Source of the DNA: Thermococcus litoralis DSM 5473 | Lineage (GTDB): Archaea > Methanobacteriota_B > Thermococci > Thermococcales > Thermococcaceae | Assembly (NCBI RefSeq): GCF_000246985.2 | Contig: NC_022084.1 | Coordinates: 1,947,224-2,011,223, forward strand | Direction of reading: 5' to 3' | DNA length: 64,000 nt | In this document: piece after piece, positions 1 through 64,000 of the stretch | Numbering within the stretch: position 1 is the first letter of the stretch | Layout of the letters: each line of letters opens with the position of its first letter | Notes under the pieces: model-generated | What the model saw: only the letters and a program-made list of their open reading frames with translations | Databases searched by the model: none | Told to the model about the DNA's origin: nothing | Program-made: the position numbers and the translations under genes

Positions 1-467
1 AGCATAACAACGGCTGCAACGGCAGCGGCAGGTTTATCCTTAACCGTTATCTCGGCAACGGCAGCTTTGAATTCCTTAAGTTTCCAGCCCCTAACTCTAA
101 AGCCCTCTTCTACCATTTTCTTTACCATTCTTTCGGCTTCTTCTTTGGTGCAGTAGCCGCTGTATTCGTAGATCAGTCCTCCCGTGTTGTCCTCGCTAAT
201 CCCCACACCAAGAGCAGCGCTAATTGTTGATCCTGGTTCGTCGCTTTCTATGTGAGCGTAAACTGTGGGGAGGAGCATTCCTATTGGAATATTTTTGGGG
301 AGCTCATCAATCCACTCGATGTGGGCTGGAATGACACTGCTGAGCTTTACCAAGTTGACGTTTCCAATCCCCATTTTGAGTAAAGCGTTATCAAATGCGT
401 TTAATTTTGTTCCCCCCTCAGCACTTGCAGCGAGTAAAATGGCTTTTTTTGGAGTTGTCCAGCTCAT
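1..467 (-). CDS. pdaD: Pyruvoyl-dependent arginine decarboxylase (3' end cut by window edge)
   Basis: Decarboxylates arginine to agmatine, the first step of archaeal polyamine synthesis. About 155 codons are visible from the start MSWTTPKKAILLAAS; the family is about 160 aa, so only the last few residues are missing. The segment NLVKLSSVIPAH carries the Ser-Ser pair at which the proenzyme self-cleaves, the second Ser becoming the pyruvoyl group. A GGAGG ribosome site sits 9 nt before the ATG at 467. A TATA-like box at about 571-579, inside an inverted repeat at 564-581, implies a leader of roughly 75 nt. Confidence in the family is very high. Confidence 0.95.
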   Translation of the reverse strand, partial: MSWTTPKKAILLAASAEGGTKLNAFDNALLKMGIGNVNLVKLSSVIPAHIEWIDELPKNIPIGMLLPTVYAHIESDEPGSTISAALGVGISEDNTGGLIYEYSGYCTKEEAERMVKKMVEEGFRVRGWKLKEFKAAVAEITVKDKPAAAVAAVVM

Positions 468-563
468 ACCGGTTTACCTCCTCTTTTTTCATATATTTTC
501 TGGTTAATCATGATTTTGAGCTTATTTAACTAAGAATTCTGCTGTCAATTTGGTGTTACATGT

Positions 564-581
564 AGGTTTGCTTATAAACCT
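564..581. promoter_or_regulatory. Inverted repeat over the putative pdaD TATA box
   Basis: AGGTTT-gcttat-AAACCT forms 6-bp arms around a TATA-like core (on the minus strand GGTTTATAAGC). It is the only promoter-like element in the 213-bp gap upstream of pdaD. A repressor bound here would occlude TBP; that role is inference. Confidence 0.4.
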
Positions 582-680
582 TTCGCCTTTGCCCAGAATA
601 ATTGTAAAAAGGGACAGATTGTTCCATATCTCCTTAGAACGTCTTGAAAAGATCTAAAACCAAAAATAGGCTAGAAAAAG

Positions 681-1814
681 CTAGGAATTTTTAGGCGAGA
701 GAACTCTTCCAAGTGTCGTGGAGACGAACATTCCCAAGATACTGGCCAAAGATGCCAGTGCATAGAGGTGCTGACTTAACACTCCATATTCGTATCCTAG
801 CTCACCCACAAGCAGTCCAAGAACTCCAAAGCTCGCTATTCCGCTTGCCCTTACTATCGTTTTTCTAATATCCTTGTTCCAGGTGAACCCCATGGTCAGG
901 AGGAGTCTGATAATATAAACTAGGATAAAGAAATAAACCACTTCCACTGAAAATTCAGTTTCAAAGTTTATTCCTCTCCATGCAAAGAAGATTGGGGCAA
1001 AAATACCGTAGGTTACACCGGATATTATTGTGTGCACCCTCTTATACTGCTTGGTTCCCATTAAGTCGCTGTGAAGCAAAAGTCCAACGATAAAGGCGCC
1101 AATACTGAAGTGAAGTCCGATCATTTCGCTGGCAAGTGCTATTGAAGTTGCAAGGATCATTACCAGGCCAAAAACTGCTTCATCACTCTTTAAATTCCTG
1201 AGTGCTCGAATTATCAATACCTTGTGCTTGACGTTTAAGAAATAGTTTATTCCAAGGAGGACTCCTAAGAACAGCCCATCTTTTAATAGTTCAACAAGTA
1301 AGCCGAAATACGTTAAGTGATAAACTTCAAAGTTAACTAGGAGATACAGGCTAACAAGGGCTCCAATTTCGCTTATTACTGCATACGATAGGGCTATATG
1401 CAGAAAATCCCCTCCAAAAAATCTGGACAATCTTAGAACTATGGGGGCAGAGGCAACGGAGAGTATTGACCCTACTATAAGATTCTCATGGGAGATTGTA
1501 TAATCTGTGAAAGGGAGGGTTATGAAGGTCATCAAGGCATAGGTCAGGATGTAAAGGGGAAGGCTCTTTTTACCGCCGAGATGAACTTCCTCCGGAGTGA
1601 GCTCCAATCCGGCGTACATCATTAGGAAAAATATACCAAGTTCTGCGAGAAGGTTTAGCTCTTCCCTGGGCATTGAAGTTAGAAAGGCTCCTAAAAGTAG
1701 CCCTGCTGAGATCTCTCCGAGAAAACCAGGATATCCTAAGTGTTCAAATATCTCAGCAAAAAGCCTTGCAATTGCGATTATAATGAACACATACCCAATT
1801 ACGCCAATTTCCAC
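681..1814 (-). CDS. CPA2-type Na+(K+)/H+ antiporter, NapA/KefB-like
   Basis: Integral membrane cation/proton antiporter of 377 aa with about 11-12 hydrophobic segments and no cytoplasmic RCK/TrkA domain. FLGEISAGLLLGAFL near residue 35 and SIGAFIVGLLLHS near residue 240 are typical of the CPA2 (Na_H_Exchanger) fold. Start is GTG at 1814, preceded by GGAGGTG. It is divergent from the ACT-domain gene at 1908 and is not part of the Mrp operon further right. The transported ion cannot be read from sequence. Confidence 0.85.
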   Translation of the reverse strand: MEIGVIGYVFIIIAIARLFAEIFEHLGYPGFLGEISAGLLLGAFLTSMPREELNLLAELGIFFLMMYAGLELTPEEVHLGGKKSLPLYILTYALMTFITLPFTDYTISHENLIVGSILSVASAPIVLRLSRFFGGDFLHIALSYAVISEIGALVSLYLLVNFEVYHLTYFGLLVELLKDGLFLGVLLGINYFLNVKHKVLIIRALRNLKSDEAVFGLVMILATSIALASEMIGLHFSIGAFIVGLLLHSDLMGTKQYKRVHTIISGVTYGIFAPIFFAWRGINFETEFSVEVVYFFILVYIIRLLLTMGFTWNKDIRKTIVRASGIASFGVLGLLVGELGYEYGVLSQHLYALASLASILGMFVSTTLGRVLSPKNS

Positions 1815-1907
1815 GAGTGCACCTCCACCCTTTCTGGTATTTCCTTTATTAAAAAATTTTTCTAAAAGGGAAGAAGCTTTTTATTTTGTGAAGCATTAGT
1901 TATCCTC

Positions 1908-2315
1908 ATGAGGCACTATGAAATTTTAAGGATTAAGGAGAACGGAAAGATAGAGATACCGCTGGAATGGGCATATGAAGTAGGGCTTGTTAAAGACGCT
2001 TACTTCTTAGTGGAAATTGATACCGATCTAAATGAAATTCACCTCGAAAGGATAGCCCTTCCGGGAAAAGAGCTTGTAGAGATTGAACTCGTTGTTAAGG
2101 ACAAACCGGGGGTTCTGGCTAAAATCACCGGCACTCTTGGGAGGCATAGGATTAACATCCTATTCAGCGAAGCTGAGGAAATGGAGCAAATTGGTCTTGG
2201 AGCAATAGTTGCAGTTGTTGATGTAAGTCAGATGGATATAAGCAAAGAAGAGCTTATCGCAGAACTGCAAAATATTGAAGAGGTTATGGAAGTTTCGCTA
2301 AAGGAAATTGAATAA
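1908..2315 (+). CDS. ACT-domain protein with an AbrB-like N-terminal segment
   Basis: A 135-aa protein. Residues 5-50 (RIKENGKIEIPLEWAYEVGL) look like a SpoVT/AbrB-type beta segment. Residues 58-130 form an ACT domain (VEIELVVKDKPGVLAKITGTL), the usual small-ligand, often amino-acid, sensing module. It is therefore probably a ligand-responsive regulator; the ligand is unknown. A TATA-like stretch at about 1874-1883 places transcription start only a few nt before the ATG, so the mRNA is close to leaderless. Its 3' end overlaps the convergent mnhD gene by 18 bp. Confidence 0.7.
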   Translation: MRHYEILRIKENGKIEIPLEWAYEVGLVKDAYFLVEIDTDLNEIHLERIALPGKELVEIELVVKDKPGVLAKITGTLGRHRINILFSEAEEMEQIGLGAIVAVVDVSQMDISKEELIAELQNIEEVMEVSLKEIE

Positions 2316-3821
2316 AAACAATAGCAACACAGCAGTGAAGAGGAGCATATAGGCATTTATCTCTTTGCCCAGGGTTTTGAATTGCTCCGGTGTAAAAGCC
2401 CTAAGGGATACCTCAAAGACTCCCAGCTTCCTGAGCAGGTAAAAGATAAAGATGGCAATGGCGAGGCTGATTGAGTCTTTGAGGACGCTGAGATGCGGAT
2501 AGAGGTAGATGCCTCCGAAAAGTGTTAGGATCCCAAGAGACAATGAAATCACTTCTTTTCTCTTGGGAATTTCAATTTTTTCTCCTTTTTTCGAAAGATA
2601 ATAGTTAAGCTTTGTAAACGACACCAGAGTGCCGATTCCTCCCGCATAAAAAGCATATTTCAGAAATCCCTTGAGGTTCTCAATTAGCATAGCCTTCCCA
2701 AATGCTCCGATAAAGGGACTAACACCTCCGATAGCAAGGCTCAGCAAAATGATTGCAAGCATTAAAATCTTATTATTCCTATACGATAGTTTTTCCAAAT
2801 CCCGAGTTTCATAGTGCTCCGCTAAGCTTCCTACACTTAAGAAAAGGCCTCCCTTAAAGAGAGAATGAGCTAAGGCATAGTAAGCTGCGGCCAAAGGATT
2901 TAAGAGGGCTATTCCGAGAAGTACATATCCCATCTGGGATACAGTGTGATACGCCAAAAGCCTCTCGGAGTTTTTCTGTAAGATTGCCATTACTATGCCA
3001 AAAAACATAGAAAGGAACGCCAGAGCAAGCAATGTTTTTTGCACGAAACTATTGATTGGGAACGTCAATGTGAGAAGAATCATCCCGTATGCAGGAGCTT
3101 TGACTACAAGGCCGGAAAGCAAGGCACTTACTGGAGCGTCTGCCTTAGAATGAGCGTCTGGAAGCCAGAAGTACAGAGGGAAGATGCCACTCTTCAAGAG
3201 CAGAGATGTAAAAGATAGTGCTAAAGCTGCGTTAATCTCTCTCGACATTCTCAGGTTTTCTTTTATAAGGGCTAGGTTCAGGTAGCCTGTTTTCAGGTAG
3301 ATAATCCCTATCCCCAAGATGAAAATGTATGAAGCCAGAAGGGAAAAGACCGCGTATTTGAAAGCCGCCCTTCTTGCTCCTTTCTCCTTTGAAATTCCCA
3401 CAAGGGCAAAGCTTGCTACCGATGCTATCTCCATGTAGATGTAATAATTGAAGAGATCCCTGCTTATAAAAGCTCCTAGGAGTCCCGAATGAAGAAGGAG
3501 GATGAGTACATAGGCCTTGTTTTCAATTTTTCTTGGGTAATAGCCCCACACATAGAGGGCAACAAAAGCCGAGAGAATGAGCTCTGCCACTATAAAGGGG
3601 ACGTTATAAGTATCTACGGCAACTTCAATGCCAGAGATTCTGCTCCAGTTTCCGACAACTTCATTGGAAGGGATATCATTGATTATTTGGGGTAGAATAA
3701 GCCACGGGGACAGCATGCCGATCAGGAACAAATACTTGGAGAACTTTTCTCTCCTTAGGGCTGGAAGGATGGAGGTTAAAAATGCCATAATAAGTGGAAA
3801 CGCAACGATAAGAGGAATCAT
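2298..3821 (-). CDS. mnhD: Mrp-type cation antiporter subunit D (NuoL/M/N-like)
   Basis: 507-aa polytopic membrane protein of the proton-conducting antiporter family, equivalent to MrpD and MbhH. It carries the conserved amphipathic-helix region WLPDAHSKADAPVSALLSGLVVKA (residues about 220-243) with the key Lys, and HTVSQMGYVLLGIALL near residue 292. It is the last gene of an eight-gene operon read from 6143 to 2298 and overlaps mnhC through ATGA. It is the only large ion-translocating subunit here: no MrpA-size partner is encoded. Confidence 0.93.
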   Translation of the reverse strand: MIPLIVAFPLIMAFLTSILPALRREKFSKYLFLIGMLSPWLILPQIINDIPSNEVVGNWSRISGIEVAVDTYNVPFIVAELILSAFVALYVWGYYPRKIENKAYVLILLLHSGLLGAFISRDLFNYYIYMEIASVASFALVGISKEKGARRAAFKYAVFSLLASYIFILGIGIIYLKTGYLNLALIKENLRMSREINAALALSFTSLLLKSGIFPLYFWLPDAHSKADAPVSALLSGLVVKAPAYGMILLTLTFPINSFVQKTLLALAFLSMFFGIVMAILQKNSERLLAYHTVSQMGYVLLGIALLNPLAAAYYALAHSLFKGGLFLSVGSLAEHYETRDLEKLSYRNNKILMLAIILLSLAIGGVSPFIGAFGKAMLIENLKGFLKYAFYAGGIGTLVSFTKLNYYLSKKGEKIEIPKRKEVISLSLGILTLFGGIYLYPHLSVLKDSISLAIAIFIFYLLRKLGVFEVSLRAFTPEQFKTLGKEINAYMLLFTAVLLLFLFNFL

Positions 3822-4111
3822 TCTTCTTCCCTCCTCATCTTTAGGATTAATGCCAACGCAAGGGAAGTTATGGCAACATCAACAACGAGAGTGGTCAGCA
3901 TAAGGGTAGCGGGTAAAGGATCAACGACTTTTTCCCTGGGCATTATTGGAACGTCTCCACCCTCTACATAGCCAGTTCCAATAAAGAAGAGGACAAGCCC
4001 TATGGAGACCACGTTTATGGATAGGACTATCTTGATTAGGTTTTCCTTTGTCATGAGACCATAGAGTCCTATGAGGATTATTATGATTCCAGCAAGTTCG
4101 GGATTAATCAC
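3818..4111 (-). CDS. mnhC: Mrp-type antiporter subunit C (NuoK-like)
   Basis: 97 aa with three transmembrane helices, equivalent to MrpC/MbhG and homologous to NuoK. The N-terminal IIIILIGLYGLMTKENLIKIVLSINV is typical of the family. Start is GTG at 4111, overlapping the end of mnhB by 8 bp. The stop overlaps the mnhD start (ATGA). Translational coupling along the operon is likely. Confidence 0.9.
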   Translation of the reverse strand: MINPELAGIIIILIGLYGLMTKENLIKIVLSINVVSIGLVLFFIGTGYVEGGDVPIMPREKVVDPLPATLMLTTLVVDVAITSLALALILKMRREEE

Positions 4112-4526
4112 GTTCTACCCACCTCAGCAGGATGTAAAACATGAACGTAAATGCCGCTCCAACCTTTAATGCCACGCCTATGTTGAATAGGGGAATTATT
4201 CCACCGCTTATAAGGGAGCCGAGCTCTCCTCCTCGCAAAAAGTTGTAGAAAAATCCACCGGAGAATACGCCCACTGTTGCTAGGAGGGCTAAAAATTCCC
4301 CCGAGACCCCTTCGATGAGCTGAACCTCCCAGAATTTGAAGGTTTTTCTAACCCTGTTGTAACCGTGAGAGGTTATTAAAAGGATAATACTGACCGCTAA
4401 TATAACCCCCGCCTGGAATCCTCCTCCCGGGCTTAAATGACCATAGACCATTAGATAAGCGGAATAAGCCACTAGAAACGGGCTTATGAGCTTTGTCGTA
4501 GTTCGCACTATTAGGCTCATTTTCAT
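4104..4526 (-). CDS. mnhB: Mrp-type antiporter subunit B (MnhB domain)
   Basis: 140 aa with four predicted membrane helices; the signature YGHLSPGGGFQAGVILA near residues 23-39 is diagnostic for the MnhB family (MrpB, MbhF). I chose ATG 4526 because it overlaps the upstream stop as ATGA and follows a GGAGGG site. A longer in-frame extension into the preceding gene has no independent support. Confidence 0.9.
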   Translation of the reverse strand: MKMSLIVRTTTKLISPFLVAYSAYLMVYGHLSPGGGFQAGVILAVSIILLITSHGYNRVRKTFKFWEVQLIEGVSGEFLALLATVGVFSGGFFYNFLRGGELGSLISGGIIPLFNIGVALKVGAAFTFMFYILLRWVERD

Positions 4527-4768
4527 TTTTTCTTCCCTCCTAGGAGGATGTAAAACCCAGCTACAGCGGTAAAAAGAAGCGTTGCTTCTCCTAAGCTGTC
4601 GTATGCTCTCCAATCAGCCAAGATTGCCGTTACGAGATTTGGAATTCCAACTTCTTTCCAGTTGGTTATGTAGTACTCGTAGCTTCCCCCTTCGCTTTTG
4701 GAGTAATCCAAGCCGGTGAAAACATAAGCAAGAGCTAGGAGTAAAAGAATGGCAACTAATCGCTTCAC
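4523..4768 (-). CDS. Mrp/Mbh antiporter subunit, MbhE-like
   Basis: 81 aa with an N-terminal helix, a polar middle (YYITNWKEVGIPNLVTAILADWRAYDSLGE) and a C-terminal helix. NLVTAILxDWRAYDxxGE is the conserved segment found in MbhE of membrane-bound hydrogenases and in the C-terminal part of bacterial MrpA. The MrpA tail is therefore a separate gene here. It overlaps both neighbours by ATGA. Confidence 0.85.
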   Translation of the reverse strand: MKRLVAILLLLALAYVFTGLDYSKSEGGSYEYYITNWKEVGIPNLVTAILADWRAYDSLGEATLLFTAVAGFYILLGGKKK

Positions 4769-4995
4769 TTTTCCACCTCCCGAATCGTAAAGAGAAACAC
4801 GCCTATGACAACTGCCCCTACAACAATGGCAGAAAGGGCAACGTCGGGGGCCTTTAAAAGGCTCAACACAAGAACAAAGGCTAGGCTGAGAAAGGCGTAT
4901 TTAACAACTGCGCTAACTAGGTTCTCTTCCTCTACCACGGCGATGGATAGGAGGATCATGGTCAAAAGAAGTACATCAAGGATTATCCCAGGCAT
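4765..4995 (-). CDS. Mrp/Mbh antiporter subunit, DUF4040/MbhD-like
   Basis: 76 aa, almost wholly hydrophobic, three helices, with KAPDVALSAIVVGAVVIGVFLFTI typical of DUF4040 (MbhD; also part of the MrpA C-terminus). I use ATG 4995, which follows a GGTGG site; a TTG five codons upstream is possible. Its 5' end overlaps mnhG by 20 bp. Confidence 0.85.
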   Translation of the reverse strand: MPGIILDVLLLTMILLSIAVVEEENLVSAVVKYAFLSLAFVLVLSLLKAPDVALSAIVVGAVVIGVFLFTIREVEK

Positions 4996-5290
4996 ACATA
5001 TCCACCACAACTTTTGGTTTTATTCCATACTTATAGGCTCCTCTCGCTATTGCATGGGAGACCATGGGGTTTATTAGGGCTATTAAAAACGCCAGCACGA
5101 GAAATTTTAGCTTAATCAGCAGGGAAGCCTCTGAAGCAATTGCTAAGGCTATGAGAATGTTCATTGCTCCGCCGGTGTCGCACTTTGTTGCCGCATGAAG
5201 ACGAGTATACACATCGGGAAAGCGGAGTATCCCGAGAGTTCCGAATATCATTATGGACTCTCCAAGGAGAAGAAGGAGGTATTCTATCAC
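4976..5290 (-). CDS. mnhG: Mrp-type antiporter subunit G
   Basis: 104 aa, three helices. GTLGILRFPDVYTRLHAATKCDTGGA at about residues 18-43 is the MnhG/PhaG signature (MrpG, MbhC). Start ATG 5290 overlaps the mnhF stop. The C-terminal tail is polar and overlaps the start of the next gene. Confidence 0.92.
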   Translation of the reverse strand: MIEYLLLLLGESIMIFGTLGILRFPDVYTRLHAATKCDTGGAMNILIALAIASEASLLIKLKFLVLAFLIALINPMVSHAIARGAYKYGIKPKVVVDMYAWDNP

Positions 5291-5562
5291 TTTGCCCCCT
5301 CCATGTACTTTGCTAATATCAGTCCTCCGACAGCGTTAACCATGAGAAGAACGATTGCAAGGTCTAAGAAGAAGTACTCCTTTGCTATGAATCCGAAAAT
5401 GGCTAGTATAATAACTGTTTTTGTTGTTATGGTGTTTATGCCGACTATTCTGTCAGCTAAGGTTGGGCCAAACAGTACGCGATACGATAAAACCAGAGAG
5501 GTAATCACTAGCACTACTGCACCCCATCCAAAAGGACTCACCAGAAGATTTTCTTCAACCAT
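5287..5562 (-). CDS. mnhF: Mrp-type antiporter subunit F
   Basis: 91 aa, three helices. FGPTLADRIVGINTITTKTVIILA at about residues 31-54 is the conserved MnhF/PhaF core (MrpF, MbhB). Start ATG 5562 lies 25 bp inside the end of mnhE. Confidence 0.92.
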   Translation of the reverse strand: MVEENLLVSPFGWGAVVLVITSLVLSYRVLFGPTLADRIVGINTITTKTVIILAIFGFIAKEYFFLDLAIVLLMVNAVGGLILAKYMEGAK

Positions 5563-6143
5563 GCTTCGATGTCCCCCTTAATCTTTTCACCCGCAACCTC
5601 TCTGTTGAGCGTTTCAACATCTATCCAATGCACGTAAAGATAAGTTTCCCCGAGTTTTTTGTCGACGTCGAGGGTTAAAGTCCCGGGAGTGAGGGTTATG
5701 GAGTTTGCTAAAATTGTTATTCCAGTATTTGAGTGCAGGTCGGTCTTGATCTTTATTATTCCCGGGTTTATGTCCATTAATATAGCATGTTTCGCTACCT
5801 TAAAGTTGCTTTCGATTAACCGGAATGCCATGATAAAAAGGTACTGGGGAATAACAAAGAGACCTATATAAAGAATCTTCTCTACAATATGACCCGTCTG
5901 CCTTATATCCTCGGTGAGCATTTCATACATGAAGAGAGAAATCACCAGGGTTGCTATCCCTCCGATGAATAAATTCTCTATCCGTGCATTTCCACTTATC
6001 ACTATCCAGAAGGAGAAGAGTGCAATCCAGGTAAGGACTACCTGTTCCCATTTTGGGAGCTTTTGGGCTTCATAGGTTTCGTACAATACCCTCTGCCTTA
6101 TCTCGTCAAGCCTTTCCTTAAGGTAGAAAGGGACTCTGCTCAT
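5538..6143 (-). CDS. mnhE: Mrp-type antiporter subunit E
   Basis: 201 aa; hydrophobic N-terminal half, then a soluble domain with NTGITILANSITLTPGTLTLDV (about residues 138-159), the MnhE signature (MrpE, MbhA). It is first in the operon mnhE-F-G-MbhD-MbhE-B-C-D, the same order as the antiporter half of Thermococcales membrane-bound hydrogenase. No hydrogenase or dehydrogenase module follows, so it probably works as a stand-alone Na+/H+ antiporter or has an unlinked partner. Confidence 0.9.
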   Translation of the reverse strand: MSRVPFYLKERLDEIRQRVLYETYEAQKLPKWEQVVLTWIALFSFWIVISGNARIENLFIGGIATLVISLFMYEMLTEDIRQTGHIVEKILYIGLFVIPQYLFIMAFRLIESNFKVAKHAILMDINPGIIKIKTDLHSNTGITILANSITLTPGTLTLDVDKKLGETYLYVHWIDVETLNREVAGEKIKGDIEAWLKKIFW

Positions 6144-6261
6144 GTTTTTTACTAGACTTTCATCGATTATAACCCTTTCGTCTGGCCTTTTCCTTAAGTT
6201 TTTTATACTTTAAAGTTATATTGTTCCATGTATACTCTTCATAATGATTGCGGTGATAACG

Positions 6262-6813
6262 ATGCCTAGTAATTGGGAGAGGATAGTATCGATGACAAAA
6301 GAAGGAGTTAAGAGTATTGCAATGATGAGGAAGAAAATTCAGCGAGGAAAGAGGATTGCTCTCCTTATAGATGGGCCAAATATCCTTAGAAAGGAATTCA
6401 ATGTGCACCTTGAGGATATTGTTGCAGCATTGGAAGAACTCGGCAATATAAGGGTAGCGAAAGTCATTCTGAACCAATATGCTCCTCAGGGGCTTATTGA
6501 AGCAGTTGCAAATCAAGGTTTTGAACCGATAATCGTTGCTGGAGAAACTGGAGTGAAACTTGCCGTCGAGGCTATGAGGGAAATATACAATCCAAACATT
6601 GATATTATTGCTTTGGCAACGAGAAATGCGGAGTTTCTTCCGATAATTTTGAAGGCAAAAGAAAAAGGAAAAGAAACCGCCATAATTGGAATTGAGCCTG
6701 GGTTTAGTGCCGCTTTAAAACATGCTGCGGATTACGTAATTATTCTTGAAAGGGGTGAGGTAGATGAGAACAGCACTGTTCAGAATACTGAAAAGAGAAG
6801 AAAGAGAGCCTAA
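6262..6813 (+). CDS. NYN-domain protein, copy 1 (acidic residues lost)
   Basis: 183 aa, archaeal NYN/PIN-like ribonuclease family. It is a close tandem paralogue of the next gene, sharing [29 protein letters not shown] and [10 protein letters not shown]. At the family's acidic positions, where copy 2 has GDTDV and RDADF, this copy has GETGV and RNAEF, so four Asp residues are changed; only the Asp of IDGPN is kept. It is probably catalytically dead and may act as partner or RNA-binding subunit. ATG 6262 is chosen because GGTGAT precedes it; a TATA-like box lies at about 6199-6210. Its 3' end overlaps copy 2 by 50 bp. Confidence 0.85.
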
Positions 6814-7288
6814 GGAAAAAGAAAAGCGAGAAAAAGTTGAAACTCCCCAAAAGAGCATAGGGTTGATAATAGATGGCCCTAATATACTAAGAAAGGAATT
6901 TGGGATTAAGCTCGAAAATATTAAGGAGGCACTTGAGAAGATTGGGAAAATCAGAGTAGCTAAGGTTGTCTTAAATCAATACGCTCCTCAGGGACTTATT
7001 GAGGCAGTTGTTAACCAAGGATTTGAGCCCATAATAGTTGCCGGAGATACAGACGTGAGGATTGCCATTGAGGCGATGGAGCTGATATACAACAGTGATA
7101 TAGAGATCATAGCCTTGGCTACGAGGGATGCGGACTTTCTCCCGATAATAAACGAGGCAAAGAGAAAAGGCAAGGAGACTGTAGTTATAGGAGTTGAACC
7201 TGGGTTTAGTATTGCACTTCAGAATGCAGCAGATTATGTGATAAAAATGGAGGGAAAAAGCTACCAGAGTGAAGGATACGAAGAATAG
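6764..7288 (+). CDS. NYN-domain ribonuclease-like protein, copy 2 (intact)
   Basis: 174 aa. A lysine/glutamate-rich N-terminal 30 residues is followed by an NYN domain (about residues 30-165) with [17 protein letters not shown] and [10 protein letters not shown], the Asp set expected for metal-dependent RNA cleavage. Start ATG 6764 follows GGGGTGAGG and lies inside copy 1 in another frame, so the two are translationally coupled and likely made in equal amounts. The RNA substrate is unknown. It abuts the convergent DUF2258 gene. Confidence 0.85.
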
Positions 7289-7738
7289 CTACTTTTCGAA
7301 CTCGAGTTTTAGGGATGTATGCTCCCTTTTGAGCCTCTCGATAGTTTGGGCAATTTCATCGCTGAGTTCTCTTAGTTTCTCCGAAAGTTTGCTCAACTCC
7401 TCTATCGCAATCTCTAGGGCTTTTTCGCTTTCTTCAACCTCTCTCATAGCCTCCGCAAGCTTTTCCTCTTCCTCTTTCTTGTAGACCTCGATTCTCAGCG
7501 TGTCATAGTACCACTCTATCTCTCCATTTTTGATGTTGAACTCTATCGAAATTCTTACGACGTCTTCTTTTTTCACGCCCATTTCTTGGAGCTTATCAAA
7601 GAGGTATTGGTTTAGCTGGGCTGACGCTCTTACAACTTCCTCGGGGTTAAGCTTACCGCGTGTTAAGGCGAAGAGAACTTTTCTAACTTTGTTTGCATAC
7701 CCACTCGCCCTAACAAATCCGGTTGAGAGTCTGGGCAT
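7289..7738 (-). CDS. DUF2258-family archaeal protein
   Basis: 149 aa. The N-terminal half (LSTGFVRASGYANKVRKVLFAL, then a beta-rich region to about residue 85) matches my memory of DUF2258, an uncharacterised archaeal family. Residues 87-149 are a long coiled coil rich in Glu/Lys/Leu. It is convergent with the NYN pair and divergent from adk. Function unknown. Confidence 0.65.
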   Translation of the reverse strand: MPRLSTGFVRASGYANKVRKVLFALTRGKLNPEEVVRASAQLNQYLFDKLQEMGVKKEDVVRISIEFNIKNGEIEWYYDTLRIEVYKKEEEEKLAEAMREVEESEKALEIAIEELSKLSEKLRELSDEIAQTIERLKREHTSLKLEFEK

Positions 7739-7795
7739 GAAACATCACCATAATACTTTAATGCACTGGAGGTATATATCCATATTGGTGATCGA

Positions 7796-8470
7796 ATGAA
7801 CATTCTGATTTTTGGGCCTCCGGGTTCTGGAAAGTCGACACATTCGAGGAGAATCGTTGGGAAATACGGCCTCGATTACATAGCCTCCGGTGATATAATC
7901 CGGGCAGAGATAAACAAAGGAAACGCCCTTGGCTTGGAGATGAAGAAATACATAGAAAGGGGCGAGCTTTTGCCTGATATCGTTATAAACACCCTCGTGC
8001 TTTCAAGATTGAGGAGAAAGAGGGAAAACTTCATCATTGACGGCTACCCAAGAACGGCTGAGCAAGTATTAGCCCTTGAGAACTTCCTCTACGATCACGG
8101 CATTAGGATAGACCTAGCGATAGACATTTTCATCTCAAAGGAGGAAAGCATAACGAGAATCTCCGGGAGGAGGATATGCAAAAACTGTGGGGCTGTGTAC
8201 CATATAAAATACAACCCACCAAAAATCCCTGGAAAATGCGATATTTGTGGAGGTGAGGTTGTTCAGAGAGAGGACGACAAGCCGGAGATCGTTTCTAGGA
8301 GGTACGACATTTATATCAACAACATGGAGCCCATCATTAAATTTTACAAGGGACAAGGAGTTTACGTGCAGATAAACGGACATGGGGGAATTGAGGAGGT
8401 TTGGGAGAGGATAAGGCCTCTCTTAGACTACATATGGAATAGGGAAAGAAAGAGAGAAGAATTCCGGTGA
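7796..8470 (+). CDS. adk: Adenylate kinase with zinc lid
   Basis: Converts ATP + AMP to 2 ADP. 224 aa. P-loop GPPGSGKST at residues 7-15; NMP-binding ASGDIIR; IIDGYPRT. The LID has a zinc site CKNC...CDIC at about residues 127-152, as in Gram-positive and thermophile long-form enzymes. Start ATG 7796 follows GGTGATC. It heads a run of plus-strand genes reaching 13.5 kb with very short gaps. Confidence 0.95.
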   Translation: MNILIFGPPGSGKSTHSRRIVGKYGLDYIASGDIIRAEINKGNALGLEMKKYIERGELLPDIVINTLVLSRLRRKRENFIIDGYPRTAEQVLALENFLYDHGIRIDLAIDIFISKEESITRISGRRICKNCGAVYHIKYNPPKIPGKCDICGGEVVQREDDKPEIVSRRYDIYINNMEPIIKFYKGQGVYVQINGHGGIEEVWERIRPLLDYIWNRERKREEFR

Positions 8471-8476
8471 TATAAC

Positions 8477-8758
8477 ATGGCGGTAGCTGAAATTTGTATT
8501 TTCCCTCTTGGTACGCAAACACCGAGTGTAGGGAAGTATTTGGAGCCAGTATTTGAAGTGATCAAAGAAAGCGGATTAAAGTACATGACGTGCCCAATGG
8601 GAACGGTTGTTGAAGGAGACATTGATGAAATACTCGCTCTCATTAAGAAGTGTCACGAAGCAATATTTAAAACTGGAGCTCAGAGAGTTGTGATAAGTGT
8701 AAGGATCGATGACAGAGTAGATAAAGAGCTTACAATAGAGAGCAAGCTGGGTGTATAA
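8477..8758 (+). CDS. MTH1187/YkoF-type thiamine-binding-like protein (DUF77)
   Basis: 93 aa. AEICIFPLGTQTPSVGKYLEPV and the later TCPMGTVVEGDIDEIL match the small MTH1187-family proteins, ferredoxin-like folds some of which bind thiamine-type ligands. It follows adk by 6 bp and is probably co-transcribed. The ligand here is not shown by the sequence. Confidence 0.8.
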   Translation: MAVAEICIFPLGTQTPSVGKYLEPVFEVIKESGLKYMTCPMGTVVEGDIDEILALIKKCHEAIFKTGAQRVVISVRIDDRVDKELTIESKLGV

Positions 8759-8759
8759 C

Positions 8760-9437
8760 GTGGAATACTTCGATAAAATCGCCCCCCGCTACGATGAGTG
8801 GTATAAGACTAAAGTCGGGCGCTATGTTGATAAAACGGAAAAAAGGTTAGTATTCTCTATGATAAAAACCAAAAGCGGAAAAGCCCTTGACCTTGGATGC
8901 GGAACTGGTAATTATACCTTGGAGCTCTATAAAAGAGGGTTTGAAGTTGTTGGAGTGGACGTAAGTGAAGAAATGCTAAAGATAGCAAGAAAAAAGCTCC
9001 CAAATGTTAAGTTCATTAGGGCAGATGCATATTCGTTGCCCTTTGAAGACAACACATTTGATTTAGTTTTGAGCATTACAATGTTTGAATTTATACATAG
9101 GCCCGAGAAAGCTCTTGGGGAAATTTATCGTGTTTTAAAACCTGGAGGAGAAGCGATCATCGGCACAATGAACGGTAGAAGTTTATGGTTTCTCTTCAAG
9201 CGCTTAAAAAGTCTTTTCGTGGAAACGGCATACCGCTATGCAAGATTTTATACACCAAGGGAGCTTGAAAGGCTAATGAAGGAGGTGGGTTTCAGAGATG
9301 TGGAGAGCAGAGGGATTATATACTTTCCTTCATTTTTCCCCTTTTTGGGGCTTGCTGAGAAGCTTGACCAAAAGTTCAGCGATAAGCTAAAGAACTTTGG
9401 GGCATTTATAGTGGTTAGGGGAGTTAAAGGTGATTAG
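8760..9437 (+). CDS. Class I SAM-dependent methyltransferase
   Basis: 225 aa. Motif I LDLGCGTGNYTLEL at about residues 42-55, acidic loop VVGVDVSEEML, then ADAYSLPFEDNTFDLVLS and the post-motif LKPGGEAIIGTMN. The C-terminus is hydrophobic (YFPSFFPFLGLAEKL). Such UbiE-like enzymes act on small molecules or lipids; no substrate can be assigned. GTG 8760 is preferred, 1 nt after the previous stop; a GTG three codons earlier is the alternative. Confidence 0.8.
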   Translation: MEYFDKIAPRYDEWYKTKVGRYVDKTEKRLVFSMIKTKSGKALDLGCGTGNYTLELYKRGFEVVGVDVSEEMLKIARKKLPNVKFIRADAYSLPFEDNTFDLVLSITMFEFIHRPEKALGEIYRVLKPGGEAIIGTMNGRSLWFLFKRLKSLFVETAYRYARFYTPRELERLMKEVGFRDVESRGIIYFPSFFPFLGLAEKLDQKFSDKLKNFGAFIVVRGVKGD

Positions 9438-9441
9438 ACTT

Positions 9442-9828
9442 ATGACCAGAGAAGAGGCATTTAAAAGAGCAGAGAGGATAAAGAAAGAAAATGAAGTCCT
9501 TTATGGTGTACCGTTTGAACTAGAGCATAAGTATCTCCCCCTTGATGTTCTCATACCGACCCAATGGGAACTGAGTGAGAAAAAGCTGTTAGTAGTGCTT
9601 CAAGAGATAGCTCACGGTTACGATGCTCCCGTTATAGTTCTAGAGCACAAGGGAAACTATTATATCTTGGACGGTCACCACAGAGCTTACGCTAGGAAAA
9701 AGCTGGGCTTTTCACAAATTGAGGCAATAATCCTTAAACCCATCAAAGAAATCCCTACAAAAATCGAGGAATCCGTGAAAAAAGTAAGATTAAAAAGTCT
9801 TGATGATATCGTGATAGCTAAGGAGTAA
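9442..9828 (+). CDS. ParB/sulfiredoxin-fold protein
   Basis: 128 aa. The core VIVLEHKGNYYILDGHHRAYARKKLG (about residues 69-94) is the ParB-type DGHHR motif, which binds nucleotide in this fold. There is no HTH, so it is not a partitioning ParB. The same fold with a DGHHRW motif occurs in SerK at 46 kb, so a small-molecule kinase or nuclease role is possible but unproven. ATG 9442 follows AGGTGAT. Confidence 0.65.
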   Translation: MTREEAFKRAERIKKENEVLYGVPFELEHKYLPLDVLIPTQWELSEKKLLVVLQEIAHGYDAPVIVLEHKGNYYILDGHHRAYARKKLGFSQIEAIILKPIKEIPTKIEESVKKVRLKSLDDIVIAKE

Positions 9829-9841
9829 TTTCGGTGGGATC

Positions 9842-11353
9842 ATGTGCGAGTATATCTTTGAAAATGGTGAAAAATGCAAAACAAAGTCTTTAGCGCGTTC
9901 AAAGTACTGCTCACTCCATATTCCTTTTGATGAAGGTGAGTTGCTTTATGGAGAAAAAATAAAAGAAATTAAAGAGAGGGCCTTTAAGAGGAAACTGGAA
10001 AGGGGAGTTAGGTACTTTGAAGGTGTACAGCTGTATGAGGCTAAAATTTCTAACCTAACAAGTGAGAAGCCTCTCGTCTTTAAGAACTCGAAGATAAAGA
10101 CGCTTATCGTTGAAAATTCCAACCTAAAAGGACTATCTATTTTCAACTGCGAGATTGAGAGGGTTATACTGCTGGCATCGTCTCTAGGAACAGTATGGGT
10201 AAAGAACTCTGTCTTTTTTGGGTTTAATATTCTTGATATCAAGTTTGAGAACTCAATTTCTGTGAAGAACAGCACGGTTCGATATTTGATGATGAATTCC
10301 GTTCAGTATGCGGAGCGAGCTATATCAGGTGAGGAAGAATATGGGGAAAAGGAAACAATTCACGGGAGAATAGAATTCTCAGACCTCAAAAACGTTAGAA
10401 GGATAGGGGTAAATTCTAGGTACCCCCTGCTTAAGGAACTTTTAGAGGAACATGGAATAAACCTATCTGGAATATCAAGGAAGCATGTAAAGGCAAAGAT
10501 CTTTCTCATAAAAAATGTAGAATTTGATCCCAGTCCTAGGTTTAAGAGGCAGGTGAGGGTATTCATCAGAAACTTTGATGGGGTCCTTCAACTTGAAAAC
10601 CTTGAAGTTCCGGGACACGTGGAGATAAGAGGTGGGAGGTTAAAAGTTCCTGAGTTTGTACACACCACAATTTACAATAATCTGGTCTTTAGGGGCGTTG
10701 TATTCTATGGAGATACAACATGGAACTTAACGGTACTTCCAAACCTTCTGGCAGAGTTGAGTGTGAGGGGGTTCGTGATTCTTGAAGGATGCAGCTTCAA
10801 CAATCCAACAATGGAGGAATTTTTCTACCGCCTGGCAAGGATCACATGGGAAAAAAGCGGAGATAAAGAGAAGGCAGATCAATATTACTATTTGGAGATG
10901 CTCGCTAGAAGAAAGCAAAAGATGGGAAGGTACATTGCATACCTGCCCAAGCTTGGAATTGGGATAAGATTTCCTCGCATTCCCTCTGGTAGAATTGGAA
11001 CCAAGATAAAACACTATATCCATCTTCTGGAAGGACTTTTTGAGTGGTTTTTTGCTGATTTGACGTGCAAATACGGAACAGATTGGAAAAGGCCAATTGT
11101 TATTTGGATATTTATGGTCAATCTAGTATTTCCGACTCTCTTTTATTTCACAAGAAGCGTCACAAGCTCTGGTGTGCCCCTGAAGAGCTTCCTTGACTAC
11201 GAATATTTTAGTGTAGTGACGGCAACAACCCTTGGTTATGGAGATCTTCATCCAATAGGCATTGGGAGGGTAATTGCTTCAATTGAAGCCCTCTTTGGAA
11301 TGTTCATGTGGGCTGTCTTCCTGACGGTCTTTGCAAGGAAATACATGAGATAA
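9842..11353 (+). CDS. Two-TM potassium channel with zinc-knuckle and beta-helix N-domain
   Basis: 503 aa. Residues 1-30 contain Cys2, Cys12, Cys23 and His26, a likely zinc site. Residues about 55-330 are an irregular repeat of short strands rich in F-x-N-S and V-x-N-S, resembling a pentapeptide-like beta-helix. Residues about 415-503 are a pore module: TM1 (VIWIFMVNLVFPTLFYF), pore helix with filter TATTLGYGDLHP, and TM2 (IEALFGMFMWAVFLTVF). The filter is K+-type. The soluble region probably gates the pore or binds a ligand; that is inference. Confidence 0.8.
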   Translation: MCEYIFENGEKCKTKSLARSKYCSLHIPFDEGELLYGEKIKEIKERAFKRKLERGVRYFEGVQLYEAKISNLTSEKPLVFKNSKIKTLIVENSNLKGLSIFNCEIERVILLASSLGTVWVKNSVFFGFNILDIKFENSISVKNSTVRYLMMNSVQYAERAISGEEEYGEKETIHGRIEFSDLKNVRRIGVNSRYPLLKELLEEHGINLSGISRKHVKAKIFLIKNVEFDPSPRFKRQVRVFIRNFDGVLQLENLEVPGHVEIRGGRLKVPEFVHTTIYNNLVFRGVVFYGDTTWNLTVLPNLLAELSVRGFVILEGCSFNNPTMEEFFYRLARITWEKSGDKEKADQYYYLEMLARRKQKMGRYIAYLPKLGIGIRFPRIPSGRIGTKIKHYIHLLEGLFEWFFADLTCKYGTDWKRPIVIWIFMVNLVFPTLFYFTRSVTSSGVPLKSFLDYEYFSVVTATTLGYGDLHPIGIGRVIASIEALFGMFMWAVFLTVFARKYMR

Positions 11354-11364
11354 AGGTGAGAAAA

Positions 11365-12486
11365 ATGATAGTAGGCTTGATAGTGAATCCAATAGCTGGA
11401 ATGGGTGGTAGAGTTGCCCTTAAAGGTACTGATGGGGTTGTAGAGGAAGCCATAAAGCGAGGAGCAAAGCCTGTGGCGCTTGATTTTACAAAGCTTTTTT
11501 TGAATGAGCTTTCTCATTATGATGTCGATGTTGAATTTTTAACAGGGCCTGATGGACTAGGAGAGGATGCCCTTAAAGAGTTCAGCTTTCCCTATAAAGT
11601 TATTAAGCACAGAGAGATCAAATATAGAGAAATATCGGGAGTTAAAATTCCGGATACCACAAAGGAAGATACAAAAACACTCGCTAGGCTGATGAAGGAC
11701 AATGTAGATATACTGCTCTTTGCAGGGGGGGATGGAACGGCAAGGGATATATATGAAGCAATAGACAAGGAAAAGCCCATTCTTGGAATTCCAACCGGAG
11801 TTAAGATGTTCTCAGGGGTTTTTGCCACCTCTCCAGAAGATGCTGCAAAACTTCTTGTTGCGTTCGCAAAAGGAAACGCAAGGCTTGTGGAGAGGGAAAT
11901 TCTCGACCTCGATGAGAATGCGTACAGGCACGATGAAGTAAAAGCAAAGCCCTATGGAAAAGCCTTAACTCCCTATGTGGAGACCCTTGTACAGGGAGCA
12001 AAGGAGACTATCCCACTTGATGAAGAGGAAGAACTTGATGCTATAGTGGAGGCCATTGTAGAGGAGCTTGAGGATGGGGTTTACTTTCTGGGAGCTGGCT
12101 CAACGATAAAAAAGCTCAAAGACATGCTTGGAATAGACGGGACACTCTTAGGAGTGGATATAGTTGAGATAAAAAACGGGAAAGCGAAGCTCCTCGTGAA
12201 AGACGCCCAGGAAAAAGATTTGCTGGAATACCTCCATAGAAACCCAAGAATTATTGTGACTGTTGTAGGGGGTTTGAACTTTCTTTTTGGTAGGGGCAAC
12301 CAGCAGTTCTCTCCGGAAGTTTTGAAGCATATACCAAAGGAAAATATTATTGTTGTGGCAACTCCTTCGAAAGTTAAAGGGGCGATTAGGGTTTATACTG
12401 GAGACAGGGAAGTTGATGAGAGGCTTAAAGGCTACATAAAGGTTAGAATCTCTCCTTGGGCGGAGAGAATTGTAAAAGTTATCTAA
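11365..12486 (+). CDS. ATP-NAD kinase family protein
   Basis: 373 aa. NPIAGMGGRVALKGTDG at the N-terminus and FAGGDGTARDIYEA near residue 113 are NAD-kinase/diacylglycerol-kinase fold signatures; the architecture matches the archaeal COG3199 branch rather than the canonical NadK. GAGSTIKKL and VVGGLNFLFGRGNQQ are conserved in that branch. ATG 11365 follows AAAGGTGAG, 9 nt after the channel stop, so it is in the same operon. Whether NAD is the true substrate is not established. Confidence 0.75.
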   Translation: MIVGLIVNPIAGMGGRVALKGTDGVVEEAIKRGAKPVALDFTKLFLNELSHYDVDVEFLTGPDGLGEDALKEFSFPYKVIKHREIKYREISGVKIPDTTKEDTKTLARLMKDNVDILLFAGGDGTARDIYEAIDKEKPILGIPTGVKMFSGVFATSPEDAAKLLVAFAKGNARLVEREILDLDENAYRHDEVKAKPYGKALTPYVETLVQGAKETIPLDEEEELDAIVEAIVEELEDGVYFLGAGSTIKKLKDMLGIDGTLLGVDIVEIKNGKAKLLVKDAQEKDLLEYLHRNPRIIVTVVGGLNFLFGRGNQQFSPEVLKHIPKENIIVVATPSKVKGAIRVYTGDREVDERLKGYIKVRISPWAERIVKVI

Positions 12487-12535
12487 GCTCAAGGTTTATA
12501 ACTTGGGAACCCTTTTCTATTTTTGGTGGATAAAC

Positions 12536-13345
12536 GTGAGATTTGAGGTGCTTAGTAAAGAGGATATGATGAAGCTTTCGAAGGAACTCAGTAAAGAGGG
12601 GATAATGAATAAAACCCGGGAAGAGCTTGGATGGGAGCTTCACTACCTCATTGTAATCAAAGACAAGTTCAGTGAGCTGATTAGGAAATCTGAGGGTATT
12701 GAAGTACTTGAGGATACTCTCGAAGAAATAAGAGCAACTTTTGATGCCCTTATGGATGAATGGAATGTCGGAGAAGAGAAAGAATTTAAGGAGCTCTTTG
12801 ATGAGGTAAATATTCCCAAGCTGACGCTCATAACCGCCTTGATAGAGAACGGATATGTTGAGGGGGAAGAGAGGCTCAGGCTTGTTAAAAAGCCCAAACT
12901 TGATGAACTTGAAATTGAGCTCAGGTTTAACATTGATGAGCTTGAAGACGTGCTGGGGGAGATAGAAGATAAGCTCGATGCAACCCTTACAACTGAGCTT
13001 TCCTTTATGAGAAAGTACTTTGTTGAAGTTCTTGAGATTGAGGAAGAACTGATAAAGAGGGCTTTGGAAATAGCGGAGGAATATGCTACCGAGGAATCTT
13101 TAGTTGAGGCAATGTTCGTGGGAATTGGAAAATCTGTGCTGGCAAATACAATACTAACAATAGCCGAAAAGAAGGATACAAAAATGGAATTAATCGAAAC
13201 CCTCTTGGAACATGAGCCATTAACCGTAGAAGGGAGGAGAGAGAAGATAAACATATACTTTGACGAAGAGGCAATAGAGGATATATTAAAAGAACTGCAG
13301 AAAATGGGTTACCTGAAAGTAAAAGGGAACAGGATATGGCTTTAA
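12536..13345 (+). CDS. Hypothetical helical protein, Thermococcales type
   Basis: 269 aa, acidic, predicted almost all-helical; it ends with a possible winged-helix segment (DEEAIEDILKELQKMGYLKVKGNRIWL). I do not recognise a characterised family. GTG 12536 is chosen because GGTGG lies just upstream and a TATA box (GGTTTATAAC, about 12493-12502) puts the transcript start near 12525; an earlier in-frame ATG at 12503 lies upstream of that point. Confidence 0.6.
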   Translation: MRFEVLSKEDMMKLSKELSKEGIMNKTREELGWELHYLIVIKDKFSELIRKSEGIEVLEDTLEEIRATFDALMDEWNVGEEKEFKELFDEVNIPKLTLITALIENGYVEGEERLRLVKKPKLDELEIELRFNIDELEDVLGEIEDKLDATLTTELSFMRKYFVEVLEIEEELIKRALEIAEEYATEESLVEAMFVGIGKSVLANTILTIAEKKDTKMELIETLLEHEPLTVEGRREKINIYFDEEAIEDILKELQKMGYLKVKGNRIWL

Positions 13346-13401
13346 TAGGGGGATAAAGCTTAAAAATCAATAACTAAATTAGAGCATGGGGGTGGGGGAG
13401 A

Positions 13402-13548
13402 GTGGCGGTGCTTAAGGCAATAAAAATCAAGGACAGGGACGGGGAGATCTTTTTTAGATGTCCAAGATGCGGGATGGTCTTTAGAAAGAGCAAGGATTAC
13501 ATCAGGCATATAAACAAATCCCATGGGCATCTTTTTAGAAAGGCCTGA
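13402..13548 (+). CDS. 48-aa C2H2 zinc-finger protein
   Basis: A short gene of 48 codons starting GTG after a GGGGGTGGGGGAG ribosome site. It carries one C2H2 finger: CPRC at residues 24-27, then 14 residues, and HINKSH at 42-47 region (RHINKSHGH). A TATA-like element (GCTTAAAAATC) lies about 40 nt upstream. Small single-finger proteins like this occur in Thermococcales and may bind nucleic acid; function unknown. Confidence 0.75.
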
Positions 13549-13571
13549 TTTTGTTCTTTCCTTCATTTATA

Positions 13572-13630
13572 TAGGGGATGAAGAAAAGTCAGGACGCTGA
13601 GATGTGATGAGCGGTAGGGCTTTCTGACCT
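13572..13630 (+). ncRNA. Box C/D guide sRNA (candidate 1)
   Basis: Canonical archaeal C/D layout: C box GGGATGA (13575-13581, one mismatch to RTGATGA), D' CTGA (13597-13600), C' GTGATGA (13604-13610), D CTGA (13624-13627). The termini AGG.../...CCT can pair. Guides are AGAAAAGTCAGGACG before D' and GCGGTAGGGCTTT before D. It lies in the gap between the zinc-finger gene and the convergent HTH gene. A TATATA stretch overlaps its 5' end, so it may be processed from the zinc-finger transcript. Targets not identified. Confidence 0.8.
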
Positions 13631-14641
13631 CTATTCCTTAAGGTCTATTTCCTTCACAAGCTTGACAATGAAGGTTTTGCCGATTTTCTCTCTCTCAACC
13701 AGCTGCTTCTTTTCAAGCTCTTGGATTATTCTGCTCACTGTTGGTCTTGAGTAGCCGGTAAGCTCTGGGAGGTCTTCTTGCTTTACTTTTCCACCCTGTT
13801 CTATCAGGGCTTTTACAACAATCCTTTCCTTTTCTGTCAGCACTTCCACGGGGATCTTGTGGGAATACCATTTCTTCTTTGCCCAGTACAGTGTTATCGG
13901 GAGGGCAATTGTTAGTGATAGTATGGCACCTATGAGAGAATACCTGTATGGAGATGGCTCTTCTGGAGGGGACACGGGAGGCTTTTCTACGTTCTTTCCG
14001 AGCCAGTAAGTTTCATATCCCATATTTTTCAGCTTTACTTCAATAGTCTCATTCAATCCTGTTCCAACCAGAATAACAAGGTTTGGCTTTAGATAGTTTA
14101 ATCCCGCGATTGCGTGCTCTGAGAGATCGTTTTCTAAAGTTAATAGGAGTGGTAGATTATATTCCATTGCAAACTTTGATGCAGCAAGGGCAGAGCCGTA
14201 ATCCAAAGCACTAGCCAGAACCACTGCTTTTGACCCTTGAGGGTAAAAGTGAACAGCTAATTTTTCCGCTGTTTCAGTCCTCACATCCCCTCCTATCCTC
14301 GTAACGCTGTACCCCATCTTAAGGAGCTCGTCCTCAACTTCCTTGCTAACCGCGTTTGAGTTCCCAACTATCAGGACTTTTTTCCACCCTAACTGGATGT
14401 ATGAATAAAGCTGAGCCCATGTTTTCTCATCCAACTTTTGGGGATTAACGGGAAGAACAGGAATGTTAAGAAGTCTCGCATAGGGCTGGACGGTAATATA
14501 ATCTATAAAGTCATCGTTTCTAACTATTATCAAGTCGTACTCAGGTCTATTCTCTTCCTGCTGGGCATAAATCGGGATGGCTATGAAAAAGGCAAGTATT
14601 AGGGCTGTAATGATTGTTAATGTGATATACTTAATCCTCAA
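13631..14641 (-). CDS. Membrane-anchored winged-helix regulator with CWB2-like extracellular domain
   Basis: 336 aa: signal/anchor helix (YITLTIITALILAFFIAIPIYAQ), an extracellular domain at residues about 35-220 with three CWB2-like repeats (YDLIIVRNDDFIDYITVQPYAR; KAVVLASALDYGSALAASKFA; NLVILVGTG), a second TM (SLIGAILSLTIALPITLYW), then a cytoplasmic MarR/IclR-type winged helix (LTEKERIVVKALIEQGGKVKQ...YSRPTVSRIIQELEKKQLV). It looks like a one-component transmembrane regulator. TTG 14641 is chosen: GGTGAG is 5 nt upstream and the TATA box at about 14672-14682 rules out a longer start. Confidence 0.75.
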   Translation of the reverse strand: MRIKYITLTIITALILAFFIAIPIYAQQEENRPEYDLIIVRNDDFIDYITVQPYARLLNIPVLPVNPQKLDEKTWAQLYSYIQLGWKKVLIVGNSNAVSKEVEDELLKMGYSVTRIGGDVRTETAEKLAVHFYPQGSKAVVLASALDYGSALAASKFAMEYNLPLLLTLENDLSEHAIAGLNYLKPNLVILVGTGLNETIEVKLKNMGYETYWLGKNVEKPPVSPPEEPSPYRYSLIGAILSLTIALPITLYWAKKKWYSHKIPVEVLTEKERIVVKALIEQGGKVKQEDLPELTGYSRPTVSRIIQELEKKQLVEREKIGKTFIVKLVKEIDLKE

Positions 14642-14687
14642 TACACTCACCACATTGAAGCTAAAAAAAGAAAGTTTAAAAGGTTTT

Positions 14688-15365
14688 TCAAAGCTCAAAG
14701 ACTTCTCCTGGTTTTAGTATAATGACCTCTGCTTTGTCCCCAACAAGCTCTTTGAATTCTTCTGGATCCCTAGCTATTGGTGGGAAAGTTCCATAGTGCA
14801 TTGGTATAACGTATTTCGGCTTGAGGAGTTCAACGGCCTTTGCCGCCTCTTTGGGCCCCATCGTGAAGTGTCCCCCTATTGGAAGCAAGGCAAGATCTAT
14901 TCCGTAAAGTTCAGCGAAGAGCTCCATGTCCTTGAAAACGTAGGTGTCTCCAGCGTGGTAGATTTTCTTTCCTTCAAGTTCTATGATGTATCCGCAGGCG
15001 TTTCCAATGCTGTATTTTCCGTCGCTGCTTGAATGCCATGCTGGAACTTGAATTATTTTGACTCCTTCAACCTCAGTTGGGCCGTAGTTCATTCCTATTG
15101 TCGTTATACCCTTGTTGTTTTCTACAAGATAATTGGCTATGTCGTACATTGCTACTATCTTTGCCCCAGTTTTTTGGGCAATTTTTACTGCATCGCCAAC
15201 GTGATCTCCGTGTGCATGGGTTACAAGAATCAGGTCAACCTTATCAAAGTCCTCAGGTTTTGCTGCTGCATTTGGGTTCCCGGTCAAGAATGGGTCTATT
15301 AGTATTCTTTTTCCTTCTCCCTCTATTTCAAATGCCGCATGCCCTAGAAACCTTACCTTCACCAT
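14688..15365 (-). CDS. UPF0173 metallo-beta-lactamase-fold hydrolase
   Basis: 225 aa. THAHGDHVGDAV at about residues 49-60 is the HxHxDH metal motif; further ligands are in GDTYVFKDMELF and PMHYGTFPP. Length and order match UPF0173 hydrolases (UlaG-like), whose substrate is unknown. The second of two tandem ATG codons (15365) is best spaced from GGAGGTGG. A near-palindrome (15419-15438) next to the TATA could be an operator. Confidence 0.88.
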   Translation of the reverse strand: MVKVRFLGHAAFEIEGEGKRILIDPFLTGNPNAAAKPEDFDKVDLILVTHAHGDHVGDAVKIAQKTGAKIVAMYDIANYLVENNKGITTIGMNYGPTEVEGVKIIQVPAWHSSSDGKYSIGNACGYIIELEGKKIYHAGDTYVFKDMELFAELYGIDLALLPIGGHFTMGPKEAAKAVELLKPKYVIPMHYGTFPPIARDPEEFKELVGDKAEVIILKPGEVFEL

Positions 15366-15584
15366 CATACCACCTCCCTAAACGTCCGAGTACAAATAAT
15401 AACAAAAGATTACTTAAACCTTTCGAACAATTCGAAGGTGAAGTTTTCCGTTTTAATATGCGATCGACCAAAATTAAGGTCAAAATGGGCGCTTTGTCTA
15501 TAGAAAGGAGTTCGTTTTTTGAAAGGGCATTCATAAACCAAAAGTTTATAAGCTCTTCAGAATTCCTACTCACAGGGAGAGTGT

Positions 15585-15635
15585 ATGGGTAAGTTAATAA
15601 GGTTCTTCTTCATAGTTATATACAGGAGGGTTTAG
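15585..15635 (+). CDS. Possible 16-aa leader peptide upstream of pan
   Basis: ATG with GGGAGAG before it, 16 codons (MGKLIRFFFIVIYRRV), then TAG ending 3 nt before the pan ATG. The pan ribosome site AGGAGG lies inside its last codons, so ribosomes translating it would pass over that site. A TATA box (GTTTATAAG at about 15544) puts it on the pan mRNA. Whether it is translated is not known. Confidence 0.4.
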   Translation: MGKLIRFFFIVIYRRV

Positions 15636-15638
15636 ATT

Positions 15639-16838
15639 ATGAGCGATGTTGAAGATGTCAACGTGAAGCACGAGGAGGGGTATGACGATTACGTTTACTA
15701 TCTCAAGCGTAGAATAAGACAGTTTGAACTCCAAGTGAGAACACTTGAGGCTGATAAGGAGAGACTTGAGAGGGAGCTTTCACGCTTAAGGATGGAGATG
15801 TCCAGAATGAGGCAACCTCCAGCCTTTGCTGGTACTTTAATTGAGCTTTTGGATGAAGACAGAGCTATTGTTCAAAACTACAATGGCCCAAGATTCGTTG
15901 TGAGAATTGCACCGTGGATAGAAAGGGAGAAGCTAAAGCCTGGTGCCAGAGTTGCCTTGGATCAAAGAACAATGGCGGTTATAGAGCTCTTACCATCCCA
16001 AAAAGACCCATCTGTGTTGGGTTTTGAAGTAATTGAGAGGCCTAAGGTTACCTACAATGATATAGGTGGACTGAAAAAGCAACTTATGGAGCTAAGAGAG
16101 GCCATAGAGCTTCCACTCAAGCACCCTGAGCTCTTTGAAAGGGTGGGGATTGAGCCACCTAAAGGGGTACTTCTCTACGGTCCCCCCGGCTGTGGAAAGA
16201 CCCTAATGGCAAAGGCACTAGCTCACGAGGTAAATGCAACCTTCATAAGGGTCGTTGGTAGTGAACTTGTGAGGAAGTACATAGGAGAGGGTGCTAGATT
16301 AGTCAGCGAGCTCTTTGAATTGGCAAGAGAAAAAGCACCGTCAATAGTTTTCATTGATGAGATAGACGCAATAGGTGCAAAAAGATTGGACGAAACAACC
16401 GGTGGAGAGAGGGAGGTTAACAGAACTTTAATGCAGCTCTTGGCTGAACTAGATGGCTTTGATCCGAGGGGCAATGTTAAGGTTATTGCCGCTACAAACA
16501 GGCCTGACATTCTTGATCCAGCTTTACTTAGGCCGGGAAGATTCGATAGACTAATAGAAGTTCCCCTACCGGACTTCAAAGGAAGATGGGAGATCCTTAA
16601 AGTCCACACGAGAAAGATGAACCTTAAGGGCGTTGACCTCAAAGCCATAGCGGAGATGACAGAAGGGGCAAGCGGTGCAGATCTTAAGGCAATTGTAACT
16701 GAAGCAGGAATGTTTGCCATCAGGGCGAGAAGAGAATACGTAACTCATGAGGACTTTATAAAGGCTGTTGAAAAAGTTCTTGGTTCAGAGGAAAGATTAG
16801 CTCAGCAGATAGCTTCACACGAAGTTATGTACGGTTGA
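15639..16838 (+). CDS. pan: Proteasome-activating nucleotidase
   Basis: AAA+ unfoldase that feeds proteins to the 20S proteasome. 399 aa: coiled coil at residues 18-58, OB domain at about 62-120, AAA domain with Walker A GPPGCGKT (181-188), Walker B IVFIDEID, and [20 protein letters not shown]. The C-terminus ends MYG, the HbYX motif that docks into the proteasome alpha ring. Its partner beta subunit PsmB is encoded at 46.4 kb. A T-rich stretch follows the stop. Confidence 0.97.
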
Positions 16839-16940
16839 TCTAAAAAAGTCTTGCCCAGTTTTCTCTCTTTTTTCTGCGGGAAGCCTTAAATATTTTCAAT
16901 GCTATTTTAACAACGCTGAGAATCCATTGGGGGTGGTCTA

Positions 16941-17474
16941 ATGAGGAAGGTAGTTGTTTTTGGGATTTTGGCACTTCTGCTTGCGATGTATGCTCAAGTT
17001 ATTACGGCAGTCCCAAACGAGATAAATCCCAAAGCAAGGATTTACGTTGGATGGGAAGAGTATTATCTAGGAGATAGTCCAGTAAATGAGAGCACCTGGA
17101 TGGTTGTTAAGTGGTCAAAGGACTGGAACTTCCCATTTGGGTGGGGAAGTCCAGAGGGGGCTTGGATTGCTGTTCACTTCACATGGTACACGAATGATCT
17201 CGATGTAGGCTTCTTTGGCCACGAAGAGGGCCCACTAGTTTACTGGGGAGATCCTGATACTATCCCAGATGCCAAGTATCGTGTAGAAGAGTATTCCAAA
17301 GTAATGATCTTGGACAATCCCGAGAAATACATAGAAAAAGGAGCATTTCCAGCCAATAATTTGGGATTCCCATTCCCAGATGATGCGTACGTCGTTCAAT
17401 GGACTGTTGAGGTCTACAATGCAACAACTGGTGAACTTCTCTTCGAGTTTACCCTTGTGCCTTCTTCGAGCTGA
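16941..17474 (+). CDS. Secreted hypothetical protein
   Basis: 177 aa with a clear signal peptide (MRKVVVFGILALLLAMYAQVITA, likely cleavage before VPNE). The mature part is rich in Trp and aromatic residues (WVVKWSKDW, HFTWYTNDL) and has no cysteines, as expected for an extracellular beta-rich protein. I recognise no family. GGGGGTGGTC precedes the ATG, and a TATA box (CCTTAAATATT) lies about 55 nt upstream. Confidence 0.65.
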   Translation: MRKVVVFGILALLLAMYAQVITAVPNEINPKARIYVGWEEYYLGDSPVNESTWMVVKWSKDWNFPFGWGSPEGAWIAVHFTWYTNDLDVGFFGHEEGPLVYWGDPDTIPDAKYRVEEYSKVMILDNPEKYIEKGAFPANNLGFPFPDDAYVVQWTVEVYNATTGELLFEFTLVPSSS

Positions 17475-17478
17475 CTTC

Positions 17479-18039
17479 TTACTTTATTTTGAACAGATCT
17501 GAGCGGGTTATTATTCCTACGGGCTTGCCTTCTCTGTTCTGGACTATAACTGCTGGATGCTCCTCGAGGAGGTACTTTACGACTTCAATGCTTTCATCCT
17601 CATTTATTATTGGAAAAGGCTCATCCATAATCTCCAGAACCTTCTTTGAAAGCAGGTCTTCGTATTCAAAGCTCTTCCTAACGAGAATCTTCTCCGTAAC
17701 AGAACCTACCACCTTGTTGCCCGCTATTACGGGAACTTGGGAAATGTTGTGTTTGTTCATTAGCCTAACAACGTTTTCAACCGTTTCATATGGTTTGACC
17801 CCTATTATGGGAGAAGACATTATTTCCTTGGCCCTAAATCGAGCCTTTTTACACTCAGCCAAAGCCTGGAGAATTCGATTGAAAGTAGATAATCTAGGAT
17901 CAACTTTACCGCTTTCAAGTTTTGCTATATAAGCCTGCGTAACCCCCGCTTTTTTTGCAAGCTCTTCTTGTGTTATGCCGAGTTCCTTTCTAAGCTTCTT
18001 TATTTCCCGTGGATCGATGGGCTTGGGGATGATAACCAT
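17479..18039 (-). CDS. XRE-type HTH regulator with two CBS domains
   Basis: 186 aa. HTH at residues 12-60 (IKKLRKELGITQEELAKKAGVTQAYIAKLESG); CBS1 at about 68-122 (AKEIMSSPIIGVKPYETVENVVRLM), CBS2 at about 128-184. CBS pairs bind adenine nucleotides or SAM, so this is probably an energy- or nucleotide-responsive transcription factor. ATG 18039 follows GGTGG. The TATA-like TTTTTAAAAC at 18071-18080 sits in a near-palindrome that could allow autoregulation. Confidence 0.85.
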   Translation of the reverse strand: MVIIPKPIDPREIKKLRKELGITQEELAKKAGVTQAYIAKLESGKVDPRLSTFNRILQALAECKKARFRAKEIMSSPIIGVKPYETVENVVRLMNKHNISQVPVIAGNKVVGSVTEKILVRKSFEYEDLLSKKVLEIMDEPFPIINEDESIEVVKYLLEEHPAVIVQNREGKPVGIITRSDLFKIK

Positions 18040-18085
18040 AAATAACCACCAGTTATTAATGCAGCCAAAGTTTTAAAAACTTTAG

Positions 18086-18165
18086 TAGGGGGGCGTTAGG
18101 GATGTCGCCCCCCTGGGGGTCCCGAGGTCATCGCAACCCAATACTCCTCGGGCAATAAATATTAG
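18086..18165 (+). ncRNA. GC-rich structured intergenic element, possible ncRNA
   Basis: Within an AT-rich 177-bp gap, GGGGGGCG (18088) pairs with CGCCCCCC 10 nt later, and CCCGAGG pairs with CCTCGGG across an 18-nt loop. Such GC-rich islands mark stable RNAs in AT-richer hyperthermophiles. Neither strand codes. A near-palindromic TATA at 18071-18080 could serve either direction, but its spacing would start a plus transcript inside the first hairpin. Strand and ends are uncertain; no box C/D or ACA is clear. Confidence 0.4.
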
Positions 18166-18216
18166 CCCTAAAGACTTATAACCCTTAGGGAATGATGAAC
18201 TTTCAAGGTGTAAAGT

Positions 18217-18717
18217 ATGGCTGGAACGGTAAGTAAGGTAGTTAGATTCACCAATGAAGAGGAGTTTTTGGAGGATATGGAAGAGGCTATGGAAAGGTTC
18301 ACATATCTCGCGAGCAGATATGGAGTCAATGTCATAGAGGGAGTTCTCCTATGGGATTATGTGGGCATAAGGGACGAAGAAGGCGTGAAGATATTCAGGG
18401 TTGGGGAGTTCCCATACGTAGAGGGGACGCTTAAAGTTGATTTGGAAACCCTAAGAACCCTTGAGAGGTACTTTGACGAAATGGAGAGCAGATGGGAGGA
18501 CTTAACGACGGATGAGATAAACTATTTCGTTGAAATGCTTAACGAAGCCCTGGGAGAGGAAAGGGTTTACTATGAAGCTTACGACCTTGGCTTGGATAGA
18601 GACGAGGCTTACATAATTCTTAATATAAAGGGTCTCTATTACTTAGAGAACGTTGTAGACGCCGAAGATAGACATGTCCTGGAAGAGGCTGTCTCTATTT
18701 TGATGAAGTACGTGTAG
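18217..18717 (+). CDS. Hypothetical acidic protein
   Basis: 166 aa, strongly acidic, mixed alpha/beta, no membrane segment or known motif. AGGTG lies before ATG 18217 and a TATA box (CTTATAACC) is at about 18175. The next two genes follow with gaps of 9 and 8 nt, forming a probable operon ending in queE. I do not recognise the family. Confidence 0.6.
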   Translation: MAGTVSKVVRFTNEEEFLEDMEEAMERFTYLASRYGVNVIEGVLLWDYVGIRDEEGVKIFRVGEFPYVEGTLKVDLETLRTLERYFDEMESRWEDLTTDEINYFVEMLNEALGEERVYYEAYDLGLDRDEAYIILNIKGLYYLENVVDAEDRHVLEEAVSILMKYV

Positions 18718-18726
18718 GTGAGGGAA

Positions 18727-18975
18727 ATGCTGTTTAAGAAAAAGGGGCTCTTTACCGTTAGCGATGCTATGAAGGTCATAGAAATAGCAAGCAAAGAGGA
18801 TCCGAGGGAGATCATTATTATGTGCGAGGCTATTGATGAAGAAGCAAAAAGAAGACTTTGGGACTACGCTAGAGGAGTAGAGCTTATGGCAGATCTAACT
18901 GGAGAAAATAGAAGCGTCAAGATTGAAATACTTGAAGGATACGTGAGTGACAAGGTGAGGGGCATAGAGCTTTAG
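18727..18975 (+). CDS. Hypothetical 82-aa protein
   Basis: Small alpha/beta protein (FTVSDAMKVIEIASKEDPREIIIMCEAIDEEAKRRLWDYARG). No recognised domain. ATG 18727 is preferred over a GTG at 18718 because GGTGAGG is 5 nt upstream. It is coupled to the preceding gene and lies 8 bp before queE. Confidence 0.6.
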   Translation: MLFKKKGLFTVSDAMKVIEIASKEDPREIIIMCEAIDEEAKRRLWDYARGVELMADLTGENRSVKIEILEGYVSDKVRGIEL

Positions 18976-18983
18976 GTGATTCC

Positions 18984-19739
18984 ATGTTCTTAGCTGAAAT
19001 CTTCAACAGCTGGCAAGGAGAGGGGGGAAGCATAGAGGGAAGTGCCTTTGGTAGAAGGCAGATTTTTGTTAGATTCGCTGGCTGTGACCTTAGATGCATC
19101 TGGTGCGACTCCGCAGGCTATATCCTCGCTTCTAACGTTCCAAGATGGCGCTACGAAGTGAAGCCGTTTACTGGAAAGTTTGAGTACAAGCCCAACCCTG
19201 CAAAGCTTGAAGAAGTTGTTGATGTCATCTTAAAGCTAGACACCGGAGATATACACTCAATAAGCTACACCGGCGGAGAGCCAACTCTGCAGACGAAGAA
19301 CCTCTACGCCCTCATGGAGAGAATGCACGATTTGGGATTTAAAAACTTCTTAGAGACCAATGGAAGCAGGCCAGAAAGAGTAGAAGAAGTTGCCCATCTT
19401 GTAGATTATGCGAGTGTTGATATAAAAGATGAGACCGCCAAAGCAAGTAAAAATTGGCGGGAGCTGGTGCTCAGAGAAGTGGAGAGCATTAGGATACTTA
19501 AGAAAGCAGGGGCAAAAACTTATGCAAAGCTCGTGGTCACAAAAGACACAAAAGAAGAAAACGTGAGATGGTACGCAGAGCTGTTGAAAAACTTAGCCCC
19601 CCTTGCCATACAGCCCAAAGAGCCGATTGATATTTCCCAACACCAGCTTATGAAGCTTTACAACATCGCTGCAAAGATAATGGGAAGAGAAAACGTTGGT
19701 TTAAGCTTTCAGGTGCATAAGTATCTAAACGTCCTTTGA
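18984..19739 (+). CDS. queE: 7-carboxy-7-deazaguanine synthase (radical SAM)
   Basis: Makes CDG, precursor of preQ0 and hence archaeosine in tRNA. 251 aa. N-terminal EIFNSWQGEGGSIEG, then the QueE cluster motif RFAGCDLRCIWCDS (Cys-x3-Cys-x2-Cys), and YTGGEPTLQ binding SAM. VDYASVDIKDE and LAIQPKEPID are family segments. ATG 18984 follows AGGTGATT. It is last in a three-gene run. Confidence 0.9.
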   Translation: MFLAEIFNSWQGEGGSIEGSAFGRRQIFVRFAGCDLRCIWCDSAGYILASNVPRWRYEVKPFTGKFEYKPNPAKLEEVVDVILKLDTGDIHSISYTGGEPTLQTKNLYALMERMHDLGFKNFLETNGSRPERVEEVAHLVDYASVDIKDETAKASKNWRELVLREVESIRILKKAGAKTYAKLVVTKDTKEENVRWYAELLKNLAPLAIQPKEPIDISQHQLMKLYNIAAKIMGRENVGLSFQVHKYLNVL

Positions 19740-19770
19740 GATGGATTTTTAAACTGCTCATGGAGTTTTT

Positions 19771-19834
19771 CTTAGGCGATGATGTGGATTGGCCTTTGGG
19801 GTACTGATGCCCGGGATCGACGAAGCTGAGCCTA
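19771..19834 (+). ncRNA. Box C/D-like sRNA (candidate 2, atypical)
   Basis: TATA TTTTTAAAC at about 19745-19753 predicts a start near 19772, exactly where TTAGGC begins. C box GCGATGA (19776-19782), internal CTGA (19804-19807) and terminal D CTGA (19826-19829); AGGC and GCCT at the ends can pair. The first spacer (21 nt) is long and C' is degenerate, so the D' side may be non-functional. The D guide reads GGGATCGACGAAG. It touches the end of tmcA. Confidence 0.55.
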
Positions 19835-22273
19835 CTTGAGTATGTGCTTGTAGTAGTACCAGAGCCCCCTTATTATGTCCCTAACTTCTATCATCGTGAA
19901 CATTGGGCTTCTGTCGATGAACTTGGCAGTTTCTTCCCATGTATGGGCTTGAAGAACACGATAGATGAGGAGGTGGATTTGTCTCTCATCGAGATAAGGC
20001 TTCATCCAGCCATCCAAGAAATAAAGCTTTACCACTGGCTTCACTGCATCAAGAACGGTATCATAAGTTAAGACTTTACCCACGAACATCTCAAGCCTCT
20101 TCTTCTGCACATCTGTTAGGGTTATTGGGTAGTTGACGCTCTCTCCAAAAGGTGTTTCAAAGAGCCACCTCGCTATCTCGGGCTCCAAATCTCTATGCGT
20201 GTCCCCAAGCCACTCCGTAAGCCTAATTCTAAATTCATCGTTGGCTTTCTTAACTATCTCTTGAGCCTTCTTGCTTATTGGCTTTATCACTATTGCAGTG
20301 TATTCTCCGCTTACGGGATTCCTCGAGGGGCTTAGATGCACTACCGCAAACCCATTTCTTATCCAGAACCTTATGAGCTCTTCACTAGCTCCAAATCCAC
20401 TCCCTACCCAGTCAAGGCCTTCTCTATCGGCCTCTTGAATTAACAGTTCGAGTGCTTTGCTTCCAAGACCCATATCCATCGCATCTGGGTGCGTGGCTAT
20501 TCTAACCACCCTATAACCTTTTAACTTCGCAAACTCTTTTGCATAGTGGTGTTTCACCATCATGTCGGGGATTATGTTCCCCCTCGGCTTGTATCCCTTT
20601 GCCATTCTGTCTATATCCTTCTTTGGGATTCCCCCTTCCTTGGCTATCTGCACGGCACAGACTATCTTTCCATTCTTGAGTCTCAAAACCCTCGCTTCGT
20701 GGTGTGGTGCATCGGCTAAAAGTGCTACATCGCTCGGTCTGTTTCTGTAGTGAGCAAGAACGTAAATACCGACGAAGTGCCTCAAATCTTCTCTATCGTT
20801 TTCAAACCAGTCATCGAGGTCGGGCTTTTCAAAGTAGACCTCTTTTCTCCTAATAAGCTCGTAGTCTTCCTCAGTTAGCTCCACAGGCTCGGCATCCAGC
20901 AGGAGAACGTCAAAGAGCCACCTCTCAATCGGGTCGTTGCTCTCGTATCTAATCGGCACCGAGAGATGTATCTCCTTGAACTCTCTCTTCTCCTCGGCCT
21001 TTTTTAGGAACTTGACAGAGAAACCCCTTCCCGCCCCCTCATATCCGTGGATTGTGGAGGAGTAAATTACTTTGGGCTTTTTGAGGTATTGGTGGAGGAT
21101 CGGAACGTGAATTCCAGCGGCTTCGTCAATTACGTAAACGTCTGCGTTCATTCTATACCCTTGAGTTGGGGGATAATACCTTATCCCAATTCCCTTGGCG
21201 TATATTTCCTTTATGAGACCGTTTTCTTCTATGACCTTTGGCTTGTAGCCGAGCTTCTGGAGGCTTTTCTTCGCAAAGCGGAATAAGCTTTGCACGTTTT
21301 CGAGCTCTGGGGCCGTGACAACAATCCTCACGCGCTTTTTCTTTGATTTCACCGCAAGACCAACAGAACCTATACCAACGCTGACACTCTTTCCTCTTCC
21401 TCTATCCGCCGTTAGGACGACCATCCCATCGTTTTCTATCAGCTCTTCGAGGGCCTTAAGAACCTCAACCTGGCCGTTTGTGAGGCAGAGCTCATAGAGC
21501 TCCTTTGGAAATTTTATCTCTTCTGGTATTTTGATCTTTTCCCTTTCAGGGAGCTTTGCCTGACTCTTCTCGTTTTTTGGACCCTTTAGAATTTTTTGGT
21601 TTTCGGCGTTTAGGATGTAAATTCCTTCGTGCTCTTCAAACTTTCTGATGAGTCTCCTGTTAAACCTCTTTTTCACGTCATCTATGGTGTAGGGCGGAGT
21701 AACGAGGCTCTTGTGGAAGCCAGTCCACATGTTTTTCCACTTTTCAAATGGGTTGGCAAGGATGAATATTACTCCTCCACCCCTAACAGTCTCTATTATC
21801 CTACCGAGATCATTGGGAGAGAAATCATAGCTGAGATCAAGAACAAGCAGGTCATAAGTTCTCCCAAGAATATCGCGGGTGTGTTTAAAAGTAACGGCGG
21901 TAACGTTTACATTTTCTCCGGCAAGAACATCAAAATGCTTTCTAAATTCTTCATACCTCTTTCTTCCAAAAGTTTCCTGTCCAAGGGCATCGGTTGCATA
22001 AAGAACTTCCACCTTATCCTCGCTCTCATCCCTAAGCTTTTTCCCCATAAGTTCTTCAAGAATTGAGGATATTATTTTAGCAGAAGCCCCGGCAAGAATT
22101 CCAGCCAAAGTGGCTTTTTTCATTGTATCCCCAGCTAAAACTATCATTCTTCGGTGGAATTCTTCAATAGCCTCAGCGAGAGCGGTTTCAGTGAGCTTTA
22201 GAGTTGAATCCTTAACACCCTCACTTTTAGCATAGTCTCTCACTTCTTTGTCGAATCTCACTTTCACGGTCAT
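19832..22273 (-). CDS. tmcA: RNA cytidine N4-acetyltransferase
   Basis: 813 aa TmcA/Kre33/NAT10 family enzyme that makes ac4C from acetyl-CoA and ATP. N-terminal DUF1726-like part to about residue 200; RecD-like helicase with P-loop TADRGRGKSVSVGIG near residue 290 and VIDEAAGIHVPIL; GNAT domain VVRIATHPDAMDMGLGSKALELL near 590; C-terminal tRNA-binding-like tail. In Thermococcus this family acetylates rRNA, tRNA and other RNAs and supports growth at high temperature. Divergent from the S9 peptidase. Confidence 0.95.
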   Translation of the reverse strand: MTVKVRFDKEVRDYAKSEGVKDSTLKLTETALAEAIEEFHRRMIVLAGDTMKKATLAGILAGASAKIISSILEELMGKKLRDESEDKVEVLYATDALGQETFGRKRYEEFRKHFDVLAGENVNVTAVTFKHTRDILGRTYDLLVLDLSYDFSPNDLGRIIETVRGGGVIFILANPFEKWKNMWTGFHKSLVTPPYTIDDVKKRFNRRLIRKFEEHEGIYILNAENQKILKGPKNEKSQAKLPEREKIKIPEEIKFPKELYELCLTNGQVEVLKALEELIENDGMVVLTADRGRGKSVSVGIGSVGLAVKSKKKRVRIVVTAPELENVQSLFRFAKKSLQKLGYKPKVIEENGLIKEIYAKGIGIRYYPPTQGYRMNADVYVIDEAAGIHVPILHQYLKKPKVIYSSTIHGYEGAGRGFSVKFLKKAEEKREFKEIHLSVPIRYESNDPIERWLFDVLLLDAEPVELTEEDYELIRRKEVYFEKPDLDDWFENDREDLRHFVGIYVLAHYRNRPSDVALLADAPHHEARVLRLKNGKIVCAVQIAKEGGIPKKDIDRMAKGYKPRGNIIPDMMVKHHYAKEFAKLKGYRVVRIATHPDAMDMGLGSKALELLIQEADREGLDWVGSGFGASEELIRFWIRNGFAVVHLSPSRNPVSGEYTAIVIKPISKKAQEIVKKANDEFRIRLTEWLGDTHRDLEPEIARWLFETPFGESVNYPITLTDVQKKRLEMFVGKVLTYDTVLDAVKPVVKLYFLDGWMKPYLDERQIHLLIYRVLQAHTWEETAKFIDRSPMFTMIEVRDIIRGLWYYYKHILK

Positions 22274-22389
22274 TTTTTCATCCCCACAAATGAAAAAGCC
22301 GGGATGTTTAAAAACCTATACTTCATTAAGATATCAATTTAAACGCTAAGCTTTTATACGAAAAGAGCCTAATTAATATGGTGGTTTTA

Positions 22390-24294
22390 ATGAAAAAGAT
22401 TGATATCAAAGACTTGGGGAAGTTTAAGCTTGTCGGTGGACTTGATGTATACAGAAGAAAAGTTGCCTTTACGGTAAGCGAAATCAGCATAGAAAAAGAC
22501 GACTACTTCTCAAAAATCTATGTTTATGACAGTAGGAAGGTTGTGCAGTTCACCTCTGGACCAAAAGACTCGAATCCGCGCTTTTCGCCAGATGGTAAGT
22601 TCATGGCTTTCACATCCAAAAGGCACAAGGAAAGCAAGGAGGCTGAGCTTTACTTAATCCCGACCACCGGAGGAGAGGCAAGGCTTCTCACGAAGTTTAA
22701 ATTTGGAATAAATGACTATGAGTTTTCACCTGACGGCAAAACACTCGCCGTTATAACCCCAGTGGAGATCGAGAGAAAAAAGAAAAAGGACGACGTGCAC
22801 ATAATCAAGGAAATCCCCTTCTGGTTCAACGGCATTGGCTGGATTTATGGAAAGCGGAACCACATATATCTTGTCGATGTTGAGAGCGGGAAAAAGAGGA
22901 AGCTGACGAGAGGAAACCTTAACGTTCAAACTCTAAAATGGAGCAAAGATGGAAGCAAAATCTACTTTGTTGCCCAGGAGGATAGAGGAAAGAAGCCCAT
23001 GATAAGTGACCTCTTTGTTGTTGATCTTAAGAGCAAGAAGGTCGAAAAGCTGACCGATTCAAAGTGGCGCATTGGTGATTTAGTTCCTCTTGAAGACGGC
23101 ACGTTTATACTTAGAACGAACACTCTTGAGAGAGGCATTCCAACGAACACTCACATCTATCACTTCAATCCCGAGACGAAAGAGGTCAAAAAGCTCACGG
23201 CAAAGCTTGACCGCTCGGCTTACAACTCTCTCAACTGCGATGTAAGAGGCCCCTCTCGGAACCCGCTTGTTTACAAGGACGGCTGGGTTTACTACATAGC
23301 CACAGACGGCCCAAGGGCAAACCTCTTCCGTGTCAACCTCGATGGAGAGATAGAGCGTGTAATCGGCGGAGATAGAAGTGTTGAGACCTTTGGCATCGGG
23401 GAGTATATAGCCTTCATTACTCAGGATGCAACAACTCCAACGGAGCTTTACATTCTCAGAGATGGAAAGGAGAGGAAAGTCACCGACTTTAACGCATGGA
23501 TAAGGGAGTACAAGCTCTCAAAGCCGGAGCACTTCAAAGTCAAAGCGAGCGACGGCGTTGAGATAGATGCGTGGATAATGAAGCCCGTAGATTTTGAGGA
23601 AGGTAAAAAGTACCCGGCAGTTCTTGAAATCCACGGGGGGCCAAAAACTGCCTACGGCTACTCCTTTATGCACGAGTTCCACGTTTTAACCGCCAAAGGC
23701 TTCGTTGTAATATTCTCCAATCCAAGGGGAAGCGACGGTTATGGGGAGGATTTTGCTGACATAAGGGAGCACTACGGTGAGAGGGACTACCAGGACATAA
23801 TGGAGGTCGTGGACGAGGCTTTGAGAAGGTTCGACTTCATAGACTCGGAGAGGATAGGAGTAACCGGCGGCTCCTACGGCGGCTTCATGACGAACTGGAT
23901 AGTTGGACACACCAACCGCTTTAAAGCCGCTGTAACCCAAAGGTCAATCTCAAACTGGACGAGCTTTTTTGGAACGACGGACATAGGCTACTACTTTGCT
24001 CCAGATCAGATAGGCGGTGATCCCTGGAACAACACCGAAGGTTACTGGGAGAAGAGCCCCCTAAAGTACGCACCAAACGTCGAGACTCCTCTCTTAATAA
24101 TACACTCAATGGAAGACTACCGCTGCTGGCTTCCCGAGGCTTTGCAGTTCTTTACCGCCCTTAAGTACCTTGGCAAAACTGTTGAGCTCGCAATCTTCCC
24201 AGGCGAGAACCACGACCTCTCAAGAAAAGGAAAGCCCAAGCACAGGGTGAAGAGGTTGGAGCTAATAGTCGGCTGGATGGAGAAATTTCTCTAA
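22390..24294 (+). CDS. S9 family serine peptidase (acylaminoacyl peptidase-like)
   Basis: 634 aa, cytoplasmic. Beta-propeller at residues about 1-370, with repeats such as PRFSPDGKFMAFTSKR and YEFSPDGKTLAVITP, then alpha/beta hydrolase domain. Nucleophile Ser in GGSYGGFMTN; the Asp is likely in HSMEDYRCW and the His in GENHDLSRKG near the C-terminus. Likely removes N-acylated residues or cleaves short peptides downstream of the proteasome. ATG 22390 is chosen over one 12 nt earlier because GGTGG is 5 nt before it. Confidence 0.9.
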   Translation: MKKIDIKDLGKFKLVGGLDVYRRKVAFTVSEISIEKDDYFSKIYVYDSRKVVQFTSGPKDSNPRFSPDGKFMAFTSKRHKESKEAELYLIPTTGGEARLLTKFKFGINDYEFSPDGKTLAVITPVEIERKKKKDDVHIIKEIPFWFNGIGWIYGKRNHIYLVDVESGKKRKLTRGNLNVQTLKWSKDGSKIYFVAQEDRGKKPMISDLFVVDLKSKKVEKLTDSKWRIGDLVPLEDGTFILRTNTLERGIPTNTHIYHFNPETKEVKKLTAKLDRSAYNSLNCDVRGPSRNPLVYKDGWVYYIATDGPRANLFRVNLDGEIERVIGGDRSVETFGIGEYIAFITQDATTPTELYILRDGKERKVTDFNAWIREYKLSKPEHFKVKASDGVEIDAWIMKPVDFEEGKKYPAVLEIHGGPKTAYGYSFMHEFHVLTAKGFVVIFSNPRGSDGYGEDFADIREHYGERDYQDIMEVVDEALRRFDFIDSERIGVTGGSYGGFMTNWIVGHTNRFKAAVTQRSISNWTSFFGTTDIGYYFAPDQIGGDPWNNTEGYWEKSPLKYAPNVETPLLIIHSMEDYRCWLPEALQFFTALKYLGKTVELAIFPGENHDLSRKGKPKHRVKRLELIVGWMEKFL

Positions 24295-24301
24295 ATACTT
24301 T

Positions 24302-24982
24302 TTAAGTTTTTAGTCTTTCATCTATCATCCCAACTCCAGGAACTAACATTCCGTCTTCTCTAAGCTTATCTGCGTCCCCTATTACAAATAAGTATGTATT
24401 GGGGAGTTCTCTAATTAGTTCATTTAATCCTTCTTTAGAATAAAATATTGCTATGATAACTGTTATACGAGGATTATACTTTGCTAAAGCATTCTTTGTG
24501 AGAGCAATCAAGGAGCATCCTGAAGCCAATACACTTTTTGCTATAATTAAAATGTCGACTTCTGTCGGAACATCAGGTAAAATTGCACCTCGTACCTTGG
24601 AGGTAAAGCCAGATTTTCCATAAATCCTTTCTAAATCTAAATAGCCTCTATAGCTAATAGGGAAAACTTCAGATAATCCCTCCCCTAAGGCCTCGTAGTC
24701 ATCTTTATTGGTTATGATCACTGCAGTTAAATCAGATCGATATGTTTTTCCCGTATATGTGGCACTTAGTGGGGTTATAAGGGTGATATCTTCTGCAAAA
24801 AGTTGTGATAAAATCTTTGCCCCTGCTAATACGCCTAATACTCTTAGCAATTTTTGTAAAGGTTCCCCATTTAGGGTTCTATCTCGAATTTTGTTCTTAA
24901 ATATCAGAAGATCTAGGTCATTAAGAATTATAACTTGAGACACTGCTATATACCCCCCACTAAGATTAGTGAGCCTACACAT
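24302..24982 (-). CDS. Divergent uracil-phosphoribosyltransferase-like protein
   Basis: 226 aa. Order and spacing follow UPRTases: N-terminal QVIILNDLDLLIFKNKIRDRTLNG, PRPP-loop-like KSVLASGCSLIALTKNAL, and C-terminal LREDGMLVPGVGMIDERLKT. The canonical DPMLATGG becomes KSVLASGC, and the usual GD after VPG-L is GM, so ordinary UMP synthesis is doubtful. It overlaps the DUF4062 gene by 8 bp as the second gene of a two-gene operon in AT-rich DNA. ATG 24982 or GTG 24943 could be the start; neither has a strong ribosome site. Confidence 0.7.
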   Translation of the reverse strand: MCRLTNLSGGYIAVSQVIILNDLDLLIFKNKIRDRTLNGEPLQKLLRVLGVLAGAKILSQLFAEDITLITPLSATYTGKTYRSDLTAVIITNKDDYEALGEGLSEVFPISYRGYLDLERIYGKSGFTSKVRGAILPDVPTEVDILIIAKSVLASGCSLIALTKNALAKYNPRITVIIAIFYSKEGLNELIRELPNTYLFVIGDADKLREDGMLVPGVGMIDERLKT

Positions 24983-25694
24983 TATTTATTTGGCTATAGT
25001 ATAAAAATGTTAGCAATTTCGAAACTACTTCATCCAATGCTCGCCAGAAATTTTGGCGAATTTCGTCTTTTGAAACATATAAAACATACTCTTTCTTCTC
25101 ATTATTCTTAACTGAAAATCCGATATCAGATTTAGTAACTTGATATTCAATTTCAACATGATATTGTGAAAGTGCATCGAGGACTAAATAAACAAATTTA
25201 AATTCTATCGGTTTTGATGCATAACCATGAATTCTTTTTGAGATCCAGGTATTGAAAGCATTTTCAAAAATATTCTTTAGTTCCTCAGGAGTTTTATATT
25301 TGTGCTTCCAGTAGCCTCGCGTATAATCTAGCACCTTTTGGATAAATACCCTTTGAGCTGGTTCTATATGTGGCACATCTTTCACAAAAACTAATATTTT
25401 GGTGGGGTCAGAAAAATATGCTGCTTCAAATTCAATCTCTGTCGCTGATTTATTGTGTGGAGTTACGTAACCATACCTGCCCCCAAGAATCAATATAAAT
25501 AAGTCACAATCTCTAGCCATTTGTATTGTGCCAATTTCAGGAGTCACCCCTGGAACGGGGTATAAAATTGGAAAAGCTCCTATAGGGTGTACAAAGGGAT
25601 ATTTTCTAAGAACATCCAAAATAGCTTTTCGATCGTCTTTTAGATCAATTATTGTTGAACTTATCATGACTTTTATTTTGTCTGCATCACCCAT
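24975..25694 (-). CDS. DUF4062 (TIR-like) domain protein
   Basis: 239 aa. IKVMISSTIIDLKDDRKAIL at the N-terminus, CDLFILILGGRYGYVTPHNKSATEIEFEAAY at about residues 63-93, and ILVFVKDV match DUF4062, a TIR-like module common in prokaryotic immune genes. The Glu in SATEIEFEAA is at the catalytic-Glu position of TIR-like NADases. The rest (residues 110-239) is unassigned. Lines 25081-25200 contain 32 G+C in 120 bases, far below neighbours, suggesting transfer. Role inferred, not proven. Confidence 0.7.
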   Translation of the reverse strand: MGDADKIKVMISSTIIDLKDDRKAILDVLRKYPFVHPIGAFPILYPVPGVTPEIGTIQMARDCDLFILILGGRYGYVTPHNKSATEIEFEAAYFSDPTKILVFVKDVPHIEPAQRVFIQKVLDYTRGYWKHKYKTPEELKNIFENAFNTWISKRIHGYASKPIEFKFVYLVLDALSQYHVEIEYQVTKSDIGFSVKNNEKKEYVLYVSKDEIRQNFWRALDEVVSKLLTFLYYSQINNV

Positions 25695-25760
25695 GTAAAA
25701 ATCTTGGATTGAAAATTTAAAAAATTTGATGTAGGTTCATTGTCTATCTGTTATTAAAAC

Positions 25761-26222
25761 TCAAAGCGTATAATCCAACACTCTCTTGGCTTCCTCGATG
25801 TGTTCAGGATAGACGTTCCTTATCTCCGGGTGGAGAGCTTTGATAACCCTCCCTATGAGGACGAAGAGCGTTCCAGTAATTATAGGGAGTTCATCGACTA
25901 ACTCCTCTTCTAGGGGCATTTCGGCAGGTATGCTTGCAAGTACGAACTTTCTTATAGGCTCGATCTCAACCTTCTCATCCCTGATTACGGCTCTGAAAAG
26001 GTTCATTGAGTTCTTGAAGCCCTTGGTAAGTGGCAGGTGCCTGAGCTTTATTGTGTCACTCCCTTCCGCTATTGCGTTCTCATAGGCAACCTCAAAGAGG
26101 TCAGCAAGCTTCTTCTCCACTATGTCCATCATTTCCTCTGCTCTTGGCTTTGTGAGTGCAAGCTCACATGTCTTCTCAAGAATCTTCTCCAGTTGTGGGA
26201 AGGGGATTATCATGTTCGCCAT
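25761..26222 (-). CDS. DUF1931 family protein, histone-fold-like
   Basis: 153 aa, mostly helical. Sequence [19 protein letters not shown]...[31 protein letters not shown] fits DUF1931, whose known structure contains two histone-like folds in one chain. It is probably a DNA- or metal-binding protein, but its role is not settled. ATG 26222 is chosen because GGAGGGGTGAGG precedes it; upstream in-frame sequence lacks a site. Confidence 0.75.
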
Positions 26223-26348
26223 GTCCCTCACCCCTCCTTCCTTTTGCTCTCGATGTATATTTAAGTAACTAAAGGTATTTAAATTTTTCTCAGAACTTAC
26301 TAGAACACTCCGTGCAGAAACATAAAGAATGAAGAAAAATCGCACTGC

Positions 26349-27779
26349 TTAGCCGAGAAATCCTCTGATACCAGCCGCCTCTACCACAAGGCTCTCTTCA
26401 ATTTTTCCATTCAGTATCTGAGTGGTTATGCTTAGATGCCTTTCATCCTTTTCTATGCCCATTTCTTTTTGCATTTTAGCTATATCCTCCAAAAATTTGA
26501 AATGGGAAGCCGCTTTTGGATTAAAAAATCTTAACGCAAAAGATATATCATTATAAAGCCCCCTGTAGTGTTCACTTATTGTCTCCAGCTCCTTTTCACT
26601 TAGCGCTCTTAATCCTAGGATTTCTGGAGGTATTCCGAGAGAGTACAGAGATGCCGTGAACTTTATAGCCCTCGGAAGGGCTTCTCCATTGACCTCTCTT
26701 GAATACCCAAAGAGCCCTATGTGAAGCTTCCTTTTCCTTCTTGAGGGAACAGCCTTTGCAACCTCTCGTATATATGGGGCGAGAATCTTAAGTTCCTTGG
26801 TGTATTCTTCTTCATATTTGTCGAGTATCTCAAATATCCTCTCATCAATTGCTGGCGTTTCTTTTCTTTTTGTATCGTTTACCTTTTCAATAGCTTTGAT
26901 AACTTCTTTAGGCTCATTATCATATTTAAATGAACTTTGGACAGTAAAGGTCTGGACGCTGGGGTATTCTTCCATTGCTGCATCAACATTCTTGGGTGTG
27001 AAATGTCCCCTAAAAGGGACTCCACCGACACCAATTATTGGATATATGGGGATGCTTAGTTCTTCTTCAAGTTCTTGGAGTTTGAATAAAGCATATTTGT
27101 CATACATTACCGCACTTATGAGACCATAGTTCATTGCAGGGTCGCTTCTGGCCAAAAATACCCTCTGGTACTCAAAGTTTTTTCCGGTCAGATATTCCTC
27201 CAGGATTTCGTGGGAGTTCAGAATGGCCTCTTTTGTCTCGAATAAGGGAATTATGTTTATCTCTTCTGGATAAAATTCTCCAATCCACTCGTAGATTTTA
27301 ACGTCGTACACCCTTTTGTACTGCTTTCCTATGATATACCTTCTGTAAAGCTCGTACACCCTTTCGATTTCTTCAGAAGAAGTTGTCATGGGTAATATAA
27401 CTTCAAAAATTGGAGCGATTTCCTCTCCGTAAAATAACTTTGCATAGTCGGCGGATCTGGGAATACTTTCAAGCGTTTCAAGCAAAAGCTTTGCCTCTGC
27501 TCTCTCCACACTTGGATTTGGCACACGGGGTGTGATCCTAAAGTCCTTGCCAAGCTTTCTTTTTCTGAAAAAGCTTCCATATTTTTCCAGTAATTTCTTT
27601 ACAACGAATTCGTCAACCTCCTTTCCTTCGAAATCCCACATCTGCTCGTCTACTCCAAGAACGCTGAAAGCATAGAACGCTTCAACCACTTCATCCTCTC
27701 CTCCAAGGGCAGCGTCATGAGCAAAAAAAGGTATAAATACATTGTCGGGATGTTGAGTACTCATAGTTCTTGGTATCAT
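26349..27779 (-). CDS. ppcA: Phosphoenolpyruvate carboxylase, archaeal type
   Basis: Makes oxaloacetate from PEP and bicarbonate. 476 aa, the usual size of the archaeal-type enzyme (half that of the bacterial one). The N-terminus MIPRTMSTQHPDNVFIPFF is the family signature; GVGGVPFRGHFTPKN, SSFKYDN and GLFGYSREVNG are also diagnostic. ATG 27779 follows GGTGAGC at 5 nt. Divergent from the DUF2139 gene. Confidence 0.93.
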   Translation of the reverse strand: MIPRTMSTQHPDNVFIPFFAHDAALGGEDEVVEAFYAFSVLGVDEQMWDFEGKEVDEFVVKKLLEKYGSFFRKRKLGKDFRITPRVPNPSVERAEAKLLLETLESIPRSADYAKLFYGEEIAPIFEVILPMTTSSEEIERVYELYRRYIIGKQYKRVYDVKIYEWIGEFYPEEINIIPLFETKEAILNSHEILEEYLTGKNFEYQRVFLARSDPAMNYGLISAVMYDKYALFKLQELEEELSIPIYPIIGVGGVPFRGHFTPKNVDAAMEEYPSVQTFTVQSSFKYDNEPKEVIKAIEKVNDTKRKETPAIDERIFEILDKYEEEYTKELKILAPYIREVAKAVPSRRKRKLHIGLFGYSREVNGEALPRAIKFTASLYSLGIPPEILGLRALSEKELETISEHYRGLYNDISFALRFFNPKAASHFKFLEDIAKMQKEMGIEKDERHLSITTQILNGKIEESLVVEAAGIRGFLG

Positions 27780-27924
27780 TTTGCTCACCATTTCCATGAA
27801 GAATGCACAAAATTTAAGTTTTTTGACAAATTTTTTGAAAAAATGGCAAAAGATGGTAGATGGGTTTCTCCTGAGTTGCACAATGTTTTAAATCTTAGAG
27901 ATACAACTCTTAACGGTGATATTC

Positions 27925-29406
27925 GTGAGAATCCTAAAACATCTAAACAGGTTTCCACCTCGTTATGGTCCCGAATGGGGAAGTGGTGGAATATTTGGTT
28001 TGAGGTATCACAACGGCGTTTTGTACTTCACGGTGGCATTTGAGGCTCAGGCGCATTTTATACGGGAAGACTCAAAGAAGGTATACGAGTTTGACCTCGT
28101 TGGTGAAGGACCAACTTCGGGAGGAGACACCTACAATGCGGTTGAGACTGTTGATGAGTTTATTTACTTTGGGGGCTGGGTTCATGCCCCGGCAGTCTAT
28201 GAAGGAAAGAACGAGAAATCGACAATAAGTTTTGTCAACAAATACTCTCACGTTCACGAATACGATACGGAAAACGACGAAGTAAGGCTTCTGTGGAAAG
28301 ACTCTATCCACCACAAAACAGATTGGGCGGGAGAAGTGAGCGATATAATCTACGACCCCTATGAGGACAAGCTCCTTATAGCAAGGGAAGACGGGCATGC
28401 ACACCTCGGCATATACGAACTTGACAGGAAAACTAGGCAAGCAAAGCTTCTCAATGAAAATCCAAGCCTTAAGGGGACTCTTGTACATGACACCGTCTTC
28501 TTCGGAGTTGGAAAGAACTTTGATTGGGGAGTGAGAGAGCTGCATGCATTTGATCTGATTACAAGAAAATGGGAAGATTTTCCAGTAGCTGTTAGCTCTG
28601 TAGACGGAAATCCTCCCGTGAGGCCAGTTCTGGGTGACATGGAAAGCGCATACAACAGGGTTTTTGCCTTTGTGAGGGGAGGAATGTTTGTGGGCAATCC
28701 CCTTAACGGTGAGGAGATGACATTCTTTAGGTTGCTGGACTTTCCAAGCTTCTATGCCCCTATGAGAACAAACGCTCTCCCAATGGGGGGAGGGATACTG
28801 ATAGCTTACAATGCCCATCATGATGCGATCTACAGACCAGTTGATGAGGAGAGTAGGGTTATGGCAAAATTTACAAACACCATAAATGCTCCCTCTTTGC
28901 TCCTTTATGTGGCTCCTCCAATGGTTAAGGTGGTGGGCGTTTTTGGTGCAAGGATAACCAGCATAGAGAAAGCCTTTGGAAAAATACTCTTAGGGACAAA
29001 CACCACCCCTAATACGGGAGCCTTAGAGGCTACGCCGTTTGATACCGGTAATAGAGATATTGTTGTTCTTGACGAAGATGTAATTCATAGAAAGCCTCCA
29101 GCTCTCAGTATCTCCCTCAACACTGCCGCTCTGGCAAAAGTAGGTGAGCTCTTTGGGGCAAGAGCCTTTGGGGGGATACCTCTCGACGGATATGAAGAGG
29201 CCGAGCTAATAATAACCTCAAGCAAGGATAACAGGCTAGCGATATACGAGTACGATCTTTCCCTCCCACCCGAGAGGGCTTATGAAGAGTTTATTGGAAT
29301 AAAAAGCGGCAGGAACATTATTGATCTGTCCTCATTTAGCGGTATAGTCTCGTTTAAACTGGAAGAACCAGATGTTGCAGGAAAAATAAAAATAAAGCTC
29401 CTCTAA
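27925..29406 (+). CDS. DUF2139 family protein (beta-propeller-like)
   Basis: 493 aa, probably cytoplasmic since no signal peptide is present. Many repeated blades ending in aromatic/acidic turns (VYEFDLVGEGPTSGGDTYNAV, IYDPYEDKLLIAREDGHAHLGIYELD) suggest a seven-bladed propeller. The whole matches what I recall of DUF2139, restricted to Thermococcales and a few other archaea. GTG 27925 follows GGTGA, and a TATA box (GTTTTAAATC) lies at about 27884. Function unknown. Confidence 0.7.
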   Translation: MRILKHLNRFPPRYGPEWGSGGIFGLRYHNGVLYFTVAFEAQAHFIREDSKKVYEFDLVGEGPTSGGDTYNAVETVDEFIYFGGWVHAPAVYEGKNEKSTISFVNKYSHVHEYDTENDEVRLLWKDSIHHKTDWAGEVSDIIYDPYEDKLLIAREDGHAHLGIYELDRKTRQAKLLNENPSLKGTLVHDTVFFGVGKNFDWGVRELHAFDLITRKWEDFPVAVSSVDGNPPVRPVLGDMESAYNRVFAFVRGGMFVGNPLNGEEMTFFRLLDFPSFYAPMRTNALPMGGGILIAYNAHHDAIYRPVDEESRVMAKFTNTINAPSLLLYVAPPMVKVVGVFGARITSIEKAFGKILLGTNTTPNTGALEATPFDTGNRDIVVLDEDVIHRKPPALSISLNTAALAKVGELFGARAFGGIPLDGYEEAELIITSSKDNRLAIYEYDLSLPPERAYEEFIGIKSGRNIIDLSSFSGIVSFKLEEPDVAGKIKIKLL

Positions 29407-29433
29407 CTTTTTAAAATTTTTAGAATAGAGAAA

Positions 29434-29706
29434 TTATGCAGCAATTGTATTCTTCCAGCTCAAACTGCTTTCGATGAGCTCTTGTGGGGTTAGCTCCTTT
29501 TCGCTGATGACTTCTGGTTCAAATGGCTTGAGCATCTCCAAAAGCTTTTCTTTTGGAAGTTTTGTTTCGTCAAATATCACATACCCGTTCTTGGAATATC
29601 CATTGATAAAGACCCTGTAGACCGCTAGATCTAGTGAGAGTTTGTACTGCATCTCTCTGGCTTCGTCTGGGGTTATTTTGCCGAATTTAAGATCTACCCT
29701 TATCAT
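29434..29706 (-). CDS. Small ferredoxin-fold-like protein coupled to tes
   Basis: 90 aa. Predicted beta-alpha-beta-beta-alpha-beta order (IRVDLKFG / TPDEAREMQYKLSL / VYRVFINGYSKNGYVIFDE / KEKLLEMLKPF) suggests a ferredoxin-like fold, possibly the Thermococcales DUF3213 family (from memory). It starts 6 nt after the tetraether synthase stop, so it is co-transcribed and may assist it, which is inference. Confidence 0.6.
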   Translation of the reverse strand: MIRVDLKFGKITPDEAREMQYKLSLDLAVYRVFINGYSKNGYVIFDETKLPKEKLLEMLKPFEPEVISEKELTPQELIESSLSWKNTIAA

Positions 29707-29712
29707 CCCCCA

Positions 29713-32700
29713 TCACCCGAAGTAGTTCTTTATGTCGATGTAAGTCTTTCTATAGAGCTCACTCCCCTTCATTTTTTCAATGAACTCCTTGGTTCTCACG
29801 TATTTGTCCTTCTGGTACTCCCAGTCTGGGTGGAGGGCTTTCCATTCTTCCCAAGTGTAGCTGAATTGGGCTTGAACTTTGTCTCTGTAGAGCTCTGGTA
29901 TTACGTTAAAGGTACAGAAGGGCACAATCCTTCCGTCGGGCATTGCATAGTGAATTACACAGCGCTCTACTCTTTCAACATCGTAGTTGTACTCATCCAT
30001 GAAGTGCATCATTCCGAGGAAGAGTGTCTTGTAGTGGAACTGCCCAAGTGCCTCGTAAGTTCCGTGGGTGAACGCTTCTCTCATGATCTTTAATACATCA
30101 AAGCTCTTTGGAGCGTATTTTTCGTCATAGAAGCTCCTGAACTTGAGGAATATCTCCGCCCCAAGCTTGAGCTTCTGAAGCTTTCCTAGAGTTTTCCATT
30201 TTTCAATCTCCTCAGCCTTGCTCTCAAGGAACTCCACTAATCCCTCAACGTCGAGGAATCTCGAAATTGGGATCACTCTGTCCTCATCGAGGAAGACATA
30301 TGTTGCAGCTCCACAGCCAAAGTGGGATGTCATATAGTATTTTCTACCGGCAAATGCTTCAAAAAACCTTGCAATATGCCCGGCAATTGGTATTGGGTAC
30401 CAGTCCTCCTTTGCTATGGCACCGTTTGTCTGTTCCTCTATTCTCTTTATTGCTCCGGGAATGGTAATCCTGAAGCGCTGTCTTTCTTTCTTTGGAACTC
30501 TTCCCACAAGGGAAATCGGTTGGAAGTTGACTCCTCTGACTATATCGAGGTGGTTGAGGCCAAAGTTAATTATATCTCCAAGCTCGTGATCGTTTACGTT
30601 TCTTATGGTTGTGGGCACGAGAACAATTCCCGGCCCGCCGGCATTTCTCACGTTTTCGAAGATTAACGGAATCTCCCAGTGGTTCTTCCAATTTGTTTTT
30701 GGAGTCATTCCATCGTAGCTTAGGTATAGGGTATTAACGCCTGCTTCCCTAATCTTCCTTACAAGCTCAGGCTCAAAGGCAAACCTTATGCCGTCCGTGT
30801 TAAGCTGAACGTGGTCGTAGCCTTCTTCCTTTGCAATCCTTATGATCTCTATGAGATCATCCCTCAGTGTTGGCTCCCCTCCAGTGAACTGGACGGCATT
30901 AGCTCCAATGGGTTGTTCCTTCTTTGCATTGCGGAGCATCATGCGTATCTGCTCGAGAGTGGGCTCATAGATTGGCTGACCCTCCTTGGCGTAGAAGAAA
31001 CAATTGCTTACTAGAATTCCATCAGATGCTACAAATGAATGGCTCTCATTCTCAACCTCAAGGTCATATACGTATCCCTCGTAGTTTTCAACCTTTATCT
31101 CGCTAATTGTGTCAATGTAAAAGTCTGAAACCTTCTTGACTTTGGAGGGCTTTCTGTCTCCTATGTTATTTAACTTTTTACGATGCCCTTCTCTCAGATC
31201 AAGCATTTCGACAAGTTTTACAAGGTCGGTTCCCGCTATATATATCTTGTAGAGGTCGTGGTTTGCCCCATTCATTTTCTCTTTTGGAACCATGTAAACC
31301 CTCGCGAATATCCCTAAGGAGGCCAGTAAGTATAGCATGTCCCTAATAAGCCCTTTAGAAACACTTGCATATCCCATATGCAGAACTTTGTCTCCTCTTA
31401 CTACATATCCGTCTCCATTAAAGAGTCCACTAAGTAGAGCTATCTTTGCTTCAACCGGGAAGTTCAGGAAATTCTTGGGTAACCTCTTATTGGGTGCTCC
31501 TTCAGGGATTCCCAGTACATACTTGAAGACAAGCCGCATTAACCTACTACCTACAACTATCTGCTTAGCTTTTCCTTCCCATTCCAATATGCTGTATGGA
31601 AGGTTGAGGAAGTTGAGTATTGAAATTATTTCTTCCTCAACATCCTTATGCCCAACAGTTATTCTCAAATCCTTGTTGGTATAATTACCATCCGAGACAA
31701 AATATCCTATCAACTTTGCAAATTCGGGGGTTATTCTGAGTTTAGAAGGAAGCTCATTACTTGTGGCATCCCTGCCGAGTCTAAACTCCCCTTCAGTTAT
31801 GCCCAATTTATAGAATGCCGAAAGAGGCATAGAATCACTCTTCTTCCACTGATAAATTATATCTCCGTATTCCTCTTTGAGCGGCAAAAGATCCAGCTTT
31901 GATATCCCTCTGACATATATTTTTTCCTTTTCTTCTTCTGGTAATGATTTAAAAGCTTCTAAGAGGTTTATTTCAAATTCTCCCCTCTCATCAGTTTCAA
32001 GATTCCATAGTAGTATCAGATCATCTTCGACGTTAAGTTTATCAGCCCTCTTTTTTACTATCTTTCCGTTTTCATATATAAAGAACTTATGCTCTGGCGT
32101 CGTTCTTATTTCCCTTCCAGTTCTCGTCTTTATGACCATTATTTCTCCCGAGTGTTTTCTTCTGAGGAATTTTGTGACTCTTGTCCATTCGGCCTTTCCA
32201 TTATTGTAAGTTAAAACATATAGGTTCTCGGGAATTGAATACTCCCCCATAAATCCCTCTATCTGCACTGTATGTTCAAAGGAAAACATCTTTGCAATCT
32301 CTTCGAATTTTGCAAGCTTAACTTCACCACCAAACTTGAATAGTGCCTCTTCATATCCTGGGAAGCAGTACCAGCAGCTCAAATTACATCTATTTGTCAG
32401 AACTATGTTGAGCAAGTTAGTATGAGAGCTGTGCCTTGGACAGAGACCACAATCAAAGGGACAGTTTACACCGGTGTTCTCAACGTTGTAGCTCTTTATC
32501 TTAAAGTCATACCTCCACTCCTCAAAACGCTTATACATCTCGGCGTCTTCATAATAAACATCAGTTATCATGCCCTCTGGGCATTTTTTCGTTATCCATA
32601 CTTTTCCATCCTTTTCCCAAACCACAGCAGGGACAACTTTTCTAGTCTCGGGGCAGAGAGACCAGGTTCTATGGGGGAGAGGTCCACCGTAATCCTTACT

Positions 32701-32829
32701 GGCTTTTGTAAGGAGCTCGTGAAATTCCTCCTCGCTTATTTCGGGGTATTCGATGAGATCGCGAACCCCCTTAGTAAGCTCCCCAAATTCTCTCTCCCCA
32801 CTAGGTACTCCCTCTGTTATCTCTTCCAT
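29713..32829 (-). CDS. tes: Tetraether lipid synthase-like radical SAM protein, intein-containing precursor
   Basis: 1038-aa precursor; 583 aa after splicing. Tes (GDGT/macrocyclic archaeol synthase) joins biphytanyl chains to form membrane-spanning lipids. The N-terminus has extra cluster cysteines (SLCPETRK, KKCPEG, NCPFDCGLCPRHSSHT) typical of the Tes/MJ0619 type, then VLTNRCNLSCWYC, radical SAM Cys-x3-Cys-x2-Cys at 148/152/155. FTGGEPTLRDD binds SAM. Cys155 is the first residue of an intein; splicing restores CFFYAKEG. ATG 32829 follows AGGTGATT; TATA at about 32866-32877. Confidence 0.85.
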   Translation of the reverse strand: MEEITEGVPSGEREFGELTKGVRDLIEYPEISEEEFHELLTKASKDYGGPLPHRTWSLCPETRKVVPAVVWEKDGKVWITKKCPEGMITDVYYEDAEMYKRFEEWRYDFKIKSYNVENTGVNCPFDCGLCPRHSSHTNLLNIVLTNRCNLSCWYCFPGYEEALFKFGGEVKLAKFEEIAKMFSFEHTVQIEGFMGEYSIPENLYVLTYNNGKAEWTRVTKFLRRKHSGEIMVIKTRTGREIRTTPEHKFFIYENGKIVKKRADKLNVEDDLILLWNLETDERGEFEINLLEAFKSLPEEEKEKIYVRGISKLDLLPLKEEYGDIIYQWKKSDSMPLSAFYKLGITEGEFRLGRDATSNELPSKLRITPEFAKLIGYFVSDGNYTNKDLRITVGHKDVEEEIISILNFLNLPYSILEWEGKAKQIVVGSRLMRLVFKYVLGIPEGAPNKRLPKNFLNFPVEAKIALLSGLFNGDGYVVRGDKVLHMGYASVSKGLIRDMLYLLASLGIFARVYMVPKEKMNGANHDLYKIYIAGTDLVKLVEMLDLREGHRKKLNNIGDRKPSKVKKVSDFYIDTISEIKVENYEGYVYDLEVENESHSFVASDGILVSNCFFYAKEGQPIYEPTLEQIRMMLRNAKKEQPIGANAVQFTGGEPTLRDDLIEIIRIAKEEGYDHVQLNTDGIRFAFEPELVRKIREAGVNTLYLSYDGMTPKTNWKNHWEIPLIFENVRNAGGPGIVLVPTTIRNVNDHELGDIINFGLNHLDIVRGVNFQPISLVGRVPKKERQRFRITIPGAIKRIEEQTNGAIAKEDWYPIPIAGHIARFFEAFAGRKYYMTSHFGCGAATYVFLDEDRVIPISRFLDVEGLVEFLESKAEEIEKWKTLGKLQKLKLGAEIFLKFRSFYDEKYAPKSFDVLKIMREAFTHGTYEALGQFHYKTLFLGMMHFMDEYNYDVERVERCVIHYAMPDGRIVPFCTFNVIPELYRDKVQAQFSYTWEEWKALHPDWEYQKDKYVRTKEFIEKMKGSELYRKTYIDIKNYFG
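31003..32367 (-). other. Intein with LAGLIDADG homing endonuclease domain (455 aa)
   Basis: Begins CFPGYEEALFKFGG (Cys1) and ends DGILVSN followed by +1 Cys. Block B is GREIRTTPEHKFFIY (TxxH) at intein residues 84-98; block F is GYVYDLEVENESHSFVAS near 431-448. Endonuclease motifs LIGYFVSDGNYT (219-230) and LLSGLFNGDGYV (311-322) keep both acidic residues. The penultimate residue is Ser instead of the usual His, which can slow Asn cyclisation. It sits exactly at the third radical-SAM cysteine. Confidence 0.93.
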
Positions 32830-32988
32830 TCTAATCACCTCTACAAGTTTTTTACAAGTATGGAGTATAAAAACTTTTGCGTAAATATGAAGATTTACTT
32901 TCATAGGTGTACCAAAAGTTCTGTAATGTGATCTCTACTATTATCATCTACACTGCTAGAATATTTATGAGTATCCCCTCACATGTGC

Positions 32989-32998
32989 GATCCCTTGA
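32989..32998. repeat. Target-site duplication, left copy (IS copy 1)
   Basis: GATCCCTTGA immediately before the IS terminal repeat; identical to 33868-33877. Confidence 0.9.
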
Positions 32999-33867
32999 GG
33001 GCGTGTTTAGTTTCACCCCCTGTTATTTAAACAGTATTTGACTCTGAGGAGGATTTTCAGACCATAACACATTACCCCAAGCAGGATTCGGGTTACAGTA
33101 GTCTTTTTCAGAAAACAGGGGATTCTACTGCCAAACCAAGTTGTAAACGCACCCCAGAACCCCTCATGAGGATTCCTATGCCCGTACTCTTCTTCAGAAA
33201 ACACTCTGTCTCTCTTCTTACTACCAAAACCACCTGGAGGGTTCTTAGTCTTCTTAACAATCGGCCGATAACCCTTTTCCACCACAGTGTTCAGAACTTT
33301 CTTTGAATCATAAGCCCCATCAGCATAAAAATTCCCAGAACCCTCCGGCAGGAGTTCAATCAGCTCGTTCTCAGAAGTTGTGATCTTCACAGCAACCGGA
33401 TACAGTAAACCCGGCAGGATTCTCGTTATTGCCTGAACTTCTATTCTGTCCTTTTTTTATTTGTGATAATGGTTGAGTCTGCTTGAGTGCTGGCGTAGGG
33501 TAATTTCTGGAGTTTTTTCAGGAGGTGGTTTGTCAGTTCTTCGAGGTTCAGCTTTTTCTCCCAGTTGTGGAGGGTTGAGTAGTGAATGTTTGCTCCGAAG
33601 AATTTTCTGCCGTAGTGCTGGGCGTCTCTGAGGGGTAGGTTGTAGTATTGTTTAAAGAGGAGTATTGCCAGTATTGTTTTTACTGGGAATTTTTTGGATT
33701 TTGGTAGGTTCTTCAGCTTTCCTTCTGATTCGAAGTCTGCTAAAACGTCAAGAATTGCGAATGCCACGCTTTCAGGGTCTTTGAGTCTGTGATCCCATCT
33801 GGGGATCACGACAACCACCTGAAAGAATTCAGCAAAAACCCTAATAAAGGTTACTATAAACACGCCC
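32999..33867 (-). mobile_element. Insertion sequence, copy 1 (869 bp)
   Basis: Bounded by 11-bp inverted repeats GGGCGTGTTTA and flanked by a perfect 10-bp duplication GATCCCTTGA, so it inserted by transposition and has not recombined since. One transposase gene in two frames fills it. Nearly identical to the copy at 51497-52365, which lies in opposite orientation. DDE transposase of IS4/IS5 character; I cannot assign the IS family. It lies 170 bp upstream of tes and 57 bp upstream of the 33924 gene without hitting either promoter. Confidence 0.95.
33013..33809 (-). CDS. DDE transposase, requires -1 frameshift (IS copy 1)
   Basis: Frame 1 runs from GTG 33809 (VIPRWDHRLKDPESVAF) to a stop after IITNKKRTE; frame 2 carries YADGAYDSKKV and HRNPHEGFWG. 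A -1 shift at the A7 run (T7 on the plus strand at about 33452-33458) joins them as NKK-KDRIEVQAITRILPG with no gap, giving about 265 aa. Catalytic candidates: Asp in QADSTII, Asp in YADGAYD, Glu in PHEGFWG. Sequence around the start is an inverted repeat (GTGATCCC/GGGATCAC). Confidence 0.88.
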
Positions 33868-33877
33868 GATCCCTTGA
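33868..33877. repeat. Target-site duplication, right copy (IS copy 1)
   Basis: GATCCCTTGA directly after the right terminal repeat, matching 32989-32998. Confidence 0.9.
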
Positions 33878-33923
33878 AAAGGGTTAAAAACACCAAGACT
33901 CCCACATAAGATGGTGGTGAAAA

Positions 33924-34292
33924 ATGCCAGCACGGGAGATGAGAATGGAAATGTTCCTCAGAGCGCTGATGAGGGGGGACTACACCAAGGCGAAAGCTCA
34001 TCTGGACAAACTTGAGAAGATAGTGGGAGATGACGAGTGGGGTAGGGGATACAGCAAGGCTATAAATGGCTTTTTATCTGCGTTAAAGGACAATGACACT
34101 GATTCCCTGATAGTCCAGCTTGTAAGAAATCCGGACAATGAAAAAGCTCAAAAACTCCTTGAACATTTTGAGAGCATACTCCAGCATGAATTTAGGGATG
34201 ATTATGAGAAAGGATACTACACGGCATGGAAAGAACTTTTAACGGCTTATTTATCTCAAGAGAGACTGGGTGTTAGGCATGGGAAAAAATGA
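33924..34292 (+). CDS. Hypothetical helical protein upstream of udg
   Basis: 122 aa, all-helical by appearance with repeated patterns (MRGDYTKAKAHLDKLEKIVGDDEWGRGYSKAINGFLSAL ... HEFRDDYEKGYYTAWKELLTAYL) resembling TPR-like helical hairpins. GGTGGTG precedes ATG 33924; the TATA GGTTAAAAACACC at about 33885-33897 survives next to the IS insertion. It overlaps udg by 14 bp, so the two are coupled. No known function. Confidence 0.65.
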   Translation: MPAREMRMEMFLRALMRGDYTKAKAHLDKLEKIVGDDEWGRGYSKAINGFLSALKDNDTDSLIVQLVRNPDNEKAQKLLEHFESILQHEFRDDYEKGYYTAWKELLTAYLSQERLGVRHGKK

Positions 34293-34866
34293 AGTCATGA
34301 AAAAGCTTGAAGAAAAGATAAAAGCTTGTAAAAAGTGTCCATTGGGAGAATTAAGGACAAACGCAGTCCCCGGCTCGGGAAGTTATGATGCTAAAATAAT
34401 GTTTGTTGAAGAAGCCCCGGGTTACTGGGAAGATCAAAAGGGCTTGCCTTTTGTTGGAAGAGCCGGGAAAGTGCTTGATGAGCTTTTAGAAAGTATTGGG
34501 CTTAGGCGGGAGGAGGTGTACATTACTAACGTTGTAAAGTGCAGACCTCCCAATAATAGAGATCCAACGGAAGAGGAAATCAAGGCTTGTTCTCCATATT
34601 TGGACAAGCAAATAGACATAATCCGGCCGAAAGTCATAGTTCCCCTGGGGAGGCATTCAATGGCTTACATTCTTAAGAAATTTGGCTTTGAGCCCGAGCC
34701 CATAAGTAAAATGCATGGAAAAGTACTTGAAGCCAGAACCCTTTTTGGGAAGATTGTCATTATGCCAATGTACCACCCAGCGGTGGCTCTTTATAAACCC
34801 CAGCTTAGAGAAGAGCTTGAAAAAGACTTTAAAAAGCTGAAAGAAACATTAGAGGGCTTATCTTAA
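34279..34866 (+). CDS. udg: Uracil-DNA glycosylase, family 4 (4Fe-4S)
   Basis: Removes uracil from DNA, important where cytosine deaminates fast at high temperature. 195 aa. Cluster cysteines Cys17, Cys20, Cys88 and Cys104 have the family-4 spacing; active-site motif EEAPGYWEDQKGLPFVGRAG (GEAPG is the usual form) and MYHPAVALY. ATG 34279 lies inside the preceding gene and follows a GGTG. Confidence 0.93.
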   Translation: MGKNEVMKKLEEKIKACKKCPLGELRTNAVPGSGSYDAKIMFVEEAPGYWEDQKGLPFVGRAGKVLDELLESIGLRREEVYITNVVKCRPPNNRDPTEEEIKACSPYLDKQIDIIRPKVIVPLGRHSMAYILKKFGFEPEPISKMHGKVLEARTLFGKIVIMPMYHPAVALYKPQLREELEKDFKKLKETLEGLS

Positions 34867-35190
34867 CCTTGTAATTTTACTTCGAATTCTTTTTTGTTAT
34901 TATCCCCTTTAACCTGATAACTTTTGTGGGAATTTTCAAAAGTCATCGAAAAACGTTAGGAAAACGTTTTTATGGTATGAGAGCGGTATTGTATAATGTT
35001 AAACACAACATACCGTTAGCATGCAGTAAAGAACAAAGTAATACATTAATTTGTCTCGAGTATATTTAGATATGGGATGTTGGATATACAAAAAAATTCG
35101 AAAATTACCAAAAATACAACAATATTTGCGAAAAACTTATAAAGAGTTCGAAAAATTTGAGCTTACGAAAAATATGTATGGAGGTGTTAA
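34867..35190 (+). promoter_or_regulatory. 324-bp AT-rich upstream region of nhaC with repeated CGAAAA elements
   Basis: No gene. A TATA box (CTTATAAAG, about 35133-35141) predicts a start near 35165 and a leader of about 25 nt; GGAGGTG lies just before the nhaC ATG. CGAAAA recurs at least five times between about 34945 and 35172 (CGAAAAAC, CGAAAATT, CGAAAAAC, CGAAAAAT, CGAAAAAT), two of them bracketing the TATA box. A regulator-binding array is possible. Confidence 0.45.
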
Positions 35191-36792
35191 ATGGTGTCAG
35201 ACTTTGGAGTGCTGTCTCTGCTACCACCGCTGGTAGCTATTATATTGGCTATATGGTCCAAAAGAGTCTTGTTCGCTTTATTTGCTGGTGTTTGGGTTGG
35301 CGGAGTTATGGCCTCCGGATGGAATCCAGTAACGGGTACTATAACAACTTGGCAGTGGGTTATTGAGAATGTGACAGACAGCTGGAACGCAACGATATTG
35401 GTTTTTGACTTTCTGATCGGTGCTGGTGTTGGATTGATTTACAAATCAGGAGGCGCTCATGCAATCGCAAGAGCTTTGACAAAGAGAGTTAATAACAGCA
35501 GAGCAGCTTCAGTACTTGGATGGCTCCTTGGTGTTCTTGTGTTCTTTGATGACTATACCAACACAATCATTGTTGGTAACACAATGAGACCAATAACAGA
35601 TAGGGCAAGAGTTTCAAGAGAAATGCTTGCCTACATCGATGACTCTACTGCAGCGCCTGTAGCGGGATTGGCATTGGTCTCTACATGGATTGGTTACGAG
35701 ATAGGACTTATTGGCGAGTCCTTTGATAGCCTTGGAATTACTCTCGGTTCATACGCAGCGTGGCTTTCTAGTGTTCCCTACAGGTTCTACTCAATATTGG
35801 CAATAATCCTAGTACTCACTGTGGCCTATACTCACAGACACTATGGCCCAATGCTCCATGCCGAGTATAGGGCTAGAACAACGGGTAAAGTCCTCCGTGA
35901 TGGGGCAAAGCCATTGATGACAACCGAAGTAGACTTGGGAGCACCCAAAGAAGGAGGGGACGTCTGGAACTTTATCTTACCCATCTTCAGCCTTGTCTTT
36001 GTAACACTCTATGGAATGTGGTACACCGGTGGTGGAGGTGCCACATACGCAGAGGAGGGCTTGATGGGGGTACTCTCAAATTCTGATGCTGCAACTGCAC
36101 TTCTATGGGGATCATTTAGCATGGTGCTTGTTGGACTAGTATTAGTACTCGGAAGGAAGCAAATGACAGTTGAAGAGGCTGAGACGGCAATTGTACAAGG
36201 TATGAAACAAATGATGATGGCTACTGCAATTTTAGTCCTTGCGTGGAGTATCAAGAGCGCCACAAGCGCTGTTGGAACAGCAGACTATGTGGTAAACTTA
36301 GCCACCAGTGCAAACATCCCAGCAGGTATAGTTCCGCTTATAGTGTTCTTGGTTGCAATGTTCATATCATTTACAACGGGAACTTCATGGGGAACATTCG
36401 GTATTTTAATGCCAATCGCAATCCCCTTGGCATACCAAATTACAGGTGGACAAATCGGCCCAGTGTTGTATGCATCAATAGGTGCCGTCTTTGCAGGCGG
36501 TATTTTCGGTGACCACTGTTCACCAATAAGCGATACAACAATCATGAGTTCAATGTTTTCTGGAAGTGACCACATAGACCACGTTAATACTCAAATTCCA
36601 TATGCAGTAACCGCTGCAGGAAGTGGAGTAATACTTTACCTCCTCTTTGCTATTGGAATCCACAGCTGGCCAATTTTACTCCCAATAGGTATAGTCATTT
36701 TAATAGCTGCATGGTACGTCCTCAGCGAATGGTACGGCAAGAAATACGGCATTCCGCACGGAAAAGTGCCAATATACGTTGTTGAAGAGTGA
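35191..36792 (+). CDS. nhaC: NhaC-family Na+/H+ antiporter
   Basis: 533 aa, about 12-13 membrane helices. LLPPLVAIILAIWSKRVLFALFAGVWVGG at the N-terminus, FFDDYTNTIIVGNTMRPITDRARVSREMLAYIDDSTAAPVAG at about residues 127-168, and GGIFGDHCSPISDTTIMSS near 430 are NhaC-superfamily motifs. It exchanges Na+ for protons at the cell membrane; related members exchange organic acids or amines. Monocistronic, with a long upstream region. Confidence 0.88.
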   Translation: MVSDFGVLSLLPPLVAIILAIWSKRVLFALFAGVWVGGVMASGWNPVTGTITTWQWVIENVTDSWNATILVFDFLIGAGVGLIYKSGGAHAIARALTKRVNNSRAASVLGWLLGVLVFFDDYTNTIIVGNTMRPITDRARVSREMLAYIDDSTAAPVAGLALVSTWIGYEIGLIGESFDSLGITLGSYAAWLSSVPYRFYSILAIILVLTVAYTHRHYGPMLHAEYRARTTGKVLRDGAKPLMTTEVDLGAPKEGGDVWNFILPIFSLVFVTLYGMWYTGGGGATYAEEGLMGVLSNSDAATALLWGSFSMVLVGLVLVLGRKQMTVEEAETAIVQGMKQMMMATAILVLAWSIKSATSAVGTADYVVNLATSANIPAGIVPLIVFLVAMFISFTTGTSWGTFGILMPIAIPLAYQITGGQIGPVLYASIGAVFAGGIFGDHCSPISDTTIMSSMFSGSDHIDHVNTQIPYAVTAAGSGVILYLLFAIGIHSWPILLPIGIVILIAAWYVLSEWYGKKYGIPHGKVPIYVVEE

Positions 36793-36865
36793 ACTCTTTT
36801 ATCTTTTTCTTCTTCAATTGAACTTTTTTTCTTTGAAAACTTTGCTTTCAATGTGAGATCATCTA

Positions 36866-37657
36866 TTATAAAACTGTATAAAACGGAGAACTAAGACAGG
36901 TGACACCTCCATCCCCTTTCCAAAATTCGGAAACATCCACCTCAACAGGTTTAAACCCTGCTCTTCTCAATTTCTCTTTTGTTTTTGGATATCCCTCGGG
37001 TATTAGAACATTCTTATCGCCGAGATACAGCATATTGTTTGCGTATAGCTCGTCTTCTGGTATCGTGATAAGTTTAAATCCTCTGAAATAATCCACATCG
37101 ACAACCTGAGGGGATATTGCAACTGTTTTATCTCTTAAATAACTTACTCCCGAGAGAAGATGGAATATTTTTGTAATTGGAATAGCAACAACTTTTACAT
37201 GAGGAAAATAGCGAGCAAATTGACTTATCCCCTCTTCGTTGGTTCTTTGAGAAAGTCCGATAAACACAATACCTTGATCCGTTACTAAAACGTCCCCTCC
37301 CTCTAAGGTTCCTGGAGCTTTGATAGCCTTTATTTCGAATCCTTCCTTTTCCAGAACTTCTTTAATGCTCTCTTCTTCCCCTCTTCTGCTTGGCTCCCCA
37401 AACCTGCTGATAACTGCAACATTTGACTTAACCCCTACAACTGCCGTATCTTGAACAAAAACGCTGTCTGGGTGGCTTTCAAGAGGTTCAAGCTCAATGA
37501 CATCTATTCCATACTCCTTCAGGATTTTAACATATTCTCTGTGTTGCTTTTTAGCTAAGCGGACATCAATAGTTTCATGCTCGGGGTTTGTTGAAACACA
37601 ATTCACATAGCTTTTTCCAGGTGGTCTAACAATTACGCGATCGAACAATCTGTCCAT
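36866..37657 (-). CDS. Dimethylarginine dimethylaminohydrolase-like amidino hydrolase
   Basis: 263 aa, guanidine-modifying pentein fold. Conserved elements: SHPDSVFVQDTAVV, APGTLEGGDVLV, catalytic His in KIFHLLSGVSYL and catalytic Cys near the C-terminus in GDGGVTCLSSPF. Family members hydrolyse methylarginine, arginine or related guanidines; the archaeal substrate is not fixed by sequence. ATG 37657 is preferred to one 12 nt upstream because of GGTGG at 5 nt. Confidence 0.85.
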   Translation of the reverse strand: MDRLFDRVIVRPPGKSYVNCVSTNPEHETIDVRLAKKQHREYVKILKEYGIDVIELEPLESHPDSVFVQDTAVVGVKSNVAVISRFGEPSRRGEEESIKEVLEKEGFEIKAIKAPGTLEGGDVLVTDQGIVFIGLSQRTNEEGISQFARYFPHVKVVAIPITKIFHLLSGVSYLRDKTVAISPQVVDVDYFRGFKLITIPEDELYANNMLYLGDKNVLIPEGYPKTKEKLRRAGFKPVEVDVSEFWKGDGGVTCLSSPFYTVL

Positions 37658-37796
37658 TGGTACCACCAAATTTACTCAAATTTTATCCTAAAATCTAAAA
37701 AGGTTTCTGGCATTATATTCCAGCACTTGCCCTAACAGTCTAGACTTAGGCTCACATTTAAAAGCATGATGTATAAGTGTTCAGAGGGGTGAGAAA

Positions 37797-38711
37797 ATGC
37801 TAATAAGGGCTTTCGTTCCTGCACACATTACAGCTTTTTTTGTTCCCAAATTCAATGAAGAACCTCTTTTAGCCGGTTCACTTGGAGCCGGCATAAATTT
37901 AAGCAAAGGAACAAACGTCTTTGTAAGCTTGGAGGAAGGCTTAGAGAAGCATATACACATTGCTTTTAATGGAGAACCCGTTAAAAAAGAAAATGCCATT
38001 ATCAGCTACTCCGTCGCTAATGAGATTGTCCCGGAGAATTTTATCGGAGAGGTTGAAATCTGGCAGTACTTTGACTTTCCAAATGGTCATGGTTTTGGAA
38101 ACAGTGCCGGTGGGGCTCTTGGTACTGCCCTTTCTTTGGCGTTTGCCTTTAAAGAGAAAACTTTTCTCCAAGCCGCTCAAATAGCCCATAAGCATGAGGT
38201 CATTCACAAAGGCGGACTAGGGGATGTTATAGCCCAAATTCATGGGGGGATAGAAATTAGGATAAAACCCGGTGCACCAGGGATTGGAATAGTAGATAAC
38301 ATCTTTTTTGAAGGATACAAGGTTCTGGCAGTGCCGATGGGAAGGCTATCCACAAGAGAGGTGCTTGACAGCGACTTTATTAGATTAATTAAGAAAGAGG
38401 GAGAGAAAGCCCTTAACGCACTTCTCTCAAATCCTAAGGTTGATGTTTTGATGAAAGAGGCTAGAGGGTTTGCTGAGCGTACGGGTCTGCTCTCTGGTGA
38501 GCTCTTGGAAATTGCTAAGGAAATTGATAAGGCTCTTCACCTGCCATCATCAATGATCATGCTGGGAAAGAGCTTATTTGCTCTTTTGAAGGAAAATGAG
38601 GTAGAGAAAGTAAAGTTTCTCTTAGATGATCTTTCCATAGACGAGTACCACATATGTGATGTTTACACCCAAAGGCCTAGTGTTGAAAGATGGGTGGGGG
38701 ATGGGAAATGA
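37797..38711 (+). CDS. Pantoate kinase
   Basis: GHMP-kinase fold enzyme phosphorylating pantoate on the archaeal CoA pathway. 304 aa. FVPAHITAFFVP at the N-terminus and the ATP loop NGHGFGNSAGGALGTALSLA at about residues 98-117 fit archaeal pantoate kinase; GGLGDVIAQIHGG follows. GGGGTGAG precedes ATG 37797. It overlaps the next gene by ATGA, and DNA ligase follows, an order I recall from other Thermococcus genomes. Confidence 0.88.
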   Translation: MLIRAFVPAHITAFFVPKFNEEPLLAGSLGAGINLSKGTNVFVSLEEGLEKHIHIAFNGEPVKKENAIISYSVANEIVPENFIGEVEIWQYFDFPNGHGFGNSAGGALGTALSLAFAFKEKTFLQAAQIAHKHEVIHKGGLGDVIAQIHGGIEIRIKPGAPGIGIVDNIFFEGYKVLAVPMGRLSTREVLDSDFIRLIKKEGEKALNALLSNPKVDVLMKEARGFAERTGLLSGELLEIAKEIDKALHLPSSMIMLGKSLFALLKENEVEKVKFLLDDLSIDEYHICDVYTQRPSVERWVGDGK

Positions 38712-38938
38712 ACCCGTTTTATCTTACTCTCTCAATCCTCTCCCTTCTTTTAGCAATATACTTGAACAAAAGCAACCAGCGAGAAATGGCTCTCCTTGCA
38801 TCTGGGTTTGCTGGAGGGTTTGCATTCTTATTTGCTTTTGAAAAAAGTGGATATCCTCTCCCACTTATATTTGCTGGTGGCTTTGTGGCAACGATATTTT
38901 TTGAATTCCTGAGGTTCAGACCAATGCAGAGAGACTAA
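38708..38938 (+). CDS. Small membrane protein coupled to pantoate kinase
   Basis: 76 aa with three hydrophobic segments (FYLTLSILSLLLAIYL; LLASGFAGGFAFLFAF; LPLIFAGGFVATIFF) and a short basic/acidic tail. Start ATG 38708 overlaps the pantoate kinase stop. No family recognised. It ends 42 bp before the ligase start. Confidence 0.65.
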   Translation: MNPFYLTLSILSLLLAIYLNKSNQREMALLASGFAGGFAFLFAFEKSGYPLPLIFAGGFVATIFFEFLRFRPMQRD

Positions 38939-38980
38939 TCTTTTTATCTTTTGAGGCGATACTTCAATATGGTGGTGTTG

Positions 38981-40663
38981 ATGCTATACAAAGAGCTTGC
39001 TGAACTGTATAAAAGACTTGAAAAAACAACCCTAAAGACCCTTAAGACAAAATTTGTAGCGGACTTTTTAAAGAAAGTTGAAGACCCAGAGCTGTTGGAA
39101 ATTGTTCCCTATTTAATCCTTGGAAAGGTCTTTCCGGATTGGGACGAGAGAGAGCTTGGCGTAGGTGAGAAGCTATTGATAAGAGCCGTTTCTATGGCCA
39201 CTGGAATAAATAGTGACGAGATAGAAAATTCCGTAAAAGATACTGGAGATTTGGGGGAAAGTGTTGCACTCGCTCTTCAAAGGAGGAAGCAAAAAAGCTT
39301 TTTCTCCCAGCCGCTTACAATAAAAAGGGTTTACAGCACTTTAGTTAAAGTTGCCGAAACCACTGGCGAAGGAAGTCAAGATAGAAAGCTGAAATACCTC
39401 GCCAATCTCTTCATGGATGCTTCTCCAGAGGAAGGGAAGTATTTGGCAAGGACGATACTTGGGACTATGAGGACGGGAGTTGCGGAGGGACTGCTGAGGG
39501 ATGCAATAGCAGAGGCGTTTAGGGTAAAGGTTGAGCTTGTTGAGAGGGCTTACATGCTTACAAGTGACTTCGGGTTTGTGGCTAAAGTAGCAAAGCTTGA
39601 GGGAGACGAGGGGCTTTTGAAAGTAAAAATCCAAGTAGGGAAGCCAATTAAGCCGATGCTCGCCCAGATGGTAGCCAACGTTAGAGAGGCCTTGATAGAA
39701 ATGGGTGGAGAGGCGGAGTTTGAGATTAAATATGATGGTGCGAGGGTTCAGGTTCACAAGGACGGAGAGAAGGTTATCGTTTATTCAAGGCGTCTTGAAA
39801 ATGTCACGAGATCAATCCCAGAGGTCGTTGAGAGGATTAAAGAGTCTCTAAAGCCAGAGAAAGTTATCGTAGAGGGCGAACTTGTTGCCGTTGGAGAGGA
39901 AGGAAGACCGAGACCGTTCCAGTACGTGCTGAGGAGATTTAGAAGGAAGTACAACATAGATGAGATGATTGAAAAAATACCCCTCGAGCTCAACCTTTTC
40001 GATGTTCTTTACGTTGATGGCAAAAGCATGATAGACGTTCAGTTCATAGAGAGGAGGAAAACCCTTGAGGGCATTGTGACCACAAACGAATGGATAAAAA
40101 TCGCTGAGAATTTGATAACAAAGAATCCAGAAGAGGCCGAGGAGTTCTATCACAGAGCCCTTGACCTAGGTCATGAAGGACTAATGGCAAAAAGGCTCGA
40201 CTCAGTTTACGAGCTCGGTAACAGAGGAAAGAAGTGGCTGAAGATTAAGCCAACAATGGAGAATCTCGATTTAGTTATTATAGGCGCGGAATGGGGCGAA
40301 GGGAGGAGAAGTGGAGTCTTGAGCTCGTTCCTTTTAGGTGCATACGATCCCATAAGGGGAGATTTTGTCCCGGTTGGTAAAGTCGGGAGCGGATTTACTG
40401 ATGAAGACCTAATAGAGTTCACAAAGATGCTTAAGCCCTTGATAAAAAAGGAACACGGCAAGTTCGTTGAAATAGAGCCTAAGATCGTGATCGAAGTGGC
40501 TTATCAGGAGATTCAGAAGAGCCCCAAGTACGAGAGCGGCTTTGCATTAAGGTTCCCGAGATACGTTGCGCTAAGAGAGGATAAAGGACCGGAGGATGCA
40601 GATACCTTACAGAGGATAGCCGAGCTTTATCAATTGCAGGAGAGGATGAAGGGGGGCAAGTGA
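38981..40663 (+). CDS. lig: ATP-dependent DNA ligase
   Basis: Seals nicks in replication and repair. 560 aa: DNA-binding domain at residues 1-215, adenylation domain with catalytic Lys250 in [13 protein letters not shown], motif [14 protein letters not shown], motif [22 protein letters not shown], then the OB fold. Length matches Thermococcus ligases. ATG 38981 has GGTGG 5 nt upstream. ADP use, reported for some Thermococcus enzymes, cannot be judged here. Confidence 0.96.
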
Positions 40664-40687
40664 TCGCCCTTTCACTTTTTAACCTTA

Positions 40688-41218
40688 CTAAAGCTCTCTG
40701 GTTGGGATTTCATATATTTCCTCATCAAACACCACGAACTTGTTCGTTCCGGGGGCTAAATGTGCCATAAACCCGAGTTTTACGTCCGGCTGGTTGTTTT
40801 TGAACGCCTCTTCGTTTTGGATGAAGTTAACTATCTCCGCGGCAAAGAAGGTATAATTACCGTAGGACTTCTCCTCGACAACCCTGCACTCGATGTTTGC
40901 TGCGGCTTCTTTTATGCTTGGCGTTTTTACTTTCTTTGAAGGAATAAAGGTTACACTCATTTTCTTGAGCTTTTCTGAACCGCTTTTCCTCCCGGCAATC
41001 AAAACGTCTCTGAGCATGTTTATCGTGGGAACGCTAATCACAAACTCTTTGTACTTCTTTATTAAGCCATGGGTGTAATGGGCTGGGTGGATAGATACTC
41101 CGATAATCGGCGGCTTTGTGGAGAGATACGTTAACCAGTCAACTGCCATCACGTTTATCTCATTCTCCTGCCCTGAAACTATCAAAAAAGTTCTCATTGG
41201 GTACAAAAGATGCCACAT
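40688..41218 (-). CDS. Flavin reductase-like FMN-binding protein
   Basis: 176 aa. LLYPMRTFLIVSGQENEINVMAVDWLTYLSTKPPIIGVSIHPAHYTH matches the FMN-binding split-barrel (flavoredoxin / DIM6-NTAB) family, which transfers electrons from reduced flavin. ATG 41218 is supported by GGTGAAAACT; residues further upstream have no ribosome site and include the promoter region. Confidence 0.8.
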   Translation of the reverse strand: MWHLLYPMRTFLIVSGQENEINVMAVDWLTYLSTKPPIIGVSIHPAHYTHGLIKKYKEFVISVPTINMLRDVLIAGRKSGSEKLKKMSVTFIPSKKVKTPSIKEAAANIECRVVEEKSYGNYTFFAAEIVNFIQNEEAFKNNQPDVKLGFMAHLAPGTNKFVVFDEEIYEIPTREL

Positions 41219-41466
41219 AGTTTTCACCACTTTTTGCTTAATCAGAAAAGCTATATAAAGTTTTTGATCTACTGAAAAATTAGTTTTCACTGAACTCTGG
41301 GCTCTTCTGAGAAGGATTTATGCAATTAAAGACACTTTTGTATGCTTGTTCAGAGATAATTATCTGAAATTTTGTCACCATTTCATTAGAGAAATTAAAA
41401 ACAGGAGTGCACCGTAAAACTTAAAAACCCATCTTAGGCATATGGAACTGTGTAAAAGATTCGAGT

Positions 41467-41544
<78 letters not shown>

Positions 41545-41557
41545 TAACTTTTAGGGC

Positions 41558-41635
41558 GGGCCCGTGGTCTAGACTGGTTATGACGCCACCCTGACAAGGT
41601 GGAGGTCCGGGGTTCGAATCCCCGCGGGCCCACCA
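41558..41635 (+). tRNA. tRNA-Val (anticodon GAC)
   Basis: 78 nt with encoded CCA, 13 nt after tRNA-Ala and probably on the same precursor. Acceptor GGGCCCG/CGGGCCC; anticodon stem CCACC/GGTGG with loop CTGACAA gives GAC; T arm GGTTCGAATCC. No intron. Confidence 0.97.
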
Positions 41636-42284
41636 TAACAGCCCTTACCTGCGTAAGCGCTGGCGGAATGTTAGGTGCTTTTCTAAGGATTTACACTAAA
41701 TGAGTTGGGTTTCTTATTTACATTGCTCTTTTATGAGGGTTTCACTCAGGAAAGTGTTCTGTGGACGCTAAAATTGGATTGAAACCTGATTGAAAGTGTG
41801 TATTTAGGAAGTAAACCCCCTCTAAAAAGTGCTTTTGAGTAGTGCACAACTGGTTTTTGCCTGTTAGTAAGAAGGGAACTCTTTTGGTCAAACTTTTTCC
41901 AAAAGTTTGCTTGCCTGCGCGAAGTTTGATCAAGGTTTGTGGTTCCTTCTAAATTGCCCTTTTACTAGGGATTTTCATTCTAAAAAGCTCTCTTGGGATG
42001 GAATTCCACAAATACTAGCTGTCTTAGGGAAGTTTCTCCTACTTTGACGCCCTTCGGGTGTCTTTTTACAATGTAAACTCTTATAGGCTAGTTCTCTAAA
42101 GTTGGAATTCACAATTAAACGAAACGTTTTCAAAAATCCCATCCAAACCACCCCTACAAAAAGGAACCACCAACTTTGATGAAACTTTGCTCTACGAATT
42201 TTTCATCTTAACCGTAATTATGCTCTTTTTAGAAATTTGTGACCAATTATCAAGAGGTTAACCGAAGTTAAGGTTAGAAAATGG
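41636..42284. repeat. 650-bp non-coding stretch with inverted repeats
   Basis: No convincing gene. It contains a perfect hairpin CAAACTTTT-tcc-AAAAGTTTG (about 41889-41909), and GAAGTTTGATCAAGGTTTGTGGTTCC (two segments near 41920-41945) recurs inverted at about 42162-42188 as GGAACCACCAACTTTGATG with 4-5 mismatches. Two similar lines beginning TGC(T/C)CTTTTA-GAGGG/TAGGG at about 41724 and 41956 suggest internal duplication. It looks like decayed repeat or MITE-like DNA. Confidence 0.5.
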
Positions 42285-42483
42285 AAATGTGGCCCGCCCG
42301 TAACGACCGCTCTCATTGAAGCCATAAGGCAATCTCAAGCGGCTTAACCCAGGCGGGCCAGAAGAGTGTACTCGGCCAGGGTTACCCACGGTCATGGGGC
42401 TCCGTGACGCGGAAGGCTCTCCCGTGGGGACCTCGCTATGGCCGAGCTGTTGCCCCCGCATCGCCCCCACCTTCATTAATTAG
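42285..42483 (-). ncRNA. Large GC-rich structured RNA candidate (about 200 nt)
   Basis: On the minus strand CTCGGCC pairs with GGCCGAG enclosing CCCACGG/CCGUGGG and a GUCA/UGAC hairpin, and a second domain is closed by GGCCCGCC/GGCGGGCC enclosing CCGCU/AGCGG. GC content is far above the flanks. A minus-strand TATA (TTTATAAT at about 42505-42512) predicts a start near 42483. Both strands lack a plausible gene. I see neither SRP RNA nor RNase P RNA signatures; it could be one of the GC-rich hgc-type RNAs known from Pyrococcus. Confidence 0.6.
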
Positions 42484-42524
42484 GTGGGTCCTCGCGCAGG
42501 GGCATTATAAATTAGGTAGTTCCT

Positions 42525-43190
42525 TTATAAATCCTTATCCATTAATGACCTCACTAATTGTACAAGTTCTTTCAAATCTTTCACGTAATAATCTGCCCCC
42601 TCTATTTTCCCGAACCTCATCACTTGAACGGCACTAACACCAGCACCGTGGGCTGCTAAGATATCCGATGCAGAGTCCCCCACAACCAAAGCTTCACTTG
42701 GAAGAACTTCGAGGGCATCGAGGGCTTTTTTGATTAGATACGGATTCGGCTTAGCACCATCCAAATATCTGTAGTCTTTTCCAAGAATGACATCAAAATA
42801 TTTCTTCAAGTCATAAAGCTCCAGCACGAATTCCGTGCAATCTTGAGAAGCATTGCTAACAGCTGCCATTTTTAATCCCATTTGCTTGAAATTCTCCAAA
42901 GCATCCACATCGGGAAAGGCTTTTATTAATCCCATTTCTGCGGCCCATTTTCTGTAGTCGAGTTTTGCTCTGTCTATGGCTTTCCAGAATTCTACATGAT
43001 CAACTCCAAGCTTTTCGACCCAGCTCCTTGGGAGTTCTCCTTTAACCATTTTTTTGTACGTTTCGTAGTCAACGCTTATCCCAAGTTTTTCTATCTCTTT
43101 CTTCCCCCATTTTTCAAACCATTCCCTATCGTTGTAGTGTTCATAATAAACAAGCGTTTCATCAACGTCAAATATCAATGCCTTCAACAT
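42525..43190 (-). CDS. HAD-superfamily hydrolase
   Basis: 221 aa. Motif I FDVDETLVYY (DxDET), motif II VSNAS, motif III Lys in KPNPYLIKKAL, motif IV VVGDSASDILAAHGAG. Cap is helical (subclass I). Probably a small phosphatase; the substrate is unknown. It starts just downstream of the minus-strand C/D sRNA and ends 42 bp before the structured RNA promoter. Confidence 0.85.
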   Translation of the reverse strand: MLKALIFDVDETLVYYEHYNDREWFEKWGKKEIEKLGISVDYETYKKMVKGELPRSWVEKLGVDHVEFWKAIDRAKLDYRKWAAEMGLIKAFPDVDALENFKQMGLKMAAVSNASQDCTEFVLELYDLKKYFDVILGKDYRYLDGAKPNPYLIKKALDALEVLPSEALVVGDSASDILAAHGAGVSAVQVMRFGKIEGADYYVKDLKELVQLVRSLMDKDL

Positions 43191-43204
43191 CCTTATCCCC
43201 CGGA

Positions 43205-43263
43205 TGCATCTCAGATAGGCTAGACTTCCTCATCTTTCAGTCGGTTGATCCTTCATCATCGAT
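43205..43263 (-). ncRNA. Box C/D guide sRNA targeting the 16S 5' end (candidate 3)
   Basis: Minus strand: C box ATGATGA (43259-43253), guide AGGATCAACCGA, D' CTGA (43240-43237), C' AAGATGA (43236-43230), guide GGAAGTCTAGCCTAT, D CTGA (43214-43211). TATA CTTTTTATCC (plus 43286-43294) predicts a start near 43263. The D' guide is complementary to CGGUUGAUCCU, the conserved start of archaeal 16S rRNA; the +5 rule puts methylation on the first U of GGUUGAUCC. D target not identified. Confidence 0.85.
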
Positions 43264-43316
43264 TGAAAGAATATAAGGCGTGATGGATAAAAAGTTTTGG
43301 AAAGGGCATTGTCCTA

Positions 43317-44276
43317 TCAACATCCCAAGACTTTTCTAAGGGTGTCCAAACTTATTCTGCACCCACTGATAACCAAAACGATATTTCTGCCTCTAAAACG
43401 CTCTAACTCTTCTAAATAGGCTGCAACTGGAAGTGCCGCTGCTCCTTCAATTAGCATGTGGTGCTTCTCCAGCATTAAAACAATCGCCTTTGCTATCTCA
43501 TTTTCATTCACCAGAACGAAATCATCCACGTATCTCCTGCAGAGTTCAAATGTTATGGAGTCTTTCTCGACTCCTCCAGCCGTGCCGTCTGCCAACGTAG
43601 GCTTTGACTCCATTTCAACGATTTTTCCCTCTTTTATTGAATGATACATAACGGCAGAATTCTCTGGTTGAACTCCTATTACTTCTATGTTTTTGGTTTT
43701 TTCCTTTAGATATCCGGCAATACCGGAAATAAGACCTCCTCCGCCAACAGGGGCTAAAACAACGTCAATGTTTTCAAGCTGTCTTTCTAGTTCAAGGGCT
43801 ATAGTGCCTTGACCACCTATGATTTTCGGGTCGTTGTAGGGAGGTACGTAGATCATCCCATTTTTCTCGGCAAACTTTCTAGCGAATTCCTCTGTTTTGA
43901 CAACATCGTTTCCATAAAACCTAATTTCCACACTATATTGCCTTATATCTTGAACTTTTGCAGGGGATGCGTTTTCTGGAAGAAAAACAATTCCTCTAAG
44001 ACCTAAGAAGCTGGTAGCATAGGCAAACGCAACTCCATGGTTTCCGCTAGATGCTGTAACAAGTCCTTTTCTTTTCTCTTCTTCGCTCAGTGAGAGTAAT
44101 TTGTTAAGAACACCTCGTATTTTAAACGACCCCGTTACTTGAAAATTCTCAAGCTTCAAATAAACATTTGCGTCTCCTTTCTTGCTTAAAAATGGGGAAT
44201 ATTCCAAGGGAGTCTCTCTTATGTGCTTTCCAATCCTCTTCTCTGCTTCTAAAACTTCTTTGGCAATATCAATCAC
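43317..44276 (-). CDS. Threonine/serine dehydratase-like PLP enzyme
   Basis: 319 aa, fold-type II. PLP Lys in NFQVTGSFKIRGVLNKL, SSGNHGVAFAYA, and the phosphate loop PVGGGGLISGIAGYL. Matches threonine ammonia-lyase / serine racemase without a regulatory ACT domain, so a catabolic type is likely. Start is GTG 44276, one base after the aminotransferase stop; the pair forms an operon. Confidence 0.85.
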   Translation of the reverse strand: MIDIAKEVLEAEKRIGKHIRETPLEYSPFLSKKGDANVYLKLENFQVTGSFKIRGVLNKLLSLSEEEKRKGLVTASSGNHGVAFAYATSFLGLRGIVFLPENASPAKVQDIRQYSVEIRFYGNDVVKTEEFARKFAEKNGMIYVPPYNDPKIIGGQGTIALELERQLENIDVVLAPVGGGGLISGIAGYLKEKTKNIEVIGVQPENSAVMYHSIKEGKIVEMESKPTLADGTAGGVEKDSITFELCRRYVDDFVLVNENEIAKAIVLMLEKHHMLIEGAAALPVAAYLEELERFRGRNIVLVISGCRISLDTLRKVLGC

Positions 44277-44277
44277 T

Positions 44278-45405
44278 TTAACTTGCCTCCAAAGCCCTTA
44301 GGAACTCTTTAAAGCGTTTAAGCCCTTCTATCATAACCTCCGTTGGGTTCCCGTAGCCAATTCTGAGGTGCCTCTCTATTCCAAAGCACGATCCGGGGAC
44401 AAGGAACGTACTCTTTTCTTTTATGAGCCTTATGGCAAGTTCTTCCGATGGAATCTCAAGGTTGTATCTCAAAAAGGCAACGGTGCCAGCTTTGGGAGGA
44501 ATCCACTCTATCAGGGGCTCTTCTTTTATCCACTCCTCCAAGAGCTTAAAGTTCGTGCGGAGTATCTTTATGTTGCGGTTGTATATTTTTTCCGCATTTT
44601 TGACTGCAAGGGCGGCTAATTTTTCTATGAGAATGCTAATGCTTATCGTGGTATAATCCCGATGAAGGGTTAATTCCTTAGCAACCTCTTCACTGGATGT
44701 GGCTATCCATCCAAGGCGTAGACCCGTTAGAGATAGAGGCTTTGAGAAAGAGCTCGTTGCTATTGCTCTGTCTGAGATATCCACTATCGACGGCACCTGA
44801 TCTTTTGGATCAATGTAAAGCCCCCTGTAGGATTCATCATTTAGAACGTAAGCCCCTACATCTTCGGCTATCTCGGCAATTCCTTTCAGCATTTTCTCGT
44901 CCAAGAGGGCTCCTGTTGGATTGTTGGGGCTGTTTATTACTATGAGCTTTGTATTTTTGTCTATCAGTTCGTTTAGCTCGTCAAGATCAGGTGTCCAGTT
45001 CTTCTCTTCATAGAGATGCCAAAACTTCACCTTAGCCCCAAATGATTCTGGCACACCATAAAGTTGCTGGTAGGTAGGGAATATAGAGATAACAGTATCT
45101 CCGGGCTCAACGAGGCTGTAAAAAACCTGAAAGTTTGCATCTATTGCGCCGTGTGTTACAAAGATGTTCTCGGGTTTTATGTTTTGATAAAACCTGCTTA
45201 AGCCCTCTTTTAGCTCCAGAAGCCCCTCAACGTAGCCATAAGTCAGTTTCAAATCTTTGATCTTTTCGAGAAAATCTGGTTCACCTACAAATTCTAGGAA
45301 TTCTCCTAGAGTGAAGGGCTGCACACACGTTTCTGCAATGTTTACCTCTACTTGGTGTTCATACTCCCCCATAAATCTTTCAACAAGAAACGGCTTGACT
45401 TTCAA
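44278..45405 (-). CDS. Class I/II aminotransferase
   Basis: 375 aa, fold-type I. NSPNNPTGALL, NDESYRGLY and the PLP Lys in SSFSKPLSLTGLRLGW; C-terminal FGIERHLRIGYGNP binds the substrate carboxylate. Close to aspartate/alanine-type aminotransferases; donor and acceptor are unknown. First gene of the pair with the dehydratase; a TATA lies at about 45431-45440 on the minus strand. Confidence 0.85.
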   Translation of the reverse strand: MKVKPFLVERFMGEYEHQVEVNIAETCVQPFTLGEFLEFVGEPDFLEKIKDLKLTYGYVEGLLELKEGLSRFYQNIKPENIFVTHGAIDANFQVFYSLVEPGDTVISIFPTYQQLYGVPESFGAKVKFWHLYEEKNWTPDLDELNELIDKNTKLIVINSPNNPTGALLDEKMLKGIAEIAEDVGAYVLNDESYRGLYIDPKDQVPSIVDISDRAIATSSFSKPLSLTGLRLGWIATSSEEVAKELTLHRDYTTISISILIEKLAALAVKNAEKIYNRNIKILRTNFKLLEEWIKEEPLIEWIPPKAGTVAFLRYNLEIPSEELAIRLIKEKSTFLVPGSCFGIERHLRIGYGNPTEVMIEGLKRFKEFLRALEAS

Positions 45406-45490
45406 GACAGATACACCCTTTTGTGATTATGTATGGATGTATATAAGCGTTGCTTAAAGCCCTAGCAGAATGAAAGAAAAAGAGAGAACA

Positions 45491-46222
45491 TCAGAAGAGA
45501 TCCTCGAGCTTTACGTCAATTTTATCTGGGATAAATGGTAGGACGTGTCTGGTTGTCTTTGGAGAATAGACTTCCCCTCTCTTTACGAGTTCCATGACCT
45601 CTTCCTTGCTTGGGGCTTTTCTGATGAAGACATAGTCAATTTCGCCCTTGTCCATATCTTCTCTAGCATCTTCTTTGAGACCATAGTAAATAAGCTCTAT
45701 CTCCCCCTCAACACTCATTTCATCAAGCACTTTGCTGACCTTCTTCTGTTCATCAAGTGCTCCTGGGATGGCAAAGCTCTTCTCTTTGCCAACAAGAGCA
45801 AAAGCTATTTCTCCCTTTTCGGCTTTTTCTTCAGCCTCTTCGTCCTCAATTATTTCCAGGCCTTCTGCTTTTAATCTTTCCAGAACTTTGTTGAGGTCTC
45901 CTTTAAACGCCGGATACCAGGTGTATACTTTAACATCATCGCTGAAATAGTCGAGAATTACAGAAGGAGCCCTCTTTGCTCCGAGTTTCTCTAAGCCCGC
46001 CCATCTGTGGTGACCATCAACGATGAGGTACATATCTTCCCCGGGAACTTTTGCCAAAAGCATTGGCTTCCAGAAAATACCGGAGCCTGTTACGCTTTCA
46101 ATAAATGCCTCAAGCTCTTTTTGGACGAGCTGCTCGTGAGGTTTCATCTTATCCAGCTCAATAAAAACATATTCGACTTTCTTTACTGGTATGTCGTATT
46201 TGGGAACTTTTTCGACACCCAT
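45491..46222 (-). CDS. serK: ADP-dependent free serine kinase (SerK-like, ParB fold)
   Basis: 243 aa. IELDKMKPHEQLVQKELEAF and YLIVDGHHRWAGLEKLGAKRAPSVILDY match the ParB-fold serine kinase characterised in Thermococcus kodakarensis, which makes O-phosphoserine from serine and ADP for cysteine synthesis. ATG 46222 follows AGGAGGT; the longer in-frame extension lacks a site and runs into the psmB promoter. Confidence 0.82.
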   Translation of the reverse strand: MGVEKVPKYDIPVKKVEYVFIELDKMKPHEQLVQKELEAFIESVTGSGIFWKPMLLAKVPGEDMYLIVDGHHRWAGLEKLGAKRAPSVILDYFSDDVKVYTWYPAFKGDLNKVLERLKAEGLEIIEDEEAEEKAEKGEIAFALVGKEKSFAIPGALDEQKKVSKVLDEMSVEGEIELIYYGLKEDAREDMDKGEIDYVFIRKAPSKEEVMELVKRGEVYSPKTTRHVLPFIPDKIDVKLEDLF

Positions 46223-46417
46223 TTTATCATACCTCCTGAGGGTTACACTATTGTAAAACAATTCATGGAATAAAAAGCTTTTTCTTTTAGCTGCCCATCT
46301 GAAAGGGAGCAACTCATATTGCTTTGCGAAAACTTTAAATACTCCCTCAGTCAAACCCCCATTGTAACATTTGTTTCTATTCTCAGGCAAAACGAATATC
46401 CTAAAGGGGTGTTGGCT

Positions 46418-47032
46418 TTGGACAAAATTAAAGGGACAACAACAGTAGGCATTGTTTGTAAGGATGGGGTAGTATTAGCTGCGGACATGAGAGCTTCACT
46501 GGGCAACATGGTCTTATCCAAGGGAGTTAGCAAGATATTCCAAATAGACGACCATCTGGCATTAGCAGGAGCTGGAAGTGTAGGAGACATTCTGAGCCTT
46601 GTAAGGCTTTTAAGGGCAGAAGCAAAGCTTTACAGAGCGAGAGTTGGCAGGGAGATGAGCACAAAGGCATTGGCAACGCTGACTTCTAACATCTTAAGTG
46701 GAAGAAGGTACTTCCCCTATTTTGGCTGGTTTTTAGTAGCAGGTTACGACGAGAAGCCAGGTCTTTATTCGATTGATATGGCTGGAGGAATTACCGAAGA
46801 TAAATATGTTTCTGCAGGTTCTGGTATGGAGTTTGCTTACTCTGTTTTGGATAACGAATACGATGAAAAGATGAATGTTAAAAAAGGCGTTAAATTGGCC
46901 ATAAAGGCTATAAATACCGCAATAAAAAGGGATGTCTTTACTGGAGATGGTATAATGGTTGTTGTTATTACAAAAGAGGGCTATAGCGAGCTTTCTAAAG
47001 AAGAAGTCGAGAAGATCATTAAGAAGCTTTGA
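46418..47032 (+). CDS. psmB: Proteasome beta subunit
   Basis: Catalytic subunit of the 20S proteasome. A 6-residue propeptide (DKIKG) precedes Thr1 of [46 protein letters not shown] and [14 protein letters not shown] follow. TTG 46418 is chosen because AAGGGGTG is 6 nt upstream and gives a typical propeptide; GTG 46409 is possible. TATA TTTAAATACT at about 46329. fttA follows 17 nt later, linking proteasome and transcription termination genes. Confidence 0.93.
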
Positions 47033-47049
47033 TTCTAGGGGTGATTGGT

Positions 47050-48996
47050 GTGATAAAAAGAGAAACAAACGTTGATGAAGTTCTAAAGGAAATTAGGGAG
47101 ATTATTAACCAAATGGTGCCTAGAGAAGCCAGGATAACTGAAGTTGAATTTGAGGGGCCGGAGCTGGTTATTTATGTGAAAAACCCTGAAGTTGTAATGC
47201 AGGATGGAGATCTTATAAAAAACCTTGCAAAGGTTCTCAAGAAGAGGATTAGTGTTAGGCCTGATCCAGATGTTCTTCTTCCTCCAGAGAAGGCTGAGGA
47301 GTTAATTAAGCAGATAGTTCCGCCAGAAGCGGAAATAACGAATATAAGTTTCGATCCTTCTGTTGGTGAGGTAATAATTGAAGCTAAAAAGCCTGGACTT
47401 GTAATTGGAAAGAATGGGGAGACTCTTAGAGAGATAACCCAAAAAGTTTACTGGGCGCCAAAAGTCGTTAGAACGCCCCCTCTGCAATCCCAGACCATAT
47501 ACTCTATTAGGGGAATTTTGCAGTCTGAGAGTAAAGATAGGAGAAAATTCCTAAGGCAGGTTGGGAGAAACATCTATAGGAAGCCAGAACTTAAGAGCGA
47601 CTGGATAAGGATAACGGGGCTTGGAGGATTTAGGGAAGTTGGAAGAAGTGCCCTCTTGCTCCAAACAAATGAGAGTTTTGTGCTGGTTGACTTTGGTGTT
47701 AACGTTGCGGCGTTAAATGACCCCAAGAAGGGATTCCCGCACTTTGATGCTCCAGAATTTACTTACGTTCTTAAAGAAGGACTTTTGGATGCGATAATAA
47801 TTACCCACGCACACCTTGACCACTCTGGTTTGTTGCCTTACCTCTTCAGGTACAACCTATTTGATGGGCCTATCTATGCAACTCCGCCTACGAGAGATTT
47901 AATGGTTCTTCTTCAAAAGGACTTCATTGAAATACAGCAGAGCAACGGTATTGATCCGCTTTACAGAATGAGAGACATAAAAGAGGTTGTTAAGCACACA
48001 ATAACCCTTGATTATGGAGAAGTTAGGGACATCTCACCGGATTTGAGACTTACCCTGCACAATGCGGGTCACATTCTGGGCTCTTCAATAGTTCACCTTC
48101 ACGTTGGAAACGGTCTCCACAACATAGCTGTCACTGGAGACTTCAAGTTCATTCCAACAAGGCTCTTTGAGCCAGCAAACGCAAAATTCCCAAGACTTGA
48201 GACTCTAATAATGGAATCAACTTATGGAGGAAGCAGAGATTATCAGATGCCGAGAGAAGAGGCTGAAAAACGGCTTATAGAGGTTATTCTTCAGACGATC
48301 AAGCGCAAAGGAAAGGTTCTTATCCCTGCAATGGCCGTTGGAAGGGCTCAGGAGATAATGATAGCCCTTGAAGATTATGCGAGGGTAGGGGGCTTGGACG
48401 TTCCAATATATTTGGATGGCATGATATGGGAGGCAACGGCAATCCATACTGCATATCCCGAATATTTAAGCAAGAACCTCAGGAATCAGATATTCCACGA
48501 AGGCTATAATCCGTTCTTAAACGAGATATTCAAACCGGTCGCAAATGCAAACGAAAGGAAGGACATAATTGAGAGTGAAGAACCGGCAATAATCATAGCT
48601 TCCTCTGGTATGTTGGTTGGTGGGCCTAGCGTGGAGTACTTTAAGCATCTTGCCCCAGATCCTAGGAACTCCCTAATATTCGTAAGCTACCAGGCAGAAG
48701 GGACTTTGGGAAGACAGGTTCAAAGAGGCTTGAGGGAAATACCAACAGTCGGTGAAGGTGGAAAGACGGAAGTTATCCAAGTAAACATGGAAATCCACAC
48801 GATAGACGGATTTTCAGGTCACGCCGATAGAAGGGAGTTAATGAGCTATGTGGCAAGGGTAAAGCCGAGACCAGAAAGGGTGATAACAGTTCACGGAGAG
48901 CCTCAGAAGTGCCTTGACTTGGCTTCAAGCATCCATAAGAAGTTTGGTCTTTCTACAAGGGCCCCGAATAACCTTGACGCCATCAGGCTCAAGTGA
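47050..48996 (+). CDS. fttA: Transcription termination factor FttA / aCPSF1 ribonuclease
   Basis: 648 aa. Two KH domains at residues 1-145 (VIGKNGETLREITQ in KH2), metallo-beta-lactamase domain with THAHLDHSGLLPYLF near residue 250, beta-CASP region, and C-terminal SGHADRRELMSYV plus VHGEPQKC. Archaeal aCPSF1 cleaves nascent RNA and terminates transcription. GTG 47050 has GGTGA at 5 nt. Confidence 0.93.
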   Translation: MIKRETNVDEVLKEIREIINQMVPREARITEVEFEGPELVIYVKNPEVVMQDGDLIKNLAKVLKKRISVRPDPDVLLPPEKAEELIKQIVPPEAEITNISFDPSVGEVIIEAKKPGLVIGKNGETLREITQKVYWAPKVVRTPPLQSQTIYSIRGILQSESKDRRKFLRQVGRNIYRKPELKSDWIRITGLGGFREVGRSALLLQTNESFVLVDFGVNVAALNDPKKGFPHFDAPEFTYVLKEGLLDAIIITHAHLDHSGLLPYLFRYNLFDGPIYATPPTRDLMVLLQKDFIEIQQSNGIDPLYRMRDIKEVVKHTITLDYGEVRDISPDLRLTLHNAGHILGSSIVHLHVGNGLHNIAVTGDFKFIPTRLFEPANAKFPRLETLIMESTYGGSRDYQMPREEAEKRLIEVILQTIKRKGKVLIPAMAVGRAQEIMIALEDYARVGGLDVPIYLDGMIWEATAIHTAYPEYLSKNLRNQIFHEGYNPFLNEIFKPVANANERKDIIESEEPAIIIASSGMLVGGPSVEYFKHLAPDPRNSLIFVSYQAEGTLGRQVQRGLREIPTVGEGGKTEVIQVNMEIHTIDGFSGHADRRELMSYVARVKPRPERVITVHGEPQKCLDLASSIHKKFGLSTRAPNNLDAIRLK

Positions 48997-49020
48997 TTTT
49001 TAATTTTTTGGTGGGTGATG

Positions 49021-50350
49021 ATGATAAAGTGTCCCAAATGTGGAAGAGAGTATAAGCAGATAATACCCCAAGATGTTCATGTGGGGCTTTCCTTGAGGTG
49101 TCATATGATTATTCTAAAGTAGATGTCAAAAGATGGAAAAACAGAGAGAAAGGGGTATGGAGGTACAAAGAGTTACTTCCCAATGTAACCAGGATAATTT
49201 CCCTAAAAGAAGGCGGGACACCTTTAGTTAGAGCAAAACTCAGTGAAGAGCTCGGGATAGATGTTTTTATTAAAGACGAGACGAGGAATCCAACAGGCTC
49301 ATTTAGGGATCGGCTTGCTACTGTAGGGGTTTCATATGGCTTGCCATATGCTGGTAATGGATTCATAGTTGCCAGCGATGGCAATGCAGCAGCTTCCCTA
49401 GCAGCTTACGCCGCTAGGGCCAATAAAGAGGCCTTTGTTGTTGTTCCCAAAAAGTTGACAAGGGAAAGCTCATTCAGATGATAGCTTTTGGTGCTAAGAT
49501 AATTCGCTATGGAGACAGCGTGGATGAGTGTATAGAATATGCTAGAGAGCTCTCCCGGTTAAATGGTCTCTATGACATAACTCCTGAAAACAATATAATC
49601 GGGCTTGAAGGACAGAAAACCCTCGCGTTTGAGCTATGGGAAGAAATAAACCCAACCCACGTAATTGTGCCAACGGGAAGTGGAAGCAACATCTACAGCA
49701 TCTACAAGGGATTTAGGGAACTTTTAGAAATTGGGGCTATTGAAGAGCTCCCCAAACTAATTGCAGTACAAACTGAAAACTGCTCTCCAATAGCGGCTGA
49801 GATATTGGGAAAAGAAAGCAGAAGGGAGTTTACCAAAGCCCTTGGATTATATGTCAAAGACCCAATAAACAAGGAACTTGCAATAAAAGCTGTTAGAGAA
49901 AGCAATGGAACAGCCGTGGTTGTAAGTGAAGATGAGCTTGATTTTGGAGAGAGGGCTCTTGCCAAGGAGGGTGTTTTTGCCGAGTATTCTTCAGCCGTTG
50001 TTATTCCGGCCCTAGTAAAGCTCCATGAAAGCGGGTATTTTGAAAAAGGAGACAAAGTGGCTTTGATAGTTACGGGCTCGGGATTAAAAAGCTACTATGT
50101 AGAAGAGAGGGAGCGTTTTTCAATTGGTGGGACAAAGCTGGAAATTCTAAAGCTCCTAAGAGAGAAGCCCATGTATGGTTATGAAATCTGGGAGAACCTC
50201 GAAAAGCCAATGAAGTATCAGGCAGTTTATCAGCACATAAAAGAACTCGAAGCCCTTGGTTTGATAGAAGAGGCGTACAAGAGGGGAAGAAGGGTTTACT
50301 ATAAGCTCACTGAAAAAGGGGAGCGACTGCTAGAGAACTTTGAGGAGTAA
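49021..50350 (+). pseudogene. Threonine synthase-like protein fused to a PadR-type HTH, two frameshifts
   Basis: Joining three frames gives about 443 aa: zinc ribbon CPKC...CSCG, ThrC-like fold II body, and a C-terminal winged helix (LEILKLLREKPMYGYEIWENLEKPMKYQAVYQHIKELEALGLIEEAYKRGRR). Frame breaks lie at C4 (49066-49069) and A5 (49449-49453); one added base at each restores reading (PRCSCGAFLEVSYDYS and PKKVDKGKLIQMIAFG). The PLP lysine position reads NPTGSFRDRLA, Arg instead of Lys. Either two homopolymer sequencing errors or a decaying gene. Confidence 0.75.
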
Positions 50351-50399
50351 TGGAAAGTATTTTAAATGAATCCTTAAACTAAGTTTTAGGTGATAGAGG

Positions 50400-50723
50400 G
50401 TGAATGCTGAAAACAAGATGTCGCTCATATTTTACGCAATTGGAACAATAGCAGGGATAGTGAGTGGAATCCTGTCAACTCAAGCTCAAATGGGTTACAT
50501 CGCAGGTTTGCTGATTTATCTGCTCTCACCAAAGATAGTCATCGCTCTCGTTAAGGATCTTCCAGATGAGCTAAAAGATGAGAGAGTTCTGCTTAGAAAG
50601 GGCTTTTGGGGATTCTTCCTGTTCTGGCTGTACTTCACGATCTTTAGCTATAACCTCATCCTGCAGCCTGAACCGAAATTTTACTCAAACCAATCCCTCC
50701 TCTACAACATAACGAAGGGATGA
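50400..50723 (+). CDS. Small membrane protein, possibly EMC6-like
   Basis: 107 aa with three helices (LIFYAIGTIAGIVSGILS; MGYIAGLLIYLLSPKIVIALV; GFWGFFLFWLYFTIFSYNLIL). Layout resembles archaeal EMC6-like proteins of the membrane-insertion machinery, which I cannot confirm. GTG 50400 follows GGTGATAGAG. It lies 3 bp upstream of rpiA. Confidence 0.6.
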   Translation: MNAENKMSLIFYAIGTIAGIVSGILSTQAQMGYIAGLLIYLLSPKIVIALVKDLPDELKDERVLLRKGFWGFFLFWLYFTIFSYNLILQPEPKFYSNQSLLYNITKG

Positions 50724-50726
50724 AGG

Positions 50727-51410
50727 ATGGAAGAAATGAAAAGAATGGTCGCTAAGGAAGCCCTAAAATATATTGACGATGATATGATAATCGGGTTAGG
50801 TACAGGTTCCACAACGGCTTACTTTATTCAAATGCTTGGAAAAAAGCTCATGACTGGGGAACTTGAAGATGTTTATGGCATCCCTACTTCACATCAATCA
50901 CGCCTTTTGGCTCTTGAGAGCGGAGTTCCCGTTGTGAGCCTTGATGAAGTTGATGCCATTGATTTAGCTATAGATGGCGCTGATGAAGTCGACCCTCACC
51001 TCAATCTCATCAAAGGAAGGGGTGCGGCATTAACGATGGAAAAAATCATCGAGTATAGGGCTGGAACGTTTATAGTGCTCGTTGATGAGAGCAAGCTTGT
51101 GGAATATCTCGGCCAGAAAATGCCAGTCCCCATAGAAGTCATCCCTGCAGCATGGAGAGCTATTAAGGAGGAACTTGAAGTCTTCAATGCAACGGCTGAG
51201 CTTAGGATGGGCGTTAAAAAAGACGGGCCTGTGATAACTGACAACGGGAACTTTATCCTTGATGCAAAATTTGAAAAAATCGAGGACCCTCTTGACATGG
51301 AGATCGAGCTGAACAACATCCCTGGAGTTGTCGAAAACGGCATCTTTGCAGATATCGCGGATATCGTTCTTGTTGGTACGAAGGATGGCGTTAAAAGAAT
51401 GGAAAGATAA
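50727..51410 (+). CDS. rpiA: Ribose-5-phosphate isomerase A
   Basis: Interconverts ribose-5-phosphate and ribulose-5-phosphate. 227 aa. Signature IGLGTGSTTAYFIQ at about residues 22-35, AIDGADEVDPHLNLIKGRGAALTMEKI at about 80-106, and FIVLVDESKLV. All catalytic residues appear present. IS copy 2 lies 86 bp downstream. Confidence 0.95.
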   Translation: MEEMKRMVAKEALKYIDDDMIIGLGTGSTTAYFIQMLGKKLMTGELEDVYGIPTSHQSRLLALESGVPVVSLDEVDAIDLAIDGADEVDPHLNLIKGRGAALTMEKIIEYRAGTFIVLVDESKLVEYLGQKMPVPIEVIPAAWRAIKEELEVFNATAELRMGVKKDGPVITDNGNFILDAKFEKIEDPLDMEIELNNIPGVVENGIFADIADIVLVGTKDGVKRMER

Positions 51411-51496
51411 TGTGTTCTTTTGTCCCAAACTCATAACTTATCAAGTCTAAGTTATAACTTATAGCTCATAACAAAATATAATAAAATTTGAGACCA

Positions 51497-52365
51497 GGGC
51501 GTGTTTATAGTAACTTTTATTAGGGTTTTTGCTGAATTCTTTCAGGTGGTTGCCGTGATCCCCAGATGGGATCACAGACTCAAAGACCCTGAAAGCGTGG
51601 CATTCATAATCCTCGACGTTTTAGCAGACTTCGAATCAGAAGGAAAGCTGAAGAACCTGCCAAAATCCAAAAAATTTCCAGTAAAAACAATACTGGCAAT
51701 ACTCCTCTTCAAACAATACTACAACCTACCCCTCAGAGACGCCCAGCACTATGGCAGAAAATTCTTCGGAGCAAACATTCACTACTCAACCCTCCACAAC
51801 TGGGAGAAAAAACTGAACCTCGAAGAACTGACAAACCACCTCCTGAAAAAACTCCAGAAATTACCCTACGCCAGCACTCAAGCAGACTCAACCATTATCA
51901 CAAATAAAAAAAGGACAGGATAGAAGTTCAGGCAATAACGAGAATCCTGCCGGGTTTACTGTATCCGGTTGCTGTGAAGATCACGACTTCTGAGAACGAG
52001 CTGATTGAACTCCTGCCGGAGGGTTCTGGGAATTTTTATGCTGATGGGGCTTATGATTCAAAGAAAGTTCTGAACACTGTGGTGGAAAAGGGTTATCGGC
52101 CGATTGTTAAGAAAACTAAGAACCCTCCAGGTGGTTTTGGTAGTAAGAAGAGAGATAGAGTGTTTTCTGAAGAAGAGTACGGGCATAGGAATCCTCATGA
52201 GGGGTTCTGGGGTGCGTTTACAACTTGGTTTGGCAGTAGGATCCCCTGTTTTCTGAAAAAGACTACTGTAACCCGAATTTTGCTTGGGGTAATGTGTTAT
52301 GGTCTGAAAATCCTCCTCAGAGTCAAATACTGTTTAAATAACAGGGGGTGAAACTAAACACGCCC
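51497..52365 (+). mobile_element. Insertion sequence, copy 2 (869 bp)
   Basis: Same length and termini (GGGCGTGTTTA inverted repeats) as copy 1 but in opposite orientation, 17.6 kb away. Flanks do not match: TTTGAGACCA on the left and CTCATTTGAA on the right, so the 10-bp duplication seen at copy 1 is absent. It ends 18 bp after the hel308 stop codon. Confidence 0.95.
51555..52351 (+). CDS. DDE transposase, requires -1 frameshift (IS copy 2)
   Basis: GTG 51555 follows AGGTGG; frame 1 ends at a TAG after NKKRTG, and the A7 run just before it allows a -1 shift into the frame carrying KITTSENELIELLPEG and YADGAYD. Residues differ from copy 1 by very few substitutions (for example FIILD versus FAILD). 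The same frame arrangement in both copies indicates the shift is functional, not decay. Product about 265 aa. Confidence 0.88.
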
Positions 52366-52383
52366 CTCATTTGAAAAACTCAT

Positions 52384-54540
52384 CTAACGTTCCTCTTCTT
52401 GCTTTTTCTTTGCTTTGACTTTTGGAAGTTCCACTCCAAAGTGTTGATATAGCTTTTCCAAGATTCCAACTCCAATTCCCTCCACCTTTAGGAGTTCACT
52501 GGGCTTTGCTTTTACGATGTCTTCTATACTCTTAAATCCTGCATTGTATAGGGCTCTTGCTCTCTTTCTGCCTATCATTGGAAGGCTTGTGAGCTCAAGA
52601 AGCTCCTCTCTAACTCCATATTTCACTCTTAAATGAAGCTGCTTTAAGAATTCTAAAATCTCTTTTTTGGGGCTGGAAAGCTTGTATAATTCAATTAGGG
52701 AATACATAAGCCAATCTGCCAGTTCCAGTATCCTGTAGAGATCTCCTGTGTCTATGTCGTAAGTTTCCAAGATTCTTGCCTCGGGAACTTCGTTAATCCA
52801 GTCAAGGAGAAGTTTTGCTGTTTTTACCTCTCCAAGGAACTTCTCAAATTTGTAGTCTTCCCAATAGGGAATGTTTTGGTAGAGGTAGCTCTCCATCTCA
52901 TAGGCATAGTCAAGGATATCCTCCTGTTCTTTACGTCTTATCCTTAATGACGCCATATCAGGGGTGGAAGCCAAAAGATGAAAAACTCCTAGCGGGTTTG
53001 GATTCGTCTCAAGCTTCTCAAAGGCATCTTTGAACTTTTTAGCCGTTAATGGATCAAGATACAGCTGGGAAGTTCTTATTCCGAATGGGAGCGGCATGAA
53101 CTGGTCGTTTAGGTCAATATCGATGAACTCATTTTCAAGTAGGAAGTAGACTATATCCTTGGCCTTTCCTTCGAGGGCTTCAAGGTTCTTCCGCTGATGA
53201 TAGTAGAAGGTCTTTTCCAAGAATTCTATTAGCTCTCTAAAGTTTTTAACTCCGAAGTTTGTTATTAGGGCAAGAATTTGGCTCCTGAAGGAGGCTTCAT
53301 TTGAGAGCATTGAAAAGAGATTTTCTGGCTTGCCAAAGATGTATCTCTTCATTAGGTCTTCTGGCTTTTCGGTCTTTGCAATTATTATTGCCTGCCCCTC
53401 TTTGTCGTATTTAGGTCTTCCTGCCCTTCCCATCATCTGCTGTATCTCCAAAACGGGAATGTCGCTCCATCCAAAGTTAGAATAGCGCTTTGTGTCTCTA
53501 ATTATGACGCGGTACGCGGGTAAATTTACGCCAGCGGACAGGGTCGGGGTGGCTGTAATCACCTTTATAAGTCCTTCTCTAAAGGCTTCTTCCACAATGG
53601 AGCGCTCTTCTCTTCCCAAGCCTGCATGATGAAAGGCTACTCCTTTCTTCAGAGCCTCTTTAAGTTTCTCGTTGGTTGGAGTGCTCTCAAGTTCATCCGC
53701 TATCTGCTTTAATCTCCTCTCTTCGGGCTTGCTTAAAAATCTCTGGACTTTCCCCCCTAATAGAAGGGCTTCTTTTTCGGCACTTCTTCGGGTATTGACA
53801 AAGACAAGCACCTGTTTGTCTTTTTTTAAAGCGTCAATAACGAGAGAATCCCACTGACTTGGGAATTTTTCAATACTCCCATCTTCCCAGAAAAGCTGTC
53901 CATGGTGAAAAACACCCCTTTTTAGGCTTACGGGACGCCATTCACTCACCACTAGCTCAGCATTTAACCACTCCGCAAGCTCTTCGGCATTTCCAATTGT
54001 TGCACTCAGCCCTAAAATCTGGGCTTTATCCCTTAAGTGAGCGAGAATCATCTCCAAGGTAGCTCCTCTGTCGTATGAGCCGAGAAGGTGAACTTCATCT
54101 GCGATTATAAGCTTGACGTCCTTTATCCAAGGAGACTTGTGACGGAGCAGAGAGTCAAATTTTTCTGATGTTGCTATTATAATGTCATATCTCCCAAGCC
54201 ATTCCTCTGCACTGTCGTAATCCCCAGTTGTCACTGCTATCCTAATTCCAAGCTTTTCCCAGAACTTGAACTCCTTATACTTTTCCTCGGCAAGTGCCTT
54301 TAAGGGGACAAGGTATACGGCCTTTCCTCCCTCGCGGAGAATCTTGTTTATCATCACTATTTCCGCAACAAGGGTCTTTCCAGAGGCTGTAGGGATGGCC
54401 AAAATCAGGTTTTTCCCGTTAAGCACACCACTCTTTAAAGCCTCCGCTTGAGGAGGATACAGTTCTTCTATACCCCTCTCGCGTATCAGCCTTATAACTC
54501 TCTCATCGACTCCCAGTGATTTAAGCTCCTCCACCCTCAT
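52384..54540 (-). CDS. hel308: Hel308/Hjm DNA helicase
   Basis: SF2 3'-5' helicase acting on stalled replication forks. 718 aa: Q-motif region LYPPQAEAL, Walker A AIPTASGKT (about 48-56), DEVH in IIADEVHLLG, motif IV-VI through QMMGRAGRPKYDKEG, winged helix, ratchet domain and a C-terminal HhH (LTSLPMIGRKRARALYNAGFKSIEDIV). The mRNA is nearly leaderless from a TATA shared with the divergent 54600 gene. Confidence 0.95.
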   Translation of the reverse strand: MRVEELKSLGVDERVIRLIRERGIEELYPPQAEALKSGVLNGKNLILAIPTASGKTLVAEIVMINKILREGGKAVYLVPLKALAEEKYKEFKFWEKLGIRIAVTTGDYDSAEEWLGRYDIIIATSEKFDSLLRHKSPWIKDVKLIIADEVHLLGSYDRGATLEMILAHLRDKAQILGLSATIGNAEELAEWLNAELVVSEWRPVSLKRGVFHHGQLFWEDGSIEKFPSQWDSLVIDALKKDKQVLVFVNTRRSAEKEALLLGGKVQRFLSKPEERRLKQIADELESTPTNEKLKEALKKGVAFHHAGLGREERSIVEEAFREGLIKVITATPTLSAGVNLPAYRVIIRDTKRYSNFGWSDIPVLEIQQMMGRAGRPKYDKEGQAIIIAKTEKPEDLMKRYIFGKPENLFSMLSNEASFRSQILALITNFGVKNFRELIEFLEKTFYYHQRKNLEALEGKAKDIVYFLLENEFIDIDLNDQFMPLPFGIRTSQLYLDPLTAKKFKDAFEKLETNPNPLGVFHLLASTPDMASLRIRRKEQEDILDYAYEMESYLYQNIPYWEDYKFEKFLGEVKTAKLLLDWINEVPEARILETYDIDTGDLYRILELADWLMYSLIELYKLSSPKKEILEFLKQLHLRVKYGVREELLELTSLPMIGRKRARALYNAGFKSIEDIVKAKPSELLKVEGIGVGILEKLYQHFGVELPKVKAKKKQEEER

Positions 54541-54565
54541 AGCCCATCAGTCCACATAAGAGAAA

Positions 54566-54577
54566 AGCGTTTATATA
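54566..54577. promoter_or_regulatory. Shared bidirectional TATA between hel308 and the 54600 gene
   Basis: GCGTTTATATAGC is nearly symmetric and about 25 nt from both starts (54540 minus, 54600 plus). Both genes lack a good ribosome site, consistent with leaderless mRNAs. Confidence 0.5.
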
Positions 54578-54599
54578 GCTTTTTGAGATATTGTCTTTC

Positions 54600-54989
54600 A
54601 TGAAGATTGAGGTGCCATATATCGTTTTCGAGGTAAAGGGAAAACGCTTTATGCTGGATGCATATTTTTCCAAAAAAGTTGAGAAAGCAGAACACATTAG
54701 TGTCCTTATAAGGAAATTTGACAGCAACCTCCTGAGAGATGCAGAAGATCCACTTCCAAAGCTGATTGATGAAGAAAACCTCGAAGAATTTCTTAAGAGG
54801 ACCTTTGAAAGGGTGTATGAGCTTTCGGGAAGAACTCTGGATGAAAGACTTAGACATATGCGAAAGTGGAACGTGTTCAGAATTCACCGATACAGCCACT
54901 TGCCACTACGGCAAAAATCAAAACACCCAAGACTAATATGGTTGCTAGTTGCTTTTTCATCTACTTCCCTCCACAAAGTAGGTCATTGA
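54600..54989 (+). CDS. Hypothetical protein with a probably replaced C-terminus
   Basis: 129 aa as read. Residues 1-100 look like a real protein (MKIEVPYIVFEVKGKRFMLDAYF...FLKRTFERVYELSGRTLDERLRHMRKWNVF). The last 30 residues (HRYSHLPLRQKSKHPRL...) are antisense to a lipoprotein signal peptide and are probably not native; the end seems to have been lost in a deletion. No family recognised. Confidence 0.5.
   Translation: MKIEVPYIVFEVKGKRFMLDAYFSKKVEKAEHISVLIRKFDSNLLRDAEDPLPKLIDEENLEEFLKRTFERVYELSGRTLDERLRHMRKWNVFRIHRYSHLPLRQKSKHPRLIWLLVAFSSTSLHKVGH
54877..54960 (-). pseudogene. Truncated lipoprotein gene (signal peptide only)
   Basis: GGAGGGAAG then ATG 54960 opens MKKQLATILVLGVLIFAVVASGCIGEF and stops. 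This is a complete lipoprotein signal with lipobox VASGC, as in archaeal ABC-transporter binding proteins, followed by only four residues. The body of the gene is missing, and its truncated end lies inside the convergent hypothetical gene. Confidence 0.6.
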
Positions 54990-55204
54990 TATCTCTATCA
55001 TAGAGTTCTAATAAATTTTTCTACGCCCATGATACTTATTGTGCAGCAAACAACACAATATAACTTGGTTGTTTCTTTCTATTTAGCAATGTTTTTGCAC
55101 CCAACCACGAAACAATTCTTGCCGAGTGTGCTAAAAATAAATGCGAAAACCTTAAATTATAGAACGTCTCTAACAAAGAATGACAACAAAATCTGGTGAT
55201 GTAA

Positions 55205-55444
55205 ATGGTTAGGGCATACATTTTGTTAACAGTCGAGATTGGGAAAGTTGAGAAGGTAATAGAAGAAATAAAAGCAATTCCAGGAGTTTTAAAAGCCGAT
55301 GCTGTCACTGGCCCGTACGATGCAATAGTGGAGATTAATGCTTCAGACTTGGGAGAACTTACAAGAAAAATCCTCCACGATATACACAACATAGACGGCG
55401 TAATTGACACAACAACTGCAATAGTTGTAGAAACAGAGGAGTAA
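55205..55444 (+). CDS. Stand-alone RAM (Lrp/AsnC ligand-binding) domain protein
   Basis: 79 aa comprising only the Lrp/AsnC effector domain: VRAYILLTVEIGKVEKVIEEIKAIPGVLKADAVTGPYDAIVEINASDLGEL. No HTH. Such proteins bind amino acids and can form mixed oligomers with full-length Lrp-type factors. GGTGATGTAA precedes the ATG; TATA CCTTAAATTAT at about 55150. Confidence 0.85.
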   Translation: MVRAYILLTVEIGKVEKVIEEIKAIPGVLKADAVTGPYDAIVEINASDLGELTRKILHDIHNIDGVIDTTTAIVVETEE

Positions 55445-55446
55445 AG

Positions 55447-55755
55447 TTACTTTTTCTTGCGTGCTTTCCTAAATTCTCTAACCTTTTGGGCTATTAGTTT
55501 TAGAGTTTTCGATTTTCCATGCTTGCTTTCTACTATGATCCTGCCTTTGACTCGTAGTTCATCGTCTACTCCTGCAAGCCTTGGATTAAGAGCGTCTCTA
55601 TTTACCTCGATAACCGTAATCCCAAGACTTTTGGCCGCATCTATTATTTCGTCTATATTTGGCCTTTCCACTGCAAGATTTTTCGGAACTTCCCTGCCAT
55701 ATTTTCTCGAAATTCTGGCATCTATTTCGTTTGCCCATATTACGAACTTGCCCAT
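55447..55755 (-). CDS. srp19: Signal recognition particle subunit SRP19
   Basis: 102 aa. MGKFVIWANEIDARISRKYGREVPKNLAVERP and LNPRLAGVDDELRVKGRIIVES are diagnostic; the basic C-terminus (KTLKLIAQKVREFRKARKKK) contacts 7S RNA. It assembles SRP54 onto the RNA for membrane targeting. ATG 55755 is chosen over one 9 nt upstream by homology to MGKFVVW-type starts. Convergent with the RAM gene, 2 bp apart. Confidence 0.9.
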   Translation of the reverse strand: MGKFVIWANEIDARISRKYGREVPKNLAVERPNIDEIIDAAKSLGITVIEVNRDALNPRLAGVDDELRVKGRIIVESKHGKSKTLKLIAQKVREFRKARKKK

Positions 55756-55811
55756 TTTGAACACCTACAAAAGTTTAAAAGCCCTGGTGTTAAAAATCCT
55801 TTGGTGAGAGT

Positions 55812-56429
55812 ATGGAGGTCGGTTCACTTGCTGAGTTTTTAAAAAAACACTCCACACTTGGCGATTTCATTCTCGTGGAATACCCTTCCTTCTATCCTCT
55901 CGGGGACTTGGTATGGGGAGAAATTATACCTTCATTTTCCAGTCATGATATCTTGATAGACGACTTTTTTGGTGTAGGTGATCTGCTGTTTAGGGATTAT
56001 CTAAGAAAAAGCTCTCCCGAAAAATATAAGAGTTTAATGGAGTCTACAAAGAAAATAAGGGCAATAAGAATAGGTCCTGGTAGAACAAGCTACGCCTCTG
56101 TAGTTGAAGAGATGCCGGTTACATATGAGATCTCCGAGTTCATGAGGAATTATTACAATGCTCTGATGAAGCTTTTTTCTCCTTCAACAAAAGTTGAGTA
56201 TTCAATAACCCTTGGCATATCTCAGTATATCTACTTTGGCAAAGATAAGGCACTTAGAGCAATTTTGTTTACAAGAAGCACGCTCCCCTTTGAAGACTGG
56301 ACTTCTATTTATTTTGTGAATAGCGATATCTTGGATAAGCAGCAAATTGCTGTTTTAAGGGAGCTCGCAAGCAACTCAGTAAGGATTCAAAAAGAGGGAA
56401 CTCTCTACAAGCTTGAAATAGAGGAGTAG
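55812..56429 (+). CDS. DUF257-family protein
   Basis: 205 aa, soluble alpha/beta. GDFILVEYPSFYPLGDLVWGEIIP...ILIDDFFGVGDLLFRDYL is what I recall of DUF257, a Thermococcales-specific family related in form to KaiC/RadA-like folds but without a Walker A. It precedes trmI by 13 bp and is probably co-transcribed. Function unknown. Confidence 0.65.
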   Translation: MEVGSLAEFLKKHSTLGDFILVEYPSFYPLGDLVWGEIIPSFSSHDILIDDFFGVGDLLFRDYLRKSSPEKYKSLMESTKKIRAIRIGPGRTSYASVVEEMPVTYEISEFMRNYYNALMKLFSPSTKVEYSITLGISQYIYFGKDKALRAILFTRSTLPFEDWTSIYFVNSDILDKQQIAVLRELASNSVRIQKEGTLYKLEIEE

Positions 56430-56442
56430 TTTGGTGGTTAAA

Positions 56443-57204
56443 ATGATAAAACAGGGAGATAAAGTTGTGCTGCTTGATCCTAGGGGAAAGAGGTATCTTA
56501 TAACGGTAAAAGAGGGAGAATTTCATACAGATCTGGGCAAAATAGATTTAAACGAGCTTTTAGGGAGAGAGTTTGGGACTTTTGTCGAATCTCATAAGGG
56601 ATATCAATTTAGGGTTCTCAAGCCAAGAATAATAGACTACATCGACAAGATGAAAAGAGGTCCCCAGATAATTCATCCCAAAGATGCCGCCCAAATAGTA
56701 GCATTTGCTGGAATCTCCCCTGGAGATGTCATAGTGGAAGCGGGGGTTGGGAGTGGGGCATTAACGCTTTTTTTAGCCAACATTATTGGCCCTCAGGGAA
56801 AAATAATTGGCTATGAAGTGAGGGAAGATTTCGCAAAGCTTGCATGGAGGAATATAGAGTGGGCAGGTTTTGCGGATAGGGTCGAGATAAAGCTAAAGAA
56901 CATCTATGATGGAATTGATGAGGATAATGTTGATCATATCATCCTAGATCTTCCACAGCCAGAGAACGTTGTGGAACATGCTATAAAAGCTCTAAAGCCA
57001 GGAGGATTTTTTGTTGCGTACACTCCCTGCATAAATCAGGTTGACAGACTGTATAAAAAGTTGGGGGAGCATAAAGCTCACTTTACGAAGCCGAAGACAA
57101 TTGAGTGTTTGGTGAGGGAGCAGGAAGTTAAGGAAGAATGTATAAGGCCAAGAACTACCATGCTTGCCCATACGGGCTACATAACCTTTGCTAGAAAAAG
57201 ATAA
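56443..57204 (+). CDS. trmI: tRNA (adenine-N1)-methyltransferase TrmI
   Basis: 253 aa, the length of the Pyrococcus enzyme that methylates A57 and A58 of tRNA. N-terminal beta domain (KQGDKVVLLDPRGKRYLITV), KRGPQIIHPKDAAQIVAFAGISPGDVIVEAGVGSGALTLFLA with SAM motif I, DLPQPENVVEHA and C-terminal ECIRPRTTMLAHTGYITFARK. ATG 56443 has GGTGG at 5 nt. Confidence 0.93.
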   Translation: MIKQGDKVVLLDPRGKRYLITVKEGEFHTDLGKIDLNELLGREFGTFVESHKGYQFRVLKPRIIDYIDKMKRGPQIIHPKDAAQIVAFAGISPGDVIVEAGVGSGALTLFLANIIGPQGKIIGYEVREDFAKLAWRNIEWAGFADRVEIKLKNIYDGIDEDNVDHIILDLPQPENVVEHAIKALKPGGFFVAYTPCINQVDRLYKKLGEHKAHFTKPKTIECLVREQEVKEECIRPRTTMLAHTGYITFARKR

Positions 57205-57323
57205 GTTGTCTTTGCTTCTTTCTATCCCTATTAGTCTTTTTTGTGAGTGTTTATCCCCTTAGCCTTTCTCCTGTTAGTATGCTTCTCAACCTTTGGTTTA
57301 CAATAATTTTATAAATACCTTAA

Positions 57324-57332
57324 GTTTTGAAC
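57324..57332 (+). promoter_or_regulatory. SurR-like site (GTTn3AAC) downstream of the nfn TATA box
   Basis: GTTTTGAAC matches the core SurR palindrome GTTn3AAC; the optional extra n5GTT is not matched (AAAAG then TAG). It begins about 8 nt after the TATA box TTTTATAAATACC (57307-57319). SurR is the Thermococcales sulfur-responsive regulator, so redox control of the Nfn genes is plausible. Confidence 0.5.
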
Positions 57333-57377
57333 AAAAGTAGATGATCAAATCTGAACTCATGTACGGAGGTGTTCATT

Positions 57378-59674
<2,297 letters not shown>

Positions 59675-59741
59675 TGTTTCTTCTTTATTTAACTTCTCGG
59701 CTTCTCCAATAATTTTTATAAGGCCTCTTCTAGATTTAGAG

Positions 59742-59798
59742 TAGGCGATGAAGAACTCTAGGGTATCTGAACTGTGATGATGGTCAACCCCTGAGCCG
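59742..59798 (+). ncRNA. Box C/D guide sRNA (candidate 4)
   Basis: TATA AATTTTTATAAGGC (about 59710-59723) predicts a start near 59742. C GCGATGA (59745-59751), guide AGAACTCTAGGGTAT, D' CTGA (59767-59770), C' GTGATGA (59774-59780), guide TGGTCAACCC, D CTGA (59791-59794). GGC and GCC at the ends can pair. Both guide lengths are normal; targets not identified. Confidence 0.88.
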
Positions 59799-59840
59799 CT
59801 AAACGTATAAACTTTTGTGCCTTATCCTTTTCGATGAGTT

Positions 59841-60590
59841 ATGAGCTTGGAAGAAATTTTAGAGGAAGAAGATTTGGGAATTGAAATCCTTCATCCCGGC
59901 GGATTGGAAATTACAAGAGAGTTAGCAGAACTCTGCGGCATTAATGAAAAATCCAAAGTTTTGGATGTAGCATGCGGCACTGGCGAAACTGCATGCTTTT
60001 TAGCGGAAACCTTTGGTTGTGAAGTCGTGGGAATTGACGTTTCTCCTGTAATGATAGAGAAAGCAAAGAAGAAAGCAAAAATGAGAGGATTGGAAGGTAG
60101 AACTACTTTCATCTTAGCAGATGCCCACGAATTGCCTTTTCCAGATAACACTTTTGATGTTGTCATTTCAGAGTGCACGCTCTGTCTCCTTAACAAGGAA
60201 GTTGCATTAAAGGAAATGGTTCGTGTAGTTAAGCCAAATGGCTGTGTGGGAATACACGACGTTGCTTGGAGAGGGAATGCACCCGAAAAACTGAAGCTAA
60301 AACTTAAGGAGATTGAGGGAGAAGAGCCGAAAACTCCCGACGAGTGGAGAAGGCTTTTTGAGAAAGCTAGTCTTATAGATGTTGTTGTACTTGACAAATC
60401 CCATCTAATTCCCGAGTGGATGAAAGAAATTAGAAAAGAGGTTGGTTTCTGGGGAGAGGTGAAAATATTCCTGAAGATACTTAGAAAAGAAGGATTAAAG
60501 GGTCTGAAAAATGCCTGGGAGTCAATGAAGATTTTTGAAAGCCCCTATACCGGTTATGTTATTGTCGTGGGAAGAAAGCCGGCTAAATAG
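59841..60590 (+). CDS. SAM-dependent methyltransferase (UbiE/ArsM-like)
   Basis: 249 aa. Motif I LDVACGTGETACFLAE at about residues 39-54, VVGIDVSPVMIEKAKKKA, then ADAHELPFPDNTFDVVISECTLCLLNKE. The Cys pair in SECTLC resembles thiol ligands of arsenite or metal methyltransferases, but this is only suggestive. A TATA (CGTATAAAC at about 59804) places the start almost leaderless at ATG 59841. Ends overlap the convergent gene by 8 bp. Confidence 0.78.
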   Translation: MSLEEILEEEDLGIEILHPGGLEITRELAELCGINEKSKVLDVACGTGETACFLAETFGCEVVGIDVSPVMIEKAKKKAKMRGLEGRTTFILADAHELPFPDNTFDVVISECTLCLLNKEVALKEMVRVVKPNGCVGIHDVAWRGNAPEKLKLKLKEIEGEEPKTPDEWRRLFEKASLIDVVVLDKSHLIPEWMKEIRKEVGFWGEVKIFLKILRKEGLKGLKNAWESMKIFESPYTGYVIVVGRKPAK

Positions 60591-60948
60591 TTGTCTCTTC
60601 CTCCTTTTCCTCTTCTTCCTCCTCTTCGATTTCTTCAAGTATGTGCTCAAATTTCTTGAACTCATCTGTCTGAGCGACCAGCGTAATGAATTCGTCTATT
60701 TCTTCTTTTTCAAGGAAAGAACCTACCAAAAGTCTTCCTGTGTACCGGTTGTTCTTGATCTCCCAGAACATATAGAATTCGGGGAACTTGTTCTTTATTT
60801 TCCTATAAGCTACACCGTACTTTGAATCCTTAAGCGGATTCTGTTCAAGGAAGAAATGGTTCTTTGAGATTTCTATCATGTGGAGAAGAGCTCCTCTTCT
60901 TGTTCTAACTACTTTAATCTTTACGGGCTTTTCTTCCAGAACTCTCAT
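60583..60948 (-). CDS. Hypothetical protein with a Glu-rich tail
   Basis: 121 aa. Residues 1-100 are a compact alpha/beta domain (VKIKVVRTRRGALLHMIEISKNHFFLEQNPLKDSKYGVAYRKIK); the last 20 residues are nearly all Glu. No family recognised. ATG 60948 follows GGTGATAGC. Confidence 0.6.
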   Translation of the reverse strand: MRVLEEKPVKIKVVRTRRGALLHMIEISKNHFFLEQNPLKDSKYGVAYRKIKNKFPEFYMFWEIKNNRYTGRLLVGSFLEKEEIDEFITLVAQTDEFKKFEHILEEIEEEEEEEKEEETTI

Positions 60949-60996
60949 GCTATCACCAAACAAAAAATATGTAATTGAATAACTTAAACCTTTTCT

Positions 60997-62298
60997 TCAG
61001 ACAATTCTTCCCACACCAAGCACTCTGGGAGATATAAAAGCCCCAAGTTCCTCTTTTTTCTTCCCTACTGCTGTTATAGACTTTACAAACTCAAAAACGT
61101 TTCCCACAAACATGTTGTCCTTGAATGGAATAACTTCACCGTTTTTGACAACATAGCCAAGCTCAACCGTTAGTGAAAAATCTCCGCTTATTTGGTTTGC
61201 AGTGTGCTCGCCAAAGACTTTCTTTATTACAACTCCCTCAAAGTCCTCGAGCTTCTCTTCTCTTCCCTCCACGATTATGTTGCTCGTCCCTATGTGAGGG
61301 GGGGTCCTAAAGTCTCTCACGGCATTTCCCGTGCTCTCCATTTTAAGGAGCCTTGCATATGTTTCGTCCAAGATAAAGTTCTTTAAAATACCACTTTCAA
61401 CCAGAACAGTTCTCTGAGAAGGATTTCCTTCGCCATCGAAAGAGTAGCTCGCGATTTTGCCTTCCAGTGTGGCATCATCAATGAGGGTGAATGCTTCACT
61501 TGCAACGCTTTCACCCAGTTTGTTAAATCTGCTCCTTCTGTGATATACGTTGTCCCCCCTTAGGTTTGAAATGAACAGTCCAAGGATTGATGCAACTGAG
61601 TGCGGCTCTAGAACGAGCTCTCCATCAAAAGACTCCAGCGGTTTTGCATTGTAGCTTAGCTCAACCTCCTGCATAGCCTTTTCGAGCCCTTTCTCAAGCT
61701 CTCTTTCGAAGTCCATCATAGTTCTTGAGGCTTTGTAGTAATCCCCAGTTCCAACTTTTCCATCTTTTCTAACGATGTAAACGCTAAAGCTCATTGCTGT
61801 GCCTTCTTCTTTCATCTCGATTCCGTTTGAATTCACTATGCCGTCTTTTGCCACACCAAAAGCCAATCTCCCCGAAAAAGTATAGCTTCTTCCATATTTA
61901 TCTCTCAGCTCGCTCTCTTTTTTAGAGATCCCTCTTCCTAGCTCTAAAGCTTCTTCAAACTCCAGCTTCGCTATCTGCTTATCGTAAATCCCGCTAACTT
62001 TTTTAATGGACTTTTTTTCGGGGAATCCGTAAAACTTTACCTCTCCGACCTTTGCAAGTTTTATGGTCTTTTTAACAAACTTTTCAAGGTCTTCTTTTGA
62101 GTGGGTTAGCCCGGTAATATAAGAAAAGCCCTGTTTTCCGTTGTATCCCACCCTAAGGCCAATGCCAGAATGGTATTTCCTTTGGGCTCTCTCAAGCTCA
62201 CACTTCTCAATTTTAAATGAACTTCCCCTACCAATCTCCCAGTAAACTTCCCACTCGACGTTCTCGCGGTTTAGGATTTTAATCAGCTCATCTATCAT
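60997..62298 (-). CDS. TldE/PmbA-like subunit of the TldD/E protease
   Basis: 433 aa. Overall match to the PmbA/TldE branch (GIGLRVGYNGKQGFSYITGL; MESTGNAVRDFRTPPHIGTSNIIVEG) and no HExxxH metal motif, as expected for the non-catalytic partner. In bacteria TldD/E trims unfolded peptides. The catalytic TldD is at 62930, with one gene between. Confidence 0.88.
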   Translation of the reverse strand: MIDELIKILNRENVEWEVYWEIGRGSSFKIEKCELERAQRKYHSGIGLRVGYNGKQGFSYITGLTHSKEDLEKFVKKTIKLAKVGEVKFYGFPEKKSIKKVSGIYDKQIAKLEFEEALELGRGISKKESELRDKYGRSYTFSGRLAFGVAKDGIVNSNGIEMKEEGTAMSFSVYIVRKDGKVGTGDYYKASRTMMDFERELEKGLEKAMQEVELSYNAKPLESFDGELVLEPHSVASILGLFISNLRGDNVYHRRSRFNKLGESVASEAFTLIDDATLEGKIASYSFDGEGNPSQRTVLVESGILKNFILDETYARLLKMESTGNAVRDFRTPPHIGTSNIIVEGREEKLEDFEGVVIKKVFGEHTANQISGDFSLTVELGYVVKNGEVIPFKDNMFVGNVFEFVKSITAVGKKKEELGAFISPRVLGVGRIV

Positions 62299-62371
62299 TT
62301 TTCCACCCGGCTTTCATAAGCCAGAAAAGACTATTAAAGATTTTTGTGTAAAATTTATACTGGCGAAAACA

Positions 62372-62950
62372 ATGAGACTTCCTTGGTTGATTTTGGTTCT
62401 CGTGGTTGTTGTAGCAGGATGCTTGGAGATGAATGAGACCTCTAAAAGTACTCAGAGCAGTTCCTTGGAGTCATCCTTCTCGTGTCCAGTTGTTCATCCG
62501 GGTTATGGGGAGTTCAACGCGAATAATCTCCTTTTTGAAAAACTCGACGGCAAAGTGCTGCAGACTCCAGCGTTTCTAATGCCTCCCAATGCCACTATAA
62601 GAATTAGAGGCAAACTCTTCGCCAAGGAGTACAAAGTGGGCAACATAACGTGCTACTATGCAGGGAAAGTAAAGATAAAGGCCTTTCTGGGAACTCCCAG
62701 TATGAGTGGAAGCTGGAGCCATATGGCAGAGAATCTTAGAGATATTGAAAACATAAGCGTCGAGATAACTCCGAGAGAGCTTTTTATCTCCCCGGAGAAA
62801 AATGCGACCTTCGAGGTGGAAATCAATACTAAAAACACCCACGTTGGTCAGAATTATTATGTTTACATAGTGGCATTTGGAGAAAGTGGATGGAAGAGCT
62901 GGGGCAGAATTGAGATAAAAATCTGGGGATCAGAGAAGTCCTCCCACTAG
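62372..62950 (+). CDS. Secreted lipoprotein of unknown function
   Basis: 192 aa. Signal MRLPWLILVLVVVVAGCLEM with lipobox VAGC, a Ser/Thr-rich linker (residues 22-36), then a beta-rich domain (TIRIRGKLFAKEYKVGNITC ... NATFEVEINTKNTHVGQNYYVYIVAFGE) like an Ig-fold; two Cys may form a disulfide. It is antisense-oriented between tldE and tldD and overlaps the 3' end of tldD by 21 bp. Confidence 0.7.
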   Translation: MRLPWLILVLVVVVAGCLEMNETSKSTQSSSLESSFSCPVVHPGYGEFNANNLLFEKLDGKVLQTPAFLMPPNATIRIRGKLFAKEYKVGNITCYYAGKVKIKAFLGTPSMSGSWSHMAENLRDIENISVEITPRELFISPEKNATFEVEINTKNTHVGQNYYVYIVAFGESGWKSWGRIEIKIWGSEKSSH

Positions 62951-64000
62951 TGCCCTCGTCAAAACGTGGGGTCCTCCGTCGTCAACGGATACCCATTGAC
63001 CTTTTCCGCAGTAGCCGGGGAACTCGATTTTGAGGTCTCTCCCTATGGCTCTTATGTTCTTGAGGACGTCTAGAATCTTGCCCGAGAGCGCTACATCTCT
63101 TATGGGGGTCTTTATCTCCCCGTTCTCGATTATATATCCTTCCTTTGCTCCGAACATGAAGGTTCCGTTAGCTATGTCCACCTGCCCGCCTTTGTCTCCT
63201 ATGAGGTAGAGCCCGTTTTTGACCTCTTCAACCATCTCCTCAAAGCTCCAGTCTCCGGGCTCTATATAGGTGTTGCTCATCCTCACGAGGGGCTGATAGT
63301 TGTAGCTCTGTGCCCTTCCATGACCGTTAGGCTCAAGCCCAAAGAAAGCCGCAGTTTCTCTGTCGAGGAGATATTCTTTGAGAACCCCATCTTTTATTAT
63401 CTCAACTCTTCTCGCCTTAATCCCTTCATCATCGTAGATGTATGAGCCAAATTTTCCCGGCAAAGTGGGATCATCTACAACGGTGAGATCCTCAACGGCT
63501 ATCTCTTTCCCAAGTTTTCCTTCCAGTATGCTTTCCCCGTTTTTAACGGCATCTCCCTCCGCTGCATGCCCAAGGGCTTCGTGAATGAAAACTCCGGCAA
63601 GCTCGGGGTCAACTATTACGTCAAACTCTCCCGAGGGGGGCAGGGATGCGTTTAAAAGTTCTTTGGCTTTATTTTTGACAAAAGACGTCCAGTAGTTGAA
63701 GTCTATCCCTTCTATCATTTCCCATCCCACAGTGCCTCCAAAGACCTTCCAGTAGGTCTGCATGTCATTGCCTTTTTTTGCAGTGACAGAGAAGCTCAAA
63801 CGTATTTTGGGAACTACTGTTCTGATTTCACTTCCCACGGAGTTAAAGTAGAACTGCTCTTTCACCCCATCTCCGTAGGCTATCCTTCTGTTGGGTAGCT
63901 CTTTTTCCACCAATAGAGAATCCAGCTCCTTTAGAAGGGTTATTTTCTCTTCCAAATCCACATCAGAAAATGGCTTCTTAACACTTATTTCCGCATCATC
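62930..64000 (-). CDS. tldD: TldD metalloprotease (5' end beyond window)
   Basis: 356 codons are visible; the frame stays open to 64000, so the N-terminal 90-100 residues lie outside. The zinc motif AGVFIHEALGHAAEGD (HExxxH) marks the catalytic subunit of the TldD/E complex. GKFGSYIYDDEGIKARRVEIIKDGVLKEYLLDRETA and FPGYCGKGQWVSVDDGGPHV are family segments. Confidence 0.93.
   Translation of the reverse strand, partial: DDAEISVKKPFSDVDLEEKITLLKELDSLLVEKELPNRRIAYGDGVKEQFYFNSVGSEIRTVVPKIRLSFSVTAKKGNDMQTYWKVFGGTVGWEMIEGIDFNYWTSFVKNKAKELLNASLPPSGEFDVIVDPELAGVFIHEALGHAAEGDAVKNGESILEGKLGKEIAVEDLTVVDDPTLPGKFGSYIYDDEGIKARRVEIIKDGVLKEYLLDRETAAFFGLEPNGHGRAQSYNYQPLVRMSNTYIEPGDWSFEEMVEEVKNGLYLIGDKGGQVDIANGTFMFGAKEGYIIENGEIKTPIRDVALSGKILDVLKNIRAIGRDLKIEFPGYCGKGQWVSVDDGGPHVLTRALVGGLL

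Follow-up and report, generated by a model that had tools for sequence, protein, structure and literature searches.

Gene content of the locus

The window, which is the whole 64 kb stretch of Thermococcus litoralis DNA analysed here, contains an AT-rich insert of 1.47 kb (24285..25755) that carries two genes on the minus strand and lies between a prolyl oligopeptidase gene on the plus strand (22378-24294) and a DUF1931 gene on the minus strand (25761-26345). The first gene in the direction of transcription encodes a DUF4062 protein of TIR-like NADase type (24975..25694, 239 amino acids), and the second encodes a partner resembling uracil phosphoribosyltransferase (UPRTase), whose longest open reading frame covers 24302-24982. 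Both reading frames lie where a preliminary description of this DNA had placed them, and both exceed the Pfam gathering score for the families it had named, DUF4062 and UPRTase. Its statement that the pair sits between housekeeping genes also agrees with the flanking genes, which include PEP carboxylase in addition to the two named above. The base counts given there (32 G+C of 120 at 25081-25200 and 30 of 60 at 23641-23700) are exact, and at 34.2% G+C the island is the lowest among 1,251 segments of 1.47 kb in the 64 kb (mean 42.8%; island z -4.2).

The reported 8-nt overlap of the two genes holds if the partner is read from its first ATG at 24982. Translation probably begins instead at a GTG at 24943, because homologues of the partner are mostly 212-217 amino acids long, residues 1-13 of the structural model are disordered (pLDDT about 32), and a putative Shine-Dalgarno-like GGGGGGT (24952..24958, minus strand) lies 8 nt before this codon. 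With the GTG start, the partner gene (24302..24943, minus strand) encodes 213 amino acids and begins 31 nt past the DUF4062 stop; spacing of the pair in relatives was measured at -14 to +15 nt, with the genes abutting or overlapping in most. A possible archaeal TATA-like element, TTTTTTAAATTTT (25712..25724, minus strand), precedes the ATG start codon of the DUF4062 gene by about 25 nt, a position that suggests a leaderless transcript of both genes, and a promoter and terminator scan gave a signal no higher than in shuffled sequence.

The AT-rich stretch is an insert: five congeners (L050, L051, L052, L056 and L057) lack it, and in these a gap of 64-99 bp, empty of other genes, separates the two flanking genes. 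A check of the insert ends for direct repeats or a mobile element revealed short imperfect repeats only, none flanking the insert. Other close relatives carry several kb of different cargo at this spot (L127:1240-9263, L128:1917-9225, L130:3712-8224), including an ADP-ribosylglycohydrolase, a beta-lactamase-fold protein, TPR proteins, or an AAA_14/DUF4143 protein, and this differing cargo marks the site as a variable-gene spot in the genus. The DUF4062 gene is rare in this lineage, being present in 1 of 94 family genomes and 1 of 115 phylum genomes, and the T. litoralis genome has a separate canonical upp gene (C1:106908).

Conserved pairing and distribution of the module

The two genes form a conserved pair, and the module that they constitute is mobile. 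A motif scan of 84,980 species genomes conducted with the UPRTase-like partner alone yielded ten confirmed loci, in Desulfosporosinus, Sporosarcina, Bacillus, Marinomonas, Solitalea, a Methanosarcina metagenome-assembled genome (MAG), Rossellomorea, a gammaproteobacterial MAG, Clostridium ljungdahlii and Streptomyces, which together span Bacillota, Pseudomonadota, Bacteroidota, Actinomycetota and Methanosarcina. A DUF4062 gene was found directly upstream on the same strand in all ten, and as the search was made without DUF4062, this evidence of pairing is not circular. Plasmid tblastn searches showed the two genes as neighbours in Rhodovastum atsumiense (40.8% identity to the window DUF4062 protein and 37.4% to the window partner) and Deinococcus psychrotolerans (32.1% and 38.2%, respectively), and viral contigs scanned with a DUF4062 profile yielded one locus, L133 (IMGVR_UViG_3300010163_002475, pair at 8019-9294), with the UPRTase-like gene 1 nt downstream. 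The co-occurrence as neighbours on which the preliminary description had staked its proposal was therefore recovered at each of the 13 partner-type loci outside the window (ten genomic loci, two plasmids and one viral contig), always with DUF4062 directly upstream. Most copies reside on chromosomal-size contigs rather than on plasmids. The DUF4062 reading frame of L133 lacks the N-terminal strand, perhaps through a frameshift or a wrongly assigned start, and the Methanosarcina MAG copy may be broken or mis-assembled, as it has an in-frame stop near the start of the partner gene (L040:7966-8100).

Profile scans with strict cut-offs yielded no orphan DUF4062 gene of the module type in sets of 261, 351 and 83 genomes, and no orphan UPRTase-like partner in 391 genomes. 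Across 186 Methanosarcinales genomes, the module-type DUF4062 protein scored 347 bits versus at most 53 for all other DUF4062 proteins, which defines the module proteins as a distinct subfamily. The two proteins have diverged jointly, with pairwise distances that correlate across 13 pairs (Mantel r 0.90, permutation p 1e-4), and in both protein trees the Methanosarcina copy groups with that of Desulfosporosinus, a pattern suggesting that the two genes moved together from one domain to another.

No third gene is conserved with the pair. An ImmA/IrrE-type peptidase gene follows the partner, with a 4-nt overlap, only in Deinococcus, and a RES-domain gene is found only in C. ljungdahlii, 78 nt downstream of the pair (L043:8694-9647); RES toxins degrade NAD. 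In the three Bacilli copies, a dUTPase gene precedes the pair by 23-53 bp (L036:6788-7225, L037:6782-7240, L041:6818-7255). It hinted at a connection with uracil nucleotides but was rejected as a functional component, as the same dUTPase and site occur in several Planococcaceae without the module. In that family, 32 of 121 genomes contain the dUTPase and the module-free site reads rplT...M42-peptidase, so that the dUTPase most likely represents an insertion site. The gene is rare in the family of Rossellomorea (1 of 36), where dUTPase and pair were seemingly acquired together.

A TIR-like fold with a conserved catalytic glutamate

The DUF4062 protein matches PF13271 with an E-value of 2e-15 and 57.1 bits (Pfam cut-off 24.7). 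The best PDB matches of its structural model (pLDDT 85.7) are TIR proteins, namely TIR-STING, plant TIR domains, SPARTA and SARM1; the similarity is weak in each case (E 2e-4 at best, TM-score about 0.4) but consistent in kind. A recent preprint (PMC13174449, May 2026) reported NAD+ hydrolysis by DUF4062 proteins and described one of them, KpSwz of the Swarozyc defence system, as acting against phages by abortive infection once the phage portal activates it. A profile built from 13 module DUF4062 proteins matched the KpSwz structure (10wc_A) with an E-value of 4.7e-11, aligning KpSwz E97 with Glu86 of the window protein, the predicted catalytic residue within an SATE motif (codon 25437-25439); here E97 was taken as chain residue 82 of 10wc_A, provided that the chain starts at residue 16. 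The glutamate is kept in 12 of 13 module DUF4062 proteins and is replaced by glutamine in the Streptomyces protein (L044:7256-7981), which reads SATQLE and keeps a nearby glutamate. The TIR-like nature first ascribed to this protein is thus supported by both the modelled fold and the presence of the Swarozyc catalytic glutamate, and the DUF4062 protein is probably an NADase, judging from its sequence.

The profile match to 10wc_A stops at profile position 151, and because it ends near residue 150, the auxiliary domain with which KpSwz binds the portal is not recognisable in the window protein. The latter is 239 amino acids long versus 326 for KpSwz, and its C-terminal auxiliary part comprises approximately residues 126-239.

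A UPRTase fold with replaced functional residues

The partner matches the Pfam UPRTase family PF14681 with an E-value of 1.5e-12 and scores 46.9 bits against the NCBIfam upp equivalog TIGR01091, for which the cut-off is 208.35. Its model (pLDDT 88.4) best matches the UPRTase of S. solfataricus (1xtt/3g6w) over the whole length with a TM-score of about 0.8, and the protein retains both the 5'-phosphate loop (A-T/S-G) and the uracil-side PG.G stretch. The KSVLASGC and GVGM loops noted in the preliminary description had been read correctly, and the extent of change was defined by comparing 13 module proteins with 37 canonical UPRTases from Thermococcaceae and the host genomes. The arginine of the PPi loop, present in 37 of 37 canonical enzymes, is found in none of the 13 module proteins, which have Asp, Ala or Glu instead (Asp94 in the window copy, numbered from 24982 as are all residues of this protein). 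The aspartate of the PRPP loop, also invariant in the canonical set, is lysine in 13/13 (Lys149); in phosphoribosyltransferases (PRTases) this aspartate holds the ribose. Farther along the same loop, a canonical Gly or Ser (Gln in one enzyme) has become cysteine in all 13 (Cys156), and a canonical Ala is replaced by Tyr (Tyr181), the adjacent Ala by Ser (Ser182) and a Tyr by Met (Met212), each without exception. The catalytic aspartate of GLGD is invariant in the canonical enzymes and kept in 3 of 13 module proteins (Met219 in the window copy), and the arginine of the flexible loop is kept in 11 of 13, with tyrosine in the window copy. In the M. tuberculosis UPRTase, the equivalents of both arginines and of the GLGD aspartate are named for PRPP binding and catalysis (PMC3570474); the residue numbers of that study were matched to alignment columns by our own analysis.

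The module UPRTases form a single clade apart from canonical Upp with support of 100/100, and a separate, clear upp gene is present in eight of ten host genomes, seven of them above the curated cut-off and that of Solitalea at 174 bits. The early judgement that the partner is divergent and no ordinary UPRTase is upheld by the sub-cut-off upp score, the separate clade, the replaced residues and the additional upp genes of the hosts. On the evidence of these aligned residues, the partner is a repurposed protein under constraint, neither a salvage enzyme nor a decaying one. The Deinococcus partner (L033:7777-9629) has a C-terminal extension of approximately 100 amino acids and is the sole copy with extra residues.

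Genomic context and comparison with known systems

On the viral contig L133, which carries a terminase gene, the pair is situated beside a type III restriction enzyme (E 2e-304) and methyltransferase (E 6.5e-202), with a RhuM-family gene nearby. The Deinococcus (L033) and Solitalea (L039) copies have genes for type IIG restriction enzymes in their vicinity (E 5e-266 and 5e-278, respectively), and in Desulfosporosinus the pair comes after the gene of a large helicase partly similar to several defence helicases. PADLOC found no neighbour at the five loci scanned (L040 to L044) and no match for either window protein, and the window copy lies outside any recognised defence island. With restriction-modification neighbours at some loci and none at L040 to L044, the association with defence is suggestive and not uniform. 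The preliminary proposal of a defence module is accordingly supported by context, namely mobility and the restriction-modification neighbours at three loci, from which the function itself is extrapolated.

Spread of the module by phages was considered and rejected, as a search of 50,697 phage records returned nothing for the DUF4062 protein and only one viral contig in 2.9 million carried the pair. The partner gave weak matches only in the same phage records (23-24% identity, best E 8e-5). A UPRTase-like phage family of unknown function, phrog_38585, matches the window partner (24302-24982; E 1.8e-4) and the L133 partner (E 1.6e-13), indicating that some phages may carry proteins related to the partner.

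Among known systems, the module resembles Swarozyc in having a TIR-like DUF4062 domain whose catalytic glutamate occupies the equivalent position, and in a patchy, mobile distribution that is sometimes near defence genes. It differs in that its DUF4062 protein shows nothing resembling the C-terminal domain by which KpSwz binds the portal and always comes with a second, UPRTase-like gene, which is absent from the main text of PMC13174449; that text contains none of the terms phosphoribosyl, PRTase or uracil. The same text refers to a supplementary figure in which DUF4062 genes share operons with a variety of enzyme genes, so the pair may already appear in that supplement. No paper joining DUF4062 and a phosphoribosyltransferase was found in the open-access literature, in line with the earlier statement that no system with this pair was known from Thermococcales. 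With upp and the S. solfataricus UPRTase, the partner shares its fold over the whole length and the phosphate-binding loop; it differs in its separate clade and in the missing PPi-loop arginine and PRPP-loop aspartate, and the window copy has lost the catalytic aspartate and flexible-loop arginine as well. TIR-type NAD chemistry and a two-gene defence unit, both predicted from the genes, would be held in common with Thoeris, but the module has no ThsA or canonical TIR ThsB and no PADLOC match. Type III retrons, which combine a PRTase-like effector with a DNA-binding protein, provide a precedent for a PRTase fold serving defence (PMC12548924), but no reverse transcriptase is present among the genes flanking the window pair, and the gene partner is a different one.

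Proposed function and alternative explanations

We consider it about an even chance that the pair is a horizontally transferred immune module, in which a DUF4062 NADase effector is combined with a former UPRTase acting as a nucleotide-sensing regulator. The DUF4062 protein, once released, would split NAD+ or make an NAD-derived product and stop the infected cell by abortive infection. The partner would be a former uracil phosphoribosyltransferase that kept its fold and 5'-phosphate loop and lost its PRPP, pyrophosphate and catalytic residues; it would most likely serve as a regulatory subunit, binding a nucleotide (perhaps uracil-like, perhaps NAD-derived) or an infection cue, and would hold or switch the NADase. 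NADase activity, complex formation, the ligand and the antiviral function are what we infer for the pair from these features. Where the preliminary description had the partner sense or alter a nucleotide or PRPP, sensing fits better than altering, and PRPP is not favoured because most of the residues that would bind it or carry out UPRTase chemistry have been lost.

The roles could also be reversed in a Thoeris-like order, with the DUF4062 protein sensing infection, possibly through its own C-terminal part, and making an NAD-derived signal that the partner, as receptor and effector, binds through its old phosphoribosyl pocket. TIR proteins of Thoeris do make cyclic ADP-ribose signals (PMC11204291), and the retained ATGC phosphate loop together with the Asp-to-Lys change might suit a phosphorylated or ADP-ribose-like ligand. 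We regard this order as fairly unlikely, as those DUF4062 proteins whose activity has been characterised simply hydrolyse NAD (PMC13174449) and the partner has no recognisable effector domain, extra residues being confined to the Deinococcus copy. That the replacements are strictly kept in 13/13 proteins rather than drifting is unusual for a merely dead enzyme, and it would accord with an active enzyme that uses Lys149 and Cys156 for new chemistry, its substrate being either a nucleotide or what the NADase produces. Such an enzyme is nonetheless unlikely, since the residues proposed for UPRTase catalysis are absent or replaced and the sequence names no substrate.

A toxin-antitoxin or stress module that plays no part in antiviral defence, in which the partner neutralises an NADase toxin and plasmids and islands maintain the pair, would explain the two plasmid copies, the two-gene order and the tight spacing. 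The presence of type III or type IIG restriction systems next to some copies, one of which is on a viral contig, and the prevalence of chromosomal-size contigs over plasmids make this explanation decidedly doubtful. The name uracil phosphoribosyltransferase, given to the partner by Pfam and by the record annotation, would be taken at face value if it were a second UPRTase for ordinary pyrimidine salvage beside an unrelated DUF4062 gene; with the catalytic residues lost, a separate upp present and no copy found without DUF4062, we give salvage hardly any credence.

Returning to the immune module with a regulatory partner, DUF4062 was first shown to be an NADase in 2026, and a fixed partner derived from pyrimidine salvage is a concrete, small and testable candidate for one of the ways in which different DUF4062 proteins are triggered. 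We tentatively propose, at somewhat below even likelihood, that a UPRTase fold has been turned into an infection sensor that gates a TIR-like NADase, in a two-gene immune system of archaea and bacteria that has not been described before. The pair occurs in two domains of life, and its hyperthermophile copy is suited to biochemical and structural work. If the proposal is true, a housekeeping nucleotide enzyme would have been recruited as an immune sensor, with infection sensed through the pocket of a salvage enzyme by way of a uracil nucleotide or an NAD-derived ligand.

Follow-up and report, generated by a model that had tools for sequence, protein, structure and literature searches.

The window, a 64,000-nucleotide stretch of a Thermococcaceae genome that is complete in one contig of 2.2 Mb, carries a tetraether synthase gene (tes) that encodes 1038 amino acids in one open frame and houses an intein (Table 1). 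The whole protein matched NCBIfam NF045703 with 2141 bits (cut-off 1700), the exteins matched NF045702 (Tes) with 699 bits against a cut-off of 450, and PF04055 (Radical_SAM) was also matched; together with the match of the C-extein to PDB 7tol, these hits bear out the gene assignment made in the initial annotation. Within the intein, TIGR01445 (intein N-terminus) was found at residues 155-251 with 46 bits and TIGR01443 (intein C-terminus) at 586-610 above its cut-off, and the Pfam models Intein_splicing and LAGLIDADG_3 were matched, PF14528 scoring 55 bits. The N-extein contains CPFDCGLC and the first two radical-SAM cysteines, while Cys610 (Cys+1), the first residue of the C-extein, provides mature Tes with its third radical-SAM cysteine. 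The junctions read NRCNLSCWY/CFPGYEE...ILVSN/CFFYAKEG (slashes mark the splice sites), and the earlier placement of the intein on the third cluster cysteine, with Cys155 at its start and a Cys opening the C-extein, proved exact to the base. No second, uninterrupted tes copy was found in the window genome, where the only tes matches are the two halves of the interrupted gene.

Table 1. Features of the intein-containing tes gene (window coordinates).
Feature	Coordinates	Strand	Remarks
tes	29713-32829	minus	1038 aa, one open frame
N-extein, residues 1-154	32368-32829	minus	From translation, junction analysis and NF045703/NF045702 matches
Cys148, first radical-SAM cysteine	32386-32388	minus	In N-extein
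Cys152 (Cys-3), second radical-SAM cysteine	32374-32376	minus	In N-extein
Tes intein, codons 155-609 (Cys155 to Asn609)	31003-32367	minus	455 aa; embedded LAGLIDADG homing endonuclease
Intein Cys1 codon (Cys155)	32365-32367	minus	N-terminal nucleophile; occupies the place of the third Cys of CX3CX2C before splicing
Asp380, LAGLIDADG acidic residue 1 (GYFVSDG)	31690-31692	minus	
Asp473, LAGLIDADG acidic residue 2 (SGLFNGDG)	31411-31413	minus	
Ser608 (penultimate) and Asn609 (C-terminal), block G	31003-31008	minus	
C-extein, residues 610-1038	29713-31002	minus	Pfam Radical_SAM at 610-756; PDB 7tol/7tom match

The tes gene is followed directly, on the same strand, by a gene for a DUF3213 protein (29434-29706). 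An IS5-like element (32992-33877) lies some 170 bp upstream of where tes starts; its transposase, on the minus strand, carries a frameshift (33441-34001 and 33013-33390), and the element is missing at this place in seven relatives.

The distribution of the intein was examined in 94 Thermococcaceae genomes, 87 of which had a tes match. The intein was present in 17 of these 87 genes and absent from the other 70. When the junction was compared with more than 25 intein-free homologues, the empty alleles read CNLSCWYCFFYAKEG, with CWY joined straight to CFFY without gain or loss; the direct joining of CWY to CFFYAKEG that the initial annotation had predicted for empty genes was thus found. The nearest tes (L038), with 96% DNA identity and 66 mismatches to the window over the 1710 extein positions, has no intein.

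The window gene was also compared with two other intein-bearing genes from related species, L009 (genome G081) and L010 (genome G077), in a comparison that takes in draft genomes. Between the window and L009, dS was 0.028 for the intein and 0.43 for the exteins, with 19 mismatches in 1365 intein positions against 141 in 1710 extein positions (Fisher p 1.7e-19). Between the window and L010, the corresponding dS values were 0.028 and 0.565, with mismatches at 19/1365 and 167/1710 (Fisher p 3.1e-25); this is the safest pair, as the window genome is one contig and L010 lies on a contig that exceeds 0.9 Mb, while the L009 genome is a fragmented draft. The inteins of L009 and L010 are 100% identical in DNA (0/1365 mismatches), whereas 121 mismatches over 1710 positions (7%) separate their exteins. 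In these same pairs, the first extein mismatches occur within 12-63 bases of the junctions. Transfer of the whole gene is ruled out as an alternative to intein homing, since the exteins differ by 7-10% and the inteins are 98.6-100% identical. Such near-identical inteins in diverged genomes provide a well-suited natural system in which to measure homing among hyperthermophiles. The intein and extein trees also conflict, with Desulfurococcales inteins nested inside the Thermococcaceae group and their exteins far apart, although long branches in both trees limit deep placement; the young transfers are independent of the trees. A search of IMG/VR with intein patterns for a viral carrier gave no match.

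The window intein keeps both acidic residues of its LAGLIDADG endonuclease (D380 and D473), as had been noted from the sequence at the outset, and copies at other stages were found elsewhere. In the Thermoproteota draw, L106 (genome G546) and L107 (genome G513) carry mini-inteins of 235 residues at the same Cys, from which the endonuclease has been deleted, while their near relative L101 has kept a full-length intein. In L070 the second LAGLIDADG acidic residue is lost (D to N), leaving an endonuclease-dead copy. In all three of these inteins (L106, L107 and L070) the splicing domains are intact and the site is unchanged, which indicates that the intein can persist without homing, and their occurrence beside full forms indicates that the homing life cycle is represented by several coexisting stages. 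On these sequence comparisons, the Tes intein behaves as a recent homing parasite that has spread laterally.

Two further Tes proteins depart from the common form. L100 (genome G407) has the same intein and an apparent second one after residue ~600, which starts with Ser in the region of the SAM-binding motif (AVQL/SLDYNEKIVIK... compared with AVQ(F/L)TGGEP elsewhere). L108 (genome G753) is a diverged Tes whose C-extein scores 462 bits, barely above the NF045702 cut-off; its intein, 32% identical and inserted at the same third Cys (CNMRCPVC), may stem from an independent or very old invasion.

The Tes intein of Pyrococcus abyssi has almost certainly been published already under another name. 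Two reviews (PMC10663303, PMC3922620), which give Callahan et al. (2011) as the source study, describe a 'MoaA' intein of P. abyssi in which Cys1 is natively disulfide-bonded to Cys-3 of the N-extein, a bond that blocks splicing until it is reduced, and in PMC10663303 the host enzyme is described as oxygen-labile. We identify one of our genomes (G004) as P. abyssi GE5, since its second contig matches plasmid pGT5 of that strain with 100% identity over 3444 bases. The true MoaA of this genome (TIGR02668, 414 bits) is encoded by a frame of 329 amino acids, too short to hold an intein, and among the five MoaA-like matches in this genome an intein-sized frame was found only in Tes (1052 aa), whose gene lies on contig C1 at 657857-660976. 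True MoaA is thus ruled out as the host. The P. abyssi Tes intein (L013) resembles that of the window in its site at the same Cys, its Cys-3 and Cys1, its Ser-Asn terminus before Cys+1 and its length of 455 amino acids; it differs in that its host was published as MoaA and in sequence, 62.5% of DNA positions being common to the two inteins. From the genome, the published redox-trapped 'MoaA' intein is almost certainly the Tes intein, with its host given an earlier name. No paper linking Tes with inteins was found in our literature search.

Taken together, these results favour an ordinary homing class 1 intein, with a redox delay as a likely by-product, a reading to which we assign a probability of roughly 0.87. 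The LAGLIDADG endonuclease would cut empty tes alleles and repair would copy the intein in, as the sequence divergence and the empty sites suggest. After translation, the intein would excise itself by an acyl shift at Cys1, transesterification by Cys610 and cyclisation of Asn609. Excision would join CNLSCWY to CFFYAKEG and yield a normal Tes, in keeping with the intact splicing blocks and the uninterrupted reading frame of a single-copy gene. Under oxidation, a disulfide between Cys152 (Cys-3) and Cys155 (Cys1) could stall splicing, and since this bond is reported in the P. abyssi orthologue, redox-delayed maturation of Tes is likely. Splicing requires Cys, Ser or Thr at the +1 position and homing favours conserved DNA, which together would account for an intein on the cluster motif. 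Conserved host positions are preferred by inteins (PMC2814812), and it is typical, and not remarkable, for an intein to lie on a catalytic motif.

The window intein carries the features of class 1, namely Cys1, TTPEH in block B, YDLEVENESHSF in block F and LVSN in block G followed by the +1 Cys; by sequence we assign the Tes intein to class 1, with splicing blocks that appear intact, and these blocks and the uninterrupted single-copy gene argue that it is competent to splice. The initial annotation had pointed to Ser in place of His in block G and proposed slow or conditional splicing. Ser608 is indeed present and His is the commonest penultimate residue in inteins, the grounds on which the intein could be read as degenerate and slow, but the supposed defect did not hold up: Ser occupies this position in 26 of the 27 distinct Tes inteins, mini-inteins included, from three archaeal lineages (sampled as Thermococcaceae, as one Archaeoglobaceae genome with two others of its phylum, and as Thermoproteota genomes). 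All 27 have Cys as their first residue and Asn as their last, and the sole exception at the penultimate position is a Gly in the diverged L108. With tes in single copy in the window genome, and with splicing without a penultimate His documented by the title of Chen et al. (2000), as listed among the references of PMC4031507, a degenerate, slow intein is scarcely credible. Decay or a lesion at Ser608 is ruled out by the family-wide Ser, which we take to be a family trait.

The cysteines at the N-terminal junction bring in two other explanations. The precursor reads C148-x3-C152-x2-C155, in which Cys155 belongs to the intein; because the intein starts with Cys, CX3CX2C is intact before splicing, and the earlier claim that no cluster can form until then is not established. 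This arrangement suggests that three fates may compete for Cys155, as nucleophile, as partner of Cys152 in a disulfide or as metal ligand. If Cys148, Cys152 and the intein Cys155 bound a [4Fe-4S] cluster or another metal in the precursor, Cys1 would be occupied and splicing would be tied to Fe-S supply. The retained motif, with Cys1 as a third ligand, and the statement in PMC4031507 that divalent cations inhibit other inteins speak for such gating, but once folded, the intein may position Cys1 unsuitably for a ligand, and we consider such gating very improbable. Alternatively, the host may have kept the intein for its use as a redox switch: Tes would mature only once the cell is reducing, and tetraether content would be tuned in this way. 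The signature of a redox trap is present in Cys152 and Cys155, and a Cys-3/Cys1 pair occurs in every Tes intein read; the trap is reported, in PMC10663303, for the P. abyssi orthologue with its oxygen-labile host enzyme; and splicing domain and site outlast endonuclease loss in L106, L107 and L070. However, the site itself supplies Cys-3, as the second cysteine of the cluster, and splicing cannot do without Cys1, so the pair is forced by the site and the chemistry, and its conservation is no evidence of regulation. In addition, 70 of the 87 tes-bearing relatives, the nearest included, do without the intein, its movement between species outpaces evolution of the host gene, and the difficulty of exact loss from an active-site motif allows retention without benefit (an argument made in PMC2814812). 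A host-kept switch is therefore unlikely, and a regulatory role that benefits the host is unproven, while redox-sensitive or redox-delayed splicing in itself is plausible and is already reported for the P. abyssi orthologue. We regard as a long shot the broader proposal of a cluster- or redox-gated maturation switch, domesticated in some lineages through endonuclease loss, in which CX3CX2C would be oxidised or metallated, splicing would await reducing or Fe-S conditions, and membrane-spanning lipid content would follow. The suggestion that splicing generally controls the synthesis of such lipids is likewise weakened, since the intein is patchily distributed and has recently spread laterally.

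The Tes intein is already catalogued as NCBIfam NF045703, 'tetraether lipid synthase Tes, intein-containing' (rSAM_Tes_intein); the window protein matches this model end to end (model positions 1-1040) with the same insertion point and no substantive difference, and is a member of it. The C-extein aligns with the GDGT / macrocyclic archaeol synthase of PDB 7tol and 7tom (E 7.8e-133 for 7tol), whose matched chain of 526 amino acids, unlike the window Tes, has no intein. Among the closest inteins outside Tes are those of the P. abyssi and P. horikoshii PolII proteins (family search, NF011303, 1e-26), which occupy another host and another site with about 30% identity to the Tes intein; in the Pab PolII intein, redox control is exerted by a disulfide between Cys1 and Cys+1 (PMC3922620). 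For P. abyssi the comparison amounts to a correction of identity, in that an intein that serves as a standard example of natural redox trapping, and is credited with protecting MoaA, appears to reside in Tes. If Tes is the true host, Thermococcales that are amenable to genetics offer a direct test of whether redox control by an intein alters membrane lipids.
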